From: Sphingomonas sp. LT1P40
GTDB lineage: Bacteria > Pseudomonadota > Alphaproteobacteria > Sphingomonadales > Sphingomonadaceae
DNA length: 64,000 nucleotides
Direction of reading: 5' to 3'
Assembly (NCBI RefSeq): GCF_036663835.1
Contig: NZ_JAXOJT010000001.1
Coordinates: 1,860,001 to 1,924,000 of the forward strand
Shown here: positions 1 through 64,000 of the stretch, in pieces
How the letters are laid out: every line of letters begins with the position of its first letter
Numbering within the stretch: position 1 is the first letter of the stretch
Notes under the pieces: model-generated
Databases searched by the model: none
Seen by the model: only the letters and a program-made list of their open reading frames with translations
Told to the model about the DNA's origin: nothing
Position numbers and translations under genes: made by a program

Positions 1-1052
1 CCGACCGTCACGGCCATGTGATTGCCGATCACTTGCCCCGCCACCATTGTCAGCATCTCGCACTGCGTCGGATTGACCTTGCCCGGCATGATCGAGCTGC
101 CCGGCTCGTTTGCGGGCAATTCCAGCTCGCCCAGCCCCGACCGCGGGCCGCTGCCCAGCAAGCGGATATCATTGGCGATCTTGGTCAGCGCCACGGCCAG
201 CGTGTTGAGCGTGCCGGACAAATGAACCAGCGGATCGTTCGACGCCAGCGCCTCGAACGCATTTTCGGCGGGCATGAACGGATGGCTGGTAATCTCCCCC
301 AGCGCCGCGCAGAATTCGCCCGCAAAGCCATCCGGCGCATTCAGCCCGGTGCCCACCGCCGTGCCGCCCTGCGCCAGCCGGTTGGTGCCATGCGTGATCC
401 CTGGCTCGATCCGGCTCCTGGCGCGATACAGTTGATTGGCCCAGCCCGATGCTTCCTGCCCCAATGTTAGCGGCGTTGCATCCTGCAAATGCGTCCGCCC
501 GATCTTCACGATCCCCGCCCACGCCTCGGCCTTCACCTCCAGCGCCCGCTGCAACCGCGCCGCCGCTGGGAAAAGGTCTCGGGTCACCGCCAGCGACGCC
601 GCGATGTGAATCGCCGTCGGAAAGCTGTCGTTCGATGACTGGCTCATATTGACATGATCGTTGGGATGCACCGGCGACTTCCCGCCCCGCACGCCCGCCA
701 GCATCTCGTTGGCGCGCCCAGCGATCACCTCGTTCACGTTCATGTTGGTCTGGGTGCCGCTACCGGTCTGCCAGATCACCAGCGGAAACTGGTCGTCCAG
801 CTTCCCCGCCCCGACCTCCGCCGCCGCCGCCTCAATCGCATCTGCCAATCCAGCGTCCAGCCCATGCCGCCGGTTCACCCGTGCCGCCGCCTGCTTCACC
901 AGCGCCATCGCATGCATGATCCCGATCGGCATCCGCTCGGTCGCGCCGAACGGGAAATTCTCGATGCTGCGCTGGGTCTGCGCACCCCAATAGGCGTCGG
1001 CAGGCACTTCGATCGCACCGATCGAATCACTCTCTGTGCGGGTGTCAGTCAA
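1..1052 (-). CDS. fumC: Fumarate hydratase class II (partial, C-terminus off the left edge)
   Basis: Class II fumarase interconverts fumarate and L-malate in the cytosolic TCA cycle. About 350 N-terminal residues are present of a family length near 460. The superfamily signature loop [13 protein letters not shown] is encoded at about 61-105, and the typical N-terminal segment [16 protein letters not shown] lies just after the start. No ATG fits the N-terminus, so I place the start at TTG 1052, with GGAG about 7 nt upstream; an in-frame GTG at 1073 is the alternative. The gene stands apart from the upstream MarR gene. The identification is firm and only the start is uncertain. Confidence 0.95.
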
Positions 1053-1109
1053 TCCTCGTCTCCGCCGCGCCACATGTCGTTCGGCGCATGTCGGATCGCA
1101 GGACGATGA

Positions 1110-1634
1110 TTACCAGAACAAATGCAGCAGCAACGTCAGCGGTGCCGCGACCAGAACGACTGCCAACGGCCATTTTTCCAGCAGCAATTGCAACCGCTGC
1201 CGACCCATCGACGTCAACCGGACGAGCACAACGCGCCGGTCGGCGGGATGTACGGACCGCTCCACCAGCCCTGCGGTTTCCAGCATTGCAAGGTATCGCA
1301 ACGCCGTGGTTGGCGGGACTTCAGCGTCATAGCTGATCGCCGAAATCTGCACATCCGGCTTGGCCGGGTTCATCGCCGCCAGCGACAACAGGATATCCCA
1401 GGCTGGCTCAGTGAACAGGCCGGGGAACATCTTGTTACGTGCCTTGCGGTTCTTGAGCAGCAAACCGGCCACCTCGGGCATCGCGGACAAGCGCGCGCCG
1501 CCCTTGCCGGTAAGCCTGTGCAACTCGGTCTCGACTTCACTCACCTTGGACGTGAGCCGTTCGAGCTCGGAAAACAGCACGCTCGCCGCCTTCCGGTCAT
1601 TATCGCTTGGGAGGTCGGACCATTCGCGCAGCAT
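1110..1634 (-). CDS. MarR-family winged-helix regulator with C-terminal hydrophobic segment
   Basis: 174 residues. The central part (about 75-150) reads as a MarR-type winged helix: FTEPAWDILLSLAAM, the recognition-helix region PPTTALRYLAMLETAGLVER, and the wing DRRVVLVRLTSMGRQRL. Residues 12-45 are rich in heptad-like Leu/Glu and may form a coiled coil. The last 18 or so residues (LAVVLVAAPLTLLLHLFW) are strongly hydrophobic, which is unusual for a MarR protein and could tether it to the inner membrane. The ligand is unknown. It is read in the same direction as fumC and sspB but is spaced from both, so its target cannot be inferred from position. Confidence 0.8.
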   Translation of the reverse strand: MLREWSDLPSDNDRKAASVLFSELERLTSKVSEVETELHRLTGKGGARLSAMPEVAGLLLKNRKARNKMFPGLFTEPAWDILLSLAAMNPAKPDVQISAISYDAEVPPTTALRYLAMLETAGLVERSVHPADRRVVLVRLTSMGRQRLQLLLEKWPLAVVLVAAPLTLLLHLFW

Positions 1635-1683
1635 GTCCGAATCATATGCGATGCGGCACGCGCGTCAACGCTTCATGGAAACA

Positions 1684-2166
1684 CTATTTCTTCCGCTTGA
1701 AATCCACCGCCACAACGTTCGAGCCGTCCTCAACCGGCACTGCGGTCGGCCCGTCATTCTCGGCCTCTTCATGCGGATCGGGACCGTCCGGGTCTTCCGC
1801 CGCCTGGAAGCGCAGCTCGAAATTGACCGCCGGATCGCTGAACCCGGTCACCGCCGAATAGGGTATCTCCAGCATCGACGGGATCTGGTTGAAGCTCAGC
1901 CCCACCGAAAACCGCTCGTCATCGACGGTCAGGTCCCAGTAACGATGCTGCATCACGATCGTCATCTCGTCCGGAAAGCGCTCGATCAGCCGTTCGGGGA
2001 TATTCACCCCCGGCGCACGCGTCTTGAACGTGATATAGAAATGATGCGCCCCCGGCAGCGCGCCATTGGCGGAAACCTGCCCCAACACCCGGCCGACGAC
2101 CGCGCGCAGCGCCTCCTGCACGATTTCGTCATAGGGAATCAGGCTATCTGGCACGTTACCGGTCAT
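1684..2166 (-). CDS. sspB: SspB-family ClpXP adaptor (stringent starvation protein B)
   Basis: 160 residues, the size of alphaproteobacterial SspB. SspB binds ssrA-tagged proteins and delivers them to the ClpXP protease. The N-terminal two thirds carries the substrate-binding fold (SLIPYDEIVQEALR, HHFYITFKTRAPGV, PERLIERFPDEMTIVMQH, LTVDDERFSVGLSF). An acidic Pro/Glu/Asp linker follows and then a short conserved tail, VVAVDFKRKK, the expected ClpX-tethering peptide. The ATG at 2166 (MTGNV) is chosen because the open frame further upstream only runs antisense to hisB. It is divergent from hisB across about 100 bp. Confidence 0.92.
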   Translation of the reverse strand: MTGNVPDSLIPYDEIVQEALRAVVGRVLGQVSANGALPGAHHFYITFKTRAPGVNIPERLIERFPDEMTIVMQHRYWDLTVDDERFSVGLSFNQIPSMLEIPYSAVTGFSDPAVNFELRFQAAEDPDGPDPHEEAENDGPTAVPVEDGSNVVAVDFKRKK

Positions 2167-2268
2167 ATGCCCTGACCTAGCGACCATCTGGCGACGGTCA
2201 AGATCAACTGCGCGGCCAAGTAGCGCAGCCATCATTGCATGCCCCCGCCAACCCGCTAAAGCGCGGCC

Positions 2269-2856
2269 ATGCGTACCGCGACGATCAGCCGCAAGACCAG
2301 CGAGACCTCGGTCGACGTGACGGTCAACCTCGACGGCACCGGCGCCTATGCCATCTCCACCGGCATCGGCTTTTTCGACCACATGCTGGAACAGCTCAGC
2401 CGCCATTCGCTGATCGACCTCGACGTGAAAACCGTCGGCGACCTGCATATCGATCAGCACCACACGGTCGAGGATACCGGCCTCGCCATCGGCGAAGCGG
2501 TGGCGCAGGCACTGGGCGAAAAGCGCGGCATCCGCCGCTACGCCGATGCGCTCAGCCCGATGGACGAGACGCTGACCCGCGTCGCGATCGACATTTCCGG
2601 CCGCCCGTTCCTCGTGTGGAAAACCGAGTTCACCCAGAAACGACTGGGTGAAATGGACACCGAGATGTTCGAGCACTGGTTCCACTCGTTCGCGCAAACC
2701 GCGGGCATGACGCTGCACGTCGAAACGCTTTACGGCCAGAACAACCACCATATCGCCGAAGCCGCATTCAAGGGCCTCGCCCGCGCGCTGCGTCAGGCGG
2801 TCGAGATCGACCCGCGCAAGGCAGATACGATTCCCAGCACCAAAGGCACGCTGTAA
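2269..2856 (+). CDS. hisB: Imidazoleglycerol-phosphate dehydratase
   Basis: 195 residues, the normal size of a monofunctional HisB. It dehydrates imidazole-glycerol phosphate to imidazole-acetol phosphate, the sixth step of histidine synthesis. The Mn-binding histidine clusters are visible: [12 protein letters not shown] (35-46), [14 protein letters not shown] (64-77) and [16 protein letters not shown] (158-173). It opens the rightward operon hisB-yciI-hisH-hisA-hisF-hisE. The TAA stop overlaps the ATG of the next gene by one base, which implies translational coupling. No good Shine-Dalgarno is seen before its own ATG. Confidence 0.97.
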
Positions 2857-3167
2857 TGGCCGCACGGCTCGACGCTGCCCCGGTCTGCGTGATCCTGCTT
2901 GAGTATCTGGCATCCGAAGAGGACGTCGATGCCCAGCTGAAACCGCATGTCGAATGGCTGACCAAAGGCTTCGACGAAGGTTTGTTCCTGATCGCCGGAA
3001 GGCAGGTGCCGCGCACCAGTGGCGTCATCCTGTGCCGTGGCAAGCGTGCCGAGGTCGAGGCGCTGGCCGCGACCGACCCCTTCGTCACTTCCGGCGTCGC
3101 CAAGGCGAACGTCGTTGAAATGGCAGTCAGCTTCGCGGCCGACGACTGGGCACCGCTGCTGGGATGA
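2856..3167 (+). CDS. YciI-like protein
   Basis: 103 residues with the YciI/dimeric alpha-beta barrel pattern: an opening beta strand (VCVILLEYLAS), a helix with H-VEWLTKGFDEG, then LIAGRQVP and a closing FVTSGVAKANVVEMAV segment. YciI proteins are small and poorly defined; no catalytic role is established. It overlaps hisB by 1 nt and hisH by 4 nt (ATGA), so it is translated as part of the histidine operon. The position suggests co-expression with histidine synthesis, but nothing in the sequence shows an enzymatic step there. Confidence 0.75.
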   Translation: MAARLDAAPVCVILLEYLASEEDVDAQLKPHVEWLTKGFDEGLFLIAGRQVPRTSGVILCRGKRAEVEALAATDPFVTSGVAKANVVEMAVSFAADDWAPLLG

Positions 3168-3763
3168 AGATCGCGCTGATCGATTACGGCGCGGGCAACC
3201 TCCATTCGGTCCACAATGCGCTGAAAGCCGCCGGGGCAATGGCGATCGAGGTCACGGCCAATCCCGCCGTGATCGCTTGGGCGGACCGCATCGTCCTCCC
3301 CGGCGTCGGTGCCTTCGGGGCCTGTGCAGCGGGCCTGCGCGGCATCCCCGGCATGATCGAGGCGATGGAACGGCGAGTCCTGCGCGACGCCGTCCCCTTT
3401 CTTGGCGTCTGTGTGGGCATGCAGTTGCTGGCGAAAACCGGTGAAGAACTCGGCACGCATCCCGGCCTTGGCTGGCTCGACGGCACTGTGCGCCAGCTTC
3501 CGGCAACTGACGTCCGCGTGCCGCATATGGGCTGGAACGACGTGGTCCCTATTACCCCGCACCCGCTTATCGAGCCGGGCGAGGCCTATTTCCTCCACAG
3601 CTTCGCCTATTCGGGCGAAGCCGTTCTCGCCACCACCGACCATGGCGGCCCCGTCACCGCCGCCATCGGCCGCGACAATATTGCCGGGGTGCAGTTCCAC
3701 CCCGAAAAAAGCCAGCGCTACGGCATCGCTCTCCTCGAACGCTTTCTAAGGTGGAACCCGTGA
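3164..3763 (+). CDS. hisH: Imidazole glycerol phosphate synthase, glutaminase subunit
   Basis: 199 residues. HisH is the class I glutamine amidotransferase that feeds ammonia to HisF. The nucleophile is Cys83 in [10 protein letters not shown], and the other triad members are His179 and Glu181 in VQFHPEKSQ. The oxyanion strand motif PGVGAFG (47-53) is also present. ATG 3164 overlaps the stop of the YciI-like gene by 4 nt, and the TGA overlaps the likely GTG start of hisA. The tight overlaps show coupled translation within the his operon. Confidence 0.97.
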
Positions 3764-4476
3764 TCGTCTTCCCCGCCATCGACCTCAAATCGGGCCAAGT
3801 CGTCCGCCTGGCCGAAGGCGATATGGCCCGCGCCACGATCTATGGCGAAGACCCCGCCGCGCAGGCCGCCGCGTTCGCCGAAGCAGGCGCAACCCACCTC
3901 CACGTCGTCGATCTCGACGCGGCCTTTGCGGGCGAATCGATCAACGGCGTCGCCGTCGCTTCGATTGTCGATCGCTTTCCGGGCAAGGTTCAGCTTGGCG
4001 GCGGCATCCGCAACCGCGCGTCGGTCGAGCGCTGGCTTGATTTGGGCGTGACCCGCGTGGTCATCGGCACCGCCGCGTTGGAAGACCCCAATTTCGTTAG
4101 AGAAGCCGCCGCCGCCTATCCGGGGCAGATTGTCGTCGCGGTGGACGCGCGCGACGGCTTCGTAGCCACCAAGGGCTGGGCCGACGTCTCCACCGTCTCG
4201 GTCGCCGAACTCGGCAAGCGCTTCGAGGACGCCGGTGTCGCCGCACTCCTGTTCACCGATGTCGGCCGCGACGGGTTGCTCAAGGGCTGCAACGTCGAAG
4301 CCACGGTCGCGCTCGCCCGCGAAGTCGCCATCCCCGTCATCGCCAGCGGCGGCGTCGCCGACATCAACGACATCCACGCGCTGGTCGGCCAGCCGGGGAT
4401 CGAAGGCGTCATCACCGGTCGCGCGCTGTACGATGGTCGGCTAGACCTGGCCGAAGCGTTGAAGGCGGCGGCGTGA
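3760..4476 (+). CDS. hisA: ProFAR isomerase (phosphoribosylformimino-AICAR-P isomerase)
   Basis: A (beta/alpha)8 barrel that isomerises ProFAR to PRFAR in histidine synthesis. The start [16 protein letters not shown] with catalytic Asp8, the mid-barrel LFTDVGRDG and the phosphate-binding IASGGV and [11 protein letters not shown] are typical. Two GTG starts are possible, 3751 and 3760. I choose 3760 because AAGGTGG (3748-3754) lies 5 nt before it, and because GTG 3760 overlaps the hisH stop as GTGA. The product is then 238 residues. A palindromic repeat separates it from hisF. Confidence 0.95.
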
Positions 4477-4487
4477 GAAAAAATAGC

Positions 4488-4569
4488 CGTCATCCCGGCG
4501 AAAACCGGGACCTCCCGCCGCATAGCGAGCAGCCCGCCGCACGAGACCCCGGCTTTCGCCGGGGCGACG
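4488..4569. repeat. Intergenic palindromic (REP-like) repeat between hisA and hisF
   Basis: Two inverted arms flank a Pro/Cys-codon-like GC spacer. The left arm is CGTCATCCCGGCGAAAACCG (4488-4507, continuing to GACCTC) and the right arm reads GAGACCCCGGCTTTCGCC then GGGGCGACG. The arms are near-perfect inverted copies, so the RNA would form a long hairpin inside the his mRNA. This sequence type (GTCATCCCGGCGAAAGCCGGGA and its complement) is a common dispersed element in sphingomonad intergenic regions. It may protect or attenuate the transcript; that part is inference. Confidence 0.8.
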
Positions 4570-4579
4570 GCGTCGCCGC

Positions 4580-5347
4580 GTGACCGTCCGCGCGCGCGTA
4601 ATCCCCTGTCTCGACGTCGCCAATGGCCGTGTCGTGAAGGGCGTGAACTTCGTGAACCTGCGCGATGCCGGCGATCCGGTCGAGCAAGCCCGCGCCTATG
4701 ACGCCGCCGGGGCCGACGAACTCTGCTTCCTGGACATCACCGCCAGCCACGAGGCACGCGGCACGATCATCGACGTCGTCCGCCGCACCGCCGAAGTCTG
4801 TTTCATGCCGCTTACCGTCGGCGGCGGCGTCCGCACGCCGGAGGACGCCCGCGCGCTCCTACTCGCGGGCGCGGACAAGGTCGCGGTGAACTCCGCCGCC
4901 GTCACCCGCCCGGAAGTCGTCAGCGACATCGCCGATCGTTTCGGCAGCCAGTGCGTCGTTGCCTCGGTCGATGCCCGCAGCGTCGCCCCCGGCCGTTGGG
5001 AGGTGTTCACCCATGGCGGGCGCAAGCCCACCGGCATCGACGCCGTCGAACACGCGCTCAACCTCGCCCGGCTCGGCGCAGGCGAAATCCTGCTCACCTC
5101 GATGGACCGCGACGGGACGCGCGACGGCTACGACCTCGACCTCATCCGCACCATCGCCGATCAGGTCACCATCCCCGTCGTTGCATCCGGCGGCGTCGGC
5201 AATCTCGACCACCTCGTCGCCGGAATCCGCGACGGCCATGCCAGCGCCGTCCTCGCCGCATCGATCTTCCATTTCGGCGAGGCCAGCATCGCCGACGCCC
5301 ATGCCGCGCTCGCCGCCGCCGGGATCCCGGTGCGCACTGCCGGTTAA
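4580..5347 (+). CDS. hisF: Imidazole glycerol phosphate synthase, cyclase subunit
   Basis: 255 residues starting with GTG. HisF is the (beta/alpha)8 barrel that condenses PRFAR with HisH-derived ammonia to give imidazole-glycerol phosphate and AICAR. Visible signatures are [20 protein letters not shown] with catalytic Asp12, [23 protein letters not shown] with the second Asp, and the phosphate-binding VVASGGVG and [12 protein letters not shown]. It follows hisA after a repeat-bearing spacer of about 100 nt. GTG 4580 gives exactly the conserved N-terminus. Confidence 0.97.
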
Positions 5348-5439
5348 CTTTACAGTTACCCAATTGGGCGCCACATGATTAACTATCTATGTCATTGTAA
5401 TTGTTGTCATTTCATCACTTGGCCGCATTCTTGCTGCCG

Positions 5440-5462
5440 TTCTCCCGTATCGACAGGGAGAA
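5440..5462 (+). promoter_or_regulatory. Hairpin covering the ribosome binding site of the PEP-CTERM gene
   Basis: TTCTCCC (5440-5446) and GGGAGAA (5456-5462) form a perfect 7-bp stem with a 9-nt loop. The 3' arm is the Shine-Dalgarno for the GTG at 5467, so the folded RNA would hide the ribosome binding site. The upstream 5348-5439 stretch is unusually AT-rich for this window and may hold a promoter inside the his operon, but no clear -35/-10 pair is seen. Confidence 0.5.
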
Positions 5463-5466
5463 TTTC

Positions 5467-5700
5467 GTGATCTTCGCCATCCGACTGGCCATCTGCGCCG
5501 CCGCCATCGCGCTACCGGTCGCGCCAGCCTTCGCCGCCGACACGCCGCCCGCATCCTCTACTCCGCTGCCCCCCGGCAAGAGCGGCAGCACGCCTACCAC
5601 CACGCCGACCTCGATCCCGGAGCCCGCCGCAATCGGCCTGTTCGCATTGGGCATCGCTGGCGCCGCGATCATGCGCCGTCAGCGCCGCAAGCCCGACTGA
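5467..5700 (+). CDS. Very small PEP-CTERM sorting-signal protein
   Basis: 77 residues from GTG 5467, which has AGGGAG 6-7 nt upstream; a longer frame from 5401 lacks a ribosome site. It has a signal peptide (hydrophobic to about residue 20, APAFAADT cleavage region), a short Pro/Ser/Thr linker, then a PEP-CTERM tail: PEPAAIGLFALGIAGAAIM followed by RRQRRKPD. Such tails are recognised by exosortase/EpsH and the protein is anchored or released outside the inner membrane. The mature part between the two signals is only about 30 residues, so it looks like little more than sorting signals. No exosortase gene lies in the window. Confidence 0.8.
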   Translation: MIFAIRLAICAAAIALPVAPAFAADTPPASSTPLPPGKSGSTPTTTPTSIPEPAAIGLFALGIAGAAIMRRQRRKPD

Positions 5701-5741
5701 TCCTTCATCATTTGGCAGGGGTGCCGAATTAAGCTCGCCGC

Positions 5742-5942
5742 ATGATCCGCGCCTTGCTCCTCCTGCTGCTCACCACAGCTCCCGCGCTCGCCGCGCATAG
5801 CGGGGCGGTCACGCGGCGATCGATGCCCGAGTTGTCCGACCTCGCGCTCGCGGCGATGGCGGCGGGCGGCATCTGGCTCGCCCAGCGCACGATGCGCCGC
5901 CGCGCGCGGAAAGCACCCAAGCCTATCGCACCCAAGGATTGA
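5742..5942 (+). CDS. Tiny secreted protein with PEP-CTERM-like tail
   Basis: 66 residues with a signal peptide (MIRALLLLLLTTAPALAAHS) and, directly after a 10-residue spacer, MPELSDLALAAMAAGGIWLA followed by QRTMRRRARK. The second part resembles a degenerate PEP-CTERM tail (PExSDLAL, hydrophobic helix, Arg-rich end). It directly follows the 77-residue PEP-CTERM gene and precedes hisE by 32 nt, so it probably shares the operon. No function is recognised. It may be a divergent duplicate of its neighbour. Confidence 0.65.
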   Translation: MIRALLLLLLTTAPALAAHSGAVTRRSMPELSDLALAAMAAGGIWLAQRTMRRRARKAPKPIAPKD

Positions 5943-5974
5943 CACCCGGCGCGCGCTGATTGACTGCATAGCCT

Positions 5975-6298
5975 ATGGCCACCGACATTCTCGACGCGCT
6001 GGAAGCAGTGATCCGCGAACGCCGCACCGCCGATCCATCCACCTCCTATGTCGCCAAACTCACCGCCAAAGGCCGCGCCAAGATCGCGCAAAAGGTCGGC
6101 GAGGAAGCCGTCGAAGCCGCCATCGCCGCCGTCCAGAACGACCGCACCGGCCTGACCGGCGAAGCCGCCGACCTGCTTTTCCACCTCCTCATCCTGCTCG
6201 CCGACATGGAGCTGTCCCTCGACGACGTCCGCACCGAACTCGCGCGGAGAGAAGGCCTGTCGGGCATCGAAGAGAAAGCCAGCCGACCGGGAGCCTGA
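5975..6298 (+). CDS. hisE: Phosphoribosyl-ATP pyrophosphatase
   Basis: 107 residues, typical of stand-alone HisE, an all-alpha MazG-like enzyme that hydrolyses PR-ATP to PR-AMP in the second step of histidine synthesis. Key helices are visible: SYVAKLTAKGRAKIAQKVGEEAVEAAIAA (split EExxE metal motif KVGEEAVE) and GEAADLLFHLLILLAD (the ExxD metal motif). hisI is not in the window, and hisG lies far away at the right end, so the pathway is split over several loci. Confidence 0.96.
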   Translation: MATDILDALEAVIRERRTADPSTSYVAKLTAKGRAKIAQKVGEEAVEAAIAAVQNDRTGLTGEAADLLFHLLILLADMELSLDDVRTELARREGLSGIEEKASRPGA

Positions 6299-6300
6299 CC

Positions 6301-6678
6301 ATGCCCATCGACGCCACCCTCCCCTATGACGACCAGAACATCTTCGCCCGCATCCTGCGCGACGAAATCCCGTCCAAGCGCGTGTATGAAGACGATTACG
6401 CCGTCGCCTTTTACGACCTGAACCCGGTCGCCCCCTATCACATGCTGGTGATCCCGCGCGGCCCTTACGTCTCATGGGACGATTTCACGGCCCGCGCATC
6501 GGATGCCGAAATCGCAGGGTTTGCTCGCGCCGTCGGCCTCGTCGCGCGTGAAGCAAGGCTGGTCGAACCCGGCTATCGCCTGCTCGCCAATACCGGCCTG
6601 CATTCAGGGCAGGAGATTCCCCACCTCCACGTCCATATTCTCGCCGGACAGCCGCTGGGTCCAATGCTGGCGCGATGA
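6301..6678 (+). CDS. HIT-family (histidine triad) hydrolase
   Basis: 125 residues with the Hint/PKCI-type layout: NIFARILRDEIPSKRVYEDD at the start, a central PYHMLVIPRGPYVSWDD, and the triad HLHVHILAG near residues 111-119. These proteins hydrolyse nucleoside phosphoramidates and adenylated lysines. The gene starts 2 nt after the hisE stop and is the usual hisE neighbour in alphaproteobacteria, so the two are surely co-transcribed. Confidence 0.93.
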   Translation: MPIDATLPYDDQNIFARILRDEIPSKRVYEDDYAVAFYDLNPVAPYHMLVIPRGPYVSWDDFTARASDAEIAGFARAVGLVAREARLVEPGYRLLANTGLHSGQEIPHLHVHILAGQPLGPMLAR

Positions 6679-6774
6679 GCCGCGCTATTGGGGGATTGCG
6701 CGCGGTCGATTTGCGTTTAGGCTCCCGCGCAATAACAACTCTAAAAGCGCGTTTCAGGGCGCGGGGGAACATTG

Positions 6775-8340
6775 ATGGCAACAGCACCCAAGGCGGGGAT
6801 CGTAACGCGCATGTTTGCGCGAAAATCGATCGCACAGGTTCAACGGGAAACGGCTTCAAGCGAATTGAAGCGAACGCTCGGCAAATGGAACCTGTTGTTC
6901 TTGGGTGTCGGATGTATCATCGGCGCGGGTATCTTCGTCCGTACCGGTAGCGCGGCCGCGCTTCATGCCGGCCCCGCCGTGCTCCTGTCCTTCGTGGTCG
7001 CCGGCATCGTCTGCGCCTTTGCGGGTCTATGCTATGCCGAACTTTCCTCCACCCTGCCCGTGTCGGGGTCCGCTTACACCTATGGCTATGCCACGCTCGG
7101 CGAGTTCGTCGCCTGGGTGATGGGCGCACTGCTCCTCCTCGAATACGGGCTCGCGGCCTCGGTCGTGGCGGTCGGATGGGGCGGCTATGTGGTCAGTTTG
7201 CTCGCCGATTTTGGGCTACAGATACCGCCGCAATTCACCGGCCCGGCGGGCTACACGCTGATGAAGGACGGCGCGGCAGTGGTCGTCGATGGCCAGACGG
7301 TCACCACGATCTTCAACCTTCCGGCCTTCCTCATCTGTCTCGCGCTGTCGTGCCTGCTGGTCGTCGGCGTGTCCGAATCGGCCAAGGTCAATAACGTCAT
7401 CGTCGCGATCAAGGTCAGCGTGCTGGTCGCCTTCATCGTCGTCGGCGGCCTCATCGTCCTTGCCAATTTCGGCGATCTCGCGGCCAAGAACTGGACCCCG
7501 TTCATCCCCCCATCGGAAGGTGAGGGCAAGTTCGGCGTCGATGGCATCATGCGCGCCGCATCGATCGTGTTCTTTGCCTATATCGGGTTTGAGGCTGTTT
7601 CGACCGCAGGGCAGGAAGCCAAGAATCCGGCCAAGGATATGCCGTTCGGCATCATCGGCTCGCTCGTCGTCTGCACGGTCATCTACATGCTGGTGGCTGC
7701 GATCATGACGTTGCTCGTGCCTTATGGTCAGCTGAACGTGCCCGATCCGGTCGCGGTGGTGGTCGATAATTTCGGCGCGCAGTGGAGCTGGCTGGCCAAG
7801 ACGATTAAGATCGGCGCAATCATCGGCCTGACGTCGGTGGTGCTGGTGCTGATGTATGCCCAGACCCGCATCTTCTACACCATGGCCCGCGACGGCCTGT
7901 TGCCGAAGGTGTTCGCTATCGTCCATCCGAAGTTCAAGACGCCGTACATCAACACGATCGTGGTCGGCATCATCACCGCAATCGCGGCGGGCTTCTTCGA
8001 CATCAACGTGCTCGGCGACATGACCTCGGTCGGTACGCTCGCGGCATTTGCGATCGTGTGCCTCTCGGTCATCTACCTGCGCCGCGCCGCGCCCGAACTG
8101 CCACGCGGTTTCAAGGTTCCGCTGTATCCGGTGCTGCCGGCAGCGGGTATCCTGTCGTGCATCTATCTCATCACGACGGTGCCGTGGGCCGTGCTGCAAT
8201 TCTTCCTTTGGTACATGCTCGGGGCGGTGGTGCTGTATTTCGTTTACGGCATCTGGAACTCGAACCTCCAGCATGGCGAGCCGCAGGACGACGCGCCCGA
8301 CATGGGCGAATATGTCGCCCCGGTCGGCGAACAGCCCTGA
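6775..8340 (+). CDS. APC-superfamily amino acid permease (cationic amino acid transporter type)
   Basis: 521 residues with about 12 membrane helices. The first helix carries the APC substrate motif GCIIGAGIFVRTG, and SGSAYTYGYATLGE and YIGFEAVSTAGQEAKNP are typical of the CAT (cationic amino acid transporter) branch. Substrate cannot be fixed from sequence; basic or branched amino acids are likely. ATG 6775 is used, with GGGGGA 7 nt upstream; a TTG immediately before is less likely. A strong terminator follows the stop. Confidence 0.88.
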   Translation: MATAPKAGIVTRMFARKSIAQVQRETASSELKRTLGKWNLLFLGVGCIIGAGIFVRTGSAAALHAGPAVLLSFVVAGIVCAFAGLCYAELSSTLPVSGSAYTYGYATLGEFVAWVMGALLLLEYGLAASVVAVGWGGYVVSLLADFGLQIPPQFTGPAGYTLMKDGAAVVVDGQTVTTIFNLPAFLICLALSCLLVVGVSESAKVNNVIVAIKVSVLVAFIVVGGLIVLANFGDLAAKNWTPFIPPSEGEGKFGVDGIMRAASIVFFAYIGFEAVSTAGQEAKNPAKDMPFGIIGSLVVCTVIYMLVAAIMTLLVPYGQLNVPDPVAVVVDNFGAQWSWLAKTIKIGAIIGLTSVVLVLMYAQTRIFYTMARDGLLPKVFAIVHPKFKTPYINTIVVGIITAIAAGFFDINVLGDMTSVGTLAAFAIVCLSVIYLRRAAPELPRGFKVPLYPVLPAAGILSCIYLITTVPWAVLQFFLWYMLGAVVLYFVYGIWNSNLQHGEPQDDAPDMGEYVAPVGEQP

Positions 8341-8362
8341 TCGGAACCCGATCGAAATTCGG

Positions 8363-8389
8363 AAAGGGGAGGCTTCGGCCTCCCCTTTT
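8363..8389 (+). terminator. Rho-independent terminator after the APC permease
   Basis: AAAGGGGAGGC (8363-8373), loop TTCG, GCCTCCCCTTT (8378-8388) and a further T. This 11-bp perfect stem with a UUCG tetraloop and terminal T run is a textbook intrinsic terminator. Because the arms also give a T run on the other strand, it can serve the leftward lactate dehydrogenase gene too only if that gene read past it, which it approaches from the right. Confidence 0.9.
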
Positions 8390-8438
8390 CATTTGGTGGT
8401 CCAGCTGATCCGAAGAAGATTTCAGCGTTTCGCCACCA

Positions 8439-9389
8439 CTACGCGCCGTCCAATACCGCCAATGCCTTTGCCAATGTCGTAGCGGACGCCCGCAATGCAG
8501 TTTCCTCGTTCGGCGTCAGCACTGGTCGCAGGATACGCTCGACGCCATTGCCGCCGATGATGCACGGCACGCTGAAGCAGATGTCGCCAAAATCGAGCGT
8601 CTGACCCGCCCAGGCACTGATCGGGAGCACAGCTCGCTCATCGCGCGCCACGGCTTCACAGATACGCACGATCGCGGTGGCAATGCCAAACGATGTGTAC
8701 CCCTTGCCCTCGATAATCCGATACCCCGCATCCCGGACGTCCACGGCGATCTTGTCGGACTCGTAATCGGGTCCATCGGCGGCGAAGCTTGCGACCGGTT
8801 GTCCCCCGATACGGACGGTCGAGAATGCCGCGACTTCGCTGTCGCCATGCTCGCCCAGAACATAACCCTCGATCGCGCTCGGTGCGACGTTCAGCGCCCG
8901 TGACAATGCTTGTTTAAGGCGGCTGGTGTCGAGCAGCGTTCCGGTTCCGATCACGCTGGCCGGCGGAAGGCCTGCGTTGCGCATTGCGACGACGGTCATC
9001 AAATCGACGGGGTTCGACGCGACGATCAGAACACCGCCAAAACCCGCTTCGGCCAAACCGCGCGCGCATTCCGCGACGATCACCGCGCTGCGCGACGCCA
9101 GCGACAGCCGGGTTTCACTGCCATGCGAGGCGGCACCGGCCGTAATCACCGCAATCTGCGCCGACGCGGCGTCGGCATAGGAGCCGGCCCAGATCCGCGC
9201 GGGTCGGGCCAGCGCATTGGCATCGGCCAGATCGGCGGCCTCGGCCCGGGCCAGGTCGCCGTCCCGATCGATCAAGACGATTTCCTCGAATAGCGCACGC
9301 AGCATGATCGCATAGGCGGCGGTCGCGCCGACATGCCCGGCACCGACAAAGGCGATTCGGCTACGCGCGGCTTGGGGAATATGTGACAT
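8439..9389 (-). CDS. L-lactate dehydrogenase (LDH/MDH family)
   Basis: 316 residues. It has the N-terminal Rossmann motif FVGAGHVGATAAYA (residues 15-28), the substrate Arg in GSETRLSLASR (near 94) and the catalytic His181 in LGEHGDSEVAAF. The order of motifs and VIGTGTLLDTSRL fit NAD-dependent L-lactate dehydrogenase better than malate dehydrogenase, but the specificity loop (AGAASHGSETR) is not canonical, so substrate assignment is tentative. ATG 9389 is chosen over a TTG at 9410 because it gives the usual N-terminus. Confidence 0.85.
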   Translation of the reverse strand: MSHIPQAARSRIAFVGAGHVGATAAYAIMLRALFEEIVLIDRDGDLARAEAADLADANALARPARIWAGSYADAASAQIAVITAGAASHGSETRLSLASRSAVIVAECARGLAEAGFGGVLIVASNPVDLMTVVAMRNAGLPPASVIGTGTLLDTSRLKQALSRALNVAPSAIEGYVLGEHGDSEVAAFSTVRIGGQPVASFAADGPDYESDKIAVDVRDAGYRIIEGKGYTSFGIATAIVRICEAVARDERAVLPISAWAGQTLDFGDICFSVPCIIGGNGVERILRPVLTPNEETALRASATTLAKALAVLDGA

Positions 9390-9455
9390 TGCGGGGGCTA
9401 TAGGCCGCAATCCACATTGCCCCTAATCGGTCCCAATGCGCGCGCGGATAGGCCC

Positions 9456-10451
9456 CTATCCCAGCTTCGCCGCCACCGCCTTCAAATCCGCTTCGGGCCG
9501 CGCGCCATAATGGCTGATGATCTCCGCCGCGCAGGCCGCGCCCAGCTTCAGCGATTTGCCGACGTCCCAGCCCTGCGCCTGTCCGTGCAAGAAGCCCGCC
9601 GCGAACAGATCGCCCGCGCCGGTCGTGTCCACTACCTTGTCGATCGGCTCGGCGGCGACCGAAACCCGCTCGCCATTGGCGACGGCAATCGCGCCCCGCT
9701 CACTGCGCGTCACCACCAGCACCGGCACCTGCGCCGCGATCTTCGTCAGCGCAGCCTCGAAATCCTCGACCTCGGCCAGCGCCAGCAACTCATTCTCGTT
9801 GGCGAACAATATATCGACCAACCCTTCGGCGATCAGCGCGCGGAAATCGCCGCCGTGGCGGCTGATGCAGAACACGTCGGACAGCGTGAACGCCACCTTT
9901 CGCCCTGCCCCGCGCGCAATGTCGATCGCCGCCCGCATCGCCGCGCGCGGCTCTTCCGGATCCCACAAATAGCCTTCGAGATACAGGATCGCCCCGCCCG
10001 CGATGACATCGCGGTCCAGCGCGGCGGCGGGCAGGAACTGCGACGCGCCCAGAAACGTGTTCATCGTCCGCTGCCCGTCCGGCGTCACGAAGATCAGGCA
10101 GCGCGCCGTGGTTGGCTGACCATCACGCACGGCCGTGTCGAAATCGACCCCGGTCGCGCGCAAGTCATGCGCGAACACTTCGCCAAGCTGATCGTCGGCG
10201 ACCTGACCGATGAACGCGCAACGGCTGCCCAAAGCGGCCATCCCCGCCACCGTGTTCGCCGCCGATCCGCCGGAAACCTCACGCCCCGGCCCCATTTTCG
10301 CGTATAGCGCGTCGGCCTCTTCGGGCGAGAACATCAGCTGCATCGAACCCTTGGCAACGCCGATTTCCTCGATGAAGCTGTCCTCGGCCTGCGCCAGAAT
10401 GTCGACGATGGCGTTACCGATGGCGACGACGTCATGGGTGATTGCGGTCAC
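9456..10451 (-). CDS. Adenosine kinase (PfkB/ribokinase family)
   Basis: 331 residues. It phosphorylates adenosine, or a related nucleoside, with ATP. Family features are the N-terminal VVAIGNAIVDILA, the ribose-binding GGSAANTVAGMAALG (about 61-75) and the C-terminal PfkB signature DTTGAGDLFAAGFLHG with the catalytic Asp. The whole arrangement matches the alphaproteobacterial adenosine kinase group that lies near the sugar-kinase superfamily. It begins with GTG 10451, with GGAGAG 5 nt upstream. It is a monocistronic-looking leftward gene. Confidence 0.9.
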   Translation of the reverse strand: MTAITHDVVAIGNAIVDILAQAEDSFIEEIGVAKGSMQLMFSPEEADALYAKMGPGREVSGGSAANTVAGMAALGSRCAFIGQVADDQLGEVFAHDLRATGVDFDTAVRDGQPTTARCLIFVTPDGQRTMNTFLGASQFLPAAALDRDVIAGGAILYLEGYLWDPEEPRAAMRAAIDIARGAGRKVAFTLSDVFCISRHGGDFRALIAEGLVDILFANENELLALAEVEDFEAALTKIAAQVPVLVVTRSERGAIAVANGERVSVAAEPIDKVVDTTGAGDLFAAGFLHGQAQGWDVGKSLKLGAACAAEIISHYGARPEADLKAVAAKLG

Positions 10452-10567
10452 GTTGCTCTCCGAAAATGCCGAAAATGCTGAAAATGGATTGTCGCGCGCC
10501 TAGTGTAGGGCGCGCGTCGGCGCAACTGCGTTGACTTGGCGGCCCACCCCGGCCCATCCATGCCGCA

Positions 10568-11248
10568 ATGCTGAATGCGCTGCTCCTTTCGATCCGCCAG
10601 CTGGGCGACCGACGCATCGTTGCGGTGTTTGCCAAATCGATGCTGGTGACGCTGGCGATCTTCGCGGCGCTCGGCGCGGGCTTGTGGCTCGGGACGGAAG
10701 CCCTTGTCGCGCGCTACTTCGCCGCCAGCCAGAGCACCGCCAGCCTCGCCGCCGCCGCCGCGCTACTCGTTGCCCTGCTCGGCGCGTGGCTGCTGTTCCG
10801 CGTCATTGCCATCGCCGTGATCGGTGTGTTCGCGGACGAAGTCGTCCACGCGGTCGAGGCGAAACATTATCCCGAACGCTTCGCCGCCGCCCGCGATGTC
10901 TCCTTTGCCCGTTCCGCCGCAATGGGCGCACGATCGGCGGCGCGCGCGGTCCTTGCCAACCTCGCTTTCTCCCCCGTCTATATCCTGCTGTTCGTCACCG
11001 GCGTCGGCACACCGATCGCGTTCTTTCTGGTCAACAGCTGGCTGCTGGGCCGCGACCTGGGCGACATGGTCGCGGTGCGCCACATGCCCGCCGCAGACCT
11101 GCGTCGCTGGCGCGCCACCACCCGCGTCACCCGTTTTGCCACTGGTGCCGCCGGAACCGCGCTGTTCTTCTTGCCCGTAGTCAATCTGATCGCGCCCATT
11201 GTCGGTGCGGCGATGGCGACGCATCTGTTCCACCGGAGAACCAAGTGA
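10568..11248 (+). CDS. EI24-domain (CysZ-like) membrane protein
   Basis: 226 residues, with membrane helices at about 24-45, 61-87, 135-158 and 190-212 and a soluble helical region between helices 2 and 3. The pattern (FSPVYILLFVTGVGTPIAFFLVNSWLLGRDL) is that of EI24/CysZ proteins; CysZ itself mediates sulfate uptake, but the role of this branch is not known. It overlaps the next lipoprotein gene by 4 nt (GTGA), so the two form an operon. Confidence 0.85.
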   Translation: MLNALLLSIRQLGDRRIVAVFAKSMLVTLAIFAALGAGLWLGTEALVARYFAASQSTASLAAAAALLVALLGAWLLFRVIAIAVIGVFADEVVHAVEAKHYPERFAAARDVSFARSAAMGARSAARAVLANLAFSPVYILLFVTGVGTPIAFFLVNSWLLGRDLGDMVAVRHMPAADLRRWRATTRVTRFATGAAGTALFFLPVVNLIAPIVGAAMATHLFHRRTK

Positions 11249-11616
11249 AACTGTTCGCAAGTGCCGCCGCGCTCGTCCTGCTCGCAGGCTGCACCGCCGG
11301 CAACACGCCCCCGCCCGGCCGCGCCGCGCCGATTCCAGTGCCACAGGGGATGTCGGCGCTCACCGGCGTGCTGGGTCAGAACAGCGCCGGTCTGGTCGCC
11401 CAGTTCGGCAAACCCACGCTCGACATCAGCGAGGGTTCGGCGCGCAAACTCCAGTTCACCGGTCCGATCTGCGTGCTCGACGCCTATCTCTACCCGCCCA
11501 AATCCGGGCGCGGCGACTCCACCGTCACCTTCGCCGAAACCCGCCAGCGCGACGGCTCGCCCATCGACCAGTCCAGCTGCGCCGCAGCGCTCAGGGCCAG
11601 CCGGGCGGGAAAATAA
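11245..11616 (+). CDS. Small predicted lipoprotein
   Basis: 123 residues starting with GTG, with GGAGAA just upstream and overlapping the EI24 gene. A short signal ends in the lipobox LLAGC (Cys near 16). The mature part contains GQNSAGLVAQFGKPTLDISEG and GPICVLDAYLYPP, a pattern seen in small sphingomonad lipoproteins that resemble the SmpA/OmlA outer-membrane assembly fold. No function is established. Export to the periplasm is well supported. Confidence 0.8.
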   Translation: MKLFASAAALVLLAGCTAGNTPPPGRAAPIPVPQGMSALTGVLGQNSAGLVAQFGKPTLDISEGSARKLQFTGPICVLDAYLYPPKSGRGDSTVTFAETRQRDGSPIDQSSCAAALRASRAGK

Positions 11617-11619
11617 TCG

Positions 11620-11958
11620 TCAGGCGTTAACCCCAAGCATCACGCGCCGAACATCGCCGCCTTCGCGCACGCTCAGCCACAGTAGATAGGGCAACAGAAA
11701 TCCCGCCCCGCCCAGAAGCGCGACCGGTGCCAGCGCCAACCCAACCGCTGAAAAGCCGTTGCGCCACGCCGTCCACAGCGCCGACAGGATCAGGAAGCAC
11801 AGAAAATCCAGATTGAACTGCCCGGGCCATACCAGCTGCGCGATGTCGCCGAAGAAGATCGGCAACAGGTTCAACCCATGCTCGCCGATCACCACCGCCG
11901 TATAGCCCGCCAGCACGATCCACAGCAGTACCAGCAACATTTGAAATCCACGCATCAT
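11620..11958 (-). CDS. Small membrane protein (DUF2834-like)
   Basis: 112 residues, with three predicted membrane helices at about 4-24, 48-64 and 70-95 and a short basic C-terminal tail. It resembles the DUF2834 group of small inner-membrane proteins, but this is a weak by-eye match. ATG 11958 overlaps the queG stop as ATGA, and GGGAGAGCG immediately upstream serves as ribosome site, so it is co-translated with queG. Function unknown. Confidence 0.7.
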
Positions 11959-13007
11959 CGCTCTCCCGATTGCAGCCGCATCATCGCCCATTCCGCCGCT
12001 TCGCGCACCACCGCATCGGGATCGCCCAGCAACCCCTCCACCACCGGCAACAATGCTGCATCCCCACTGTTCCCCGCCGCGATCAGGCAGTTGCGCACCA
12101 TCCGGTCGCGTCCGATCCGCTTGATCGGTGATCCCGAAAACACCTGCCGGAATGCGGCATCGTCCAGCGCCAGCAAATCCGCCAGCGCGGGTGCAGTCAG
12201 CTCGGCGCGCGGCGCAAACGCGAGATTCGCCGCCGCCGCACTGGCGAACTTGTTCCACGGGCACACCGCCAGACAATCGTCACAGCCATAAATCCGGTTG
12301 CCGATCCGCTCGCGGAACTCGTGCGGGATCGGCCCTTTATGCTCGATCGTCAGATACGAAATGCACCGCCGCGCATCCAGTCGGTAGGGCTCGGGAAAGG
12401 CATCGGTCGGGCACGCACGCTGGCACGCATCGCATGACCCACAGGTATCGCTGCCCGCCACATCCGGCGCCAGTACCAGCGTCGTATAAATCGCTCCCAG
12501 GAACAGCCAGCTGCCATGTTCGCGGCTCACCAGATTGGTATGCTTCCCCTGCCACCCCAGCCCCGCCGCCTCAGCCAGCGGCTTTTCCATCACCGGCGCA
12601 GTATCGACGAACACCTTCAGATCGCACCCGGCCTCGCTCGCCAGCCATCGCCCCAGCGCCTTCAGCGCCTTCTTCACGACATCGTGATAGTCGGCCCCTT
12701 GCGCATAGACCGATATCCGCCCGCGATCCCCGACCCCTTCCAGTGCCAGCGGATTGACCGCAGGTGCATAGCTCATCCCCAGCGCGATCACCGACCGCAC
12801 CTCCGGCCACAATCCGCCCGGACTTTCGCGGTGATGCGCGCGTTCCTCCATCCAGATCATGTCGCCATGCCGCCCCTCGGCCAGCCATTGCCGCAGTCGC
12901 TCGCCCGATCGCGGTGCCGCGTCCGCGCGCGCAATTCCGCACGCAGCAAAGCCCAACTCCACCGCCTTTTCGCGGATAGCGTCTTCGAGTGGCTTGCCTT
13001 CATACAT
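11955..13007 (-). CDS. queG: Epoxyqueuosine reductase
   Basis: 350 residues. QueG is the cobalamin-dependent reductase that converts epoxyqueuosine to queuosine in tRNAs with GUN anticodons (Tyr, His, Asn, Asp). Two 4Fe-4S cysteine clusters are visible, [16 protein letters not shown] and [14 protein letters not shown], plus the conserved [16 protein letters not shown] and [18 protein letters not shown]. The C-terminal 80 residues look like a HEAT-type repeat ([22 protein letters not shown]). ATG 13007 is preferred over an adjacent GTG at 13010. It is divergent from the ABC transporter genes. Confidence 0.96.
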
Positions 13008-13060
13008 CACCCCCCGCTACCACGGACGGACAATCGAGGGGATTCCTGTTGCGTAGTGAA

Positions 13061-13981
13061 ATGGCGGTCACCGCCTCCGGTCTGGTGAAGCGGTTCGGGG
13101 ACCGGCGCGTGGTCGATGGCGTGAACATCGCCGTCCCCACCGGCATGATCTATGGCGTCCTCGGTCCCAATGGCGCGGGCAAGACCACGACGTTGCGGAT
13201 GCTGCTCGGCATTATCGAGCCGGATAGCGGCACCCGTACCCTGCTCGGCAACGCCAATCCCCGCGATGTCAGCGACCAGGTCGGCTATCTGCCCGAGGAA
13301 CGCGGCCTATACCCATCGATGAAGACCGTGCAGGCGATCGCCTTCATGGGCGCGCTTCGCGGCCTCGACTGGAAGACCGGGCGCAAGCGCGGCGCGGAAC
13401 TGATGGAAGCCGCCGGTCTCGGCCACGCCATCGACCAGAAGATCAGGAAACTGTCCAAGGGCATGGCCCAGCTCGTCCAGCTGCTCGGCTCGATCGTCCA
13501 TCAACCCGACCTGCTCGTCCTCGACGAACCCTTTTCCGGCCTCGACCCCGTAAACCAAGAGCGCCTCGAAAAACTGATTCTGGCCGAGCGGGATCGCGGC
13601 GCGACGATCCTGTTTTCCACACATGTCATGGCGCATGCCGAGCGGCTGTGCGACCGCCTTACCATTATCGCCGGTGGCAAAGTCCGCTTCGAGGGCAGCA
13701 TGACCGACGCCCGCGCCACGCTCCCGTTCAAGGCGCATTATGTGCCGCACCACCCGGACGAGAATATCCGCGCCCTCCTCCCCGCCGATGCCGACCGCGA
13801 CGGCGACGGCTGGCGCTTCATCATGCCGGATGGCGGCATCGAATCCTTGCTGACCAAACTCATCGCCGCGGGCTATGGCATTTCCGGCCTGTCGATCGAG
13901 CGACCCACGCTCCACGACGTGTTTGTCAAGATCGTCGGCGCCGAAGCACTCGAAGCCGCCGCGCAGGAGACCGCAGCATGA
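13061..13981 (+). CDS. ABC transporter ATP-binding protein (NatA-like)
   Basis: 306 residues from ATG 13061, which follows an upstream open stretch with no ribosome site. Walker A is GPNGAGKTTTLRML, the signature is LSKGMAQLVQ, and Walker B is LLVLDEPFSGLDP. The C-terminal 80 residues form the extra DUF4162 domain found in NatA-type ATPases. It overlaps the permease gene by 4 nt. NatA-like exporters extrude Na+ or hydrophobic compounds; the substrate here is unknown. Confidence 0.93.
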   Translation: MAVTASGLVKRFGDRRVVDGVNIAVPTGMIYGVLGPNGAGKTTTLRMLLGIIEPDSGTRTLLGNANPRDVSDQVGYLPEERGLYPSMKTVQAIAFMGALRGLDWKTGRKRGAELMEAAGLGHAIDQKIRKLSKGMAQLVQLLGSIVHQPDLLVLDEPFSGLDPVNQERLEKLILAERDRGATILFSTHVMAHAERLCDRLTIIAGGKVRFEGSMTDARATLPFKAHYVPHHPDENIRALLPADADRDGDGWRFIMPDGGIESLLTKLIAAGYGISGLSIERPTLHDVFVKIVGAEALEAAAQETAA

Positions 13982-15210
13982 GCAGCCTGCGCCGCCTCAC
14001 CCGCCAGACCATGACCATCGCCCGTCGCGATTTCGTGGCAACGGTATTCACCCCCACCTTCCTGCTCTTCCTGCTCGCCCCGCTGATGATGCTGGCATTC
14101 GGCACCGTCGGTGGCATGGGTGCTGCGACGATGGCCAAGAGCGGCAACGAAAAGGCCCGCATCGTCCTGATCGGCAGCGGCGAGCGAACGCGCACCGCCA
14201 TTCTGGTCGACCGCGACTTGCGCCAGATCTATCGAACCAGCGAACGCCCGCCTCAGCTGATCGTCGAGGCACCGGGCGAAAATGCCGAGCGACAGGCCCG
14301 CGCCTTGTTCGAGCGCAAGGATATCGAGGCGTCGGCGGTGCTCTACGGCCCGCTGGAAAAGCCGCAAATCCTTTATGGTCCCGCCGGGTCACGCACCGCC
14401 GATTACATGATCGTCCTCGCCGAACAGGTGCTGCTCGCCGAAAAAGCCGGGTCCACCGCCGCGCTCAGCGAGCCGACGAAAACCGCCGTCGTCCGCACTG
14501 GCACCTCCGCCAGCGGACAGGGGCAGGCCGGCTTCTTCACCGTGTTCGGCCTGTTCATCGTGTCGCTGATGCTCGCGGGGCAGGTCGTCGGGACGATGGC
14601 CGAGGAGCGCTCGAACAAGGTCATCGAAATCCTCGCCGCCGCCGTTCCGCTCGAAAGCGTGTTCTTCGGCAAGCTGCTCGGCATGTTCGGCGTGGCTTTG
14701 CTTTTCCTCCTGTTCTGGGGAACGGTCGTTCTCAATGTCGGCGCTTTGCTGCCCGCCAATTTCGCGCGCGCCTTCGCCGATGTCGGTCCGGCTGTCGGCC
14801 TGCCGACCTTCGCGCTGCTGTTCCTCGCCTATTTCGTGATGGCGTACATGCTGCTCGGCGCCGTCTTCCTCGGCATCGGCGCACAGGCATCGACCCAGCG
14901 CGAACTGCAAATGCTCTCGCTGCCGATCACGATCTTCCAGGTCGCCATGTTCGGCTTTGCCTCTGCTGCCGCCGCACAACCTGACAGCTGGGTCGCCACC
15001 GCCGCCGAACTCTTCCCGTTCAGCTCGCCCTTCGCCATGGCCGCCCGCGCCGCCAACTCCGCCGAACTGTGGCGTCACGGTCTCGCGCTCGCATGGCAAG
15101 CCCTGTGGGTGGTGATCACCGTCACCATCGCCGCCCGCCTGTTCCGCCGCGGCGTGCTGCAATCGGGCAGCCCGAAACTGTTCCGGCGGAAGAAGACCGC
15201 GGCCGCATAG
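13978..15210 (+). CDS. ABC transporter permease (NatB-like)
   Basis: 410 residues with the ABC-2 permease plan: one helix at about 22-45, a large extracytoplasmic domain to about residue 180, then five helices. The conserved elements MAEERSNKVIEILAAAVPLE and FFGKLLGMFGVALLFL are those of NatB-type permeases. The ATG overlaps the ATPase stop (ATGA). Together with the preceding ATPase it makes a two-gene exporter. Confidence 0.9.
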   Translation: MSSLRRLTRQTMTIARRDFVATVFTPTFLLFLLAPLMMLAFGTVGGMGAATMAKSGNEKARIVLIGSGERTRTAILVDRDLRQIYRTSERPPQLIVEAPGENAERQARALFERKDIEASAVLYGPLEKPQILYGPAGSRTADYMIVLAEQVLLAEKAGSTAALSEPTKTAVVRTGTSASGQGQAGFFTVFGLFIVSLMLAGQVVGTMAEERSNKVIEILAAAVPLESVFFGKLLGMFGVALLFLLFWGTVVLNVGALLPANFARAFADVGPAVGLPTFALLFLAYFVMAYMLLGAVFLGIGAQASTQRELQMLSLPITIFQVAMFGFASAAAAQPDSWVATAAELFPFSSPFAMAARAANSAELWRHGLALAWQALWVVITVTIAARLFRRGVLQSGSPKLFRRKKTAAA

Positions 15211-15229
15211 CAACCCGCCGCACCACTAT

Positions 15230-15243
15230 TGACATAATTGTCA
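15230..15243. promoter_or_regulatory. TGACA-N4-TGTCA dyad upstream of the P450 gene
   Basis: TGACA (15230-15234), four bases TAAT, then TGTCA (15239-15243) form a short inverted repeat 44 bp upstream of the CYP153 start. TTGACA at 15229-15234 could also be a -35 element. The arrangement suits a TetR/AraC-type operator overlapping the promoter. No regulator gene is adjacent. Confidence 0.45.
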
Positions 15244-15287
15244 GTTAAGGCACTCTCCAGTCAAACGACATCCGGAGAGTGGCAATC

Positions 15288-16517
15288 ATGGCAACCCTTG
15301 CAAGCGAAGCGGCGACCACCGCCGACCCGCTCGACGTCACCCTTGCAAGCCTCTACCGCGACGACACCTGGCACGAACCCTTCCGCCAACTCCGCGCCAC
15401 GGCACCGGTCTATCGCTGCGAAAACTCGCCCTTCGGCGCATACTGGTCGATCTCTTCCTATAAGCCGATCGTCGAGGTCGAATCGCTGCCAGAACTCTAC
15501 TCGTCACAGGCGGGCGGCATCACCGTCGCCGATCTGGTCGAGGGAGATATCGCCATGCCGATGTTCATTGCGATGGACAGGCCCAAGCACACTGGCCAGC
15601 GCCGCACGGTCGCGCCCGCCTTCACGCCGTCCGAAATGGTGCGGATGAGCGCCGATATCCGCACCCGCACTGCCGAACTGCTCGACTCGCTCCCCGTCGG
15701 GCAGACCTTCGACTGGGTCGATACCGTCGCAATCGAGCTGACCACGCAGATGCTGGCGCTTCTGTTCGACTTCCCCTGGGCCGATCGCCGCAAACTGACC
15801 TATTGGTCCGACTGGGCCGGCGATATCGAGATCGCCAAGGACCCGGTGCGCAAAGAGGAACGTCGCAACATCCTGTTCCAGTGCGCCTCCGAATTCGGCG
15901 CGCTGTGGAATGCCAAGCTGGACAAGGAACCGACCCCCGACCTGATCTCGATGATGATCCATTCGGACGCTATGGCGGAAATGGACCAGATGGAGTTCCT
16001 CGGGAACCTCATCCTGCTCATCGTCGGCGGCAACGACACCACGCGCAATTCGATGTCGGCCTATGCCTGGGCGCTCGAACAATTTCCCGACGAGCGCGCG
16101 AAGCTCGAAGCCGATCCGTCACTGATCGCCAACGCGACTCAGGAAATCATCCGCTGGCAGACGCCGCTGGCGCATATGCGCCGCACGGCCACCGCCGATG
16201 CCGAACTGATGGGCCAACACATCCGCGAGGGCGACAAGCTCGTCCTGTGGTATCTTTCCGCCAACCGCGATGAGAGCGTATTCGAGAATGCCGACCGTAT
16301 CATTGTCGATCGCCCGAACGCCCGCCGCCACCTCGCTTTTGGCCACGGCATCCACCGCTGCGTCGGCGCGCGGCTGGCCGAGCTTCAGATCGGCGTGCTG
16401 ATGGAGGAAATGGCCAAGCGCCGTCTGCGCGTGAATGTCGTCGCGGAGCCGGAGCGCGTCGCTGCCTGCTTCGTCCACGGCTACAAGAAGATGCCAGTGG
16501 AACTGAGTCGCTATTGA
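15288..16517 (+). CDS. Cytochrome P450, CYP153-like (terminal hydroxylase)
   Basis: 409 residues. The heme ligand is Cys358 in FGHGIHRCVGARLAE, the I-helix oxygen motif is GGNDTTRNSMS (about 247-257), and the B-C region GGITVADLV and MFIAMDRPKHTGQRRTVAP match CYP153 closely. CYP153 enzymes hydroxylate the terminal carbon of alkanes, alcohols or fatty acids and need a 2Fe-2S ferredoxin and reductase. Neither partner gene is adjacent, so electrons must come from elsewhere. ATG 15288 lies 8 nt after GGAGAG. The gene stands alone after the ABC exporter. Confidence 0.9.
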   Translation: MATLASEAATTADPLDVTLASLYRDDTWHEPFRQLRATAPVYRCENSPFGAYWSISSYKPIVEVESLPELYSSQAGGITVADLVEGDIAMPMFIAMDRPKHTGQRRTVAPAFTPSEMVRMSADIRTRTAELLDSLPVGQTFDWVDTVAIELTTQMLALLFDFPWADRRKLTYWSDWAGDIEIAKDPVRKEERRNILFQCASEFGALWNAKLDKEPTPDLISMMIHSDAMAEMDQMEFLGNLILLIVGGNDTTRNSMSAYAWALEQFPDERAKLEADPSLIANATQEIIRWQTPLAHMRRTATADAELMGQHIREGDKLVLWYLSANRDESVFENADRIIVDRPNARRHLAFGHGIHRCVGARLAELQIGVLMEEMAKRRLRVNVVAEPERVAACFVHGYKKMPVELSRY

Positions 16518-16774
16518 GTGGCACCGGGCGGCATCGTGCCACATGATTTCGCCTTAGCTTCTTCGATCGCCGGTGGCCGCTTGCGCCCCATCGTCCAGTT
16601 GCCGTGCATCCGTACCAGCGGATTGGGCGCGCACCAGATCTCACCACTCTCGTCCAGCGCGGTGACCCAGATCAAATTATGCTCCTGCCCATAATCGATT
16701 ACGGCAAAAGCATAGCCCGATCCCTTGTCGATGACATGGACCGGCAATGGTGGATCAAGTTGCTGAAAGGCCAT
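16511..16774 (-). CDS. Conserved hypothetical protein (sphingomonad small protein)
   Basis: 87 residues. The pattern LDPPLPVHVIDKGSGYAFAV and LIWVTALDESGEIWCAPNPL followed by RMHGNWTMGR is recognisable as a short protein found next to unrelated genes in sphingomonads, without assigned function. No signal peptide or membrane helix is seen. ATG 16774 has AGGACG 6 nt upstream. Its 3' end overlaps the convergent P450 gene by 7 nt. The upstream open frame towards 17182 is only antisense to msrB. Confidence 0.75.
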   Translation of the reverse strand: MAFQQLDPPLPVHVIDKGSGYAFAVIDYGQEHNLIWVTALDESGEIWCAPNPLVRMHGNWTMGRKRPPAIEEAKAKSCGTMPPGATQ

Positions 16775-16892
16775 GGATTTCGTCCTGGTTGCAATGATCG
16801 CATAAAGCGGCTGCGCGCCGAAGGTTCCGGCCCGTGAAACCAAAAGCGGCTCTCCGACGTATCTCAAGCAGCACGCTACAAGGATCGCCCTC

Positions 16893-17378
16893 ATGCCCGT
16901 CACCCGCCGCCATCTGCTCGCCCTGACCGGCACCGGCGCGCTTGCCGTCACATTCGGCTGCACGGCGGAGGAAAGCGAGGCCGCCCAGCGCTTCGAAATC
17001 ACCCGCACCGACGCCGAATGGCGCAGGCAGCTCACCCCGGCACAATATCGCGTGCTGCGACAGGAAGGCACCGAACGCCCCGGCTCCAGCCCGCTCGACA
17101 AGGAAAAGCGCACCGGCATCTTCGCCTGCGCCGGATGCGCGCTCCCGCTGTTCAGTTCGCGCACGAAGTTCGAGAGCGGCACCGGCTGGCCCAGCTTCTA
17201 CGCGCCGCTTAAAACTGCCATACTCACCAAGACGGATCGCTCGCTCGGCATCGCTCGCACCGAAGTCATCTGCCGCCGCTGCGGCGGCCATCTTGGCCAT
17301 GTGTTCGACGACGGCCCGAAACCGACCGGCAAGCGCTATTGCATGAACGGCGTGGCAATGACTTTCAGGGCCGCGTGA
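16893..17378 (+). CDS. msrB: Peptide-methionine (R)-S-oxide reductase, exported
   Basis: 161 residues. MsrB reduces methionine-R-sulfoxide in proteins. The catalytic Cys is Cys150 in KRYCMNGVAM, and the zinc-site cysteines are Cys79, Cys82, Cys127 and Cys130 (FACAGC, ICRRC). GTGWPSFYAP and GHLGHVFDDGP are also canonical. The N-terminus TRRHLLALTGTGALAVTFGC looks like a Tat signal ending in a lipobox, so this copy is probably a periplasmic lipoprotein anchored at Cys23. The usual resolving-site residue after the catalytic Cys (IN) is MN here. Confidence 0.93.
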   Translation: MPVTRRHLLALTGTGALAVTFGCTAEESEAAQRFEITRTDAEWRRQLTPAQYRVLRQEGTERPGSSPLDKEKRTGIFACAGCALPLFSSRTKFESGTGWPSFYAPLKTAILTKTDRSLGIARTEVICRRCGGHLGHVFDDGPKPTGKRYCMNGVAMTFRAA

Positions 17379-17417
17379 TCAACTCGTCCCGCACCGGGGA
17401 GGGGAGAACTGATCCTC

Positions 17418-17981
17418 TTACTTCTGCAGCGAAGTTTCGATCCCGAACTGCGACAAGTCCACCGACGCGATCGTAATCGGCCCGAACGGGGCAACCTCAG
17501 GCTGAACCTCAGGCACGTTATTCGGTGCCTGGCCCGAATAAATGAAACCGTTCACCGGAAACGTCGAAGTCCCCAGCCCGCCATTGCTGGCGAACCATAC
17601 CTTCACCCGGCTCCAGTCGCCGCGCTCGGACACGTCCACCGCGATCACATTCTTCTCGACCCCGCCGCGGCGCGACCAATTGGCATGGGTCAGCAGCACC
17701 TGGCGGTCGTTCAGCACCTTCGACACCATTGCGACATGGCCCAGCCGCATGCGCTGCGTCGGCGCGAACGACATCACCGCGCCCTCGACCGGCTCGTTGC
17801 CACGCTCGTAACGACCGGCAGCCTGACCCCACCAAGTATGGGCATTGCCGAAAATCTTCACGCCGGAAATCGCGCGGGCATAGGGCGCGCACTGCCAGAA
17901 TTGCGCGTTGGCTGGGGCGATCGTCGCAAGGCAAAGCGCTGCCACCAGCGCAAATCGCGCTGTGAAATTACCGATTGTCAT
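17418..17981 (-). CDS. Secreted CHAP-domain protein (putative cell-wall amidase)
   Basis: 187 residues with a signal peptide ending near ANAQ (25). The CHAP domain follows: Cys31 in FWQCAPYARA as nucleophile, His82 in LGHVAMVSKV, and the HANW motif at 99-102. CHAP proteins cleave peptidoglycan amide bonds or glutathionylspermidine-type links; in sphingomonads this short form is widespread and not characterised. ATG 17981 has GAGGGG 4 nt upstream. That ribosome site is paired into a hairpin in the leader RNA (see the feature at 17984). Confidence 0.88.
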   Translation of the reverse strand: MTIGNFTARFALVAALCLATIAPANAQFWQCAPYARAISGVKIFGNAHTWWGQAAGRYERGNEPVEGAVMSFAPTQRMRLGHVAMVSKVLNDRQVLLTHANWSRRGGVEKNVIAVDVSERGDWSRVKVWFASNGGLGTSTFPVNGFIYSGQAPNNVPEVQPEVAPFGPITIASVDLSQFGIETSLQK

Positions 17982-18318
17982 GTGGTCCCCTCGACCCCGA
18001 ATCTCGTTGAGGGGGTGTTGGCAGAATGGTTCCGCCACTCCTACCCCACCGCGCCGGTTATCCGACGAAGCGTTTGATCGCGGCGATGACTGACAATCCG
18101 TTCATGTTCAACGTCCGCAAACCGGCCTTGTTGCCGAAATGACGCGCCCGCCTTTGGTTTCATCTGCAACAATTCCACTCGTCGCAACGCATGTTGCAAC
18201 GCAACACTAACTATGATTCGATGCTGAACGGCGGACGACGCGGGGTTCAGGATGATGTTAACCATCCTGTGGCACGTTCGCAGTGAAGGGGAATTATCCG
18301 GGGTGGGAGTGTGGGACG
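17982..18318. other. 337-bp intergenic region: leader hairpin and divergent promoters
   Basis: Gene-free region between divergent genes. On the minus strand, the CHAP leader has CCCCTCAAC (about 18013-18005) that can pair with GTCGAGGGG (17995-17987), hiding the Shine-Dalgarno. Around 18182-18205 lies a palindromic stretch GCAACGCATGTTGC flanked by more GCAAC copies, of operator type. At 18255-18262, GTTAACCA contains a CtrA-like half site. No further small gene is evident. Confidence 0.5.
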
Positions 18319-18864
18319 ATGAGTGCAAGGAGCAAGCCGGCTGAAGGGGCAATGACCCTCGCCGAGATGAAGGAATTCGCAGGATTCGCCGCGGCGACGC
18401 AGCGCTATATCCGCCGCTCGCTCGATGTCGGGCTGGATCGCCACGACGCGATGGAACTCTGGTCGCGCGACACCGTCGAGACCGCCAGCATCCGTGCCCA
18501 GGCGCACATGTACGACCGCATTCCCGAGATCCGCGCACTGATGCCCGACGACAGCGGTCTGGACGCGATGGAGCCGTTCATGGCCCCGCTCGTCACGATC
18601 TCCGCCTTCGATCTGGGACAGGGTCGGCTGACCAGCTTCTCGGCCTATCGCTTTCTCTATGAGCGCCTGATCGGTGCCGAGGCGCGTCCATGGCTGCCCG
18701 CCGCGTTCTGCGCCGCCGCCGCGCTCCCGCATCTTCATCCGGACCTGCGCCGCAAGCTGCTCCAGTCGATCAGCGAAGCCGCAGCAACCGCCTCCGGCTG
18801 GTCCAACCGCCAGCCCGTCTTCTTCCCGCAATGGGTCGAAAAGGTCGAAGCGAACGCCGCCTAA
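18319..18864 (+). CDS. Hypothetical protein
   Basis: 181 residues, not recognised. It is mostly helical and soluble, with a Met/Glu-rich start (MTLAEMKEFAGFAAATQRYI), an Arg-rich segment and a C-terminal QPVFFPQWVEKVEANAA. No signal peptide, membrane helix, cysteine motif or enzyme motif was seen. ATG 18319 is chosen because GGAG lies 9 nt upstream; an in-frame GTG at 18283 is the alternative. It is isolated between the CHAP and extensin-like genes, converging on the latter with a shared inverted repeat. Confidence 0.65.
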   Translation: MSARSKPAEGAMTLAEMKEFAGFAAATQRYIRRSLDVGLDRHDAMELWSRDTVETASIRAQAHMYDRIPEIRALMPDDSGLDAMEPFMAPLVTISAFDLGQGRLTSFSAYRFLYERLIGAEARPWLPAAFCAAAALPHLHPDLRRKLLQSISEAAATASGWSNRQPVFFPQWVEKVEANAA

Positions 18865-18875
18865 GCGTTTTTCCC

Positions 18876-18904
18876 GGCGGGCCTGCCCTAGCGGCAGGCC
18901 CGCC
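18876..18904. repeat. Perfect 12-bp inverted repeat between convergent genes
   Basis: GGCGGGCCTGCC (18876-18887) and GGCAGGCCCGCC (18893-18904) with a 5-nt loop. It lies just after the hypothetical gene stop and runs into the 3' end of the extensin-like gene. It could fold in both transcripts and act as a weak bidirectional terminator, but a proper T run is missing on either side. Confidence 0.6.
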
Positions 18905-19619
18905 ACCCCATTTCGCCGCGCGATGCCTGGTCGAAATGGAAATGGTCGCGGTGCGCCGCGTTATAGTCCGGCGACAGCACGGTTGCGAACACCCCGCATG
19001 CATCGTCCCGCACCGCTCGCAGGAAGCGCGCTTGCTTGTCATCCCCCGCCCAGTCGCCGACGACCGTGATCCGCGTGCCGTCGACCAACCGGAACGCCGC
19101 GATATCCACCGCGTCGGCCGTCGAATGCTCGCTCCAGCTGGCACCCTCACGATTATACATCCGGCGGCAGTTATAGCTGCCGAAATGCTCGATCTCCGCC
19201 ACCCGCTGGCCCAATATGCGCTGAGCTGCCGGTTGCACCACCTCCCATTCCCACGCCGTCAGCGCCGCCGCGACCGGGCACGACACGCCCAGATCGGCGG
19301 GCGCAAACCCGATCCGCCGTGGCCCGCCCGCCGCGAACCGCACCGCATCGGCATAGCCACATTCGCCACCCTCACGTCGCTCTGGCAACACCGTGTAGCG
19401 CACCCCGGCCTTGTCCAGCACTGCCCGACACGCCGGAAAATCTCCGGTCAGCCCGGCCAGTTTCCGCCCCGTGAACAGCCCCACCGGCTGCCCCAGATCG
19501 AGGTCGGTCCAGGGCAAGTCCTGCGGCCGGTTCTTCGCCAGCGCATAGAGCAGCAACGCCAGCGTCAGCAGCAGCCCGGCAACCACGATCGCCCCCGCCC
19601 CGTGCCGCACGATCTTCAT
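18888..19619 (-). CDS. Extensin-like C-terminal domain protein
   Basis: 243 residues with one N-terminal membrane anchor (about 10-30) and then an extensin_C-like domain: CRAVLDKAGVRYTVLPERRE, CGYADAVRFAAGG, HFGSYNCRRMYNREGASWSE, HSTADAVDIAAFRL and HFHFDQA. The H-x3-D and HxHxD motifs resemble those of D-Ala-D-Ala metallopeptidases, so a role on the cell wall is plausible; the family has no proven reaction. Four cysteines likely make disulfides in the periplasm. It is separated by 13 nt from the NUDIX gene upstream. Confidence 0.85.
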   Translation of the reverse strand: MKIVRHGAGAIVVAGLLLTLALLLYALAKNRPQDLPWTDLDLGQPVGLFTGRKLAGLTGDFPACRAVLDKAGVRYTVLPERREGGECGYADAVRFAAGGPRRIGFAPADLGVSCPVAAALTAWEWEVVQPAAQRILGQRVAEIEHFGSYNCRRMYNREGASWSEHSTADAVDIAAFRLVDGTRITVVGDWAGDDKQARFLRAVRDDACGVFATVLSPDYNAAHRDHFHFDQASRGEMGWRACR

Positions 19620-19632
19620 GCGCGCCCCGTTC

Positions 19633-20382
19633 TCATGCCCGCAGCGCCGCCTCGATCGGCTGAGAGGTTACCGGGTAACCCAGCCCCTCGGGGATGCACA
19701 GATGCTCAACCCCGGCGCGTTGCTCGGCCCAGGGCGTGATCGTCTGGACCGCGTGCGCCCGCGCATCCGCCACCGCCTCGGCGAAGCTGCCATATTGCGC
19801 CAGCCGTTCCAGATTGCGCCGCGTCGGAAAGATGATCCGCACCCGCCCCGCATCGGCATCGTCGAGCACCTGCTGCGCCGTCGCCCAGAACAGCTTGGCG
19901 CTCTCGTTCCCGTCGGCCACCGGCTCCCCCGCCCCCTCCGGCCAGCGCGCCAGATAGAATCGCGTGTCGAATACCCGATGCGCCACACCCGAATGCGGGA
20001 GCCACCGCGCAAACGGCACCAGCGCTTCCAGATCGAGATCGCATCCCGCCAGCACGACGCCTGGCGCTTCGCCCGCATAGAGCGCCGCCCGCGCGCGTTC
20101 GATGTCGAGGTCTCCACGCACCCCGATCGCCAGCCCCGCTTCCTCGATCGTCTCGCGGATCGCGGCGATGCGCGCGGCAATGTCGTCGGGATCGCCCGGA
20201 TACCGCGCCGCCAGCGCCTTGTCCCCCGGATCGACTCGCCCGCCGGGAAACACCAAAGCCCCACCGGCAAAGCGCATCGCGGCGGACCGCTCGACAATCA
20301 GCAATTCGGGCGGTCCGGCGGCTCGCTCGCGCATCACCACCAAAGTCGCGGCGGGGATCGGCGGGGCTGGCGTATCGGTCAT
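19633..20382 (-). CDS. NUDIX hydrolase
   Basis: 249 residues. The Nudix box is split by an insertion, as in the NUDT19/CoA-type branch: LVFPGGRVDPGD near residue 45, followed by about 25 residues and then AAIRETIEEAGLAIG. Such enzymes hydrolyse nucleoside-diphosphate-linked compounds, possibly CoA derivatives; the substrate is not deducible. It is followed 13 nt later by the extensin-like gene, so the two are likely co-transcribed. Confidence 0.85.
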   Translation of the reverse strand: MTDTPAPPIPAATLVVMRERAAGPPELLIVERSAAMRFAGGALVFPGGRVDPGDKALAARYPGDPDDIAARIAAIRETIEEAGLAIGVRGDLDIERARAALYAGEAPGVVLAGCDLDLEALVPFARWLPHSGVAHRVFDTRFYLARWPEGAGEPVADGNESAKLFWATAQQVLDDADAGRVRIIFPTRRNLERLAQYGSFAEAVADARAHAVQTITPWAEQRAGVEHLCIPEGLGYPVTSQPIEAALRA

Positions 20383-20442
20383 TGCGACAGGACTTAGGGG
20401 GCGGGCGACAGCTTTGAAAGCGCATCCACCGCTACGACGCGC

Positions 20443-20900
20443 TTAAAACAGTTTCTCCTGCGCCTCCGTCGCCTCGCGCGGGGCATTGCGAAACGCTGCG
20501 CCGCTATCGATCAGCGGGATATCCGGCCGCCGCCCACAGAACAGTTCGTCCACCGTCAAAATCTGCAGCCGCGCATAGCTCTTGCCGGTCGCCTCCGAAT
20601 GAAACCGCCCCACCGCCGCCGCCTCGCGCAACATCGGACCAGAGGGTTGCGAGCGGCTGACGATCACCCCGATCGGTGCCTTTTCCCGCTCCATCACCGA
20701 ATGCAGGTCTCGCACCATGCCCACGCCGACATGCTCGCCGCCCATGTGTCCTCGAACGCCGCGACCTGCGCATCGGACTCCGCACCGGTCGGCGAGCGGA
20801 ACAGGATGTTATAGTTGGCATTGGAGTTGAACGGCGGGTCGAGGTAGATCAGATCGACGCTCTCATCCGGAAAATGCGCCCGCATTCGCAGACCGGGATT
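20443..20900 (-). pseudogene. Remnant of a DNA adenine/cytosine methyltransferase
   Basis: Two pieces lie in different frames. The upstream piece (ending about 20694) reads FPDESVDLIYLDPPFNSNAN followed by YNILF, which is methyltransferase motif IV (DPPF) with its usual preceding helix. The downstream piece (20745-20443) reads GVIVSRSQPSGPMLREAAAV and LQILTVDELFCGRRPDIPLI, a C-terminal stretch of the same family. The two overlap and are joined by a shifted frame, with the central catalytic part missing, so the gene was broken by deletion. No restriction enzyme gene is nearby. Confidence 0.75.
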
Positions 20901-20976
20901 TGATCGGTTCTGGCGCGGTCTGCGAAGTACCGCCGTTGCATATCCGAAACGGCTTGTATTTTGAGTGGGTTAGTTC

Positions 20977-20991
20977 GATCCACAGTGGATC
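20977..20991. repeat. Perfect 15-bp palindrome
   Basis: GATCCAC-A-GTGGATC, downstream of the diguanylate cyclase gene and upstream of the methyltransferase remnant. The region around it (20940-21000) is more AT-rich than the neighbouring genes. It could be an old operator or recombination scar at the edge of the decayed methyltransferase locus. Confidence 0.5.
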
Positions 20992-21021
20992 AATTGTGGC
21001 GCCATTACCGCGATAGCCATC

Positions 21022-22131
21022 CTACGCGGCGGCGCTTTGCTCGACACTGCCGCGCCCGCGCCGTTTCGCCCGGTACAGCGCCTGATCGGCCTCCATCAGC
21101 AACTGCTCCAGATCGCGGGTGCGATCGGTGGCGATGACGGTGCCGATACAGGTCGAGATTTCGATGACATGCCCGCCGATCGTGAACGGTCGCCGCAGCG
21201 TGGCGACAAGACGCTGGGCGAGCAGTTCGGACTCTTCGCTCCGCCGCAATCCGCTCTGGATGATGGCGAACTCGTCCCCGCCCAGCCGCGCGGCTATGTC
21301 CGCAGGCCGCAGTGCGTCGGACAATCGCTCGCCCACCGCCCCCAGCAACGCGTCGCCCACCGGGTGGCCGTAACGGTCGTTGACCGGCTTGAACCCATCG
21401 AGATCGAGATAATGGACGGCGATCGCGCCAGTGTCAGGCCCCAGCGTGAATGCCGCCTCGAACCATTCGCGCAGGCCCAGTCGGTTAGGCAACGCCGTCA
21501 GCCCGTCCTGTCGCGCCAGCGAGGCAAAGGTCACGCGCTTGCCGATTTCGGCCATCGTCGTGCGGTTTCGCGCGATCACATTCTGGGCGCCGCCCGCCAG
21601 CAATGCCGCCGCCGCGATGCTCATGCCCAGATAGAGTATGTCGCCCTTTATCGCCGCGATCACGATCGTCGGGCCGATCGCCAGCAACATGCTCGGGATG
21701 GCAATGCCCGGACGCAGCCCCACGCCGGCCGCCGCACCCGCGCAATAGCCGACCATCACACACACCGCGAGGACATGCGCCTCGGGCAGTGCGAGCGTAA
21801 AGACGCGCGCGCCGAACACCCCCAGACAGGCGGCAAAGGCGAGATAGGTCACGGCAAAGCGCCGCTCGATCAACCGCGCGCGCAACGGGGCAAGATTATC
21901 CGAAAGCGCCTCGCGCCGATACCATCCCACCGTCACCAACCGCGCCAGACTGGCCGCGATCCCGGCGACACCGGTGGCGATATGGACCGCGTCCAGATGG
22001 CGCGTGCCGATCAGCACGAACGCCAGCGTGAACACGGACGACATAATCAGCGGGGCCAGCGGAGTAGCGAACAGGCTGCGCACCAGTTCGACATAGACCA
22101 CGTCATTCAACTTCTGCGCACGTTCAACCAC
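21022..22131 (-). CDS. Membrane-bound diguanylate cyclase (GGDEF)
   Basis: 369 residues. The N-terminal half has about six membrane helices (25-185) with no recognisable sensor domain. The GGDEF domain (about 200-360) has DLDGFKPVNDRYGHPVGD and the active site GGDEF at 284-288, with an intact inhibitory I-site RPAD at 275-278. It should make cyclic di-GMP and be subject to product inhibition. The GTG start at 22131 has AGGAGG upstream. No EAL domain is fused. Confidence 0.92.
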   Translation of the reverse strand: MVERAQKLNDVVYVELVRSLFATPLAPLIMSSVFTLAFVLIGTRHLDAVHIATGVAGIAASLARLVTVGWYRREALSDNLAPLRARLIERRFAVTYLAFAACLGVFGARVFTLALPEAHVLAVCVMVGYCAGAAAGVGLRPGIAIPSMLLAIGPTIVIAAIKGDILYLGMSIAAAALLAGGAQNVIARNRTTMAEIGKRVTFASLARQDGLTALPNRLGLREWFEAAFTLGPDTGAIAVHYLDLDGFKPVNDRYGHPVGDALLGAVGERLSDALRPADIAARLGGDEFAIIQSGLRRSEESELLAQRLVATLRRPFTIGGHVIEISTCIGTVIATDRTRDLEQLLMEADQALYRAKRRGRGSVEQSAAA

Positions 22132-22186
22132 CGCGCGGCTTCCTCCTGCGATCCGGCACCTTCATGCCATTCAGGAGGTTAACGTT

Positions 22187-22222
22187 ATGGTGGCGTATCG
22201 ATTGGAGGAGCGTTCGGGTTAG
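22187..22222 (+). CDS. Possible 11-residue leader peptide
   Basis: ATG at 22187 encodes MVAYRLEERSG and stops at TAG 22220. It is preceded by a perfect AGGAGG (22173-22178) at 8-nt spacing, a stronger ribosome site than that of the sulfotransferase gene 130 nt downstream. Such a short frame with a consensus site is unlikely to be chance alone. A 14-nt-spaced inverted repeat follows right after its stop. Its role, if any, would be in regulating downstream translation or transcription. Confidence 0.35.
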   Translation: MVAYRLEERSG

Positions 22223-22224
22223 AC

Positions 22225-22254
22225 TGAGCATGTTGCCTGCGCTACGCATGCTCA
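22225..22254. promoter_or_regulatory. 8-bp inverted repeat upstream of the TPR-sulfotransferase
   Basis: TGAGCATG (22225-22232) and CATGCTCA (22247-22254) are perfect inverted copies with a 14-nt spacer. The dyad lies in the region between the divergent diguanylate cyclase and sulfotransferase genes, immediately after the small leader frame. It may be a regulator site or an RNA hairpin. Confidence 0.45.
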
Positions 22255-22350
22255 TATGCGAGAACATGTTTGGCCCGCGTTTCCGCTGATGATCGCCGAT
22301 CCCGCATGCGCATGTGAAAGCGGAATGCAGCCCAGCCGGGGAAAGCATCG

Positions 22351-24135
22351 TTGAGCGCGTTGCCTGGTCACTTGCGGACCCTGTTGCGCGACGCCCGCCA
22401 GCAGATCGCCGACGGCAATACAGCTGCCGCCCGGTCCCAGCTACGTAGCGCCGAAGCATTGGCACCCTCCCCCACCGCATGGCGAGCGATCGCCGACTTG
22501 TGGCATGCGGCAGGCGACGCCATAGCGGGCGGCGCGGCGCATTTGCGTGCGCTCAAGGCATCGACCGGCGACCCCGATCTGGTCACGGCGGCGGAAGCGT
22601 TGCGCCGCGACGAACTGGGCATCGCCGAACCGCTGCTCCGCGCGCGACTCAAGGCGCAGCCCACCGACGTCGCCGCGATCCGCATGCTCGGCGAACTGGC
22701 GACCCGGCTGGGGCGATATGGCGATGCGGAGAAGCTGCTGGTGCGCGCGCTGGAGCTGGCGCCCGCCTTCACCCCGGCGCGCCATAACCTCGCCGTCGTG
22801 CTGCACCGGCAGGCGCGATCGGAGGAATCGCTCGCCCATGTCGAGCAATTGCTCCACGAGGACGCGCGCAACCCCGCCTATCGCAATCTCAAGGCCGCGC
22901 TACTGGTGCGGATCGGCGATTACGACGCCGCGATCGATATTTATCGCGCCGTGCTGGCCGAGCTTCCGCGCCAGCCCAAGGTCTGGATGAGCCTTGGCCA
23001 TGCGCTCAAGACGGTCGGTCGCGTGCCCGACAGCATCGCAGCGTACCGGACGAGCATCGAACAGCTTCCCACGCTGGGCGAAAGCTGGTGGAGCCTCGCC
23101 AACCTCAAGACATTCCGCTTCACGACGGACGATATCGCAGCGATCGAAGCGCAGCTCGCCGGTGCCGCGCTGACCCCCGACGATCGCTTTCATTTTGAGT
23201 TCGCGCTGGGCAAGGCGCTCGAGGATGCTGGCGACTACGCCGCGTCCTTCTCCCATTATGCGGCGGGCAATCGTCAGCGGCGCGCGCTGATTGAGTATGA
23301 TCCCGAAGAACTGAGCGATCAGCGTCGTCGCGGCGAAGCGCTGTTCACCCCGGATTTCTTCGCGGCGCGGCCGGGGGGCGATCCCGCGCCCGACCCGATC
23401 TTCATCGTCGGATTGCAACGATCGGGATCGACGCTGGTCGAACAGATCCTCTCCAGTCATCCGCTGGTCGAGGGCACCATGGAACTGCCCGACCTGCCCG
23501 CCATCGCGCGCAAGCTGGCCGGCCGCAAACGCAAGGGCGAGACAACGCAATATCCCGAAATTCTCGCCGACCTGAGCGTCGAAGAACGCACCGCGCTCGG
23601 CCGCGAATATCTCGAGGCGACGCGCATTCAGCGCAAGACCGATCGCCCCTATTTCATCGATAAGCTGCCCAATAATTTCGCGCATGTCGGGCTGATCCGG
23701 CTGATCCTGCCGCATGCGAAAATCGTAGATGTGCGGCGGCATCCGATGGCGTGCTGTTTCTCCTGCTTCAAACAGCATTTCGCACGGGGTCAGGCGTTCA
23801 GTTACGACCTGACCGAACTCGGCCGCTATTACAGCGACTATGTCGGCATGATGGACACGATCGACCGTGCGCTCCCCGGCCATGTCCACCGCGTCCTTTA
23901 TGAGGAACTTGTCGCGGATCTGGAGGGCCAGGTGCGCCGTCTGCTCGATTATCTCGCGCTGGAATTCGACCCCGCCTGTCTCGCCTTCCACCGCACCGAA
24001 CGGGCGGTGCGAACGCCAAGCGCCGAGCAAGTCCGCCAACCGATCTATGCCGACGCGGTCGAACAATGGCGGCATTTCGCGCCGTGGCTGGGGCCGCTTG
24101 AAACCGCGCTGGAGCCGGTGCTGCGGCAGCGTTGA
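22351..24135 (+). CDS. TPR-repeat protein fused to a sulfotransferase domain
   Basis: 594 residues. Residues 1-300 are TPR helices (for example RYGDAEKLLVRALELAPAFT). From about 345 follows a sulfotransferase domain: the PAPS-binding loop FIVGLQRSGSTLVEQILSSH (350-369) and later KIVDVRRHPMACCFSCFKQ (3' phosphate site). The family makes sulfated peptides or lipids in some bacteria, but the acceptor is unknown here. The TTG start at 22351 follows GGGGAAAG. It is flanked by a diguanylate cyclase and a TonB receptor and appears monocistronic. Confidence 0.88.
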   Translation: MSALPGHLRTLLRDARQQIADGNTAAARSQLRSAEALAPSPTAWRAIADLWHAAGDAIAGGAAHLRALKASTGDPDLVTAAEALRRDELGIAEPLLRARLKAQPTDVAAIRMLGELATRLGRYGDAEKLLVRALELAPAFTPARHNLAVVLHRQARSEESLAHVEQLLHEDARNPAYRNLKAALLVRIGDYDAAIDIYRAVLAELPRQPKVWMSLGHALKTVGRVPDSIAAYRTSIEQLPTLGESWWSLANLKTFRFTTDDIAAIEAQLAGAALTPDDRFHFEFALGKALEDAGDYAASFSHYAAGNRQRRALIEYDPEELSDQRRRGEALFTPDFFAARPGGDPAPDPIFIVGLQRSGSTLVEQILSSHPLVEGTMELPDLPAIARKLAGRKRKGETTQYPEILADLSVEERTALGREYLEATRIQRKTDRPYFIDKLPNNFAHVGLIRLILPHAKIVDVRRHPMACCFSCFKQHFARGQAFSYDLTELGRYYSDYVGMMDTIDRALPGHVHRVLYEELVADLEGQVRRLLDYLALEFDPACLAFHRTERAVRTPSAEQVRQPIYADAVEQWRHFAPWLGPLETALEPVLRQR

Positions 24136-24154
24136 TGCAGGCGCGCAACAGGTT

Positions 24155-24170
24155 CTGTACGATCGTATAG
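24155..24170. promoter_or_regulatory. Palindrome (regulon site 1) upstream of the TonB receptor
   Basis: CTGTACGATCGTATAG is a 16-bp dyad with one mismatched pair. Its 14-nt core TGTACGATCGTATA is identical to that at 31026-31039, in the shared promoter of the TetR and Rieske genes. A related site lies at 33234. The match suggests a common operator for the BetI-like regulator at 31085. Confidence 0.65.
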
Positions 24171-24175
24171 TTGTG

Positions 24176-24190
24176 TTGTGCGTCGCACAA
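24176..24190. promoter_or_regulatory. Second palindrome in the TonB receptor promoter
   Basis: TTGTGCG-T-CGCACAA is a perfect 7-1-7 dyad lying 5 bp downstream of site 1. TTGACA at 24199-24204, just after, could be the -35 element of the receptor promoter. The site has no copy elsewhere in the locus that I saw, so it may bind a different regulator or fold in RNA. Confidence 0.5.
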
Positions 24191-24256
24191 GAATCCGCTT
24201 GACAGCATAACGGTAGCGTAACAGCTTTGTAACACAGCTTAACGGGGGGCCGTGTG

Positions 24257-26611
24257 ATGACCGCTACTGTGGTGTCGAAATCGCTCTGGATGGCGGGGCT
24301 TCTCGCCTCTACCGCAATGGTCCCGGCAACGGCGCTGGCGCAAAGCGCACCGCCTGACGATGACGACGAGATCATCGTCACCGCGCAAAAGCGTGAGCAG
24401 AACCTCCAGGACGTCCCGCTCTCGATCACCGCGATCGGGACCGAGAAGCTTGAACAGCTCAACGTTTCCGACTTCGACGATTATGCCCGCTATTTGCCGT
24501 CGCTATCCTATCAGACCGCCGGCCCCGGCGCGTCGGCCGTGTACTTCCGCGGCATCGCCTCGGGCGAGACGATCAACCATTCGGGCCAGTTGCCCAGCGT
24601 CGGCACCTATCTCGACGAAGCGCCGATCACCACGATTCAGGGCGCGCTTGACATCCATGTCTATGACATCGCACGGATCGAGGCGCTGGCCGGACCGCAG
24701 GGCACGCTTTACGGTGCCAGCTCGCAGGCCGGCACCGTTCGCATCATCACCAACAAGCCGGACACCAGCGGCTTTTACGGATCGGCGGCCGGCGAGGTGA
24801 ACTTCGTCGCGGATGGCGGCATCGGCTATGTCGGCGAAGGCTTCGTCAACTTACCCGTCAGCAGCAACATCGCGCTGCGCGTCGTCGGCTGGTACGAGAA
24901 AAAGGCCGGTTTCATCGACAACATCCCGGGCACGCGCGTCTTCCCGACGCTCAGCCCCGGCGGCGACATCCCCGGCACCAACACGGTAACCAACACCGCC
25001 TTTGTCGAGGATGACTATAACGAAGTCGAAATCTATGGCGGCCGCGCCGCGCTGAAGATCGACCTCGACGACAGCTGGACCGTGACCCCGCAGGTGATGG
25101 GACAGGTGCAGAAGACTCAGGGCACCTTCGCCTATGAACTCGGTCTGGGCGCGTACAAGGTTCAGCAGTACAATCCCGAATCCTCGCGCGACAAATGGAT
25201 TCAGGCCGGGCTGACGATCGAGGGCAAGATCGGTAGCTTCGACGTCACCTATGCCGGCACCTATCTCGACCGATTGGTGACCAGCGCCAACGACTATTCG
25301 GACTATGCCTATTATTACGACGCGCTGTTCGGTTATGGTGCTTATTATGTCGACAACGCCGGCAATCCGATCTCGAACCAGCTGTTCGAGGGCCGCGACG
25401 CCTTTACCAAGCAAAGCCACGAGCTGCGCTTCAACTGGGAAAGCGGTCCGGCCCGGCTGATCTTCGGCGGCTTTTATCAGCGCCAGACGCATAATATTCA
25501 GCAGGTCTACAAGATTCCGGGCTTTGCGGACGCTTATGAAGTGCCCGGCTGGACCGACACGATCTGGCTGACCAAGCAATATCGCGTCGATCGCGACTAT
25601 GCCGTGTTCGGCGATCTGACCGTCGATATTTCGCCAAAGGTCAGCGCGACGCTCGGAACGCGCGTGTTCAAGTACAAGAATTCGCTGGTCGGCTTCTTCG
25701 GCTATGGCGCAGGCTTCTCGAGCGGGACCGGCGAGGCGGCGTGTTTCGCGCCTTCCGTGGTCGCGGGCAGCCCGTGCACCAACCTCGACAAGGTGTCGGA
25801 GGATTGGGGCTTCATCCACAAGATCAACCTGACCTACCGACCGGTCGACGACGTCATGCTCTATGCCACCGCTTCGCGCGGTTTCCGACCCGGTGGCATC
25901 AACCGGCGCGGCACGCTGCCGCCATTCGGTGCCGACTTTATCGACAATTATGAGATTGGCTGGAAAACGAACTTCGGGCCGCTGCGCTTCAACGGCGCAG
26001 TGTACCAGCTCGACTGGACCAATATGCAATTCTCCTATCTCGGTGCCAACGGGCTGACCGAGATCAAGAATGCCGGCAATGCCCGCGTGCGCGGCGTTGA
26101 GGTCGAGTTTGCCGGTCGTCCGGCACCGGGTCTGACCTTCTCGGTCTCCGGCGCATATAACGACGCCAAGCTGGTCGGACCCTATTGCCTGATCTCAGGC
26201 ATGGCGACCTGTACCGGGCCGGGCAATGTCGAGCTGGCCCCTGCGGGCACGCGACTGCCGATCACGCCGAAGTTCAAGGGCAACGCGCAGGTCCGCTACG
26301 AAATGCCGGTGGGCGGCGATGCCAAAGCCTATGTTCAGGGCGCGTTCGTCTATCAAAGCGAGGTTGTGTTCGACCTGCGCACCGCGGCGCGCGCCGCGTT
26401 CGGCACGCAAAAGGGCTATGGCACCTTCGACTTCTCGGCCGGGGGTGAGGTCGCCGGTCTAAAAGTCGATGTCTATTTGCGCAATGCGTTCGACGTCGTT
26501 GCCGGGGTCTATCGCACTGCGCAATGCGGCGTCGGCACGTGCGGCGGGACGCTCTATAATTACCCGATCCAGCCGCGAACCATCGGCATCAAGGTCGGCA
26601 AGGACTTCTAG
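24257..26611 (+). CDS. TonB-dependent outer-membrane receptor
   Basis: 784 residues. It has a signal peptide (MVPATALAQS region), the TonB box/start of plug EIIVTAQKREQNLQDVPLSI, plug elements (GPGASAVYFRGI and IEALAGPQGTLYGASS), and a beta barrel ending in IGIKVGKDF with a terminal Phe. The EIIVTAQKR type is the general sphingomonad nutrient receptor, not a siderophore one. ATG 24257 is 7 nt from GGGGGG; GTG 24254 is an alternative. It is followed after 48 nt by an amino-acid permease gene, which suggests a two-step uptake operon. Confidence 0.93.
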   Translation: MTATVVSKSLWMAGLLASTAMVPATALAQSAPPDDDDEIIVTAQKREQNLQDVPLSITAIGTEKLEQLNVSDFDDYARYLPSLSYQTAGPGASAVYFRGIASGETINHSGQLPSVGTYLDEAPITTIQGALDIHVYDIARIEALAGPQGTLYGASSQAGTVRIITNKPDTSGFYGSAAGEVNFVADGGIGYVGEGFVNLPVSSNIALRVVGWYEKKAGFIDNIPGTRVFPTLSPGGDIPGTNTVTNTAFVEDDYNEVEIYGGRAALKIDLDDSWTVTPQVMGQVQKTQGTFAYELGLGAYKVQQYNPESSRDKWIQAGLTIEGKIGSFDVTYAGTYLDRLVTSANDYSDYAYYYDALFGYGAYYVDNAGNPISNQLFEGRDAFTKQSHELRFNWESGPARLIFGGFYQRQTHNIQQVYKIPGFADAYEVPGWTDTIWLTKQYRVDRDYAVFGDLTVDISPKVSATLGTRVFKYKNSLVGFFGYGAGFSSGTGEAACFAPSVVAGSPCTNLDKVSEDWGFIHKINLTYRPVDDVMLYATASRGFRPGGINRRGTLPPFGADFIDNYEIGWKTNFGPLRFNGAVYQLDWTNMQFSYLGANGLTEIKNAGNARVRGVEVEFAGRPAPGLTFSVSGAYNDAKLVGPYCLISGMATCTGPGNVELAPAGTRLPITPKFKGNAQVRYEMPVGGDAKAYVQGAFVYQSEVVFDLRTAARAAFGTQKGYGTFDFSAGGEVAGLKVDVYLRNAFDVVAGVYRTAQCGVGTCGGTLYNYPIQPRTIGIKVGKDF

Positions 26612-26659
26612 GATTTACGCCACCGCCCCACCGGGCCATTCTCGGCGCGGGGGATAGAG

Positions 26660-27925
26660 ATGAGCGCGGACAAGCGACCGTTTGGCATCTGGACCGCGAC
26701 CGCGATGGTGGTCGGCGGGATGATCGGCGCGGGCATATTTCAGCTGCCCGCGCTGATCGCGCCCTATGGCTGGATCGCGGTCATTGCGTGGGTCATCAGC
26801 ATCTCCGGCGCGCTCGCCATCGGCTATGTGATGGCCATGCTCAATCGGGCGATCCCCGACCAGACGGGCGCGGTTGCGGTGACCGGCGCAGTCTTGGGAC
26901 CCGCCACAGGCGCGTTGGTCGGGTGGAGCTACTGGATTTCCAACTGGACCGCGGTGGCGGCGATTGCCGGATCGGCAGTCGGCTATCTGGGGGTGCTGGA
27001 GCCGTGGTTCGTGGCATCGCCGCTCAACAGCGCGATTGCGACGGCCGCGCTGATCTGGCTGTTCACCCTGACCAACATGGCAGGGGCTCGCCTGGCGGGG
27101 CGGATTCAGGTCGTGACGACCGTGCTGAAGCTCATCCCGCTGATCGTCGTGATCGGGATCGTGCTGTGGCTCGCCGGATCGGGTCGGGCGAGCGCACCGG
27201 TCTGGCCCGGCACCGGACCGGGCTATGGCGGGCTGACCGCGGCGGTGACGCTGACGCTATTCCCGCTGGTCGGCTTTGAAGCGGCGGGGCTGATTGCCTC
27301 GCGCGTCAGGGATCCGGCACGCAACGTGCTGCGCGCGACGATGATCGGCACGGCACTGGTCGGGCTGCTTTATATCGTCGTGAGCACGGGCATTGCATTC
27401 GGCCTTCCTGCCGACAAGGTTGCCGGATCGACCGCGCCGTTCGCACTGTTCGTCGAGACCTATTTGGGGAGCGGAGCGGGCAAGTTCATCGCTGCGTTCG
27501 CCGCGATCTCCGCGATTGGTGCGCTCAATTGCTGGGTGCTGGTGCAAGGCGAGTTGCCGCTGGGCATGGCGCGCGCGGGGCTGTTGCCGTCGTGGTTCGG
27601 CCGGGTCAATTCAAAGGATGCGCCGGTGGTGGGGCTAATATTGGCGAGCATCCTCGCCACGCTACTGGTCGCCTCCACCGCCGATCGGAGTCTCAGCAAA
27701 GCGCTGGAGTTTGCGATCCTGCTGACCACATCGTCGGCACTCTGGTTCTACCTCGCAATTTGCGTCGCCGGCCTGGTGCGCCGCGTGGCGCCAGTCCCCG
27801 CCGCGCTCGCTTTGCCCTTCTGCCTGTGGGCGCTGTGGGGCGCGGGGATCGAGGCAAGCGCATGGAGCCTCGCGCTGATGCTGACGGCGGTGCCGTTATA
27901 CTGGTGGGCGCGGCGAGCGACTTGA
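26660..27925 (+). CDS. APC-superfamily permease (basic amino acid/polyamine antiporter type)
   Basis: 421 residues, about 12 membrane helices. The first helix has MVVGGMIGAGIFQLPALIAP, the helix-6 motif is LFPLVGFEAAGLIASRVRDP, and ALNCWVLVQGELPLGMARAG is typical of the AdiC/PotE-like branch, which exchanges basic amino acids or polyamines. It starts 48 nt after the TonB receptor and is probably co-transcribed. Together with the two secreted peptidase-like enzymes of the locus it points to an amino-acid-containing substrate. Confidence 0.88.
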   Translation: MSADKRPFGIWTATAMVVGGMIGAGIFQLPALIAPYGWIAVIAWVISISGALAIGYVMAMLNRAIPDQTGAVAVTGAVLGPATGALVGWSYWISNWTAVAAIAGSAVGYLGVLEPWFVASPLNSAIATAALIWLFTLTNMAGARLAGRIQVVTTVLKLIPLIVVIGIVLWLAGSGRASAPVWPGTGPGYGGLTAAVTLTLFPLVGFEAAGLIASRVRDPARNVLRATMIGTALVGLLYIVVSTGIAFGLPADKVAGSTAPFALFVETYLGSGAGKFIAAFAAISAIGALNCWVLVQGELPLGMARAGLLPSWFGRVNSKDAPVVGLILASILATLLVASTADRSLSKALEFAILLTTSSALWFYLAICVAGLVRRVAPVPAALALPFCLWALWGAGIEASAWSLALMLTAVPLYWWARRAT

Positions 27926-27960
27926 CGCTGCGGTAACACGGTGGCATTGGCCGCCCCGCT

Positions 27961-28008
27961 ATGAACATCGTCCGCGCCACCAGCTATCGATATTACCGCG
28001 TCATCTGA
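27961..28008 (+). other. Possible 15-codon Tyr-containing leader frame
   Basis: ATG 27961 opens MNIVRATSYRYYRVI and stops at 28006. Three Tyr codons in four positions (TAT, CGA, TAT, TAC) are striking so close to an RNA with a Tyr anticodon. The ribosome site is weak. Right after it, GGGGCGATGTTGCG (28010-28023) recurs as GGGGCGATCTTGCG (28036-28049), giving a near-perfect direct repeat. It may be chance. Confidence 0.2.
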
Positions 28009-28114
28009 CGGGGCGATGTTGCGCGCCCCGGATATGGGGCGATCTTGCGTGAAATATTTCAGCTAAATTCCAGCATATCCGGTCGCTAAGCGCGCTCGCC
28101 CCGAACTTGTATTC

Positions 28115-28197
28115 GGGAGGGTAAAGCCAGTAGTTCTGGCAGCGGGACTGTAAATCCCGCCCTTCGGGGAGTGGAGCGTAACCACACCCTCCCACCA
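28115..28197 (+). tRNA. Atypical tRNA-Tyr(GUA)-like RNA with 8/4 fold
   Basis: 83 nt with an encoded CCA end. GGGAGGGT (28115-28122) pairs with ACCCTCCC (28186-28193), followed by A28194 and CCA. A 5-bp D-stem (GCCAG/CTGGC, loop TAGTT), an anticodon stem CGGGA/TCCCG with loop CTGTAAA (GUA anticodon, U33, A37) and a short variable arm CCC-TTCG-GGG follow. The T-stem is only 4 bp (GTGG/CCAC) with loop AGCGTAA. So the acceptor-T helix is 8+4, the D-loop lacks GG and the T-loop lacks TTC. G1-C72 and A73 fit tyrosine identity. Folded by hand. Confidence 0.6.
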
Positions 28198-28199
28198 GT

Positions 28200-29807
28200 T
28201 TACCCAAACAACCGCCTCAACACTGACCGGTCCCGCAATATCTCATGCGCCGCATTATGCCCCGGCGCGCCGGTGACGCCGCCGCCGGGGTGCGTGCCCG
28301 ATCCGCACATATAAAGCCCCTTGATCGGCCCGCGATAATCGCCGTGGCCCAGCATCGGGCGTGCCGCCCAAAGCTGATCCAGCGACATATGGCCGTGCAT
28401 GATATCGCCGCCGATCAGCCCGAACTTGCGCTCCAGATCGAGCGGCGAATGGATTTGCGTCGCAATGATCGCCTTGCGGAAATTGGGCGCGTGCTTCGTG
28501 ACCGTATCGATAATGACATCCGCCGCCTTTTCGCGCTCGTCGTCCCACGACCGACCGTCAGGCAGTACCGGCGCGAATTGCTGGCAGAACAGCGACGCGA
28601 TGTGCATCCCCGGCGGCGCTAGGCTATCGTCGACGCTGGTCGGCAGCTTCATCTCGACGATCGGTTCGTCCGACCAGCCCTTGGCCTTCGCGTCGATGAA
28701 CGCCTTGTCCATATAGTCCAGCGTTGGCGAGATGATGATCCCGGCGGTGTGATGCTCGGCTTTTTCCTTGCCGGGCAGCACGGTGAAATCGGGGAGTTCG
28801 GACAACGCGACGTTCATGCGGAACGTGCCCGATCCGGCCTTGAACCCGTCCATCCGCCGCGCGAACGCTGGCGCGAGGTCAGCGCGATCGATCAGTTGGC
28901 GATACAGCAACGCCGGCCCGACATTGGCCGACACGATATCTGCGACGATCTCCTCGCCGCTCTCCAGCCGCACGCCCGCGACCTTGCTGCCATCCACCAG
29001 CACCTTCGCAACCGGTGCGTCCACGCTGATCTCGACGCCAGCCTCGACACACGCCTCGGCCATATATTGCGTGATCGCGCCCATCCCGCCGACGCTGTGG
29101 CCCCACATGCCCTTCTTGCCGTTGATCTCGCCGAACACATGGTGGAGCAGCACATAGGCCGACCCCGGCGTGTCCGGGCTGGCATAATTGCCGACGACCG
29201 CGTCGAAGCCGAACGCGGCCTGGATGAACGGATGTTCGTACCAGCCGTCGAGAAACCCGCGCGCCGATTTGACGAACAGGTCCATCACGTCGCGCTGCGC
29301 CTCGATATCCATCCCCGCCAGCCGCTTGCCCTGAACCGCCGCCGCCAGCAGCGCACGCAGCCCGCCCCCGGCATTGGGTGGCGTCTTCAGCGCCATGTCG
29401 CGCAGCACCTCGGCCACCCGCTCCAGCGCTTCCTCATATTTCGGGAAGGTCTCGGCGTCCTTCTGCGAGAAGCGCGCAAACTCCGCCTGCGTCCGCGCGG
29501 TGCCACCGCCCAGCTTCAGATAGCCGCCTTCATGCGGAAAGAAATTGCTGATCGTCCGCTCGATAATCCGCCAGCCGCGCTCGTGCAGCCGCATGTCCTT
29601 GATGACCTTGGGCCGCAACAGGCTGACCGTGTAGCTGGCGGTCGAGTTGCGGAAACCGGGATGGAATTCCTCGGTCACCGCAGCGCCGCCGACGATCCCG
29701 CGCCGTTCGAGCACCCGGACCTTCAGCCCCGCGCGCGCGAGATAAAAGGCGCAGACCAGTCCGTTATGCCCGCCACCGATGATGAGTGCGTCGTATCTTT
29801 TGGTCAT
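28200..29807 (-). CDS. FAD-dependent oxidoreductase of the phytoene desaturase/PYROXD2 type
   Basis: 535 residues. The N-terminal dinucleotide motif is LIIGGGHNGLVCAFYLARAG, and the C-terminal signature is LYMCGSGTHPGGGVTGAPG. The family includes carotenoid desaturases, ketolases and many uncharacterised desaturase-like oxidoreductases. It lies 18 nt after the Rieske oxygenase, in the same leftward operon, and ends 3 nt from the tRNA-like RNA. In this position it probably acts on the same small molecule as the oxygenase, not on a carotenoid; that is inference. Confidence 0.88.
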   Translation of the reverse strand: MTKRYDALIIGGGHNGLVCAFYLARAGLKVRVLERRGIVGGAAVTEEFHPGFRNSTASYTVSLLRPKVIKDMRLHERGWRIIERTISNFFPHEGGYLKLGGGTARTQAEFARFSQKDAETFPKYEEALERVAEVLRDMALKTPPNAGGGLRALLAAAVQGKRLAGMDIEAQRDVMDLFVKSARGFLDGWYEHPFIQAAFGFDAVVGNYASPDTPGSAYVLLHHVFGEINGKKGMWGHSVGGMGAITQYMAEACVEAGVEISVDAPVAKVLVDGSKVAGVRLESGEEIVADIVSANVGPALLYRQLIDRADLAPAFARRMDGFKAGSGTFRMNVALSELPDFTVLPGKEKAEHHTAGIIISPTLDYMDKAFIDAKAKGWSDEPIVEMKLPTSVDDSLAPPGMHIASLFCQQFAPVLPDGRSWDDEREKAADVIIDTVTKHAPNFRKAIIATQIHSPLDLERKFGLIGGDIMHGHMSLDQLWAARPMLGHGDYRGPIKGLYMCGSGTHPGGGVTGAPGHNAAHEILRDRSVLRRLFG

Positions 29808-29825
29808 GCTTTCCCGCCCCTCAGA

Positions 29826-31007
29826 TCAATCAATGCCGCGCGGCCGCCGCGACCACCCCGGTGCCGGCGCACGGTGCAGCCGCGCCTCCGGGATCAGCCC
29901 GCGAATCTTTCGTGCAAAGCTGCGCAGGCACACCTCGCTGTCGCCGATCGGCCCGACCGTGTAGCTTTTCGACGCCATGCCGCGCTGCACGTTGGTGATG
30001 AGCCAGGTATCCTCGGCATTGACCACGCGGTTGATCCGCCAATTGGCATAGCGGACCAGCTTCATCGTGCGATCCGCACCCGGCAGCGCGAACGCCATTT
30101 CGCGCAGCACGCAGCTGTTCGGCCCGGTCGGCAGCCACTGCATGAAATCGATCTGGTCGGCGTAAATGTCGAACGCCTGGTTCGGCCACAATTTATAATA
30201 GAGCCACAGCCGCTGATGGCTGTCGGGCAGATGCTCCACGCGCGGCAGATACTTCTGATAGACTGCTTCCCAGAAATTCGAGCGCGGGCTGTCGGCCAGA
30301 TAGCCCGACATCTTGTCGACCCAGGGCTGCGCCTCGATTCCATAGCTCTTGCCGAACAGCCGGGTGAGGCCGGCGTGCGCGACCGGGATGTGCAGCCCGT
30401 CGGAATAATTGTCGCCGACATTCTTCCAGTTCACCTCGCGGTCGCGCAGCTTGACGGGACTGATCGTGCGCATGTCAGCGAACCGGTACGGCGCGATCTC
30501 GGCATCATAGGGCGCCATCATCGCCGCCACCGAAGGCCCACCGCGATCCTCCAGCCGAACAAACACGAACCCCTGCCACACTTCGACCTCGACCGGGGCC
30601 AGACCATTGTCCTTCAGCTCCAGGGTTGAATAATCGCCGCGCATCGGCACGCCGGTCAGCCGCCCGTCGGTCTCATACGACCAGGCGTGATAGGGGCAGA
30701 TCAGCTTCTTCGCGCACCCGCTCGGCCCATCGACCAGCCGCATCGCGCGGTGGCGACAGACATTGGCAAAGGCGCGGATCAACCCGTCCTGCCCACGAAT
30801 GGCGATCACGCTCTCGCCGATATAATCCAGCGTATGATAGTCGCCCGCGCCCGCGATATCGCTCTCGTGGCAGACGATCTGCCATGACGGGCGGATAACG
30901 CGATCGACCTCGACCTCGAAATATTCGGGGTCGGTATAGAGCCATCCGGGCAGGCTCAGATTGTCGTCGGGGTCGGTCCCCGCAGCGTCCGCGAAGCGAT
31001 GGGCCAT
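29826..31007 (-). CDS. Rieske-type aromatic-ring-hydroxylating/N-demethylating oxygenase, alpha subunit
   Basis: 393 residues. The Rieske 2Fe-2S cluster is bound by Cys84-x-His86 (NVCRHRAM) and Cys104-x2-His107 (ICPYHAW). The catalytic iron site is Asp203-x2-His206-x4-His211 in NVGDNYSDGLHIPVAHAG. The C-terminal region (LWPNQAFDIYADQIDFMQWL) is of the type in betaine/carnitine demethylases and similar small-substrate enzymes. ATG 31007 has GGGAGCC upstream. No ferredoxin or reductase gene is adjacent. It leads the operon with the FAD oxidoreductase, starting 17 nt from the palindrome. Confidence 0.9.
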   Translation of the reverse strand: MAHRFADAAGTDPDDNLSLPGWLYTDPEYFEVEVDRVIRPSWQIVCHESDIAGAGDYHTLDYIGESVIAIRGQDGLIRAFANVCRHRAMRLVDGPSGCAKKLICPYHAWSYETDGRLTGVPMRGDYSTLELKDNGLAPVEVEVWQGFVFVRLEDRGGPSVAAMMAPYDAEIAPYRFADMRTISPVKLRDREVNWKNVGDNYSDGLHIPVAHAGLTRLFGKSYGIEAQPWVDKMSGYLADSPRSNFWEAVYQKYLPRVEHLPDSHQRLWLYYKLWPNQAFDIYADQIDFMQWLPTGPNSCVLREMAFALPGADRTMKLVRYANWRINRVVNAEDTWLITNVQRGMASKSYTVGPIGDSEVCLRSFARKIRGLIPEARLHRAPAPGWSRRPRGID

Positions 31008-31023
31008 GGGTGGCTCCCGATGT

Positions 31024-31043
31024 TGTTGTACGATCGTATAACA
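31024..31043. promoter_or_regulatory. 20-bp palindrome (regulon site 2) between Rieske and TetR genes
   Basis: TGTTGTACGATCGTATAACA is a 20-bp dyad with one mismatched pair, in the divergent promoter of the Rieske operon and the TetR gene. Its core TGTACGATCGTATA-type sequence recurs at 24156, and 15 of 20 bases are shared by 33234-33253. This is the best candidate for the operator of the adjacent regulator. Confidence 0.75.
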
Positions 31044-31084
31044 GGGGCACGTGCAACGCAACCCGCATCTGCTATGGGAAGGAC

Positions 31085-31678
31085 ATGACCAGCCCCGCCT
31101 TTCGCCGCGCCGAACCCGATGCGCGCCGCCAGAGCCTGATCGAAGCCACCGCGCGCGTCCTCGCCGATCGCGGTGCGGCCGGCGTGTCGGTGCGCACGAT
31201 CTGCGCGGAAGCCGCTGTCTCGCCGGGGCTGCTGCGGCATTATTTCGACGGCATCGATGCGCTGATCGCCGAAACCTATGCCTGGACCGGCGATGTCGTG
31301 GACGCAGCATTGCAAGCGGCGGTGGATTCGGCCGGAACCGACGCCCGCGCACGGCTGATGGCTTATGTCACCGCGAGTTTTCGCGCCCCAATCGCCGATG
31401 GCGGTTTGCTCGCTACCTGGATCGCCTTTTGGAGCCTGACGCGATCGAACGCGCGGATGGAGGCGATGCACCGCCAGGTCTATGCCGAATATCTGCAAGG
31501 GCTGGAGCGGTTGCTGGCCGAATGCGGCGTCGCGCGTGCCGACACGCGGATGAATGCGGTGGCGATGACCGCACTGGTCGACGGCCTGTGGCTGGAGCTG
31601 TGCCTCGCCCCCGGCACGTTCACGCCCGAGGAGGCCAGCGCCGCCGCCGAACGCTGGATCGCCAAGCTGCTGGACTAA
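31085..31678 (+). CDS. TetR-family (BetI-like) transcriptional regulator
   Basis: 197 residues. The N-terminal helix-turn-helix reads RQSLIEATARVLADRGAAGV, SVRTICAEAAVSPGLLRHYF with the typical HYF/D turn. The C-terminal domain carries the BetI-like WIAFWSLTRSNARMEAMH and DGLWLELCLAPGTF. BetI-type regulators sense quaternary amines or aldehydes; the ligand here is unknown. It is divergent from the Rieske operon across a 20-bp palindrome and is a likely autoregulated repressor. ATG 31085 follows GGGAAGGAC. Confidence 0.9.
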   Translation: MTSPAFRRAEPDARRQSLIEATARVLADRGAAGVSVRTICAEAAVSPGLLRHYFDGIDALIAETYAWTGDVVDAALQAAVDSAGTDARARLMAYVTASFRAPIADGGLLATWIAFWSLTRSNARMEAMHRQVYAEYLQGLERLLAECGVARADTRMNAVAMTALVDGLWLELCLAPGTFTPEEASAAAERWIAKLLD

Positions 31679-31702
31679 GGGTCGCTTATTCTCTCCTTAT
31701 TC

Positions 31703-31823
31703 TTAGCCCTCTCCCGCTCTTCGCGGGAGAGGGTTGGGTGAGGGCCTTCTTCTTGAACCTCGCCGCATGAAAAGAAAGAAGGAGACCCTCCCCAACCCCT
31801 CCCGCGAAAGCGGGAGGGGCTAA
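31703..31823. repeat. Palindromic repeat between convergent TetR and M20 genes
   Basis: Two hairpins, TAGCCCTCTCCCGC...GCGGGAGAGGG and CCCCTCCCGCGAAAGCGGGA...GGGGCTAA, are mirror images flanking a Lys/Arg-rich AT spacer. The left half also contains GGGTGAGGG. A repeat of the same type lies at 56551-56682. It is a dispersed intergenic element of sphingomonads and probably also acts as a bidirectional terminator for the two convergent genes. Confidence 0.75.
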
Positions 31824-31826
31824 AGA

Positions 31827-33221
31827 TTACTTCGCTAACTCCCGCAACACCGTCTCGAAAAACACGATCGACGGCCCGATCTCGCTCACCGGCGTGCGCT
31901 CGTTCAGACCATGCGCGAATGAGTCCGACGTCTTCATGAACCCCGGGCTGACCCCATAGCTCGGCACGCCGCGCGCGCGGAAATGCATCGAATCGGTCGC
32001 ACCCGCCGACATGCTCGGCACCACCGGCACGCCGGGGAAGCGCGCATGGATCGCCTTCGTCACGACCTTCATCAAATCGGGACGCAGCGGCGAAGCGTCG
32101 CTGGCGACCGACCCGCTCCCGATCTCGCGGATCGTCATCGCCGGATCGCCCGCCACCTCGGCCAGCTTGGCCATCACATCGGCGACCTTCACGCCGGGAA
32201 AGATGCGACAGTTCACATTGGCGCTCGCCCGCTGCGGCAGCGCATTGGGCGCATGCCCCGCACTCGCCATCGTCGCAACGCAGGTGGTGCCGACCTGCCC
32301 GACATAGGCCGGGTCGGCGCGCAGCACCTTGAGCGCCTCCGGGTCAGCGGGGTTCGCAACAAAGCGCCGCATCGCCTCTCCTTTCGCCCCGCCGGTCTGG
32401 TCGGCGGCCGCCAGCAGCGATGCTTTGGTGATCTCGTTCAGCTGGCCGGGGAATTTATACGCCTCGATCTTTTCCAGCGCGCGGGCCAGCGAATAGATCG
32501 GGTTGGTCGCATCCGGCGCGCTCGAATGGCCGCCGGGATCGGTAAAGCCCAGCTCGAAATCGGCATAGGTCTTCTCCGCACCCTGCAACCCGAACACTTC
32601 CGGCTTGCCATCCTCGGCATATTTGCCGCCGCCGCCGTCGATATTGAGCAGCAATTCGGCCTGGTCATACTTCGCCGCGAGCATCGCCGTCGTCTTCATG
32701 CTCGTCTCTTCGTCGCCCGACAGCAGCATTACGATGTCGCGGCCGGGCTTGAAGCCCTTCGCCTTCAGCTGGATCAGCGTGGCAACCATGATCGACAGAT
32801 CGGCCTTGTTGTCGCTCGACCCGCGTCCCCAGACGAAGCCTTTCTCGACCACGGCGGTGAACGGATCGCGCTCCCAATCGGCCGGTTTGGCCTCCACCAC
32901 ATCCATATGCGCGGAGATGAGGATCGGCTTGGCGCCGCCCTTCGCCTTGCCCGTCCCGCGATAGCGCGCCGCGAGCCAGGCCGTGTCGCCCACCTTCTCG
33001 ATGATGATATCTTCCGGAGCGAACCCGCCTGCGACCAGCACCGATTTGAGGTAGGTCGCATATTCAAAGGTCTGGTTGCCCGCTCCGGCCACGGTGCGGA
33101 AACCGATGCTGCGCTTTAGCACGTCGAGCGCCTGCGCCTCGCCTGCTACTGACTTGTCCTGTGCGACGGCGGGTGTGGCGAGCGCGACCGCGAAAATGGC
33201 CGTCATTGCGATGCGCTTCAT
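31827..33221 (-). CDS. Secreted M20-family zinc metallopeptidase
   Basis: 464 residues with a signal peptide (ending ATPAVAQD, about 20). The M20 metal ligands are visible: SAHMDVVEAKP (first His/Asp), GRGSSDNKADLSI (bridging Asp), SGDEETSM (catalytic Glu pair) and FAHGLNERTPV (final His). The dimerisation insert lies at about 190-330. Family members are carboxypeptidases, dipeptidases or aminoacylases; the exact substrate is open. It diverges from the amidohydrolase gene, and its start is 12 nt from regulon site 3. Confidence 0.9.
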   Translation of the reverse strand: MKRIAMTAIFAVALATPAVAQDKSVAGEAQALDVLKRSIGFRTVAGAGNQTFEYATYLKSVLVAGGFAPEDIIIEKVGDTAWLAARYRGTGKAKGGAKPILISAHMDVVEAKPADWERDPFTAVVEKGFVWGRGSSDNKADLSIMVATLIQLKAKGFKPGRDIVMLLSGDEETSMKTTAMLAAKYDQAELLLNIDGGGGKYAEDGKPEVFGLQGAEKTYADFELGFTDPGGHSSAPDATNPIYSLARALEKIEAYKFPGQLNEITKASLLAAADQTGGAKGEAMRRFVANPADPEALKVLRADPAYVGQVGTTCVATMASAGHAPNALPQRASANVNCRIFPGVKVADVMAKLAEVAGDPAMTIREIGSGSVASDASPLRPDLMKVVTKAIHARFPGVPVVPSMSAGATDSMHFRARGVPSYGVSPGFMKTSDSFAHGLNERTPVSEIGPSIVFFETVLRELAK

Positions 33222-33233
33222 GCCCTTGCTCCC

Positions 33234-33253
33234 TTGTTACACGACTGTAAAAC
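33234..33253. promoter_or_regulatory. Regulon site 3 between M20 peptidase and amidohydrolase genes
   Basis: TTGTTACACGACTGTAAAAC shares 15 of 20 bases with TTGTTGTACGATCGTATAAC (31023-31042) in the TetR promoter. The dyad is less perfect than at sites 1 and 2. It is 12 nt upstream of the M20 start and 37 nt upstream of the amidohydrolase start, so it could repress both. Confidence 0.5.
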
Positions 33254-33289
33254 TAGCCGCGTCCGACGACAGGTCAACGGGGAAGCCAG

Positions 33290-34567
33290 ATGACAGCACG
33301 ATTCATTTACTGCGTCACGGCCTTCCTCCTGCTTCTCGCCACGCCTGCAGCGGCGCAGACCAGTTATGTCCATGCGGGCAAGCTGATCGACGTGCTGACG
33401 GACGCAGTCCGCACCGACCAGCTTATTACGATCCGGGACGAACGCATCGTCGCGGTCGGCCCGTGGACTGGCGCGCCGAGCGATGGCCCGGTGACCGACT
33501 GGTCGAAACTCACCGTCCTGCCCGGCCTGATCGACATGCACACCCATCTCGCCGACTTCGCCGACTCGAACCCCGGATCGGTGCTGATGCATTCGGCGGC
33601 AGAGGCGGCGCTGAAGGGGGCAGACAATGCGCGCGCGACGCTGCGTGCCGGCTTCACCACCGTCCATGACGTCGGCGCTTATCGCGGCCTGACCGATGTC
33701 GCCCTGCGCGATGCAATCAACGCCGGTTGGGTGCCGGGTCCGCGCATGAACGTCGTCGGCGCATACATCACCGTGCCCGGCGGCGGCGGCGACATCACCG
33801 GCTTCGCGCCCGATGTCGGCGTGCCCTCCGACATGCGCTTCGGCGTGTCCGCGACCCCCGACGATGTCCGCCGCAACGTCCGCTTCCTGCTCCAGAAGCG
33901 CGTCGATTCGATCAAGCTGATCGCCAGCGGCGCAGTGCTGGCGGTGGGCAGCGAGCCGGGTCGGCTGGAACTGTCCGTCGAACAGATCCGCGCTGCCGTC
34001 GAGGAAACCCGCGCGAACGGCGGCTACGTTACCGCGCACGCGCACGGGGCCGAGGCGATCAAGGTCGCGCTGCGCGAGGGCGTTCGCTCGATCGAACATG
34101 CCAGCCTGATCGATGCCGATGGGATCGCGCTCGCCAAGGCCAAGGGCGCGTGGCTGGTCATGGACATCTATAATGGCGACTATATCGACACCGAAGGCCG
34201 CAAGGCGGGTTGGCCCGCCGAATATCTGCGCAAGAATCTGGAAACCACCGACGCGCAGCGCGTCGGCTTTCGCGCGGCGGTAAAGGCGGGGGTGAAGATC
34301 GCCTATGGCACCGACGCCGGCGTCTATCCGCACGGCCAGAACGCTCGGCAATTCGCCTATATGGTCCGCTATGGCATGACGCCGATGCAGGCGATCCAGT
34401 CCGCCACGACCGTCGCCGCACAGGCGCTGCGCTGGGAAAAGGATATCGGTGCCATTACCCCGGGACGGTTCGCAGACATGGTCGCCGTAGCCGGCGATCC
34501 GCTGGCCGATATCGGTGTGCTCGAGGATGTGGCGGCGGTGATGAAAAGCGGTGTCGTGGTGCGCTGA
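33290..34567 (+). CDS. Secreted amidohydrolase (Xaa-dipeptidase/imidazolonepropionase-like)
   Basis: 425 residues with a signal peptide (to about residue 22, TPAAAQTS). The amidohydrolase metal site is present: HxH at His84/His86 in LIDMHTHLADF, the carboxylated Lys in DSIKLIASGAV, TAHAHG, IEHASL and the final Asp in AYGTDAGVYP. This subgroup includes bacterial dipeptidases cleaving C-terminal Arg, Lys or Pro and related amidases. A match to a Caulobacter Xaa-Arg/Lys dipeptidase is my recollection and was not searched. ATG 33290 follows GGGGAAG. Confidence 0.88.
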   Translation: MTARFIYCVTAFLLLLATPAAAQTSYVHAGKLIDVLTDAVRTDQLITIRDERIVAVGPWTGAPSDGPVTDWSKLTVLPGLIDMHTHLADFADSNPGSVLMHSAAEAALKGADNARATLRAGFTTVHDVGAYRGLTDVALRDAINAGWVPGPRMNVVGAYITVPGGGGDITGFAPDVGVPSDMRFGVSATPDDVRRNVRFLLQKRVDSIKLIASGAVLAVGSEPGRLELSVEQIRAAVEETRANGGYVTAHAHGAEAIKVALREGVRSIEHASLIDADGIALAKAKGAWLVMDIYNGDYIDTEGRKAGWPAEYLRKNLETTDAQRVGFRAAVKAGVKIAYGTDAGVYPHGQNARQFAYMVRYGMTPMQAIQSATTVAAQALRWEKDIGAITPGRFADMVAVAGDPLADIGVLEDVAAVMKSGVVVR

Positions 34568-34641
34568 AATCATCGCAGAAAACGCGAAAACCGCGCCGCA
34601 TCCCGCGCATTTCTGCGGCTTGCATGATTCTCAACATGAAA

Positions 34642-34717
34642 TGGTGCCGCTTACAGGACTCGAACCTGTGACCCCCGCATTACGAATGCGATGCTCTACC
34701 AACTGAGCTAAAGCGGC
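34642..34717 (-). tRNA. tRNA-Thr(CGU)
   Basis: 76 nt on the minus strand. GCCGCTT pairs with AAGCGGC, the D-loop has AGTTGGTAGA, the anticodon loop TTCGTAA gives CGU (codon ACG), the T-arm has GGTTCGAGTCC, and the CCA end is encoded. This fits a normal bacterial tRNA-Thr. It lies between the amidohydrolase and PAS genes and is read leftward, towards the amidohydrolase gene. Confidence 0.96.
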
Positions 34718-34882
34718 ATACCCGGCGCGCCGCCGGGGAAGGTGGCGGCGCTTAACAGCCTCTTTGTTAGCTGACAAGCGTTGCCGAAGCGTTGAGATGC
34801 ACCGCGCCTTTACGCAACATTTACCATGGCATGCGCAGACTCGCAGATGTTCAAGGGCAATGGCCCTTAGTGGAGCATGTGC

Positions 34883-36178
34883 ATGGATACCGCCCGCGGA
34901 CTCGACGACCGCCTCGATACCGGCCCGGATGACACCGAAGCGGACGATTCCGGCGTCAACGAACACCGGCTCGATATCGGCACCGATGAGCGGCGCATGC
35001 ATGTGCGCGCGTATAATCATTGGGTGTCGCTGCTGCGCGGTCGCGCCTATCCGGCGATCGAAGATCTCGATCCCGAAAGCATTATCGATTTCGGCCCGCA
35101 CAGCGTGCTGCTCGACTTTTCGGGCGGAATCGAGAACCCGGCAATTCGCTATCTCGGCCGTTCGCTGCGCGAGGAATGCGGCGTCGGTGCCGACATTGTC
35201 CATGTCGGCGAAGTGCCCAGCCGTTCTTTGCTGTCGCGGCTCACGGACCATTATCTTCAGATCATCGCCAACCGCGCACCGATCGGCTTCGAGGCCGAAT
35301 TCGTCGGGCAACGCGGCCACAACACCCTCTATCGCGGCATCCTGATGCCCTATTCCTCGGACGAGGATGCCATCGATTTCATCTATGGCGTCATCAACTG
35401 GAAGGAAATGGTCGATGCCGAGACCCAGGCACGGCTGGAGCGTGAGGTCGAGGCGGCCCGCCGCGCCGTCCCGCTGCCGACCAGCGCCACGCCGGTATGG
35501 GCCGACGGCCCCAGCGCCGGGATCAGCGCCGACGTGCCTGAACCCGCGTTCGAGCATGACCTGGTGCCGCATGACGACGTCACCACGGTCCCGGAAACGC
35601 TCGCCGCCCGTCTGATGCTCGCGCGCGAAAGCGCCGCCGCCGCCCGCGCCGCCGATACGCGCAGCCGCTCGTCGCTCTATCGCGCACTGTCCCGTGCTTA
35701 TGATTTCGCCTGCGCCGCCGACACCGATGCCGACAGCTATGCCGTGCTGCTTGCCGACGCCGACATCACGGTCCAGGCACGCGCGCCGATGACGGCGGCG
35801 GCCAAGCTCGTTTTCGGCACCGGCTATGACAAGACCCGCCTCACCGAATTCGCCGCCGTGCTCAGCCATGCGCAGCGTAACGAAGTACCGGAAGGCAGCC
35901 TCGACGCCTTCCTCACTGCCGCACCCGGCGGGATCAAGGCGGTGGTCAAGGCCGAACGCGCGCTGCGCAAGCCCGCTGTCCAGCCCGATCTGTTCGAGCG
36001 TGCACGCGAGGAATTGCGGTTGCGCCCCTCGCTCGGTCATGTCGAGATCGCGGCGGGCGACCATGAATTCGTGGTCCTGCTCGCGCGAGCCGGAACCGAC
36101 GGCATGCTGGAGGTCGTCGCCAATCTCGACGACGACACCGCGCTGGCCGAGCGAGCAGTGCGCAAGGCGGCGGCTTGA
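34883..36178 (+). CDS. PAS-domain protein
   Basis: 431 residues. The first 170 or so residues read as a PAS_5-type sensor domain (RAYNHWVSLLRGRAYPAIED, LLDFSGGIENPAIRYLG, TLYRGILMPYSSDEDAIDFI). The rest has Ala/Arg-rich helices, no enzyme motif and no membrane segment. It may be a PAS sensor without its own output domain. ATG 34883 is 7 nt from GGAG; an ATG at 34877 is too close. A hairpin AAGGGC-AATG-GCCCTT (34853-34868) lies just upstream of the ribosome site. Partner unknown. Confidence 0.75.
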   Translation: MDTARGLDDRLDTGPDDTEADDSGVNEHRLDIGTDERRMHVRAYNHWVSLLRGRAYPAIEDLDPESIIDFGPHSVLLDFSGGIENPAIRYLGRSLREECGVGADIVHVGEVPSRSLLSRLTDHYLQIIANRAPIGFEAEFVGQRGHNTLYRGILMPYSSDEDAIDFIYGVINWKEMVDAETQARLEREVEAARRAVPLPTSATPVWADGPSAGISADVPEPAFEHDLVPHDDVTTVPETLAARLMLARESAAAARAADTRSRSSLYRALSRAYDFACAADTDADSYAVLLADADITVQARAPMTAAAKLVFGTGYDKTRLTEFAAVLSHAQRNEVPEGSLDAFLTAAPGGIKAVVKAERALRKPAVQPDLFERAREELRLRPSLGHVEIAAGDHEFVVLLARAGTDGMLEVVANLDDDTALAERAVRKAAA

Positions 36179-36300
36179 ACCTACAGCGCGACGCAGCTTT
36201 GTGACGGCACAAGCGACTTCACCGCAATTTAGTCTCAAATGTTACGGTGCGATGCAGCAAGCCTTGAGCCTTCGCGCGCACAGGCGCATAGCGCGGCACG

Positions 36301-39300
36301 ATGAGCAAGACCCCGATCAAGTCGCTTGCCGAGGCTCTGAAGACCCGGCTTACCGATGGTGCACTCCCCGGAGAGCTTGAAGGCTTCGACGACGCCGCGC
36401 GCGCCGCCGCCGCCCGCTTTGTGGCGGAGGCCGCCGCCACCCGCGCCCCCGGCACCCCCGGCATCGCGCTGGAAACCGGCCTGAATGAAGACGGTCGCGC
36501 CATGCGCCTCGCCATCGTCAATGACGACATGCCGTTCCTGGTCGATTCGATCTCCGCCACCATCGCCGCGCACGACATCGCGATTCGGCGCGTGATTCAT
36601 CCAGTGGTCGCGGTTGAGCGATCCGGCGACGGATCGCTCGCGGGCATCGGAAGCGGCGGAATGCGCGAATCGATGGTCTATATGGAACTGGAGCGCGCCG
36701 ACGCCCGCGACCGCACCGGCCTCGTCCGCGATCTCGAACGCAACCTTCGCCATGTCCGTGCCGCCGTCACCGACTGGCCGGAATTGCGCCGCGCGATGAG
36801 CGAGGACACCAACCGCGTCGGCGATCCGGAGGGCGCATCGCTGCTGCGCTGGTTCCAGGGCGGCAGCATGACGTTGGTCGGGCATGAGAACTGGCACCGC
36901 GACGGCAGCATCACCGAACCGTCCGGCATTTGTCGCGCCGACCTCGATATGCCGTTGCTGGCGGAAGGGTCGCGCCAGCTCGCACTCGACTGGTTCGACA
37001 AGGGCGGTCAGCCACCGCTGTTGCTGAAGTCCAACGTCATTTCCACCGTCCATCGCCGCGCGCCGCTCGATCTGATCATCATACCGCTGCGTGACGGGGG
37101 TACGATCACCGGCCTGTCGATCCATGCCGGGCTGTGGACCAGCGCCGCGCTGCATTCGACGCCGGAGGAAGTACCGGTGCTGCGTTCGCGCATCGCCGCG
37201 CTCGAATCGAAATTCGGCTTCGATCCGCGCGGCCATACGGGCAAGGCGCTGGCGCACGCGCTGACCGGCTTGCCGCACGACCTGACCACCGCGTTTCAAC
37301 CCGAGGCGCTGGAGGCGATCGCGTTGACCGCCATGTCGGTGACCGACCGCCCTCGCCCGAAACTGGTGCTGATCCGCAGCACGCTGGGCCGGCATCTGTT
37401 CGCGTTCGTGTGGCTGCCGCGCGACGATGTTTCCACCGGCCGCCGCGTCGCCATCGGCGAAATGCTGGAACGCAATGCCAATGCCAGCCAGCTCAGCTGG
37501 TCGATCGACCTTGACGATGGCCCGGTCGCATTGCTGCGCTACACGCTCGATCTGCGCGGCGAAGGGCGGATGCCCGATGCCGCCGCGCTCGATATCGAAC
37601 TCGAACGCATGGTGCGCGGCTGGTTGCCTGCCGTTGAATCCGCACTGGCGGAAAGCGGCTTGGCACCTACTCGCGCCGCCCGGCTGGCACTGCGCTACGC
37701 CGCCGCCTTCCCGTTCGGTTACCGCAATTCCAGTACGCCGGAGGAGGCGGCGCGCGATATCGTCCGCATCGCCGGGCTTGGCGACACCGATGCCCGTTCG
37801 GTTCGCATCTTCGATTCCGGCGACAGCCTGCGCATCAAGCTCTATCGCCTCGGCGGCCCGCTGCCGCTGTCGGACGCGGTGCCGGTGTTCGAAAATTTCG
37901 GCTTCCGTGTGATCGAGGAAATCCCGACCGTCCTCCCCGGCGACCCCGCCGCCTATATCCATGATTTCGAGGTCACGCTGACCGGCAAGCTCAAGGGCGA
38001 AGTCGCGGTGGTCGAAGACGCCATCGCGGCGGTGCTTGAAGGCGCTGCCGAAAACGACGCCTTCAACCGTCTCATCGTCGAATCCGGCATCGCCCCCGCC
38101 TCGGTCGTGTTGCTGCGCGCGTGGTTCCGTTACCTGCGCCAGACCGGCCTGTCCTATGGTCTGGTTACGGTGGTCGAGGCTTTACGCCGCGCCCCCGCCG
38201 TCGCCGCCGCTTTGGTCGATCGCTTCGCCGCCGCGCATGATCCCGCGCGCACGGACGGCAGTATCGACGCGGTCAAGGCTGCCGACGCCGCTATCGCCGC
38301 CGGACTCGACGACGTTTCCGCGATCGACGACGACCGCATCCTGCGCGCGCTTTATGGGGTTATCCGCGCCACGCTGCGCACCAACGCCTTCGCCCCCGCC
38401 GCCGCCGAAGCGCTCGCGTTCAAGATGGACAGCGCGCTTGTCCCCGGCCTCCCCGCCCCGCTGCCGTGGCGTGAAATCTGGGTGTACTCCCCTCGCGTCG
38501 AGGGCATTCACCTGCGCGCCGGCCCTGTCGCCCGCGGTGGCTTGCGCTGGTCCGACCGCCGCGACGATTTCCGCACCGAAATTCTCGGGCTGATGAAGGC
38601 CCAGCGCGTCAAGAATGCCGTCATCGTCCCCACCGGGGCCAAGGGCGGCTTCTATCCCAAGAACCTGCCCAGCCCCGCACTCGACCGCGACGCTTGGTTC
38701 GAGGAGGGCAAGGAAAGCTACCGCATTTTTATCCGGTCGTTGCTGTCGATCACCGACAACATCGTGTCGGGCGCGGTCGTGCATCCTGACAGCGTCGTCA
38801 TCCATGACGGCGAAGACCCCTATTTCGTCGTCGCGGCGGACAAGGGCACGGCGACCTTCAGCGACGTTGCCAACGCCATCGCCATCGACCGCAATTTCTG
38901 GCTGGGCGACGCCTTCGCCAGCGGCGGATCGGTTGGTTACGATCACAAGGCGATGGGCATCACTGCCAAGGGCGCGTGGATTTCGGTCCAACGCCACTTC
39001 CTGGAAATGGGCGTCGACGTTCAGACGCAGCCGATCAATGTCGTCGGTTGCGGCGACATGTCGGGCGACGTCTTCGGCAACGGCATGCTGCTGTCAAAGG
39101 CGCTGAAGCTGGTCGCCGCGTTCGACCACCGCCACATCTTCCTCGACCCCGCGCCCGATCCCGCTGCCAGCTGGGAAGAGCGCAACCGCATGTTTGCGCT
39201 CCCCCGCTCCAGCTGGGCCGATTACGATCCCGGCCTGATCTCGAAGGGCGGCGGCATTTACTCGCGCACCGAAAAGATCATCAAGCTGTCGCCGCAGATC

Positions 39301-40911
39301 CGCGAAGTGCTCGGCATCGAAGCGAGCGAGATGGAACCCGGCGCGCTGATCTCGGCGATCCTGAAGGCACCCGCCGACCTGATCTGGTTCGGCGGCATCG
39401 GCACCTATGTGAAGGCTGCCGCCGAAGCGCATGTCGAAGTCGGCGATCCCGCCAACGACCGGCTGCGCGTCAATGCCGAAGAACTGCGTGCCAAGGCCAT
39501 TGGCGAGGGCGCAAACCTGGGCGTCACCCAAGCCGCGCGCATTTCCTTCTCGCTGCGCGGCGGACGCATCAACACCGACTTCATCGACAATTCGGCGGGC
39601 GTCGATTGCTCGGATAACGAGGTTAACATCAAGATCGCGCTCAACCGCGAGGTGATCGAGAACCGCTTGAAGATCGAGGATCGCAACACGCTGCTGGTGT
39701 CGATGACCGACGATGTCGCGCATCTGGTGCTTGAGGATAACCGCCTCCAGACGCTCGCGCTCTCCTTCCTCGAAAATGACGGCGCGGTCGCCGTGCCCAG
39801 CTTCGTGCGCCTCACCGAAATCCTCGAGAGCTCCGGCCGCCTCGACCGCGCGGTCGAGGGGCTGGCGACCAACGAGGATTTCTTGCGCCGTGCGCAGGAG
39901 GGTCGCGGCCTGACCCGGCCCGAGTTGGCGGTACTGCTCGCCACGTCGAAACTGGCGCTGCAGGACGCGATCGAGGACGGCGGCCTCGGCCTCGACCCCG
40001 AGCTCGAACCCGATTTGATCGCCGCTTTCCCGACAGCCATGCAGAAGAAGTTCCGCAAGGCGATCGAGGAACACCGGCTGCGCGGTGAGATCGTGGCGAC
40101 CAAGCTCGCCAACCGCATCGTCAACCGGCTCGGCGTGCTCCACCCGTTCGAGCTGGCTGAGGAGGAAGGCGCATCGCTGCGCGACATCGCCATGATGTTC
40201 GTCGTCGCTGAACGCCTGTTCGGTCTCCAGCCGCTGTGGGAAGCGATTGAGACCGGCGCGATGAGCGAAAGCGCGCGCATCGCCCTGCTCGAGGAAGTCG
40301 CCGTCGCCACGCGTTCGCAAATCGCCGATCTGTTGCGCGTATGCCGCCCCGGCGACTCCCCGGCGGAGGTCATCGCGCGCCTCAAACCCGGCATCGCTGC
40401 GCTCGACCGGCAAGCCAAGAAGCTGCTCAAGGAAGAGGCGCGCGCGCAATCGGGCCGCATCGCCATGCGGCTGGAGGAAGCCGGCGCGCCGCACGATCTG
40501 GTCGTCAAGATCGTCCGCATCTTCGAGCTCGACGGCGCGGTCGGCCTCGCCGATCTTGGCCAGCGGCGCGGCATCGACGAAACCGAACTGACCCACGCGT
40601 TCACGCAACTGGGTCAGGCCCTAGGTCTCGACTGGGCACAGGCGGTGGCGGCCCGCGTCGTCGCGGGCGATCCGTGGGAACGCCTGCTGATCGCCGGTCT
40701 CGCCCGCGATTTTCAGCAGTTGCGCCTCGAATTTCTGGCTCGCAGCACGGGCGACGATCCACGCGCCGCAGTCGGCTCCTGGCTCGCCGAACAGGCACCG
40801 CGCGTCGCCCAGTTCGCCGCAGTGGTGGATCGCGCGCGCAAGGCACCGGCACCCAATGCCGCGATGCTGGCGCAGATCGCGGGACAGGCGCGCGTACTTT
40901 TGGGACGCTGA
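36301..40911 (+). CDS. NAD-specific glutamate dehydrogenase, large (about 180-kDa) type
   Basis: 1536 residues, the size of the large NAD-GDH found in alphaproteobacteria and pseudomonads. It deaminates glutamate to 2-oxoglutarate with NAD. The N-terminal half is regulatory with ACT-like stretches, and the central catalytic part has GGLRWSDRRDDFRTEILGLM, TGAKGGFYPK (substrate Lys), then GSVGYDHKAMGITAKGAWIS and CGDMSGDVFGNGML (NAD-binding). The C-terminus is helical. It is a single gene with its own start, MSKTPIKSLAEALK. It is central to amino-acid catabolism. Confidence 0.96.
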   Translation: MSKTPIKSLAEALKTRLTDGALPGELEGFDDAARAAAARFVAEAAATRAPGTPGIALETGLNEDGRAMRLAIVNDDMPFLVDSISATIAAHDIAIRRVIHPVVAVERSGDGSLAGIGSGGMRESMVYMELERADARDRTGLVRDLERNLRHVRAAVTDWPELRRAMSEDTNRVGDPEGASLLRWFQGGSMTLVGHENWHRDGSITEPSGICRADLDMPLLAEGSRQLALDWFDKGGQPPLLLKSNVISTVHRRAPLDLIIIPLRDGGTITGLSIHAGLWTSAALHSTPEEVPVLRSRIAALESKFGFDPRGHTGKALAHALTGLPHDLTTAFQPEALEAIALTAMSVTDRPRPKLVLIRSTLGRHLFAFVWLPRDDVSTGRRVAIGEMLERNANASQLSWSIDLDDGPVALLRYTLDLRGEGRMPDAAALDIELERMVRGWLPAVESALAESGLAPTRAARLALRYAAAFPFGYRNSSTPEEAARDIVRIAGLGDTDARSVRIFDSGDSLRIKLYRLGGPLPLSDAVPVFENFGFRVIEEIPTVLPGDPAAYIHDFEVTLTGKLKGEVAVVEDAIAAVLEGAAENDAFNRLIVESGIAPASVVLLRAWFRYLRQTGLSYGLVTVVEALRRAPAVAAALVDRFAAAHDPARTDGSIDAVKAADAAIAAGLDDVSAIDDDRILRALYGVIRATLRTNAFAPAAAEALAFKMDSALVPGLPAPLPWREIWVYSPRVEGIHLRAGPVARGGLRWSDRRDDFRTEILGLMKAQRVKNAVIVPTGAKGGFYPKNLPSPALDRDAWFEEGKESYRIFIRSLLSITDNIVSGAVVHPDSVVIHDGEDPYFVVAADKGTATFSDVANAIAIDRNFWLGDAFASGGSVGYDHKAMGITAKGAWISVQRHFLEMGVDVQTQPINVVGCGDMSGDVFGNGMLLSKALKLVAAFDHRHIFLDPAPDPAASWEERNRMFALPRSSWADYDPGLISKGGGIYSRTEKIIKLSPQIREVLGIEASEMEPGALISAILKAPADLIWFGGIGTYVKAAAEAHVEVGDPANDRLRVNAEELRAKAIGEGANLGVTQAARISFSLRGGRINTDFIDNSAGVDCSDNEVNIKIALNREVIENRLKIEDRNTLLVSMTDDVAHLVLEDNRLQTLALSFLENDGAVAVPSFVRLTEILESSGRLDRAVEGLATNEDFLRRAQEGRGLTRPELAVLLATSKLALQDAIEDGGLGLDPELEPDLIAAFPTAMQKKFRKAIEEHRLRGEIVATKLANRIVNRLGVLHPFELAEEEGASLRDIAMMFVVAERLFGLQPLWEAIETGAMSESARIALLEEVAVATRSQIADLLRVCRPGDSPAEVIARLKPGIAALDRQAKKLLKEEARAQSGRIAMRLEEAGAPHDLVVKIVRIFELDGAVGLADLGQRRGIDETELTHAFTQLGQALGLDWAQAVAARVVAGDPWERLLIAGLARDFQQLRLEFLARSTGDDPRAAVGSWLAEQAPRVAQFAAVVDRARKAPAPNAAMLAQIAGQARVLLGR

Positions 40912-40989
40912 CAATAGGCGATGCTCGCAATCGCAGCATTTACGGTTAGGTAAAGCATTACAACGGGCGTAAACACCGGCCGCGCGCCC

Positions 40990-41196
40990 GTGCGCACCAC
41001 TTGGAGACGTGTCGTCGAAACGCGCCTGATCTTGGCTTATGGCCTGCTCGCTATCCTTGCAGTTGGCGGAGCCGTGTTCGCGCGGATGATGTGGTATCGC
41101 TCGCGCGGGCAACGCATGGCCCGTGACAGGAAGCGCGATCAGGCGCGCGCCGAGACTCGCCGCGAACAATATAAGCGCGATCAGGCCGAGAGCTGA
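40990..41196 (+). CDS. Small single-pass membrane protein
   Basis: 68 residues with one membrane helix (about 12-32) followed by a highly charged Arg/Lys/Glu tail (RSRGQRMARDRKRDQARAE). The GTG start has no strong ribosome site. Unknown function; it might be a small membrane-anchored regulator. The composition is uniform with the neighbourhood. Moderate support only. Confidence 0.45.
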   Translation: MRTTWRRVVETRLILAYGLLAILAVGGAVFARMMWYRSRGQRMARDRKRDQARAETRREQYKRDQAES

Positions 41197-41226
41197 AAGC
41201 CGGACTTCGCGCCGTGTGCGTTGCAA

Positions 41227-41266
41227 TTGCGAATCGTTCTCGCTAATCCCGCGAACGACTCGCAAC
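41227..41266. promoter_or_regulatory. Two Fur-box-like sites upstream of the PepSY gene
   Basis: TTGCGAATCGTTCTCGC (41227-41243) and the reverse of GTTGCGAGTCGTTCGCG (41250-41266) resemble the sphingomonad version of the Fur box (7-1-7 dyad). The same motif appears at 47747-47763 and 47775-47791 in front of the siderophore receptor, so both halves of the module are probably iron-regulated. Confidence 0.65.
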
Positions 41267-41282
41267 TGGAACGCGCCGCTTC

Positions 41283-41924
41283 ATGCATGGAACGACCCCG
41301 GCCCCCCGCAAACGCAGCCGGAAATCCTTCTGGCTGAAGCAGCTGCACACCTGGCACTGGATCAGCTCGGCGGTCAGTCTGGTCGGGCTGCTGCTGTTCG
41401 CCATCACCGGCTTCACGCTCAATCACGCCGCCGAGATCGAAGGATCGCCAACAGTCGTTGAGCAAAAGGCGCAACTCCCCGCCCCGTTGCTCGCCACGAT
41501 CAAACCCGATGACGCGCCGGATGCGAAAAAGCCGCTCCCCACCCCGGTCGCCGACTGGGTTAAAACCAACCTCCCCGTGACCCGCGCCACCGGTATCGCG
41601 GACTGGTCATCCGGCGAAATCTACCTCGCCCTTCCCCGCCCCGGCGGCGACGGCTGGGTGGCGATCGACCGCGAGACCGGCGAGATTACCACCGAAGCCA
41701 CCGATCGCGGCTGGATCGCGTGGCTGAACGATCTGCACAAGGGGCGCAACAGCGGCACCGTGTGGAAATGGTTCATCGACATCTTCGTGCTCGCCTGTGT
41801 CGTGTTCTCGCTGACCGGCCTCGTGCTGCTGCAAATGCACGCGAAGAGCCGCCCCAGCACCTGGCCGCTGGTCATCGCCGGTCTCGTCATCCCCGCCATC
41901 CTCGCCATTTTCTTCATCCATTGA
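41283..41924 (+). CDS. PepSY-domain inner-membrane protein
   Basis: 213 residues. One helix at about 30-50 follows a basic start, then a PepSY-type periplasmic segment, and a second helix near 165-185 with a third at 193-211. WLKQLHTWHWISSAVSLVGL and WIAWLNDLHKGRNSGTVWKW carry the conserved His and Trp residues of the PepSY-associated family, which may bind heme or pass electrons across the membrane. It leads the DUF2271-DUF4198-ApbE operon and lies just after two Fur-like sites. Confidence 0.88.
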   Translation: MHGTTPAPRKRSRKSFWLKQLHTWHWISSAVSLVGLLLFAITGFTLNHAAEIEGSPTVVEQKAQLPAPLLATIKPDDAPDAKKPLPTPVADWVKTNLPVTRATGIADWSSGEIYLALPRPGGDGWVAIDRETGEITTEATDRGWIAWLNDLHKGRNSGTVWKWFIDIFVLACVVFSLTGLVLLQMHAKSRPSTWPLVIAGLVIPAILAIFFIH

Positions 41925-41935
41925 CGGAGCATCCC

Positions 41936-42439
41936 ATGCACATCCGCCTCACCGGCCTTACCGCCACCGCGCTCGGCGCTGGCCTGTTCGCACCCGGCAT
42001 GGCCGCCGCGCAGACCCTCGATGTCAGCGTCACCATCCCGCGCCTGACCGTCGCCGAATATCACCGGCCCTATGTAGCGATCTGGCTGGAGAAAGAGGGC
42101 AGCCCGGCAAAGTCGCTGGCCGTCTGGTACGACGACGACATGAAGGCGAACGAAGGCACCAAATGGCTGCGCGACGTCCGCCAGTGGTGGCGTGCCTCGG
42201 GCCGCACGATGCGCTTCCCCGCCGCCGGTGTCACCGGCGCGACCAAGGCACCCGGCACGCACAAGGTCAGCTTCAAGCCGCCGCTCTCGCCCGGCAACTA
42301 TACATTGGTGGTCGAGGCCGCACGCGAAGTCGGTGGCCGCGAACTGCTCCGCCTGCCCTTCTCGCTGCCCAAGGGCGGGACCGTCCGCGCCGCCGGAAAA
42401 TCCGAACTGGGTGCCGTCACGCTCACCATCAAGCGCTAA
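41936..42439 (+). CDS. DUF2271 periplasmic protein, possible flavinylation target
   Basis: 167 residues with a signal peptide (to about 25, MAAAQTLD). The middle has the family pattern RPYVAIWLEKEGSPAKSLAV and KWLRDVRQWWRASGRTMRF, followed by AAGVTGATKAPGTH. The segment VTGAT (Thr100-Thr103) resembles the [ST]GAT site to which ApbE attaches FMN. The gene order PepSY-DUF2271-DUF4198-ApbE agrees with that. ATG 41936 follows the PepSY stop by 11 nt. Confidence 0.85.
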   Translation: MHIRLTGLTATALGAGLFAPGMAAAQTLDVSVTIPRLTVAEYHRPYVAIWLEKEGSPAKSLAVWYDDDMKANEGTKWLRDVRQWWRASGRTMRFPAAGVTGATKAPGTHKVSFKPPLSPGNYTLVVEAAREVGGRELLRLPFSLPKGGTVRAAGKSELGAVTLTIKR

Positions 42440-42454
42440 CAGGGGAACGCAATC

Positions 42455-43288
42455 ATGAAACTCCGCAACACGCTGATCGCCGCCGCCGCGACAGTCGCCA
42501 TCGCCATTCCCGCCACCGTGCAGGCGCATCGCCAGTGGATGCTGCCCTCGCTCACCGTCGTCTCGGGCGAGGGCGACGATGTCTGGGTCACGGTCGACGC
42601 CGCCGTCTCCAACGACCTGTTCTACTTCGAACATCAGCCGCTGCGCGCCGATGTCAGCGTCCTCCTGCCCGACGGCACGCCGGGTGAGATCAAGAACAAG
42701 GGTCAGGGCCGCTATCGCTCGACGTTCGACGTCCAGATCCAAAAGCGTGGCACCTACAAGATCTTCTATGCCACCGACGGCGTGATGGGCACGTACAAGC
42801 TGAACGGCGAGGAAAAGCGCCTGCCGCGCGGCACCACCACCGCAACGCTTGCCGCAGCCATTCCTGCCGGTGCCACCGACGTTCAGACCAGCGAGAGCAG
42901 CAACCGCAACGAAATCTTCGTCACCGCTGGCGAACCGACCGACACCGTGTTCAAACCGACCGGCAAGGGTATCGAACTGGTCCCCGTCACCCACCCCACC
43001 GACCTTGTCATGGGTGAGGACGCGACCTTCCAGTTCCTGCTCGACGGCAAGCCTGCTGCGGGTCTGCCGGTTACCGTCATCCCCGGCGGCATCCGCTACC
43101 GCGATCAGCTCCGGCAACAGGATTTGAAGACTGGCGCGGACGGCAAGGTCACGGTCAAATGGACCGACCCCGGCATGACCTGGATCAACGTCACCACCCC
43201 GCGCACCGAGCGTGAGGAGGGCGCCCCCCCTGCCCCCGGCGGTCGCCGTGCCAGCTATGTGACGACGCTTGAGGTGATGGCGCCCTGA
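42455..43288 (+). CDS. DUF4198 periplasmic protein
   Basis: 277 residues with a signal peptide ending near VQAHRQW (23). The family start HRQWMLPSLTVVSGEGDDVW keeps the His usually proposed as metal ligand, and the C-terminus ends with a Gly/Pro-rich segment before YVTTLEVMAP. Beta-sandwich fold is likely, related to proteins of nickel, cobalt or iron uptake loci. It is read in the operon with DUF2271 and ApbE, 15 nt after DUF2271. Confidence 0.85.
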   Translation: MKLRNTLIAAAATVAIAIPATVQAHRQWMLPSLTVVSGEGDDVWVTVDAAVSNDLFYFEHQPLRADVSVLLPDGTPGEIKNKGQGRYRSTFDVQIQKRGTYKIFYATDGVMGTYKLNGEEKRLPRGTTTATLAAAIPAGATDVQTSESSNRNEIFVTAGEPTDTVFKPTGKGIELVPVTHPTDLVMGEDATFQFLLDGKPAAGLPVTVIPGGIRYRDQLRQQDLKTGADGKVTVKWTDPGMTWINVTTPRTEREEGAPPAPGGRRASYVTTLEVMAP

Positions 43289-43371
43289 CGCCGCCGCGCC
43301 CGGAACCCCGCATCGCCATCCCCGCCACCCTGTCCGCCGCTGCCTTCCACCGGCGGCGGGCACAGGCGGGG

Positions 43372-44292
43372 GTGCGTGAGCTCGACGGCGTGACGATGGG
43401 GACCAGCTGGTCGGCAAAGATCGTCGATCCGCCGCGCGGCATCGCGGCGGAAATCGCCACCGTCCTCGACACCGTCATTACCCAGATGAGCCAGTGGGAG
43501 TCCGCGTCGCAGCTCAGCCGCATCAACGCCACCACCCCCGGCAGCTGGCACCCGATCGCCCCCGAATTCGCGCATGTCATGACCGCCGCGCTCGACATCG
43601 CCGATCGATCCAACGGCGCGTTCGATCCCGCTATGGGCGTTCCCGCCAATCTCTGGGGCTTCGGCCCGTCCGGCCCGCGCAGTGACACCCCCACCGAAGC
43701 CGAAATCACCGCCGCCCATACCGCCTCGGGCCGCGATGCGCTCGACTTCGATCCGCTGCTGCTTCGCCTTCGCCGCACCCGCGCCGTCCGGCTCGACCTG
43801 TCCGGCATCGCCAAGGGTTACGCCGTCGACACCGTCGCCGCGCGTCTCCGCGCGCTCGGCTGCGCTGATTTCCTCGTCGAGATCGGCGGCGAGCTGGTCG
43901 GTGCAGGCATTCAGCCCGATGGCCAGCCGTGGTGGGTCGATCTGGAGACCCCGCCCGGCACTGCGTTTGCCCCGCTACGCATCGCCCTGCACGGCATCGC
44001 CGTCGCCACCAGCGGCGACTACGCCCGCGCGTTCGAGGCGGACGGCACCCGCTATGCCCACACGATCGATCCGCGCACCGGGCGACCCATCACCAACCAT
44101 GTCGTATCGGTCACCGTCATCCATAACCAATGCATGCATGCCGACGCCTGGGCCAGCGCGCTCACCGTCCTCGGCCCGGATGAGGGAATGGCGCTGGCAG
44201 AGCGCGAAGGGCTGGCGGCGCACATGCTCGTCCGCAAGGCCGGGCAGCCCCGAGAGCTGCTCTCGCTCGCGCTGCTGGGCATGCTCGGCTGA
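43372..44292 (+). CDS. apbE: FAD:protein FMN transferase (ApbE)
   Basis: 306 residues. ApbE covalently attaches FMN to Thr or Ser of secreted flavoproteins. The typical start VTMGTSWSAK, the FAD-binding FDPAMGVPANLWGF and LDLSGIAKGYAVDTVA, and the C-terminal YAHTIDPRTGRPITNH are all visible. The frame is open upstream to 43285, so the GTG at 43372 may not be the true start and no signal peptide is evident. It ends the Fur-linked operon and presumably modifies the DUF2271 neighbour. Confidence 0.9.
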   Translation: MRELDGVTMGTSWSAKIVDPPRGIAAEIATVLDTVITQMSQWESASQLSRINATTPGSWHPIAPEFAHVMTAALDIADRSNGAFDPAMGVPANLWGFGPSGPRSDTPTEAEITAAHTASGRDALDFDPLLLRLRRTRAVRLDLSGIAKGYAVDTVAARLRALGCADFLVEIGGELVGAGIQPDGQPWWVDLETPPGTAFAPLRIALHGIAVATSGDYARAFEADGTRYAHTIDPRTGRPITNHVVSVTVIHNQCMHADAWASALTVLGPDEGMALAEREGLAAHMLVRKAGQPRELLSLALLGMLG

Positions 44293-44295
44293 ACT

Positions 44296-44553
44296 CTAAG
44301 CCATAGGCTGACTGCAAACGGGGCACTTATCGACGATCGCACTGCTCATCGGCCATTTACGTGATGCCACCCGCTCATTTCCCAAACTGACGCCGCAATT
44401 TGCGCAGCGCATGAAAATCAGCGGCGCGATGTTTAATACCGGAATCGTAAGCGACCACACCGATTGGAACAGCAGCATCTCCACCAATGGGAGAAACGGC
44501 GTGAAATTGGCCATAGTGATGGCAGTTTTCAGAAGTGTTCGTTTCACCTTCAT
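44296..44553 (-). CDS. Small membrane-anchored zinc-ribbon-like protein
   Basis: 85 residues. The N-terminal half is hydrophobic (MANFTPFLPLVEMLLFQSVW and LTIPVLNIAPLIFM) and the C-terminal half has a CANC...CPVC zinc-ribbon-like pair. It is convergent with apbE and sits in a lower-GC stretch (44296-44629) than its neighbours, which suggests a recent origin or different pressure. Function unknown. Confidence 0.55.
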   Translation of the reverse strand: MKVKRTLLKTAITMANFTPFLPLVEMLLFQSVWSLTIPVLNIAPLIFMRCANCGVSLGNERVASRKWPMSSAIVDKCPVCSQPMA

Positions 44554-44629
44554 TGCATCACTATGCCGCGCTAGGCCTAAGGTGGGAACGTCGGATTTCA
44601 GCTTAGACGTGCGCGCACTGAAGTGACGG

Positions 44630-45313
44630 TCAGGCGTCCGCCCAGCGCCGCAACAAATTGTGATAAACCCCCGTCAACTCGATCACCGACCGATCGGCCC
44701 CGCCCAGCTGCCCGGTCAGCCGCTGCACATTCTGGTCCAGGTCGAACAGGATTCGCCGCGCGCCATCGTCGCGGACCATCGACTGCAGCCAGAAGAAGCT
44801 CGCCACCCGCACCCCGCGCGTCACCGGCGTCACATGGTGCAGGCTGGACGAAGGATAGACCACCGCATGTCCGGCGGGCAGTTTCACGCGCTGCACCCCG
44901 AAATGATCCTCGACCGTCAGCTCACCGCCATCATAGGCCGCCGGGTCGTCCAGAAAGATCGTGATCGACAGGTCGCTGCGAATGCGGAACTCGGTCCCGC
45001 GCTGAATGCGGATCGCATTGTCGACATGCGTCCCGAACGTCTGTCCCTCGCCATAACGGTTGAACAAGGGTGGAAACACCTTCAGCGGCAGTGCTGCCGC
45101 GAAGAACAGCGGCGAGCGGCCCAGCGCATCCAACACGATCGCGCCTGCCTCGCGTGCCGCCGCGCTCCCCTCGGGCAGTTGCTCGTTCTTCTTGACCAGC
45201 GCCGACTGATGGCCCGATGTAACGTTGCCATCCACCCATTCGGCGGCGTCGATGATTCTCCGCACCCGCGCAACCGCGTCGACATCGAGCAGTTCGGGAA
45301 TGGCGATCATCAT
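44630..45313 (-). CDS. piuC: PKHD-type Fe(II)/2-oxoglutarate hydroxylase (PiuC/YbiX)
   Basis: 227 residues, as in E. coli YbiX. The HxD...H iron triad is in GTHVDNAIR (His/Asp) and [14 protein letters not shown] (distal His, with the 2-oxoglutarate Arg). The catalytic role is not established, but the gene is almost always beside a catecholate-type TonB receptor, as here. ATG 45313 gives the family-length product. It is read leftward after the receptor gene and probably shares its iron-controlled promoter. Confidence 0.92.
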
Positions 45314-45394
45314 CGGTAGCGCATAACCTTCATCCGTTGGAGCGGGCAATGGGCCGGAGGGTAAGAACGACCCACCACCCGCTCCACCCCCTTG

Positions 45395-47713
45395 TCAGAA
45401 GCGGTATCCCACGGTCAGCACCGCCGCCCGCGCATCGCCGGGGGTCGCCCAGCCATTGTTGCGAATGCGCGTATAATATAGCTCGTCGGTGAAGTTCTTG
45501 ACGTTCACCAGCACGCTGAAATCCGCGTTGATGTCGTACGAGATCGACGCATTGTGGACCCAGTAATCGTCCGATCGATAGACGGTCGCGGAGGCCGCCG
45601 TCGGCAGGTTCAGCGCAAAGCTGCCCTGATAGGTCACCCCGTATCCCAGCTTCAGCCCGAACGGCAGCGTATAGGTGGTATAAAGGCTGCCCGAATGCTT
45701 CGGCGTGTTCTGCAACTCTGCACCCGCCGCCGGATCGGGCGCGCCCACTGCGACCGACCGGATCAGCTTCGGTTCCAGATAGGTATAGTTCGCGGTGATG
45801 GACCATGCCGAGGTGATGTTGCCGCTGGCGCTCAGCGCGATGCCGTCGACCCGCGAATGGCCATCGAGGACGTTATCGGGCAGCGTCGGATCGTTCGACG
45901 GCACCTTGTATTTGTCGCGCTCGTTGCGGAACACGGCAGCACTGAACAGCGCCCCGCCGATCTCGGCCTTCGCGCCGATCTCGTAATTCTTGGCACTCTC
46001 CGGCGCGACATTGCAAGTCAGCGCCGTGCACGCCCCGTTGACCGCGCTCTGCGATGGGGTCTCGGAACTGCCATGCGCAATGTACAGGCTGACCGCCTCG
46101 ACCGGCTTGAACACCAGCCCGACGCGATAGGTGAACAGGTCCGCCTCGTTGCGGAAGCGCGGACCGGTGACGATCGCACCCTGTGGCACGGTCACCGTCG
46201 CGGCGGCACCGACATCGGTCTGGTAATTGCCGCTGTTATTCTCGTAACGGACGCCGCCATTGATCTCGAACTTGCCGAACTTCATCGCGTCGAACAGGTA
46301 CACCGCATAGTTGGTCACCTCGCCGCGCTGGCGACCGCTCTCGAAATAGTTCACCGGGCCGGTATAGATGTTGCTGCCATAGGTGAAGCCCGCTGGACCG
46401 GGGACGACGGCGTTCGGGTTAGAGAAGTTAATCAGCGGGAAGGTCGCATTGGCGACCGTGCCATTGGCATTGCGATAGACGTTGCCGGTCGAGAGCTTGT
46501 ACGTCTCCCACCCCGCCGATGCGCCGATCACCAGGCTGTGCTCGATCGCGCCGGTACTGAACCTCGTCGACAGATCGACCTGATTGTACATCAGCTCGCT
46601 GGTCGTATCGCGCAGATTGCCGCGCGGGCCACCGATCAGATAGTATCCGACCGGCACCGTCGCCGGACATGCCGCACCCGCCGCCGTGATCCCACCGGTC
46701 AGGCAATAAGTGCCCTGTGGCGGCCCGACGATCGACAGCTGCGACACGCTTTGCCAGCGGGTCAGGTTGCGGATCGACAGCGTATCGCTGAATTCGTGGG
46801 CGGCGGTGATCGTCGCCTGATCGACCGTCACTTCCTGCGTATCGACGTTGCGATACCCGAAATAATCGCTGCGATCGATGCCCGGCAATGCGCCGTCGAA
46901 GAACGCGTTCTTGTAATAGGGCACGCCATATTGCGGAACGTTGGTGTCCTCCTGATGCAGATATTGCAGCGTCAGGCTGGTCGGCCCCTCGACCCCGATC
47001 GTCACCGACGGGGCCACGCCCCAGCGCTCGTAATTTTCGACATCGCGCCCCGGGACGTCGTTCTGATGCACCATCGCGTTAAGCCGCACCGCGATCTGCT
47101 CGCTGACGCGGACATTGGCGTCCACCGCGCCGCGATAGTACTCGTCGGTGCCGACCCCGGCCTGCACCGCAACCTCGGTCTCTGTCTTGGGCCGCTTGGT
47201 CACGATGTTGATCGATCCGCCGACCGATCCAGAGCCATTATAGACCGAGTTCGCGCCATTGGTGACCTCGACCTGCTCCAGGTTGAACGGATCGCTGCGC
47301 GAATAGGGCGCGCTGTCGCGCACGCCGTCGGTGGTGATGTCGGATGAAGCCGAATAGCCGCGCAGCGTAATCTGGTCGCTCGGCGCGATCCCGCCCTCCG
47401 CCGCGCCGAAGGTGATGCCGGGGACCGTCGACAGCACGTCGCGCAGGGTGAGCAGATTCTGTTCCTCGATCACCTTGTTGGTGATGATCGTCACCGTCTG
47501 CGGCGTGTCGCGCACCGGACGGGTGGCCTTGGGGCTTTCCTGTTCTGACCGAACTTCCTGCCCGGTTACGACGACATCGTCGCCCTCACGCGCATCGTCC
47601 GACGCCGCGACGGGATCAGCGGCATAGGCCGGTGCCGAGGCCACGAAGCCGATCGCGGCCAACGCGAGAAATGCGGGCGCAGCCTTACGGCCATCGAGCA
47701 GAATTTGTGTCAT
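45395..47713 (-). CDS. TonB-dependent siderophore receptor
   Basis: 772 residues. It has a signal peptide (to about 32, PAYAADPV), the plug start DDVVVTGQEVRSEQESPKAT, the FeoB-type DTPQTVTIITNKVIEEQ, and ITLRGYSASSDITTDGVRD, and it ends in AVLTVGYRF with a terminal Phe. It resembles catecholate receptors such as Fiu/PiuA. The upstream Fur-like sites and downstream piuC fit an iron-uptake role. Confidence 0.93.
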   Translation of the reverse strand: MTQILLDGRKAAPAFLALAAIGFVASAPAYAADPVAASDDAREGDDVVVTGQEVRSEQESPKATRPVRDTPQTVTIITNKVIEEQNLLTLRDVLSTVPGITFGAAEGGIAPSDQITLRGYSASSDITTDGVRDSAPYSRSDPFNLEQVEVTNGANSVYNGSGSVGGSINIVTKRPKTETEVAVQAGVGTDEYYRGAVDANVRVSEQIAVRLNAMVHQNDVPGRDVENYERWGVAPSVTIGVEGPTSLTLQYLHQEDTNVPQYGVPYYKNAFFDGALPGIDRSDYFGYRNVDTQEVTVDQATITAAHEFSDTLSIRNLTRWQSVSQLSIVGPPQGTYCLTGGITAAGAACPATVPVGYYLIGGPRGNLRDTTSELMYNQVDLSTRFSTGAIEHSLVIGASAGWETYKLSTGNVYRNANGTVANATFPLINFSNPNAVVPGPAGFTYGSNIYTGPVNYFESGRQRGEVTNYAVYLFDAMKFGKFEINGGVRYENNSGNYQTDVGAAATVTVPQGAIVTGPRFRNEADLFTYRVGLVFKPVEAVSLYIAHGSSETPSQSAVNGACTALTCNVAPESAKNYEIGAKAEIGGALFSAAVFRNERDKYKVPSNDPTLPDNVLDGHSRVDGIALSASGNITSAWSITANYTYLEPKLIRSVAVGAPDPAAGAELQNTPKHSGSLYTTYTLPFGLKLGYGVTYQGSFALNLPTAASATVYRSDDYWVHNASISYDINADFSVLVNVKNFTDELYYTRIRNNGWATPGDARAAVLTVGYRF

Positions 47714-47743
47714 GGAATGCCCCTTCTTTGTCGGGGCCGACAG

Positions 47744-48052
47744 CTATTGAGAGTCGTTCGCAGTGTCAACGCTGTTGCGAATCATTTTCACCTTGTCGCA
47801 ATTTGTCGCAGCCGCGAACAGCCAGCTGCGGATCGCACTCGCCAGATTGGACGGGTCGGGGGTAGTGATGCGCAAATGGTCGATCTCCGCCACCAACGCG
47901 CTCAGCGGCAGGTCACACGCCCGCGCCGCATCCTCCAGCGCGGTCCAGAACATCGGCTCTAAACTGATCGAGGTGGCGTGTCCGGCAATGGTGATGCTGC
48001 GCTTTACCGGCCCGGCAAAACCGCCGGGGGGTTGAGAAACAGGAACGGTCAT
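47744..48052 (-). CDS. Ribbon-helix-helix domain protein
   Basis: 102 residues. An RHH motif lies around residues 15-60 (PVKRSITIAGHATSISLEPM, then FWTALEDAARACDLPLSAL), a DNA-binding or antitoxin-like fold of the RHH_4 type. The start ATG overlaps the preceding TPR gene stop by 4 nt, so it is translated with that gene. Its 3' end overlaps the two Fur-like sites of the siderophore receptor promoter. No toxin partner was identified. Confidence 0.8.
   Translation of the reverse strand: MTVPVSQPPGGFAGPVKRSITIAGHATSISLEPMFWTALEDAARACDLPLSALVAEIDHLRITTPDPSNLASAIRSWLFAAATNCDKVKMIRNSVDTANDSQ
47747..47791. promoter_or_regulatory. Fur-box-like sites before the siderophore receptor
   Basis: TTGAGAGTCGTTCGCAG (47747-47763) and TTGCGAATCATTTTCAC (47775-47791) both match the motif seen at 41227-41266. 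They lie 34-78 nt upstream of the receptor ATG (47713) and overlap the 3' end of the RHH gene. Confidence 0.65.
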
Positions 48053-50445
48053 GCGTTAAGGCTCGCAATTTGCTCTCGGATGCGAAAGAGCAGCGCGGTC
48101 GCTGTGCCATAACTATGGGACATGTGCTCGGGCGTATATATAGTCAGCGCGTTCATGACCGCCGCTTCCGCGCGCATGAGATCCGGCAGCGGATCGTCGC
48201 ACAGGGCGGCCATACTCAAATACGAGATCCCCAAATTCTTCATCGTCCTTGCCCAACCAACAGGCATGGCGTCGCGGGTGCGGACGGTCAGCGTGTCTTC
48301 ATAGACAGCGACCGCCTGCACCAGCAACGCCAGCCCCGCCTTTCCCCCGATCCGCGCACCCTGTGTCTGGAGCGCCATGGCAAGATTGTTCTGCGTCATC
48401 GCCCAGTCAGCGGGCATGGCGTCGCGGGTGCGGACGGTCAACGCGTCTTCATACGCCGCAACCGCGCGCGCCAGCAGCACCACCCCCGCCTCTCCCTCGG
48501 TCCATTCACCCTGCGTTGAGAGGGCGTTGGCGAGATTGTTCTGCGTCGCCGCCCAGTCGGCGGGCATCGCGTCACGGGTGCGGACGGTCAGCGCGTCTTC
48601 ATACGCCGAAACCGCGCGCGCCAGCAGCGCCACCCCAACCTCCCCCCCGGTCCGCGTACCCTGCCCGCGGAGCGCGATGGCAAGATTGTTCTGCGTCATC
48701 GCCCAGTCGACGGGCATCGCGTCACGGGTGCGGACGGTCAGCGTGTCCTCATATGCCGCGACCGCGCGCGCCAGCAGCAGCACGCCCGCCTCCCCCCCGG
48801 TCCAATCGCCCAGAATCGAGAGTGCAGCAGCTAGATTGTTCTGCGTCGTCGCCCATTGGGCGGAGGCGGTTTCGCTTGTGTAAATGGTCAGCGCACCCTC
48901 ATACGCCGCAACCGCGCGCGCTAACAGCGCCACCCCCGCCTCGCCCCCGCTCCGCTCGCCCTGCGTCTGAAGAGCGTTGGCGAGATTGTTTTGCGACATC
49001 GCCCAGTCGGTGGACATGGCGTCGCTTGTGCGGACGTCAAGTCCATCCTCATACGCTGCGACCGCGCGGGCTAGCAGCGCCAGCCCCGCATCGCCCCCGG
49101 TCCGCGCGCCCTGTGTCTGGAGGGCGTTCGCCTTATCGTTCAATCCCGTGGCGCGTTCAGCCGAGGTTCGAGCAATCGCGATACAACAATCGGCCAACTC
49201 TATCGATATATCCAGTTCAAACCGCAGCCCTTGGCGTAGGCCCAACTCATACCATTGATCCTGTTCCGCACGCAGCGCGCTGAACTCAAGCTGGCGCCCA
49301 TCCTCCACCCGCATCCGCTCGCATATCCAATTCGCCGCTGCTGCCGCGTCGAATCCAACGCGGGCCTGCTCGATATTCGCCTCGATCAGGCGCAGACCGA
49401 TCTGACGGGCGGCATCCTGTTGCATCTGCCATTCTCGAAATGCATCCGCACCCACTCTGGCGCCCGCATCGAAATCCTCCCGCGCATTGGCTTCGGCCAT
49501 TTCCCGCAGCGCACGGTCCACCAGTTCACCCAGATTGGTACCCCGTCCCGCTGCATCGCGGATGCGTATGAAACTGTCGATTGCCGGGCCAAGTGCCGTC
49601 AATGCCGCGTCGGCATCCGACACATTCTCGGCCACGCGACGGGCCAGCGCGATCAACTCCTGTTCGTCCACCCGTTGCGCCCGGGCCTCGGCCCGGCGCG
49701 CGTCGACCAGTTCATTCACCAGCGCTAGCACTTCCTCGCTGCGCGCATCCGTCCGCCGCTGAAAGGCCTCATCCCGCGTGCGATCCTCGGCCTGTCCCGC
49801 CTCAATCCGCCCCACCGCATCGACCACCACCGCGCCGTCCGCGCGCAGTTCCGCCAGCGCCTCGAACGTCAGAATCCGGAACGCCCGCTCGCCCTCGGGC
49901 CGGTCCCCGTCCGCCTTCAACGCATCGGAAAAATGCTCACGGAACGTCAGATGCCATGGTGCGCGGCCGTGCATGCCCTCGACGAACAACGTCGCCATCT
50001 GCGCGGGAATTTCCAGCCCCCATGCGGCAAGGTCGGCGACGATCAGCTCGTTATAGGCACGCCATGCCGCCGCCTCCCCGTCGCGCGTGCGCGCCGCATA
50101 TAGCGCATCGATCCGCGCCATCGTCGCGTCGAGCGGCAGATGCTCGCCGTCCCAGCGGAAATCGGCAAACTGCCCCTCGCCGCACAGCGCCTTCAACGCT
50201 CGCGGTGCTTCCTCCTCCGGAAACAACGCGATCGCCGCCGCCGCCATTTCGCGCATCGCCGCGACATAGGCCATGTGCGTGGCGCGCAGCACATCGTGAT
50301 TGGCGGGTGTCTTGCCTTGCTGCCACCACCCGGCAACACGGGCCACCGCTGCCCGCCGCCCCGGCTCCATGAAATTGGTCAGGATGCCGCATCCGACATT
50401 CAGCACCGCGCCGCCCAGCAATGTTGCAGTGAACGGCTCCGGCAT
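48049..50445 (-). CDS. TPR-like protein with six near-identical 50-residue repeats
   Basis: 798 residues from ATG 50445, with GGAGGG just upstream. The N-terminal 200 residues carry FTATLLGGAVLNVGCGILTN and a helical region. Residues 200-420 are Ala/Arg/Glu-rich helices with coiled-coil character. Then about 50-residue units follow, each with LLARAVAAYEDALTVRTRDA and WAMTQNNLANALQTQGERTG. They belong to the TPR superfamily. The repeats are nearly identical at DNA level (150-bp period), so copy number may vary. It overlaps the RHH gene by 4 nt. Function unknown. Confidence 0.8.
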   Translation of the reverse strand: MPEPFTATLLGGAVLNVGCGILTNFMEPGRRAAVARVAGWWQQGKTPANHDVLRATHMAYVAAMREMAAAAIALFPEEEAPRALKALCGEGQFADFRWDGEHLPLDATMARIDALYAARTRDGEAAAWRAYNELIVADLAAWGLEIPAQMATLFVEGMHGRAPWHLTFREHFSDALKADGDRPEGERAFRILTFEALAELRADGAVVVDAVGRIEAGQAEDRTRDEAFQRRTDARSEEVLALVNELVDARRAEARAQRVDEQELIALARRVAENVSDADAALTALGPAIDSFIRIRDAAGRGTNLGELVDRALREMAEANAREDFDAGARVGADAFREWQMQQDAARQIGLRLIEANIEQARVGFDAAAAANWICERMRVEDGRQLEFSALRAEQDQWYELGLRQGLRFELDISIELADCCIAIARTSAERATGLNDKANALQTQGARTGGDAGLALLARAVAAYEDGLDVRTSDAMSTDWAMSQNNLANALQTQGERSGGEAGVALLARAVAAYEGALTIYTSETASAQWATTQNNLAAALSILGDWTGGEAGVLLLARAVAAYEDTLTVRTRDAMPVDWAMTQNNLAIALRGQGTRTGGEVGVALLARAVSAYEDALTVRTRDAMPADWAATQNNLANALSTQGEWTEGEAGVVLLARAVAAYEDALTVRTRDAMPADWAMTQNNLAMALQTQGARIGGKAGLALLVQAVAVYEDTLTVRTRDAMPVGWARTMKNLGISYLSMAALCDDPLPDLMRAEAAVMNALTIYTPEHMSHSYGTATALLFRIREQIASLNA
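48240..49139 (-). repeat. 150-bp in-frame tandem repeats inside the TPR gene
   Basis: The landmark GTCGCGGGTG or GTCACGGGTG recurs at 48271, 48421, 48571 and 48721 (plus strand), and diverged copies follow at 48871 and 49021, a strict 150-bp period of six units. All are in frame and encode one helix-turn-helix pair each. The four left copies are the most alike, which indicates recent expansion or gene conversion. Confidence 0.9.
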
Positions 50446-50497
50446 CGATCCCTCCGCGCACAGGCTAACCGTCGGTCGATGCCCCACGCAAGTCGAT

Positions 50498-52327
50498 TTA
50501 CCCCTCCAGATCGAACAGCGACGCGAGCTGTTCGACCATGGTCCCCGCCAACTGATCGGCATCCATGATCGTCACGGCGCGGCTGTAATAACGCGTCACA
50601 TCATGCCCGATGCCGATCGCGACCAGACCGACTGGCGATTTCTGCTCGATCCACCCGATCACCTGCCGCAAATGCCGCTCCAGATAGGAACCGCTGTTCA
50701 CGCTCAGCGTCGAATCGTCGACCGGGGCACCGTCACTGATGACCATCAGGATCTTGCGATCCTCGGGCCGCGCGATCAGGCGGCTATGCGCCCATAGCAG
50801 CGCCTCGCCATCGATATTCTCCTTGAGCAGCCCTTCGCGCATCATCAGGCCAAGCGATTTTTTCGCGCGTCGCCACGGCTCGTCCGCCTGTTTATAGACG
50901 ATGTGCCGCACATCGTTCAGCCGCCCCGGCTGTGGCACCCGCCCCTCACCCAGCCATTTCTCGCGGCTCTGGCCACCCTTCCACGCACGCGTGGTGAAGC
51001 CCAGAATCTCGGTCTTCACCCCGACCCGCTCCAGCGTTCGCGCGAGGATATCCGCGCTGATCGCCGCGATCGAAATAGGCCGCCCGCGCATCGACCCCGA
51101 ATTGTCGATCAGCAGCGTGACGACGGTGTCCTTGAACTCGGTATCCTTCTCGACCTTGTACGACAGCGACTGCATCGGATTGACCACCACCCGCGCCAGC
51201 CGCGCGGCGTCGAGCAATCCTTCGTCCTGATCGAAATCCCAGCTGCGGTTCTGCTGCGCCATCAACCGCCGCTGCAACCGGTTCGCGAGCTTCGTCACCA
51301 CGCCCTGCAGATGCACCAGCTGCTGGTCGAGATAGGCGCGCAGCCGGTCCAACTCTTCCTCGTCGCACAGGTCGGTCGCCGCGATCACCTCGTCATAGGC
51401 CGTGGTGTACGCCTTATAGTCGAACTGCATCGGCAGCTCGGACCACGGGCGGTTGGGGCGAACGGGCATCAACCCCTCCTCGCCATCCTCGCCCGGCTCG
51501 CCCTCGGCATCGTCGAACTCGCCGTCCTGCTGCTCGCTCTCGCCGTCCTCGCTTTCGGACTCGCTCTGCTCGCCGCGTGCTTCGACCTCGCCGTCGCCGG
51601 TTTCGCCGTCCTGCTCGCCGTCCTCGCCTTCGTCCTGCTCCTGCTCCTCGGTGCCCTCGTCCTGATCGCCACCCTCGTCCGACTCGTCTGGCACCAATTC
51701 GCCTTCGGTCAGCTCCAGATCTTCGAGCAGATTGCCGACCAGCTTGGCGAACGCCGCCTGATCGTCGATCGCCAACGCCAGCGCATCCAGATCGGCACCA
51801 CCGCGATCCTCGATCCAGTCGCGCACCAGCGCCAGCCCCATCGCCGCCTCGGCAGGTGCCTCTCGCCCGGTCAGCCGCTCACGCACCAGCAGCTGGATCG
51901 CGGTCGACAACGGCACTTCATCCCGGTTACGCGCACGATTGATCGGGTCGGACCGCATCCGCATCTCCAGCGCCCGGTCCAGATTGTCCGCGATTCCCGC
52001 ATAGCCACGCGACCCCAGCGCCTCGACCCGCGCCGTCTCCACCGCATCGAACACCGCCCGCGCCACGGCCTCCTTCGGCGCGGCCTTCATGTGCGTCGTG
52101 CTGTTGTGCAGCCGCATTCGCAGCGCAAAGCCATCGGCGAACCCGCGCGCCTCCGCCACCTGCTCCGGCGGCAGATTGCGCCCCGGCATCGGCACCTTGA
52201 TATGCCGCCCCGACTGCACCGGTGCGTCGGCGGTAAAGGCGAGTTCGACCTCCGGCTCGTGCGAGAGTGCACGCGCGGTGCCCGCAAGCACGGACTTGAA
52301 CTGGTCGAGGGGGGTGTCGGTGGCCAT
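50498..52327 (-). CDS. cobT: Cobaltochelatase CobT subunit (or CobT-like)
   Basis: 609 residues. The C-terminal von Willebrand A-type domain carries the MIDAS motif DNSGSM, and the middle is an extremely acidic Glu/Asp/Gln/Gly linker (about 210-285). The N-terminal domain reads [20 protein letters not shown] and [18 protein letters not shown]. CobT with CobS forms the AAA/VWA chaperone of aerobic cobalt chelation. No cobN was seen in the window, so another client is possible. It lies 8 nt after cobS. Confidence 0.93.
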
Positions 52328-52335
52328 TTAGGGGC

Positions 52336-53340
52336 TTACGCCTTCCCCACAACGCTCTCCGGCAAATCCTTCCCGAACACCCGCTGATAATATTCCGCCA
52401 CCAGCGGCCGCTCGGCCTCGTCGCACTTGTTCAGGAAGCTCAACCGGAACGCGAACCCGACATCCTTGAAAATCTCGGTATTCTGCGCCCAGGTGATGAC
52501 CGTGCGGGGGCTCATCACCGTCGAGATATCGCCGTTGACGAACCCGCGCCGCGTCAGGTCGGCGACACGGACCATGTTGTCGACCATCTCCTTGCCGCCC
52601 GGCTTGTCATATTCACCGCTCTTGGCGAGCACGATCTGGGCCTCGACCGCGGCGGGCAGATAGTTCAGCGTGACGACGATGTTCCAGCGGTCCATCTGAC
52701 CCTGATTGATTTGCTGCGTGCCATGATACAGCCCGCTGGTATCGCCAAGACCCACGGTGTTGGCGGTGGCGAACAGGCGGAACCACGGGTTCGGGCGGAT
52801 CACGCGATTCTGGTCGAGCAGGGTCAGCTTGCCCTCGGTCTCCAGCACGCGCTGGATCACGAACATCACGTCGGGGCGGCCCGCATCATATTCGTCGAAT
52901 ACCAAAGCCGTCGGCGTCTGGATCGCCCATGGCAACAGGCCTTCGCGGAACTCGGTGATCTGCTGTCCGTCCTTCAACACGATCGCGTCGCGCCCGATCA
53001 GGTCGATGCGGCTGATATGGGCGTCGAGGTTGATGCGGATGCACGGCCAGTTCAGCCGCGCCGCAACCTGTTCGATATGCGACGACTTCCCGGTGCCGTG
53101 ATAGCCCTGGATCATCACGCGGCGATTGTGCGAAAAGCCCGCCAGAATCGCCAGCGTCGTATCGGCATCAAACACATAGGCCGGGTCGAGATCGGGGACG
53201 CGCTCGTCCGCCTCGCTGAACGCGGGGCACTCCATGTCGATATCGAGGCCGAACACATCGCGCACGCTCACCGTCTTGTCGGGCGCGTCGAGGATCGTGG
53301 TTTCCCGGCTGTCGGGCTGGGTGTTGGGAATGTTGGTCAT
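52336..53340 (-). CDS. cobS: Cobaltochelatase CobS subunit (AAA+ ATPase)
   Basis: 334 residues. Walker A is [19 protein letters not shown] (about 79-97), Walker B is [13 protein letters not shown], and sensor residues lie in [20 protein letters not shown]. It powers the CobT-CobN cobalt chelatase. The start ATG at 53340 is preceded by the cobS-cobT operon promoter region of about 60 bp. The gene pair cobS-cobT is conserved near DnaJ and BolA genes in alphaproteobacteria. Confidence 0.95.
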
Positions 53341-53401
53341 CGCTGAGTCCTATAGTGGACTATCCCCTAGCCGTTCGCCCGGAATGAAGTCGAGATGCGA
53401 A

Positions 53402-54097
53402 TCACACCGGGTACCATTTCTCCGGTAGCGAGAAGAGCTCGACGAATCGCCGCGCCAGATCGCGGTCGCCGGTCAGGCGCAGCGTCCCGGCGGCTTCGGC
53501 ATCCTCGAATGGTCGCTTGCCATAGACCAGCCCGATAAAGGTCGTGGTGTCGGTCTCGAACGTCACATCCGCAGCATGGGTCTCGCCGCGCTCGATCGCC
53601 AGTTCGCTGACGTCGAGCCGGCCGACGAACGAACCGCCGGGAAAGCGAAAGGCAAGCGTCATGCGCAGGTCGGGCCGGTCGGGGGCAACCATCGTGCGCA
53701 GCGACAACATCGCCGAAACGGGCGACAGCGGGAGCGTCGGATCGTGCAAGGGCGACCGTGTTGCCCACCGCCCCATCGTCTGAAAAATCGGCTCGCTTTC
53801 ATACCCCCACGGCGTCAGTTCATAGACTTGCACATTGGCGGGTGGCGGCAGCTTGCGGCGGCTAAGGATGCCCGATCGTTCGAGTCCGTCGAGCCGCTGA
53901 GTCAGCACATTCGCACTGATTCCGACCAGATCGGCCTTCAACTCGCCGAACCTGCGCGCGCCCAGCATCAATTCGCGCATGATGAGCAACGACCACCGCT
54001 CGCCCACGAATTCCAGCGCCAGCGCCGTACCGCACGCATCGTCATACCACCTTCTTTGCGTCGTTTCGTCGTTTTTGGTTATTTTTCCTGACTTCAT
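53402..54097 (-). CDS. HxlR-type winged-helix regulator with C-terminal SCP2-like domain
   Basis: 231 residues. The N-terminal 110 residues are HxlR-like: CGTALALEFVGERWSLLIMR, RRFGELKADLVGISANVLTQ and YELTPWGYE. The remaining 100 residues (VDLSELAIERGETHAADVTF-type) look like an SCP2/sterol-carrier fold, which suggests a lipophilic or electrophilic ligand. It is divergent from the VOC/GST/DUF1428 genes across about 85 bp, and HxlR regulators commonly respond to aldehydes and quinones. Confidence 0.82.
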   Translation of the reverse strand: MKSGKITKNDETTQRRWYDDACGTALALEFVGERWSLLIMRELMLGARRFGELKADLVGISANVLTQRLDGLERSGILSRRKLPPPANVQVYELTPWGYESEPIFQTMGRWATRSPLHDPTLPLSPVSAMLSLRTMVAPDRPDLRMTLAFRFPGGSFVGRLDVSELAIERGETHAADVTFETDTTTFIGLVYGKRPFEDAEAAGTLRLTGDRDLARRFVELFSLPEKWYPV

Positions 54098-54181
54098 GGT
54101 TGCTTTAAATAACTCATGCGGGCATCAAGTTCAAGCAAGCGATTCGCGGAACAGCGCAACGCCCGTCGAAGGAGCCGACCC

Positions 54182-54625
54182 ATGCCGAAGATGATTTTCG
54201 TGAACCTGCCCGTCGCCGATGTGGCGAAATCGACCGCTTTCTATGAAGCGTTGGGCTTCACCAAGAACCCGCAGTTCAGCAACGAGGTCGCATCGGCGAT
54301 GAACTGGTCGGACACCATCACGCTGATGATTCTGGGCCATGATTTCTATCAGACCTTCATCCCGCACAAGACCATCGCCGACACATCGACGACCAACGCG
54401 GCACTCATCTGCCTGTCGTTCGACGACCGCGCCGGGGTGAATGCCATCACCGATGCCGCGGCCAGGGCAGGCGGCAAGGCCGATGTGCGCCCGCCACAGG
54501 ACATGGGCTTTATGTACAGCCGCGCATTCGAGGATCTCGACGGCCATCTGTTCGAGCCGATGCACATGGACATGGAAGCGGCGATGGCTGCCTTTCCAGA
54601 CGGCGCCGCGCACGAACCGGCCTGA
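54182..54625 (+). CDS. VOC-family (glyoxalase-like) protein
   Basis: 147 residues. The fold is the VOC alpha-beta repeat with the start MIFVNLPVADVAKSTAFYEA, the metal/substrate region HKTIADTSTTNAALI and the closing DLDGHLFEPMHMD with the metal-ligand Glu. It belongs to the VOC family of unassigned dehydrohalogenases and bleomycin-resistance-like proteins. It opens the rightward detox-like gene set with GAAGGAG as ribosome site. Confidence 0.82.
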   Translation: MPKMIFVNLPVADVAKSTAFYEALGFTKNPQFSNEVASAMNWSDTITLMILGHDFYQTFIPHKTIADTSTTNAALICLSFDDRAGVNAITDAAARAGGKADVRPPQDMGFMYSRAFEDLDGHLFEPMHMDMEAAMAAFPDGAAHEPA

Positions 54626-54650
54626 CGCCCACGATATCAGGAGAGCGAGA

Positions 54651-55139
54651 ATGCCCAAAATCACCCCCTGCATCTGGTCGAATCACACCGCCGAGGAACA
54701 GGCGAATTTCTACGTAAGCCTGCTGCCCGATGGCAAGATCACGCGGGTTGAGCGCACGCCGACCGACACGCCTTCGCAAAAGGCCGGTGCCGTCATCGTC
54801 GTGATGTTTCATCTCGGCGGACTCGATTATGTCCTGCTCAACGGCGGCCCGATGTTTCAGCAGTCGGAGGCGGTCAGCCTGATGATCCATACCGACGATC
54901 AGACCGAAACCGACCGGATCTGGAACGCGATCGTCGGCAATGGCGGCGCGGAAAGCATGTGCGGCTGGTGCAAGGACAAATGGGGTTTCAACTGGCAGGT
55001 CACGCCGAACCGGCTGATGGAACTGGTTTACGACAACCCCGACCCCGCCAGCGCCAAGCGTGCGATGGAGGCGATGATGACGATGCAAAAGATCGATATC
55101 GCCGCGATCGAAGCCGCTGCGGCCGGACAGGAGGCGTAA
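54651..55139 (+). CDS. PhnB-like VOC protein
   Basis: 162 residues. ITPCIWSNHTAEEQANFYVS and VMFHLGGLDYVLLNGGPMF, WGFNWQVTPNRLMELVYDNP are typical of the PhnB/3-demethylubiquinone methyltransferase-like VOC group. It is probably not a methyltransferase. The gene lies 25 nt after the first VOC gene, in the same direction, and is followed 1 nt later by the GST gene. Confidence 0.82.
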   Translation: MPKITPCIWSNHTAEEQANFYVSLLPDGKITRVERTPTDTPSQKAGAVIVVMFHLGGLDYVLLNGGPMFQQSEAVSLMIHTDDQTETDRIWNAIVGNGGAESMCGWCKDKWGFNWQVTPNRLMELVYDNPDPASAKRAMEAMMTMQKIDIAAIEAAAAGQEA

Positions 55140-55140
55140 C

Positions 55141-55797
55141 ATGACCGTCGAGATCACCGGCTTCGACTGGGTTCCCGATTTCGCCAAGGGGTTCGTCCGC
55201 GACCTGCGCCCGCGCTGGGCGTGCGAGGAAATCGGGCTGCCCTATGAAATGCGGCTGCTCAACGCCGCCGCCCCGCGTCCCGACAGCTATTTTCAGGAAC
55301 AGCCTTGGGGACAGGTGCCCGCAATGGTGGACGAACAGTTGCACCTGTTCGAGAGCGGCGCGATCCTGCTCCATCTGGGCGAAAAGGACGAACGGCTGCT
55401 GCCGCGCGCGCCACAGGCCCGCGCCACTGCGATCAGCTGGCTGTTCGCCGCCTATAACAGCGTCGAGCCGCTAATGTTCGAGCTGTCGAACATCGAGATT
55501 TTCGCGGCGGGCGAGCAATGGGCCGAACTGCGCCGCCCCAGCCTGATGGACTTTGCGGGCAAGCGCTTCGATCGCCTCGCCGCCGCAATGGCGGGCCGCG
55601 ACTGGCTCGCCGGCCAGTTCAGCATCGCCGACATCGCCATGGCGACGGTGCTGCGTCAGGTCGAAGGCAGCGGCCTGATCGAGGATCGCCCGGTGCTCAT
55701 GGCGTATCTGCAACGAGCTATCGCAAGACCCGCGTTCAAGGCGGCACTCGCCGCGCAACTCGCCGATTTCAAACCCGCGCCCGCAGGCGTATCCTGA
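55141..55797 (+). CDS. Glutathione S-transferase
   Basis: 218 residues. N-terminal thioredoxin-like fold with PRWACEEIGLPYEMRLLN, the cis-Pro site WGQVPAMVDE and ESGAILLHLGEK, and a C-terminal helical domain with WLAGQFSIADIAMATVLRQ. It conjugates glutathione to electrophiles; the type is close to the beta/theta bacterial classes. It lies in the HxlR-linked gene run. Confidence 0.88.
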   Translation: MTVEITGFDWVPDFAKGFVRDLRPRWACEEIGLPYEMRLLNAAAPRPDSYFQEQPWGQVPAMVDEQLHLFESGAILLHLGEKDERLLPRAPQARATAISWLFAAYNSVEPLMFELSNIEIFAAGEQWAELRRPSLMDFAGKRFDRLAAAMAGRDWLAGQFSIADIAMATVLRQVEGSGLIEDRPVLMAYLQRAIARPAFKAALAAQLADFKPAPAGVS

Positions 55798-55819
55798 TCT
55801 TATCACGAGGAGAGAAACC

Positions 55820-56542
55820 ATGACCTATGTCGAAGGATTCCTGACCCCCGTCCCCACCGCCAACAAGGATGAATATCAAAAGCACGCCGAGGGCGCGGTG
55901 GACCTTTTCCGCAGCCTGGGCGCGACCCGCTTCGTCGAAGCGTGGGGCGACGACGTGCCGGACGGCAAGATCAACGATCTGAAGAAATCGGTGAATCTGA
56001 AGGATGATGAGACCGTGCTGTTCAGCTGGCTCGAATATCCGGACAAGGCGACCCGCGACGCCGCGAACGAAAAGATGATGAACGACCCCGACATCGCGGC
56101 ATCGATGGGCGACATGCCGTTCGACGGCAGCCGCATGATCTTTGCCGGGTTCGAATCGATCGTCGATACCGGCGCGCCCGCGACCCCCGGCTATGTCGAC
56201 GGCTATGTGCTTCCCGTGCCCGCGGGCAACAAGGAAGCGTACCGCGAAATGGCGCAGGACATGACGGCGCTGTTCGAGGAGTTCGGTGCGCTGCGCGTGG
56301 TCGAGGCGTGGGGCGAAGACACGCCCGACGGCAAGGTCACCGACTATAACCGCGCCACGCTGAAGAAGGACGACGAGGCGGTGGTCTATAGCTGGGTCGA
56401 ATGGCCCGACAAGGCGACCCGCGACGCCGGCTGGGCCAAGATGATGGAAGACGAGCGGATGAAGCCCAAGGGCGAGCCCCCGTTCGACGGCAAGCGCATG
56501 ATGTGGGGCGGCTTCGCCCCGATCCTCGACGCAAAGAGCTGA
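55820..56542 (+). CDS. Tandem DUF1428 protein
   Basis: 240 residues made of two homologous halves. Each has Y-V-[ED]-G-x-x-x-PVPxxNK, then VEAWGxDxPDGK, W-[LV]-E-[YW]-PDKATRD and [FP]FDG-x-RM-[IM]-[FW]-x-GF. DUF1428 folds as a dimeric alpha-beta barrel; usually it is a single domain of about 115 residues, so this is an internal duplication forming an intramolecular dimer. No function is established. Confidence 0.85.
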   Translation: MTYVEGFLTPVPTANKDEYQKHAEGAVDLFRSLGATRFVEAWGDDVPDGKINDLKKSVNLKDDETVLFSWLEYPDKATRDAANEKMMNDPDIAASMGDMPFDGSRMIFAGFESIVDTGAPATPGYVDGYVLPVPAGNKEAYREMAQDMTALFEEFGALRVVEAWGEDTPDGKVTDYNRATLKKDDEAVVYSWVEWPDKATRDAGWAKMMEDERMKPKGEPPFDGKRMMWGGFAPILDAKS

Positions 56543-56550
56543 GCCCAATT

Positions 56551-56682
56551 CCCTCTCCCTTTGGGAGAGGGAGGGAGCGCCATCGGCGTGGAAGGGTGAG
56601 GGCGAACGGTGGTAAGGCAGGTCGCCCTCACCCCCCACTCGGCTCCACCGAGCGGGTCCCTCCCTCTCCCGATGGAAGAGGG
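56551..56682. repeat. Palindromic intergenic repeat
   Basis: CCCTCTCCCTTTGGGAGAGG (56551-56570) and GGGTGAGGGC on the left mirror GCCCTCACCC and GGGTCCCTCCCTCTCCC on the right. It is the same family as 31703-31823. It lies between the DUF1428 and second VOC genes and may end or attenuate the upstream transcript. Confidence 0.75.
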
Positions 56683-56725
56683 TATTTGCGATCGCATCAC
56701 CTGTTGAAAAAAACGGAGACCCATC

Positions 56726-57517
56726 ATGACCAATCGCCATGGCAGCTGGATCTGGTACGAACTGATGACCCCCGACGCTGCGGCCTCGAAAGCATTCTAC
56801 GACACGGTCGTCGGCTGGAACATCGACACCGACTCCGCGACGCCCGGCGATGTCGAATATCGCATGATCGTGGCATCCGACGGCAATGCCGGGGGCATGC
56901 TGACGCTCAATGCCGATATGCTCGCGGGCGGCGCAAAGCCGGGCTGGCTCGGCTATGTCGGCGTCGATGACGTCGATGCGACCGTCGAAAACCTCAAAGC
57001 AGCGGGCGGCGCGATTCACATGCCGCCGCACGATATCCCCGGCGTCGGTCGCATGGCGATGGTCGCGGATCCGCAGGGCGTTCCTTTCTATGTCATGCGC
57101 GGTGCCAGCGACGAAGACAGCACGGCATTCCAGCGCATGGGTCTTGGCCATGTCAGCTGGAACGAGTTGCAGACCAGCGACGCGACTGCGGCATTCGATC
57201 TCTACAATACGCTGTTCGGCTGGGAAAAAGCCGGCGGCATTCAGATGCCCTGGGGCGAATACAGCTTTTTGCGCAACAAGGACGCGGGCGAGGCAATGGA
57301 TGCCGTGTGGGGCGCGATGATGCCGCGCGAAAAGCCCGAGCACCCGGTCGGCTGGACCTTCTATTTCCGCGTGCCCGATATCGAGGCGGCGCATGCGACG
57401 GTCAGCGAACTCGGCGGCACCCCGCTCACCGATCCGATGGAAGTCCCCGGCGGCGAGCGCGTGTTTCACGCCACCGATCCGCACGGCGCAGTCTTCGGGC
57501 TGGTTGCGCCCAAATGA
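56726..57517 (+). CDS. Two-domain VOC (glyoxalase-like) protein
   Basis: 263 residues with two VOC domains. Domain 1 includes WIWYELMTPDAAASKAFYDT and domain 2 includes LGHVSWNELQTSDATAAFDL and GERVFHATDPHGAVFGLVAP. It matches the CGA-type bacterial VOC protein (often named 27-kDa antigen Cfp30B-like). It overlaps the following reductase gene by 4 nt. Confidence 0.85.
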   Translation: MTNRHGSWIWYELMTPDAAASKAFYDTVVGWNIDTDSATPGDVEYRMIVASDGNAGGMLTLNADMLAGGAKPGWLGYVGVDDVDATVENLKAAGGAIHMPPHDIPGVGRMAMVADPQGVPFYVMRGASDEDSTAFQRMGLGHVSWNELQTSDATAAFDLYNTLFGWEKAGGIQMPWGEYSFLRNKDAGEAMDAVWGAMMPREKPEHPVGWTFYFRVPDIEAAHATVSELGGTPLTDPMEVPGGERVFHATDPHGAVFGLVAPK

Positions 57518-58170
57518 CCCGCCGCATCATCGGCGGCGCCTTTATCAGCCTAGACGGCGTGATTCAGGCACCCGGCGGCCCGGAGGAAGATCCCACTGGC
57601 AGCTTCCCCTATGGCGGCTGGCTGGCGACGATGTTCGACGAAGCGCTGGGCAACCAGATCGACAGCTTGTTGAAGCCGCCCTACGATCTGCTGCTCGGCC
57701 GCCGGACCTATGACATCTTCGCCGCGCACTGGCCCTTCAACACCGACGCGCCGGAAATTGCCGAGCCGTTCAACCAGTGCCGAAAATATGTGATGACCCG
57801 GTCGGACATGGCACTCGACTGGCAGAACAGCGAATGCGTGCCCGATCTCGATGCGCTGGCGGCGATCAAAGCCGGGGACGGACCGAACATCGTGATTCAG
57901 GGCAGCTCGACGCTCTACCCGCAACTGCTCGAACGCGGCCTGATCGATCGCCTGATCTTGATGATCGCACCGGTCGTACTGGGCACGGGCAAGCGCCTGT
58001 TCGGCGACGGCACCCCCGCCGGAAAATGGAGACTGATCGAGCATCGTACCGGCAGCGCCGGCATGTCGATGGCGACCTACGAACCCGCTGGCGCGATCGA
58101 AACCGGCTCCTTTGCGTCGGACGAACCGTCACCGCAGGAACTGGCGCGGCGGGAGAAACTGAAGGCCTAA
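57514..58170 (+). CDS. Dihydrofolate-reductase-family (RibD C-terminal-like) protein
   Basis: 218 residues. The N-terminal FISLDGVIQAPGG, the central DLLLGRRTYDIFAAHWP, and GPNIVIQGSSTLYPQLLERG followed by LIDRLILMIAPVVLGTGKRL are the family hallmarks of the RibD/DHFR fold. Most are of unknown reaction. The ATG overlaps the VOC stop (ATGA). The final 40 residues are a charged tail. Confidence 0.85.
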   Translation: MTRRIIGGAFISLDGVIQAPGGPEEDPTGSFPYGGWLATMFDEALGNQIDSLLKPPYDLLLGRRTYDIFAAHWPFNTDAPEIAEPFNQCRKYVMTRSDMALDWQNSECVPDLDALAAIKAGDGPNIVIQGSSTLYPQLLERGLIDRLILMIAPVVLGTGKRLFGDGTPAGKWRLIEHRTGSAGMSMATYEPAGAIETGSFASDEPSPQELARREKLKA

Positions 58171-58186
58171 GGCTGACCGCCAAATC

Positions 58187-58222
58187 TTGACAGAATCTCC
58201 TATTGTGGTAGTAGGAGAATAG
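58187..58222 (+). promoter_or_regulatory. Putative promoter with inverted repeat
   Basis: TTGACA (58187-58192) lies ahead of the dyad CTCCTA...TAGGAG (58197-58216 region), which also includes the ribosome site TAGGAG of the gene at 58223. The -10 is poor. The arrangement suggests a repressor-controlled short-leader promoter. Confidence 0.4.
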
Positions 58223-58798
58223 ATGCGCGATGCGGACCCCGTCCCCGCCACCACCGCCGGACACCCGGTCTGGCAACGCATCCGCCATTACCAGATCGGT
58301 CCCCCCGAAGCGGCGCTCTCCTTTACCGCCCGCCTTGCGCGCGAGAATGGCTGGAGCGCCACGATGGCGGCGCGGGTGATCGACGAATATCGCCGTTTCG
58401 CCTTCCTCGCCGTGACCGGCGATACCCAGATCACGCCCTCCGACGCCGTCGATCAGGCGTGGCACCTCCACCTCACCTACACCCGCGATTATTGGGAGCG
58501 CTTCTGTCCCGAAGTGCTCGGCACACCGCTCCATCACGGCCCCACTGCGGGCGGCGCGGAGGAACAGCACCGCTTCTTCCGCCAATATGCCGACACGCTC
58601 GCCCGGTACGAAGCCGCGTTCGGCGCACCGCCCCCTTCCGACATCTGGCCAGCGGCCGCACGGCGACTGCTGGACGATCCCCGCGCACGGCGGGTGCATC
58701 CGCGCGATGCGATCATCCTGTCCCGCCCGCAGGCCGCTCTGGTCCTGCTGATGTTTGCGGGACTGATCGCACTCGCGCTTTTTCTGGGAGTAAGCTGA
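58223..58798 (+). CDS. Glycine-rich-domain-protein-like (GRDP) membrane protein
   Basis: 191 residues. AVDQAWHLHLTYTRDYWERF and LGTPLHHGPTAGG are the conserved motif of the GRDP/DUF1399-like family, with the DxAWH histidines. A single C-terminal membrane helix lies near 172-190. It is followed 1 nt later by a TIGR04222 gene, with which it is often paired. The biochemical role is unknown. Confidence 0.78.
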   Translation: MRDADPVPATTAGHPVWQRIRHYQIGPPEAALSFTARLARENGWSATMAARVIDEYRRFAFLAVTGDTQITPSDAVDQAWHLHLTYTRDYWERFCPEVLGTPLHHGPTAGGAEEQHRFFRQYADTLARYEAAFGAPPPSDIWPAAARRLLDDPRARRVHPRDAIILSRPQAALVLLMFAGLIALALFLGVS

Positions 58799-58799
58799 C

Positions 58800-59627
58800 A
58801 TGCCCTTCGGCCCCTTTGACTGGACCGGCGGACCGTTTCTCACGCTTTATGGCGCGCTGCTGGTGATCGTCGTCATCCTCGGCTTCGTCATTCCCGCCCG
58901 ATTGCGCCCCGATGGCCGCGACCAGCGCGTCCGCGATCCCGATCAGCTCGCCTATCTCGCAGGTGGGCGCACACGCCTTGCCGACAGCATCGTCGCCCGC
59001 CTGCTCGCCGGCGGCGCACTGGCGATGCACGGCAAGAACAAGTTCGACATCCTCTCGCGCAGCGGCACGCGACCAGCCGACACCGGCGTCCTCGCGCTCA
59101 GCCCGCCGCTCGACTGGCCCCGCATCGAGCAAACGCTGCGCCCCACCGCCGACACGCTGGGCGAGCGGCTTCAGGCGATGGGCCTGATGCTCGACCGCGG
59201 CCAGCGCGCCAGCCTGCGCTATTGGGCGCTGCTGCCCTATCTTACGCTGCTGATGTTCGGCGTGACCAAATGGCTGATCGGCGATGCGCGCGAACGTCCG
59301 GTCGGCTTCCTGACCATCCTGCTGATCGTGACCGCGGTGTTCGCGCTCATCCGCGCGCTCAGCATCCCGAAACTGACGGTCGCCGGTGCCGACGCGCTGA
59401 CCGAAGCACAGGCGGACGCCGATCGCATCCGCCGCGCGCCGCTCCACGAGGAGATGGGCATGGCGGTCGCGCTGTTCGGCACCGGCGTGCTGGTCGGCTC
59501 CGAACTCGATGCCTTCCACAAGATGCGCGCCTCCAGCGGGGACAGTGGCGGCGGCGGCGACAGTTCATCCGGTGATGGGGACGGCGGCGGTGGTGGCTGC
59601 GGCGGTTGCGGCGGCGGCGGAGACTAG
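58800..59627 (+). CDS. TIGR04222-type membrane protein with Gly/Cys-rich tail
   Basis: 275 residues. One membrane helix at the N-terminus (about 14-32), then a domain with DPDQLAYLAGGRTRLADSIV, a central pair of helices (about 140-185), and a C-terminal tail of Gly, Ser and Asp ending GGGGGCGGCGGGGD. This plan fits the TIGR04222 family of unknown function. Its tail resembles that of the eukaryotic-like Gly-rich proteins and of some RiPP precursors, but no modifying enzyme is nearby. Confidence 0.78.
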   Translation: MPFGPFDWTGGPFLTLYGALLVIVVILGFVIPARLRPDGRDQRVRDPDQLAYLAGGRTRLADSIVARLLAGGALAMHGKNKFDILSRSGTRPADTGVLALSPPLDWPRIEQTLRPTADTLGERLQAMGLMLDRGQRASLRYWALLPYLTLLMFGVTKWLIGDARERPVGFLTILLIVTAVFALIRALSIPKLTVAGADALTEAQADADRIRRAPLHEEMGMAVALFGTGVLVGSELDAFHKMRASSGDSGGGGDSSSGDGDGGGGGCGGCGGGGD

Positions 59628-59633
59628 CGCGAC

Positions 59634-60239
59634 TTACGCGAAAGCAGGCGATGCTTTCAGCTGCTGATATGCCGCAATCGTCGCCTGCAACGCACCCTCA
59701 TGGCTGCGGTCGCCGCCATTGCGATCCGGATGGTACTTCCGTACCAGCTCCGAATAGCGCCGCCGCAGCGTCATTCGGTCCGCGTCGACGTCCAGCGCCA
59801 GCGCCTTCAGCGCCTCGCGGTCCTTGCCCGACAGCGGCTTCCCATCCTTCCGCTCCGCCGGCATCGCGTTTCGCCAGCGCGCGCTGATCGCATCCAGCGG
59901 ATCGTGGAAATCCGCCCATTTGGGTGGCCGGTCGGCACCGCCGCTGCCGTTGAACGCCCGCGTCTCGCTCGCCCAGCCGCCGAACGGCTTTTGCGCGTCA
60001 TGGATTTCCTCCGCGCTCATGCCCGTGAAATAATTATAGCCCGAATTGAACGCCCGCACATGATCGAGGCACAGCCAGCGATACTCGCCCGGCGCATCGC
60101 TCGGCCGCGCCCCGGCGACCAGCGGCGCCCGAAACTCGCCCGGCTCCGCGCATCCCGGCTCGGCGCACAGCCGTCCGGGCGCTTCGACCCGACCGTGAAA
60201 GCGCGAAGTAGGGCGGTCCTTTGGCGGCTGACGAGACAC
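59634..60239 (-). CDS. DnaJ-domain protein
   Basis: 201 residues from GTG 60239, with GGAG 6 nt upstream; a TTG at 60254 is an alternative. The C-terminal J domain reads DADRMTLRRRYSELVRKYHP with the HPD motif (DRNGGDRSHEGALQATIAAY), and the N-terminal part has a Cys-x-Pro-Gly pattern (CAEPGCAEPGEF) and FNSGYNYFTGMSAEEIHDA. It is the DnaJ that lies next to bolA and cobS in related genomes. It is divergent from bolA here. Confidence 0.85.
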   Translation of the reverse strand: MSRQPPKDRPTSRFHGRVEAPGRLCAEPGCAEPGEFRAPLVAGARPSDAPGEYRWLCLDHVRAFNSGYNYFTGMSAEEIHDAQKPFGGWASETRAFNGSGGADRPPKWADFHDPLDAISARWRNAMPAERKDGKPLSGKDREALKALALDVDADRMTLRRRYSELVRKYHPDRNGGDRSHEGALQATIAAYQQLKASPAFA

Positions 60240-60275
60240 TCGAACTCCGGGCAAAAAGCTGCCTATATAGGTGCG

Positions 60276-60563
60276 ATGACAAACCCTGCCACTGGCCCGA
60301 CGGCCGCTGAAATCACCGCCCGCCTAACCGACCAGCTCAGCCCGTCGCGGCTGGAGGTCATCAACGACAGCGCCAAACATCGCGGCCATAGCGGCGACGA
60401 CGGCAGCGGCGAATCGCACTTCACCGTCGTCATCGAAAGCGCGGCGTTCGCGGGCAAGTCCCGCCTCGACCGCCAACGCCTCGTCAACCGCGCGCTCGGC
60501 GACCTGATGATCGAGCGTATCCACGCCATGGCAATCCGCGCCACCGCTCCGGGGGAAGCATGA
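60276..60563 (+). CDS. bolA: BolA-family protein
   Basis: 95 residues. The class II KH-like fold is visible: DQLSPSRLEVINDSAKHRGH, HFTVVIESAAFAGKSRLDRQ, VNRALGDLMIERIHAMAIRA. The conserved Cys/His for iron-sulfur binding with Grx is replaced by the His in KHRGH and IHAMAI. It works with monothiol glutaredoxins in iron-sulfur metabolism or gene control. It overlaps the pirin gene by 4 nt. Confidence 0.9.
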   Translation: MTNPATGPTAAEITARLTDQLSPSRLEVINDSAKHRGHSGDDGSGESHFTVVIESAAFAGKSRLDRQRLVNRALGDLMIERIHAMAIRATAPGEA

Positions 60564-61459
60564 CCGACGACCTGTTCATCCACACGATTCAGCCCGTCAC
60601 CCACGATCTCGGCGGGTTCAAGGTCCATCGCACCTTGCCCTCGCGTCCGCGCACGATGGTCGGCCCGTTTATCTTCTTCGATCAGATGGGGCCGGCGCAT
60701 CTGGACGTCGGCACCGGCATCGACGTGCGCCCCCACCCGCACATCAACCTCGCCACGGTCACCTATCTGTTCGCGGGCGCGATCGACCATCGCGATTCGC
60801 TCGGCACCTTCGCCACGATCGAACCCGGCGCGGTGAACCTGATGACCGCCGGCAACGGCATCACCCACAGCGAACGCTCGCCCCAGTCCGAACGCGACGC
60901 CGGCCCCGATCTGTCCGGCATCCAGACCTGGCTCGCGCTCCCCGAGCGGTTCGAGGAAATGGACCCGGCGTTCGAGCATGTCGCCGCCGCCGACCTGCCC
61001 ACCGTCGAATATGGCAAGGCAAAGGCCCGCATCATCATGGGCAGCCTGTGGGGCGCGACTGCGCCGACCACCACCTATGCCGGGACGATCTACGCCGACA
61101 TCATCCTGGATGCCGATGGCAGCGTGCCGATCGACGCCGAAGCAGACGAACGCGCACTGTATGTCGCATCCGGCGAGGCGATGCTCGACGGCATGACCCT
61201 CGAACCGCAAACCCTCTACGTTCTCAAACCCGGCACCGCCGCCACGCTCCGCTCCCGCAGCGGCGGACAGGTCATGCTGTGCGGCGGCGAAGCCTTCACC
61301 ACCCCGCGCCATGTCTGGTGGAACTTCGTTTCCTCCGACCGCGACCGTATCAATCAAGCGAAGGAAGACTGGAAAGCGGGTCTGTTCCCCAAAGTCCCCG
61401 GCGACGACAAGGAATGGATTCCGATTCCCGAAGTCCCGAAAACGGTGAGCTATCCATGA
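60560..61459 (+). CDS. Pirin-family protein (bicupin)
   Basis: 299 residues. The N-terminal cupin has VGPFIFFDQMGPAHL, HPHINLATVTYLFAGAIDHR (metal His) and MTAGNGITHSER. Pirins are Fe-binding cupins, and some act as quercetin dioxygenases. It overlaps both bolA and the following hydrolase by 4 nt, so it is the middle of a three-gene translational set. Confidence 0.9.
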   Translation: MTDDLFIHTIQPVTHDLGGFKVHRTLPSRPRTMVGPFIFFDQMGPAHLDVGTGIDVRPHPHINLATVTYLFAGAIDHRDSLGTFATIEPGAVNLMTAGNGITHSERSPQSERDAGPDLSGIQTWLALPERFEEMDPAFEHVAAADLPTVEYGKAKARIIMGSLWGATAPTTTYAGTIYADIILDADGSVPIDAEADERALYVASGEAMLDGMTLEPQTLYVLKPGTAATLRSRSGGQVMLCGGEAFTTPRHVWWNFVSSDRDRINQAKEDWKAGLFPKVPGDDKEWIPIPEVPKTVSYP

Positions 61460-62331
61460 CCCTGCAACGCATCCCGCTCCCCACCGGCGTCGAACTGGAC
61501 GTCGCCACCGCTGGCGATCCCGCCGCGCCCGCGATCATTCTCCTCCACGGCTTCCCGGAGTCGCACCGCACCTGGCGGCACCAGATTCCCGAACTTGCCA
61601 AAACCCATTTCGTCATCGCCCCCGATCAGCGCGGTTTCGCCCGCTCGTCCAAGCCGGAAGGCGTCGAAAACTACACCCCCGACAAGACCGTCGCGGATCT
61701 GCTCGCGCTCGCCAGCCATTTCGGCAAGGACCGCTTCACCTTGGTCGGCCATGACTGGGGCGGCGCGATCGCGTGGATGGCCGCGCTCCAGCATCCCGAC
61801 CGGATCGAGCGGCTCATCATCGTCAACGCGCCGCACCCGTTCGTCTTTCAGAAGTCGCTCTACGACGATCTGCCCCAGCGCGCCGCCAGCCAGTATATCC
61901 GCGCCTTCCGCAACCCGGACATCGAGAAGCACGTCGCCGCAATGGGCCTCGGCAATTTCTTCGACACCAGTTTCGCCAAACATGCCGACCCCGCGTTGCT
62001 CGCCCCCGAACGCGACGCCTATCTCGATGAATGGAGCCAGCCCGGCGCGATGACCGCCATGCTCAACTGGTATCGCGCCAGCGCCATCGTCGTCCCCGCG
62101 ATGGACGAGACCCCCGACCGCCCCGCTTTTCTCGACGCTCCCTTCCCGCCGCTGCGCATGCCGGTGCTGGTCATCTGGGGCACCGGCGACACCGCGTTGC
62201 TCCCCGTCCAGCTGGAAGGGCTCAACGCGCTGGTCCCCGACCTGAAGATCGTCAAAATCGACGCGGGCCATTTCGTCCCGTGGGAAAAGCCCGAGGCGGT
62301 GACCACCGCGATCCACGACTGGCTGCCCTAA
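61456..62331 (+). CDS. Alpha/beta hydrolase (epoxide hydrolase/haloacetate dehalogenase-like)
   Basis: 291 residues. Oxyanion motif HGFPESHRTWRHQ, nucleophile Asp in LVGHDWGGAIAW, a cap domain, and the C-terminal His in AGHFVPWEKP. The HDW nucleophile points to epoxide hydrolase or fluoroacetate/haloacetate dehalogenase. It overlaps the pirin gene by 4 nt, and its stop overlaps that of the convergent DUF6157 gene. Confidence 0.88.
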   Translation: MTLQRIPLPTGVELDVATAGDPAAPAIILLHGFPESHRTWRHQIPELAKTHFVIAPDQRGFARSSKPEGVENYTPDKTVADLLALASHFGKDRFTLVGHDWGGAIAWMAALQHPDRIERLIIVNAPHPFVFQKSLYDDLPQRAASQYIRAFRNPDIEKHVAAMGLGNFFDTSFAKHADPALLAPERDAYLDEWSQPGAMTAMLNWYRASAIVVPAMDETPDRPAFLDAPFPPLRMPVLVIWGTGDTALLPVQLEGLNALVPDLKIVKIDAGHFVPWEKPEAVTTAIHDWLP

Positions 62332-62708
62332 CGGCTCCGCCGCATCCCCGGCTTCTTCACCACAGCCGTGTCCGCTACCAACCGCGCATAATCCACGCTC
62401 TCGACGGCAACCAGCGCGACCCGCGCCTCGCCATCCTGATGCAGGCCCCAGCCGAACTGCTTCACCAGCGGTGACGCCCGCAAACACGCCTGCGGCTTCG
62501 CAAAAAACTCGACCCGGCTCTTGTCTCCGCCCCGCGCGACATGCGCCGCGTGCAACAAATCGTCGCTCGTCATCGCATAGGGCTTGTCCAGCAACAGCGC
62601 ATATTGCGCCCCCGCCACGCTGTGCGGTTTCTCCGGCACCGTGCCCACGCTTACCGGAGAGTCCGGCGACACCGTGATCAGCGTATCGCGATAATTGGTC
62701 GTGTTCAT
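62328..62708 (-). CDS. DUF6157 protein
   Basis: 126 residues. The start [20 protein letters not shown] and QYALLLDKPYAMTSDDLLHA match the DUF6157 family, small soluble proteins without known function. The MNTT start at 62708 overlaps the stop of the DUF2332 gene (ATGA). The C-terminal end is basic. Confidence 0.8.
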   Translation of the reverse strand: MNTTNYRDTLITVSPDSPVSVGTVPEKPHSVAGAQYALLLDKPYAMTSDDLLHAAHVARGGDKSRVEFFAKPQACLRASPLVKQFGWGLHQDGEARVALVAVESVDYARLVADTAVVKKPGMRRSR

Positions 62709-63754
62709 ACCAGCCACTCCACCCACGCCCCATGCGCATGCGCCCGCGCCAGCAAGTGCGGCGCGCCATCCCCCGGCCAAAACCGGACGACCAGTTCATG
62801 CTGAAACGTCTCACGATTGGCCTCCAGCGCAATCCACGCCAAGGGCCGCTCCGCCATCGCCCGCGCGCCCGCAGCCTCCATCGCCGCCATGATCCGCGCC
62901 TGCCCAGCACCCCCGACATATTGCCACACGATCGAGTGCATCAGCACGCGGGTCGTCCCCGCAACCTGCGGCGCGGCCAGTGCCGCCTCGACGAAATCGG
63001 CGGCATCCGCCTCCACCAGATCGGGCGCACGCACCCGCGCCGCCGCCGCCGCAGCCTCCAGTCGCGCAAAGCGCACCCCATGCTCCGGCCACACATAAGC
63101 CTTCAACCGCAGCAACGCCGCCGGATCGGTCAAATCGACCGGCGCAACATCGCACCCCCGCAACGACTCAAAAACCGGCGCACCAGCGGGCGGCGGCGAA
63201 CCGCGCCATTCCGGCGCAATCGTCATCACCGCGTCCTCCGGCCCGACCTCAACCCCGCCCAGTTCGTACCGATAGCGGTCCATCATCAAATTGATGCCCG
63301 CGCTCGATCCGATCTCGATTGCCTCGAACCGCCCCGGCAGCCCCTGCGCGATCAACCACAGCAACGCCGCCGCGTAATTCGCCGACCGCCCCGCCTCGTT
63401 CGTCTGCGGCGGCCCGTCCAGCCACGGCAGCAGTGCGGCATCGTGCCGCGCAATCGCTCCGGCAATCAACGCCTCCGCATCCACCTTCTCACCCGCATAA
63501 AGCGGTGCAAGCGCCGGTTCCGCCCCCGAAAGATGCAACGCATGCAACCCGCCCGTGACACGCAGCGGTAGCGCGTCGGCCATCGGCTTGCCCGGCCATT
63601 CGCGCACCGCCTTCAGGAACACGCCCGGCCCGTCGAGGTTCGCCAGCACCGCCGCCACCACATCCGCCGTGATGGTCGCCCCATTGGCCCGGCAATAGCT
63701 CACCTGATTGGCAAACGCCGCGCGCACGTCCTGCGAAGTCGTCCAGTCCTTCAT
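62705..63754 (-). CDS. DUF2332 protein
   Basis: 349 residues. It has a helical start ([20 protein letters not shown]), the family core [20 protein letters not shown] and IGSSAG, which looks like a methyltransferase-like binding loop, and [10 protein letters not shown]. Family function is unknown. It has no signal peptide. It is followed by DUF6157 with a 4-nt overlap and is divergent from hisG. Confidence 0.82.
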
Positions 63755-63813
63755 GCGCCACCTCCTCACCCTTGTTGCGCCAGCGCCACCCCCCAAGTAA
63801 AGGCGCGCAACCT

Positions 63814-64000
63814 ATGAGCGACCCAATCATCCTCGCCGTGCCAAAGGGGCGCATCCTCGAAGAGGCCTTGCCCCTGCTCGCGCATGCGGGAATCATGCCC
63901 GAAACTGCGTTCATCGACCCGGACAGCCGCGCGCTGCGCTTCAGGACCAACCGCCCCGACATCGACTTGATCCGCGTGCGCGCGTTCGACGTCGCCACCT
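63814..64000 (+). CDS. hisG: ATP phosphoribosyltransferase (partial, right edge)
   Basis: 62 N-terminal residues before the right edge. [20 protein letters not shown], a catalytic PRPP/ATP-transfer start, and [20 protein letters not shown] match short-form HisG, which starts histidine synthesis by joining ATP and PRPP. It is far (about 57 kb) from the hisBHAFE operon. A hisD neighbour would be expected beyond the edge. Confidence 0.92.

Follow-up and report, generated by a model that had tools for sequence, protein, structure and literature searches.

A phage-type tRNA-Tyr-like RNA downstream of a tyrosine leader ORF in Sphingomonas sp. LT1P40

An ordinary-looking intergenic stretch of the Sphingomonas sp. 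LT1P40 genome, within the 64,000-nucleotide segment of DNA analyzed here (the window), contains a real, unannotated unit. Its last element, an 83-nt tRNA-Tyr(GUA)-like RNA with an encoded CCA end (positions 28115-28197, plus strand), is best read as a phage-type spare tRNA-Tyr in a soil-type bacterium, a type that otherwise occurs mainly in phage tRNA clusters. We lean towards the view that positions 27922-28197 form one transcription unit, in which this tRNA stands under a tyrosine-reading attenuator that would respond to the loss of the normal tRNA-Tyr.

Structure and conservation of the tRNA-Tyr-like RNA

The minimum-energy fold of positions 28115-28197 is a cloverleaf with an 8-bp acceptor, a 5-bp D-stem closed by the loop UAGUU (28131-28135), a 6-bp anticodon stem whose CTGTAAA loop carries the GTA anticodon (28150-28152), a 4-bp T-stem with the loop AGCGUAA (28175-28181), and an ACCA end. 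Its energy of -40.6 kcal/mol compares with -27.75 +/- 3.11 kcal/mol in shuffled sequences (z = -4.1; 0/200 as low), in agreement with the 83-nt cloverleaf, the coordinates and the sequence given in the preliminary description. ARAGORN calls no tRNA at this position, Rfam reports nothing overlapping it at gathering scores or at E-values up to 10, and the RNA does not reach the gathering score of the tRNA covariance model RF00005; the only tRNA that ARAGORN and Rfam report in the window is a tRNA-Thr at 34642-34717. A tmRNA-like or T-box-like RNA was considered and set aside, neither being matched in Rfam. The host genome (3.47 Mb in two contigs, 48 standard tRNA matches) does possess the normal tRNA-Tyr(GTA) that had been expected elsewhere, at G000:C1:2257386-2257471 on the minus strand, where ARAGORN detects it. 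This canonical tRNA shares with the odd copy the GUA anticodon, the CTGTAAA loop, a long variable region, G1-C72, A73 and CCA, but its T loop is TTCGA and its D arm is normal.

A blastn search of 61 genomes returned one good relative, in genome G030 (91% over 90 bases), which adjoins citrate synthase at a site different from that of the window copy. Between the two copies, paired changes are found in the D-stem and the anticodon stem, and the loops are identical. The covariance model R1, built from both, matches 5/295 congeners and 7/397 genomes of a family sample, each count including the own genome; a weak congener match, L011, was on inspection not a copy. A T-arm pattern occurs in 9 GTDB contigs (5 of them from genomes already in the set) and in 17 IMG/VR contigs, and a looser pattern that leaves the T-stem free occurs in 38 IMG/VR contigs, 16 of them already known. 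The model R2 matches 4/114 genomes in the genus of G692 and, at E 0.001, 23/385 genomes of a class sample and 25/299 of a phylum sample, the large scans having been run with Infernal's stricter filters, which weak copies could escape. In the class and phylum samples, the own copy alone exceeds 40 bits; all other R2 matches are at or below 38.7 bits, and those that were aligned (L075, L076, L078, L079, and L099) resemble ordinary tRNA-Tyr. With the window copy as query, blastn against plasmids and phages returned nothing at E 0.001, phage records being reached only with phage-type queries.

The alignment A5 comprises 44 matches, 34 of them distinct, and omits the degraded copy L026, the truncated L047, duplicates, the cultured phages, L126 and L127. 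Among the 34 distinct rows, each of the four helices covaries. Of 782 cells, 98.7% form standard pairs and 123 carry double changes, and changes on both sides are seen in 16 of the 23 pairs, pairing and double-change values that 0/500 shuffles attained. A5 was aligned to a model already holding this structure, which favours it; a control with slid structures, which answers this point in part, left 42-49% of cells paired (maximum 49.1%). For an earlier count on 22 distinct rows, 11 rows had been removed beforehand (nine ordinary tRNAs, the truncated L047, and the degraded L026). The compensatory changes in all four helices of these relatives support the preliminary description of a structured, unusual GUA tRNA-like RNA.

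Its 8/4 fold calls for a correction. The seven acceptor pairs and the four T-stem pairs are kept, whereas the eighth acceptor pair is U-A in 30 of the 34 rows and unpaired in 4, never takes another form, and shows no covariation. For want of that support, the strict 8/4 fold was dropped as a defining feature, and "seven pairs plus U-A, followed by a four-pair T-stem" is the safer description. The D and T loops are as unusual as had been reported, but taking them as a sign against a tRNA is not supported, since the elbow contacts covary. The contact 18-55 between the two loops is A-G in 16 rows and G-U in 17, in an alignment whose related rows might reflect few events: the D loop UAGYU, the form with A found in the window copy, goes with the T loop AGCGUAA in 16/16 rows, and UGGYU goes with AUCG(U/A)AA in 17/17. 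In 33/34 rows, the D loop retains its second G and the T loop its C-G. The remaining A5 row, L020, has the D loop UCGGAU and a standard T loop, UUCGAGU. In the usual tRNA numbering, 18-55 switches from G-U to A-G while 19-56 remains G-C; the odd loops retain the logic of the tRNA elbow. The two elbow forms cross the settings described below, the leader-type copy L023 having the G-U form and six phage rows the A-G form. A phage tRNA in the IMG/VR contig L037 (2623-2699, minus strand), apparently tRNA-Ala (UGC) when read by eye, also has the T loop AGCGTAA, and this loop is therefore not confined to the Tyr family.

Among the distinct rows, the GUA anticodon and G1-C72 are each present in 34/34, A73 and ACCA each in 33/34. 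The looser viral pattern required GTA, and rows found without that requirement have it in 22/22 cases. GUA, G1-C72, A73 and CCA are presumably the tRNA-Tyr identity elements, and the family carries them; its members are GUA tRNAs whose acceptor/T arrangement is 7+1/4, and it is very likely a tRNA-Tyr family. Acceptor pair 3 is G-C in 32 rows, A-U in one and U-A in one, and G3:U70, the Ala element among the Ser or Ala identities of 8/4 allo-tRNAs, occurs in 0/34. The 8/4 allo-tRNAs and the selC* tRNA-Cys, as presented in PMC7609411, also have a 12-layer acceptor domain written 8/4 and unusual arms, but the present family differs from them in its invariable Tyr anticodon, A73, the absence of G3:U70 and an eighth pair without covariation. 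The label of allo-tRNA, which the preliminary description had proposed, is doubtful given the absence of G3:U70 and the constant Tyr anticodon.

Phage arrays and stand-alone copies

The family occurs in two settings: among the 60 loci examined, the array or phage type accounts for 46 and the stand-alone type for 14, 13 of the latter being distinct since L126 repeats L031. At array-type loci, many of which are near copies of one another, at least three other ARAGORN tRNAs lie within 2 kb in 42/46 cases, and ARAGORN finds no other tRNA-Tyr in the flanking stretch examined in 40/46. The odd RNA is thus usually the sole tRNA-Tyr detected in these stretches, which fits ordinary decoding and lends no support to the non-ribosomal use that had been suggested for it. 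None of the 14 stand-alone loci has an ARAGORN tRNA neighbour in the flanking stretch examined. The odd tRNA itself is overlooked by ARAGORN in 57/60 loci.

Among cultured phages, R2 reports 91.3 bits in Rhodobacter phage RcXuper (L123, OP186293.1), 88.1 bits in Erythrobacter phage vB_EliS-L02 and 81.7 bits in Sinorhizobium phage Phosso (L125, PV764938.1), no feature being annotated at any of these three sites. A copy lacking CCA scores 68.1 bits in the Bacteroidota phage Calle_1 of Cellulophaga (L124, 595-679). In RcXuper (1501-1677), the odd-fold tRNA-Tyr(GUA) precedes an annotated normal tRNA-Tyr(GUA) by 1 nt, so that the two kinds stand side by side. Phosso contains two tRNA-like matches with a Tyr anticodon (1501-1583 and 2816-2906), both unannotated and ARAGORN-negative. 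In Calle_1, an annotated tRNA-Ser begins within the copy and overlaps it; this annotation may be wrong. The phage tRNA-Tyr genes that counter retron-Eco7 or Septu in T5, SP15 and T6 likewise encode tRNA-Tyr(GUA) in tRNA-rich regions, according to PMC11555353 and PMC13096335. The odd family fills the same slot in the Rhodobacter, Erythrobacter and Sinorhizobium phage arrays, but differs from the tRNAs described there by its 4-bp T-stem and its non-TTC T loop, and the window copy differs further in being bacterial and located behind a Tyr leader.

The copies L020, L024, L026 and L028 lie within bacterial tRNA clusters; of these, L026 (1501-1583 of a Sphingomonas formosensis contig) is a degraded copy whose acceptor is broken and whose CCA is missing. 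A leader-type copy is also present on the 22.9-kb IMG/VR contig L045, which is filed as viral, although one neighbouring gene looks bacterial, being FecR-like by eye. In a midpoint-rooted FastTree of the 34 rows, the 11 leader-type rows cluster among phage types with weak support (~0.85), and all 11 share the acceptor strands GGGAGGGT/ACCCTCCC. In the window, the flanking genes encode an amino-acid permease and an FAD oxidoreductase. Among the other flanks searched, stand-alone copies are flanked by genes for citrate synthase, acyl-CoA dehydrogenase, CobT, ribosomal protein L25 or an FMN dehydrogenase, and another by a MoCF-type protein and ribosomal protein L1; the flank of L017 gave no Pfam match. 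The system is the 250-bp unit of leader ORF, hairpins and tRNA rather than the adjacent genes, which differ among genomes. The suggestion that the locus might house an undescribed system with the RNA at its core holds in spirit for this unit, and not for the neighbouring protein genes.

Leader ORF, hairpins and promoter box

The elements upstream of the tRNA, a leader ORF and hairpins, had been overlooked in the preliminary description. Upstream of every distinct stand-alone copy (13/13) lies an ATG-started ORF of 14-15 codons, which ends 70-118 nt before the tRNA. In the window, this ORF (27961-28008, plus strand) encodes MNIVRATSYRYYRVI and ends in a stop codon, with the Tyr codons TAT, TAT and TAC among its last seven sense codons. 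Two to three Tyr codons lie near the leader end in 12/13 loci and a single one in 1/13 (L127), and the last Tyr codon stands 3-5 codons before the stop. The leaders end in SYRYYRVI or SYRYYRVN in five loci, and elsewhere in SYYYLVG, EYYYPAN, EYYYLVV, AYYYPVI, FYYCRVA, FYYRLVI, HRYPYAA, or the single-Tyr HRYRSAR. A leader with at least two Tyr near its end is found in 12/13 stand-alone loci, which are related and do not represent 13 independent events, versus 9/3900 shuffled upstream regions; it is also found in 1/46 array-type loci (Cellulophaga, in AT-rich DNA). A 22-mer leader pattern, with one mismatch allowed, occurs in 4/295 congeners, exactly those with a leader-type tRNA; it was derived from these same sequences and is silent on other leader types.

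Three segments follow the leader stop on the plus strand: A (CGGGGCG, 28009-28015), which starts directly after it, B (CGCCCCG, 28024-28030), and C (TGGGGCG, 28035-28041). B can pair with either A or C, and the two pairings are mutually exclusive. Across the loci, the segments begin about 0-5 nt past the stop, and their variants preserve both pairings (GGGGCG/CGCCCC/GGGGCG; CGTCCC/GGGACG; GGCGCGC/GCGCGCC/GGCGTGC). A:B and B:C were detected by script in 12/13 loci; in L023, which the script missed (the helix runs into the stop codon), GGGGTG/CGCCCC/GGGGTG can be read by eye. The hairpin score was reached by at most 2/200 shuffles in 10 of the 12 loci and by 9/200 each in L018 and L019. Segment C is not followed by a U-run in the window, nor, by eye, in any of the 13 loci, and a scan of the window unit returned no terminator-like site with a T-run.

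A candidate -35 box, TTGAC, lies at 27922-27926 (plus strand), 39 nt before the leader ATG, and overlaps the upstream permease ORF at its stop codon. The same motif is present 35-39 nt before the leader ATG in 13/13 distinct leader-type loci, and in three loci it occurs again immediately past the leader stop. A consensus scan of the window unit reports neither a full sigma-70 promoter nor a consensus -10 box. In the spacers of L021, L022, L025 and L031, an upstream CCCTCCC-like stretch, which other loci including that of the window copy lack, could pair with, and hide, the 5' acceptor strand. The observed spacer-acceptor complementarity was reached by at most 7/300 shuffles in these 4 of the 13 loci, by 21-47/300 in four more, and by at least 186/300 in the other five, including the window copy; a general acceptor-hiding element of this kind was rejected on this test.

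The unit has a leader with the regulating codons and mutually exclusive hairpins after its stop, both hallmarks of an attenuator, and lacks the further hallmark of a U-run terminator. The leader uORFC-8-2 of cysS in Rhodobacterales, as described in PMC8632094, is similar in that alternative hairpins follow a short leader ORF in which the regulating codon is frequent; the window unit differs in having a tRNA gene instead of an enzyme gene downstream, and in that its last hairpin has no U-run. A Tyr attenuator in front of the tRNA gene is likely.

A proposed circuit and its alternatives

In the circuit that we propose, transcription would begin at the leader AUG or close to it, as judged from the TTGAC spacing. 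When charged tRNA-Tyr is plentiful, the ribosome would reach the leader stop and cover A, B:C would form, and less downstream RNA would be made. When charged tRNA-Tyr is scarce, the ribosome would stall on the Tyr codons that lie 3-5 codons ahead of the stop and leave A free, so that A:B would form, B:C would be blocked and the spare tRNA would be produced. The size of a ribosome is the basis for A being free at a Tyr-codon stall and covered at the stop. Charged by TyrRS, the spare tRNA would restore Tyr decoding, including that of the Tyr codons of its own leader, and thereby close a feedback loop. The missing T-run terminator and U-run after C, which leave B:C no evident terminator, and the missing consensus sigma-70 promoter count against this circuit.

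The trigger would be the destruction of the normal tRNA-Tyr by defence or toxin nucleases such as PtuAB. According to PMC11555353, PtuAB of retron-Eco7 depletes tRNA-Tyr, and a phage tRNA-Tyr counters this depletion; phages were likewise rescued by the ordinary tRNA-Tyr of E. coli when a strong promoter drove it. In PMC13096335, Septu is described as cutting the variable loop of tRNA-Tyr, and the T5 tRNA-Tyr is stated to resist retron-Eco7 owing to its variable loop, while the T6 tRNA-Tyr is itself cut by Septu. A nuclease-replacement role for the spare tRNA is plausible on these grounds. That its odd fold and variable region would make it hard to cut is a guess: since the E. coli tRNA-Tyr rescues and that of T6 is cut, a higher dose can be enough by itself, and an unusual structure does not necessarily confer resistance. 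We hold only tentatively to the full picture of a self-regulating emergency tRNA, a captured phage tRNA-Tyr that would be switched on when the normal one is lost, could not be cut, and would be switched off on recovery.

Amino-acid leaders classically answer amino-acid supply, and the leader and hairpin evidence would apply equally to an attenuated tRNA-Tyr that responds to tyrosine starvation instead of tRNA loss. Such a tRNA might be an isoacceptor, differing in charging or modification, that shifts the tRNA pool when tyrosine is low, or it might feed stringent signalling in its uncharged form. The cysS leader of Rhodobacterales (PMC8632094) offers a precedent. We nevertheless consider this reading rather unlikely: with the amino acid in short supply, more tRNA would be expected to lower the charged fraction, and the same RNA occurs in phages with no such leader before it, which points to use during infection. 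The proposed circuit suits tRNA loss better than a lack of tyrosine because extra tRNA cannot cure a tyrosine shortage. The phage arrays, which employ the RNA as a Tyr tRNA, are also consistent with a captured phage tRNA-Tyr that raises Tyr decoding constitutively, the leader and hairpins then being features of processing or stability and not a sensor. The lack of a terminator and of a promoter consensus, together with the acceptor-complementary spacer elements of a few loci, would agree with this. It is unlikely, however, as the Tyr codons are conserved although other leader residues diverge, and the hairpin segments hold their position after the stop codon across loci.

The non-canonical T and D loops, and a tRNA that ARAGORN fails to see in nearly all loci, could also suit a decoy or regulatory mimic of tRNA-Tyr that binds TyrRS or a nuclease outside translation. 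This is improbable for an RNA that conserves GUA, G1-C72, A73 and an encoded CCA, whose elbow contacts covary, and which takes the Tyr place in the large tRNA arrays of phages. That the RNA is a tRNA pseudogene in decay, or what is left of an integration site, is scarcely credible; L026 is such a degraded copy, but the other copies covary and have an intact CCA, and for the window copy a pseudogene is ruled out by the covariation in its relatives.

A literature search of titles and abstract openings, with subscription journals largely outside its reach, found no description of an 8/4-like phage tRNA-Tyr family, nor of a tRNA gene behind a leader peptide. Since ARAGORN-based annotation of phages misses these tRNAs, claims of a "missing Tyr tRNA" in phages need review. 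Ribosome-mediated attenuation of a tRNA gene through the codon that this tRNA reads would represent a novel type of circuit. If the proposed circuit is correct, the ribosome itself would monitor the supply of one tRNA, and a differently built copy would replace the lost one, making the unit a host-side counterpart to the anti-defence tRNAs of phages and a natural means of translation repair under nuclease attack.
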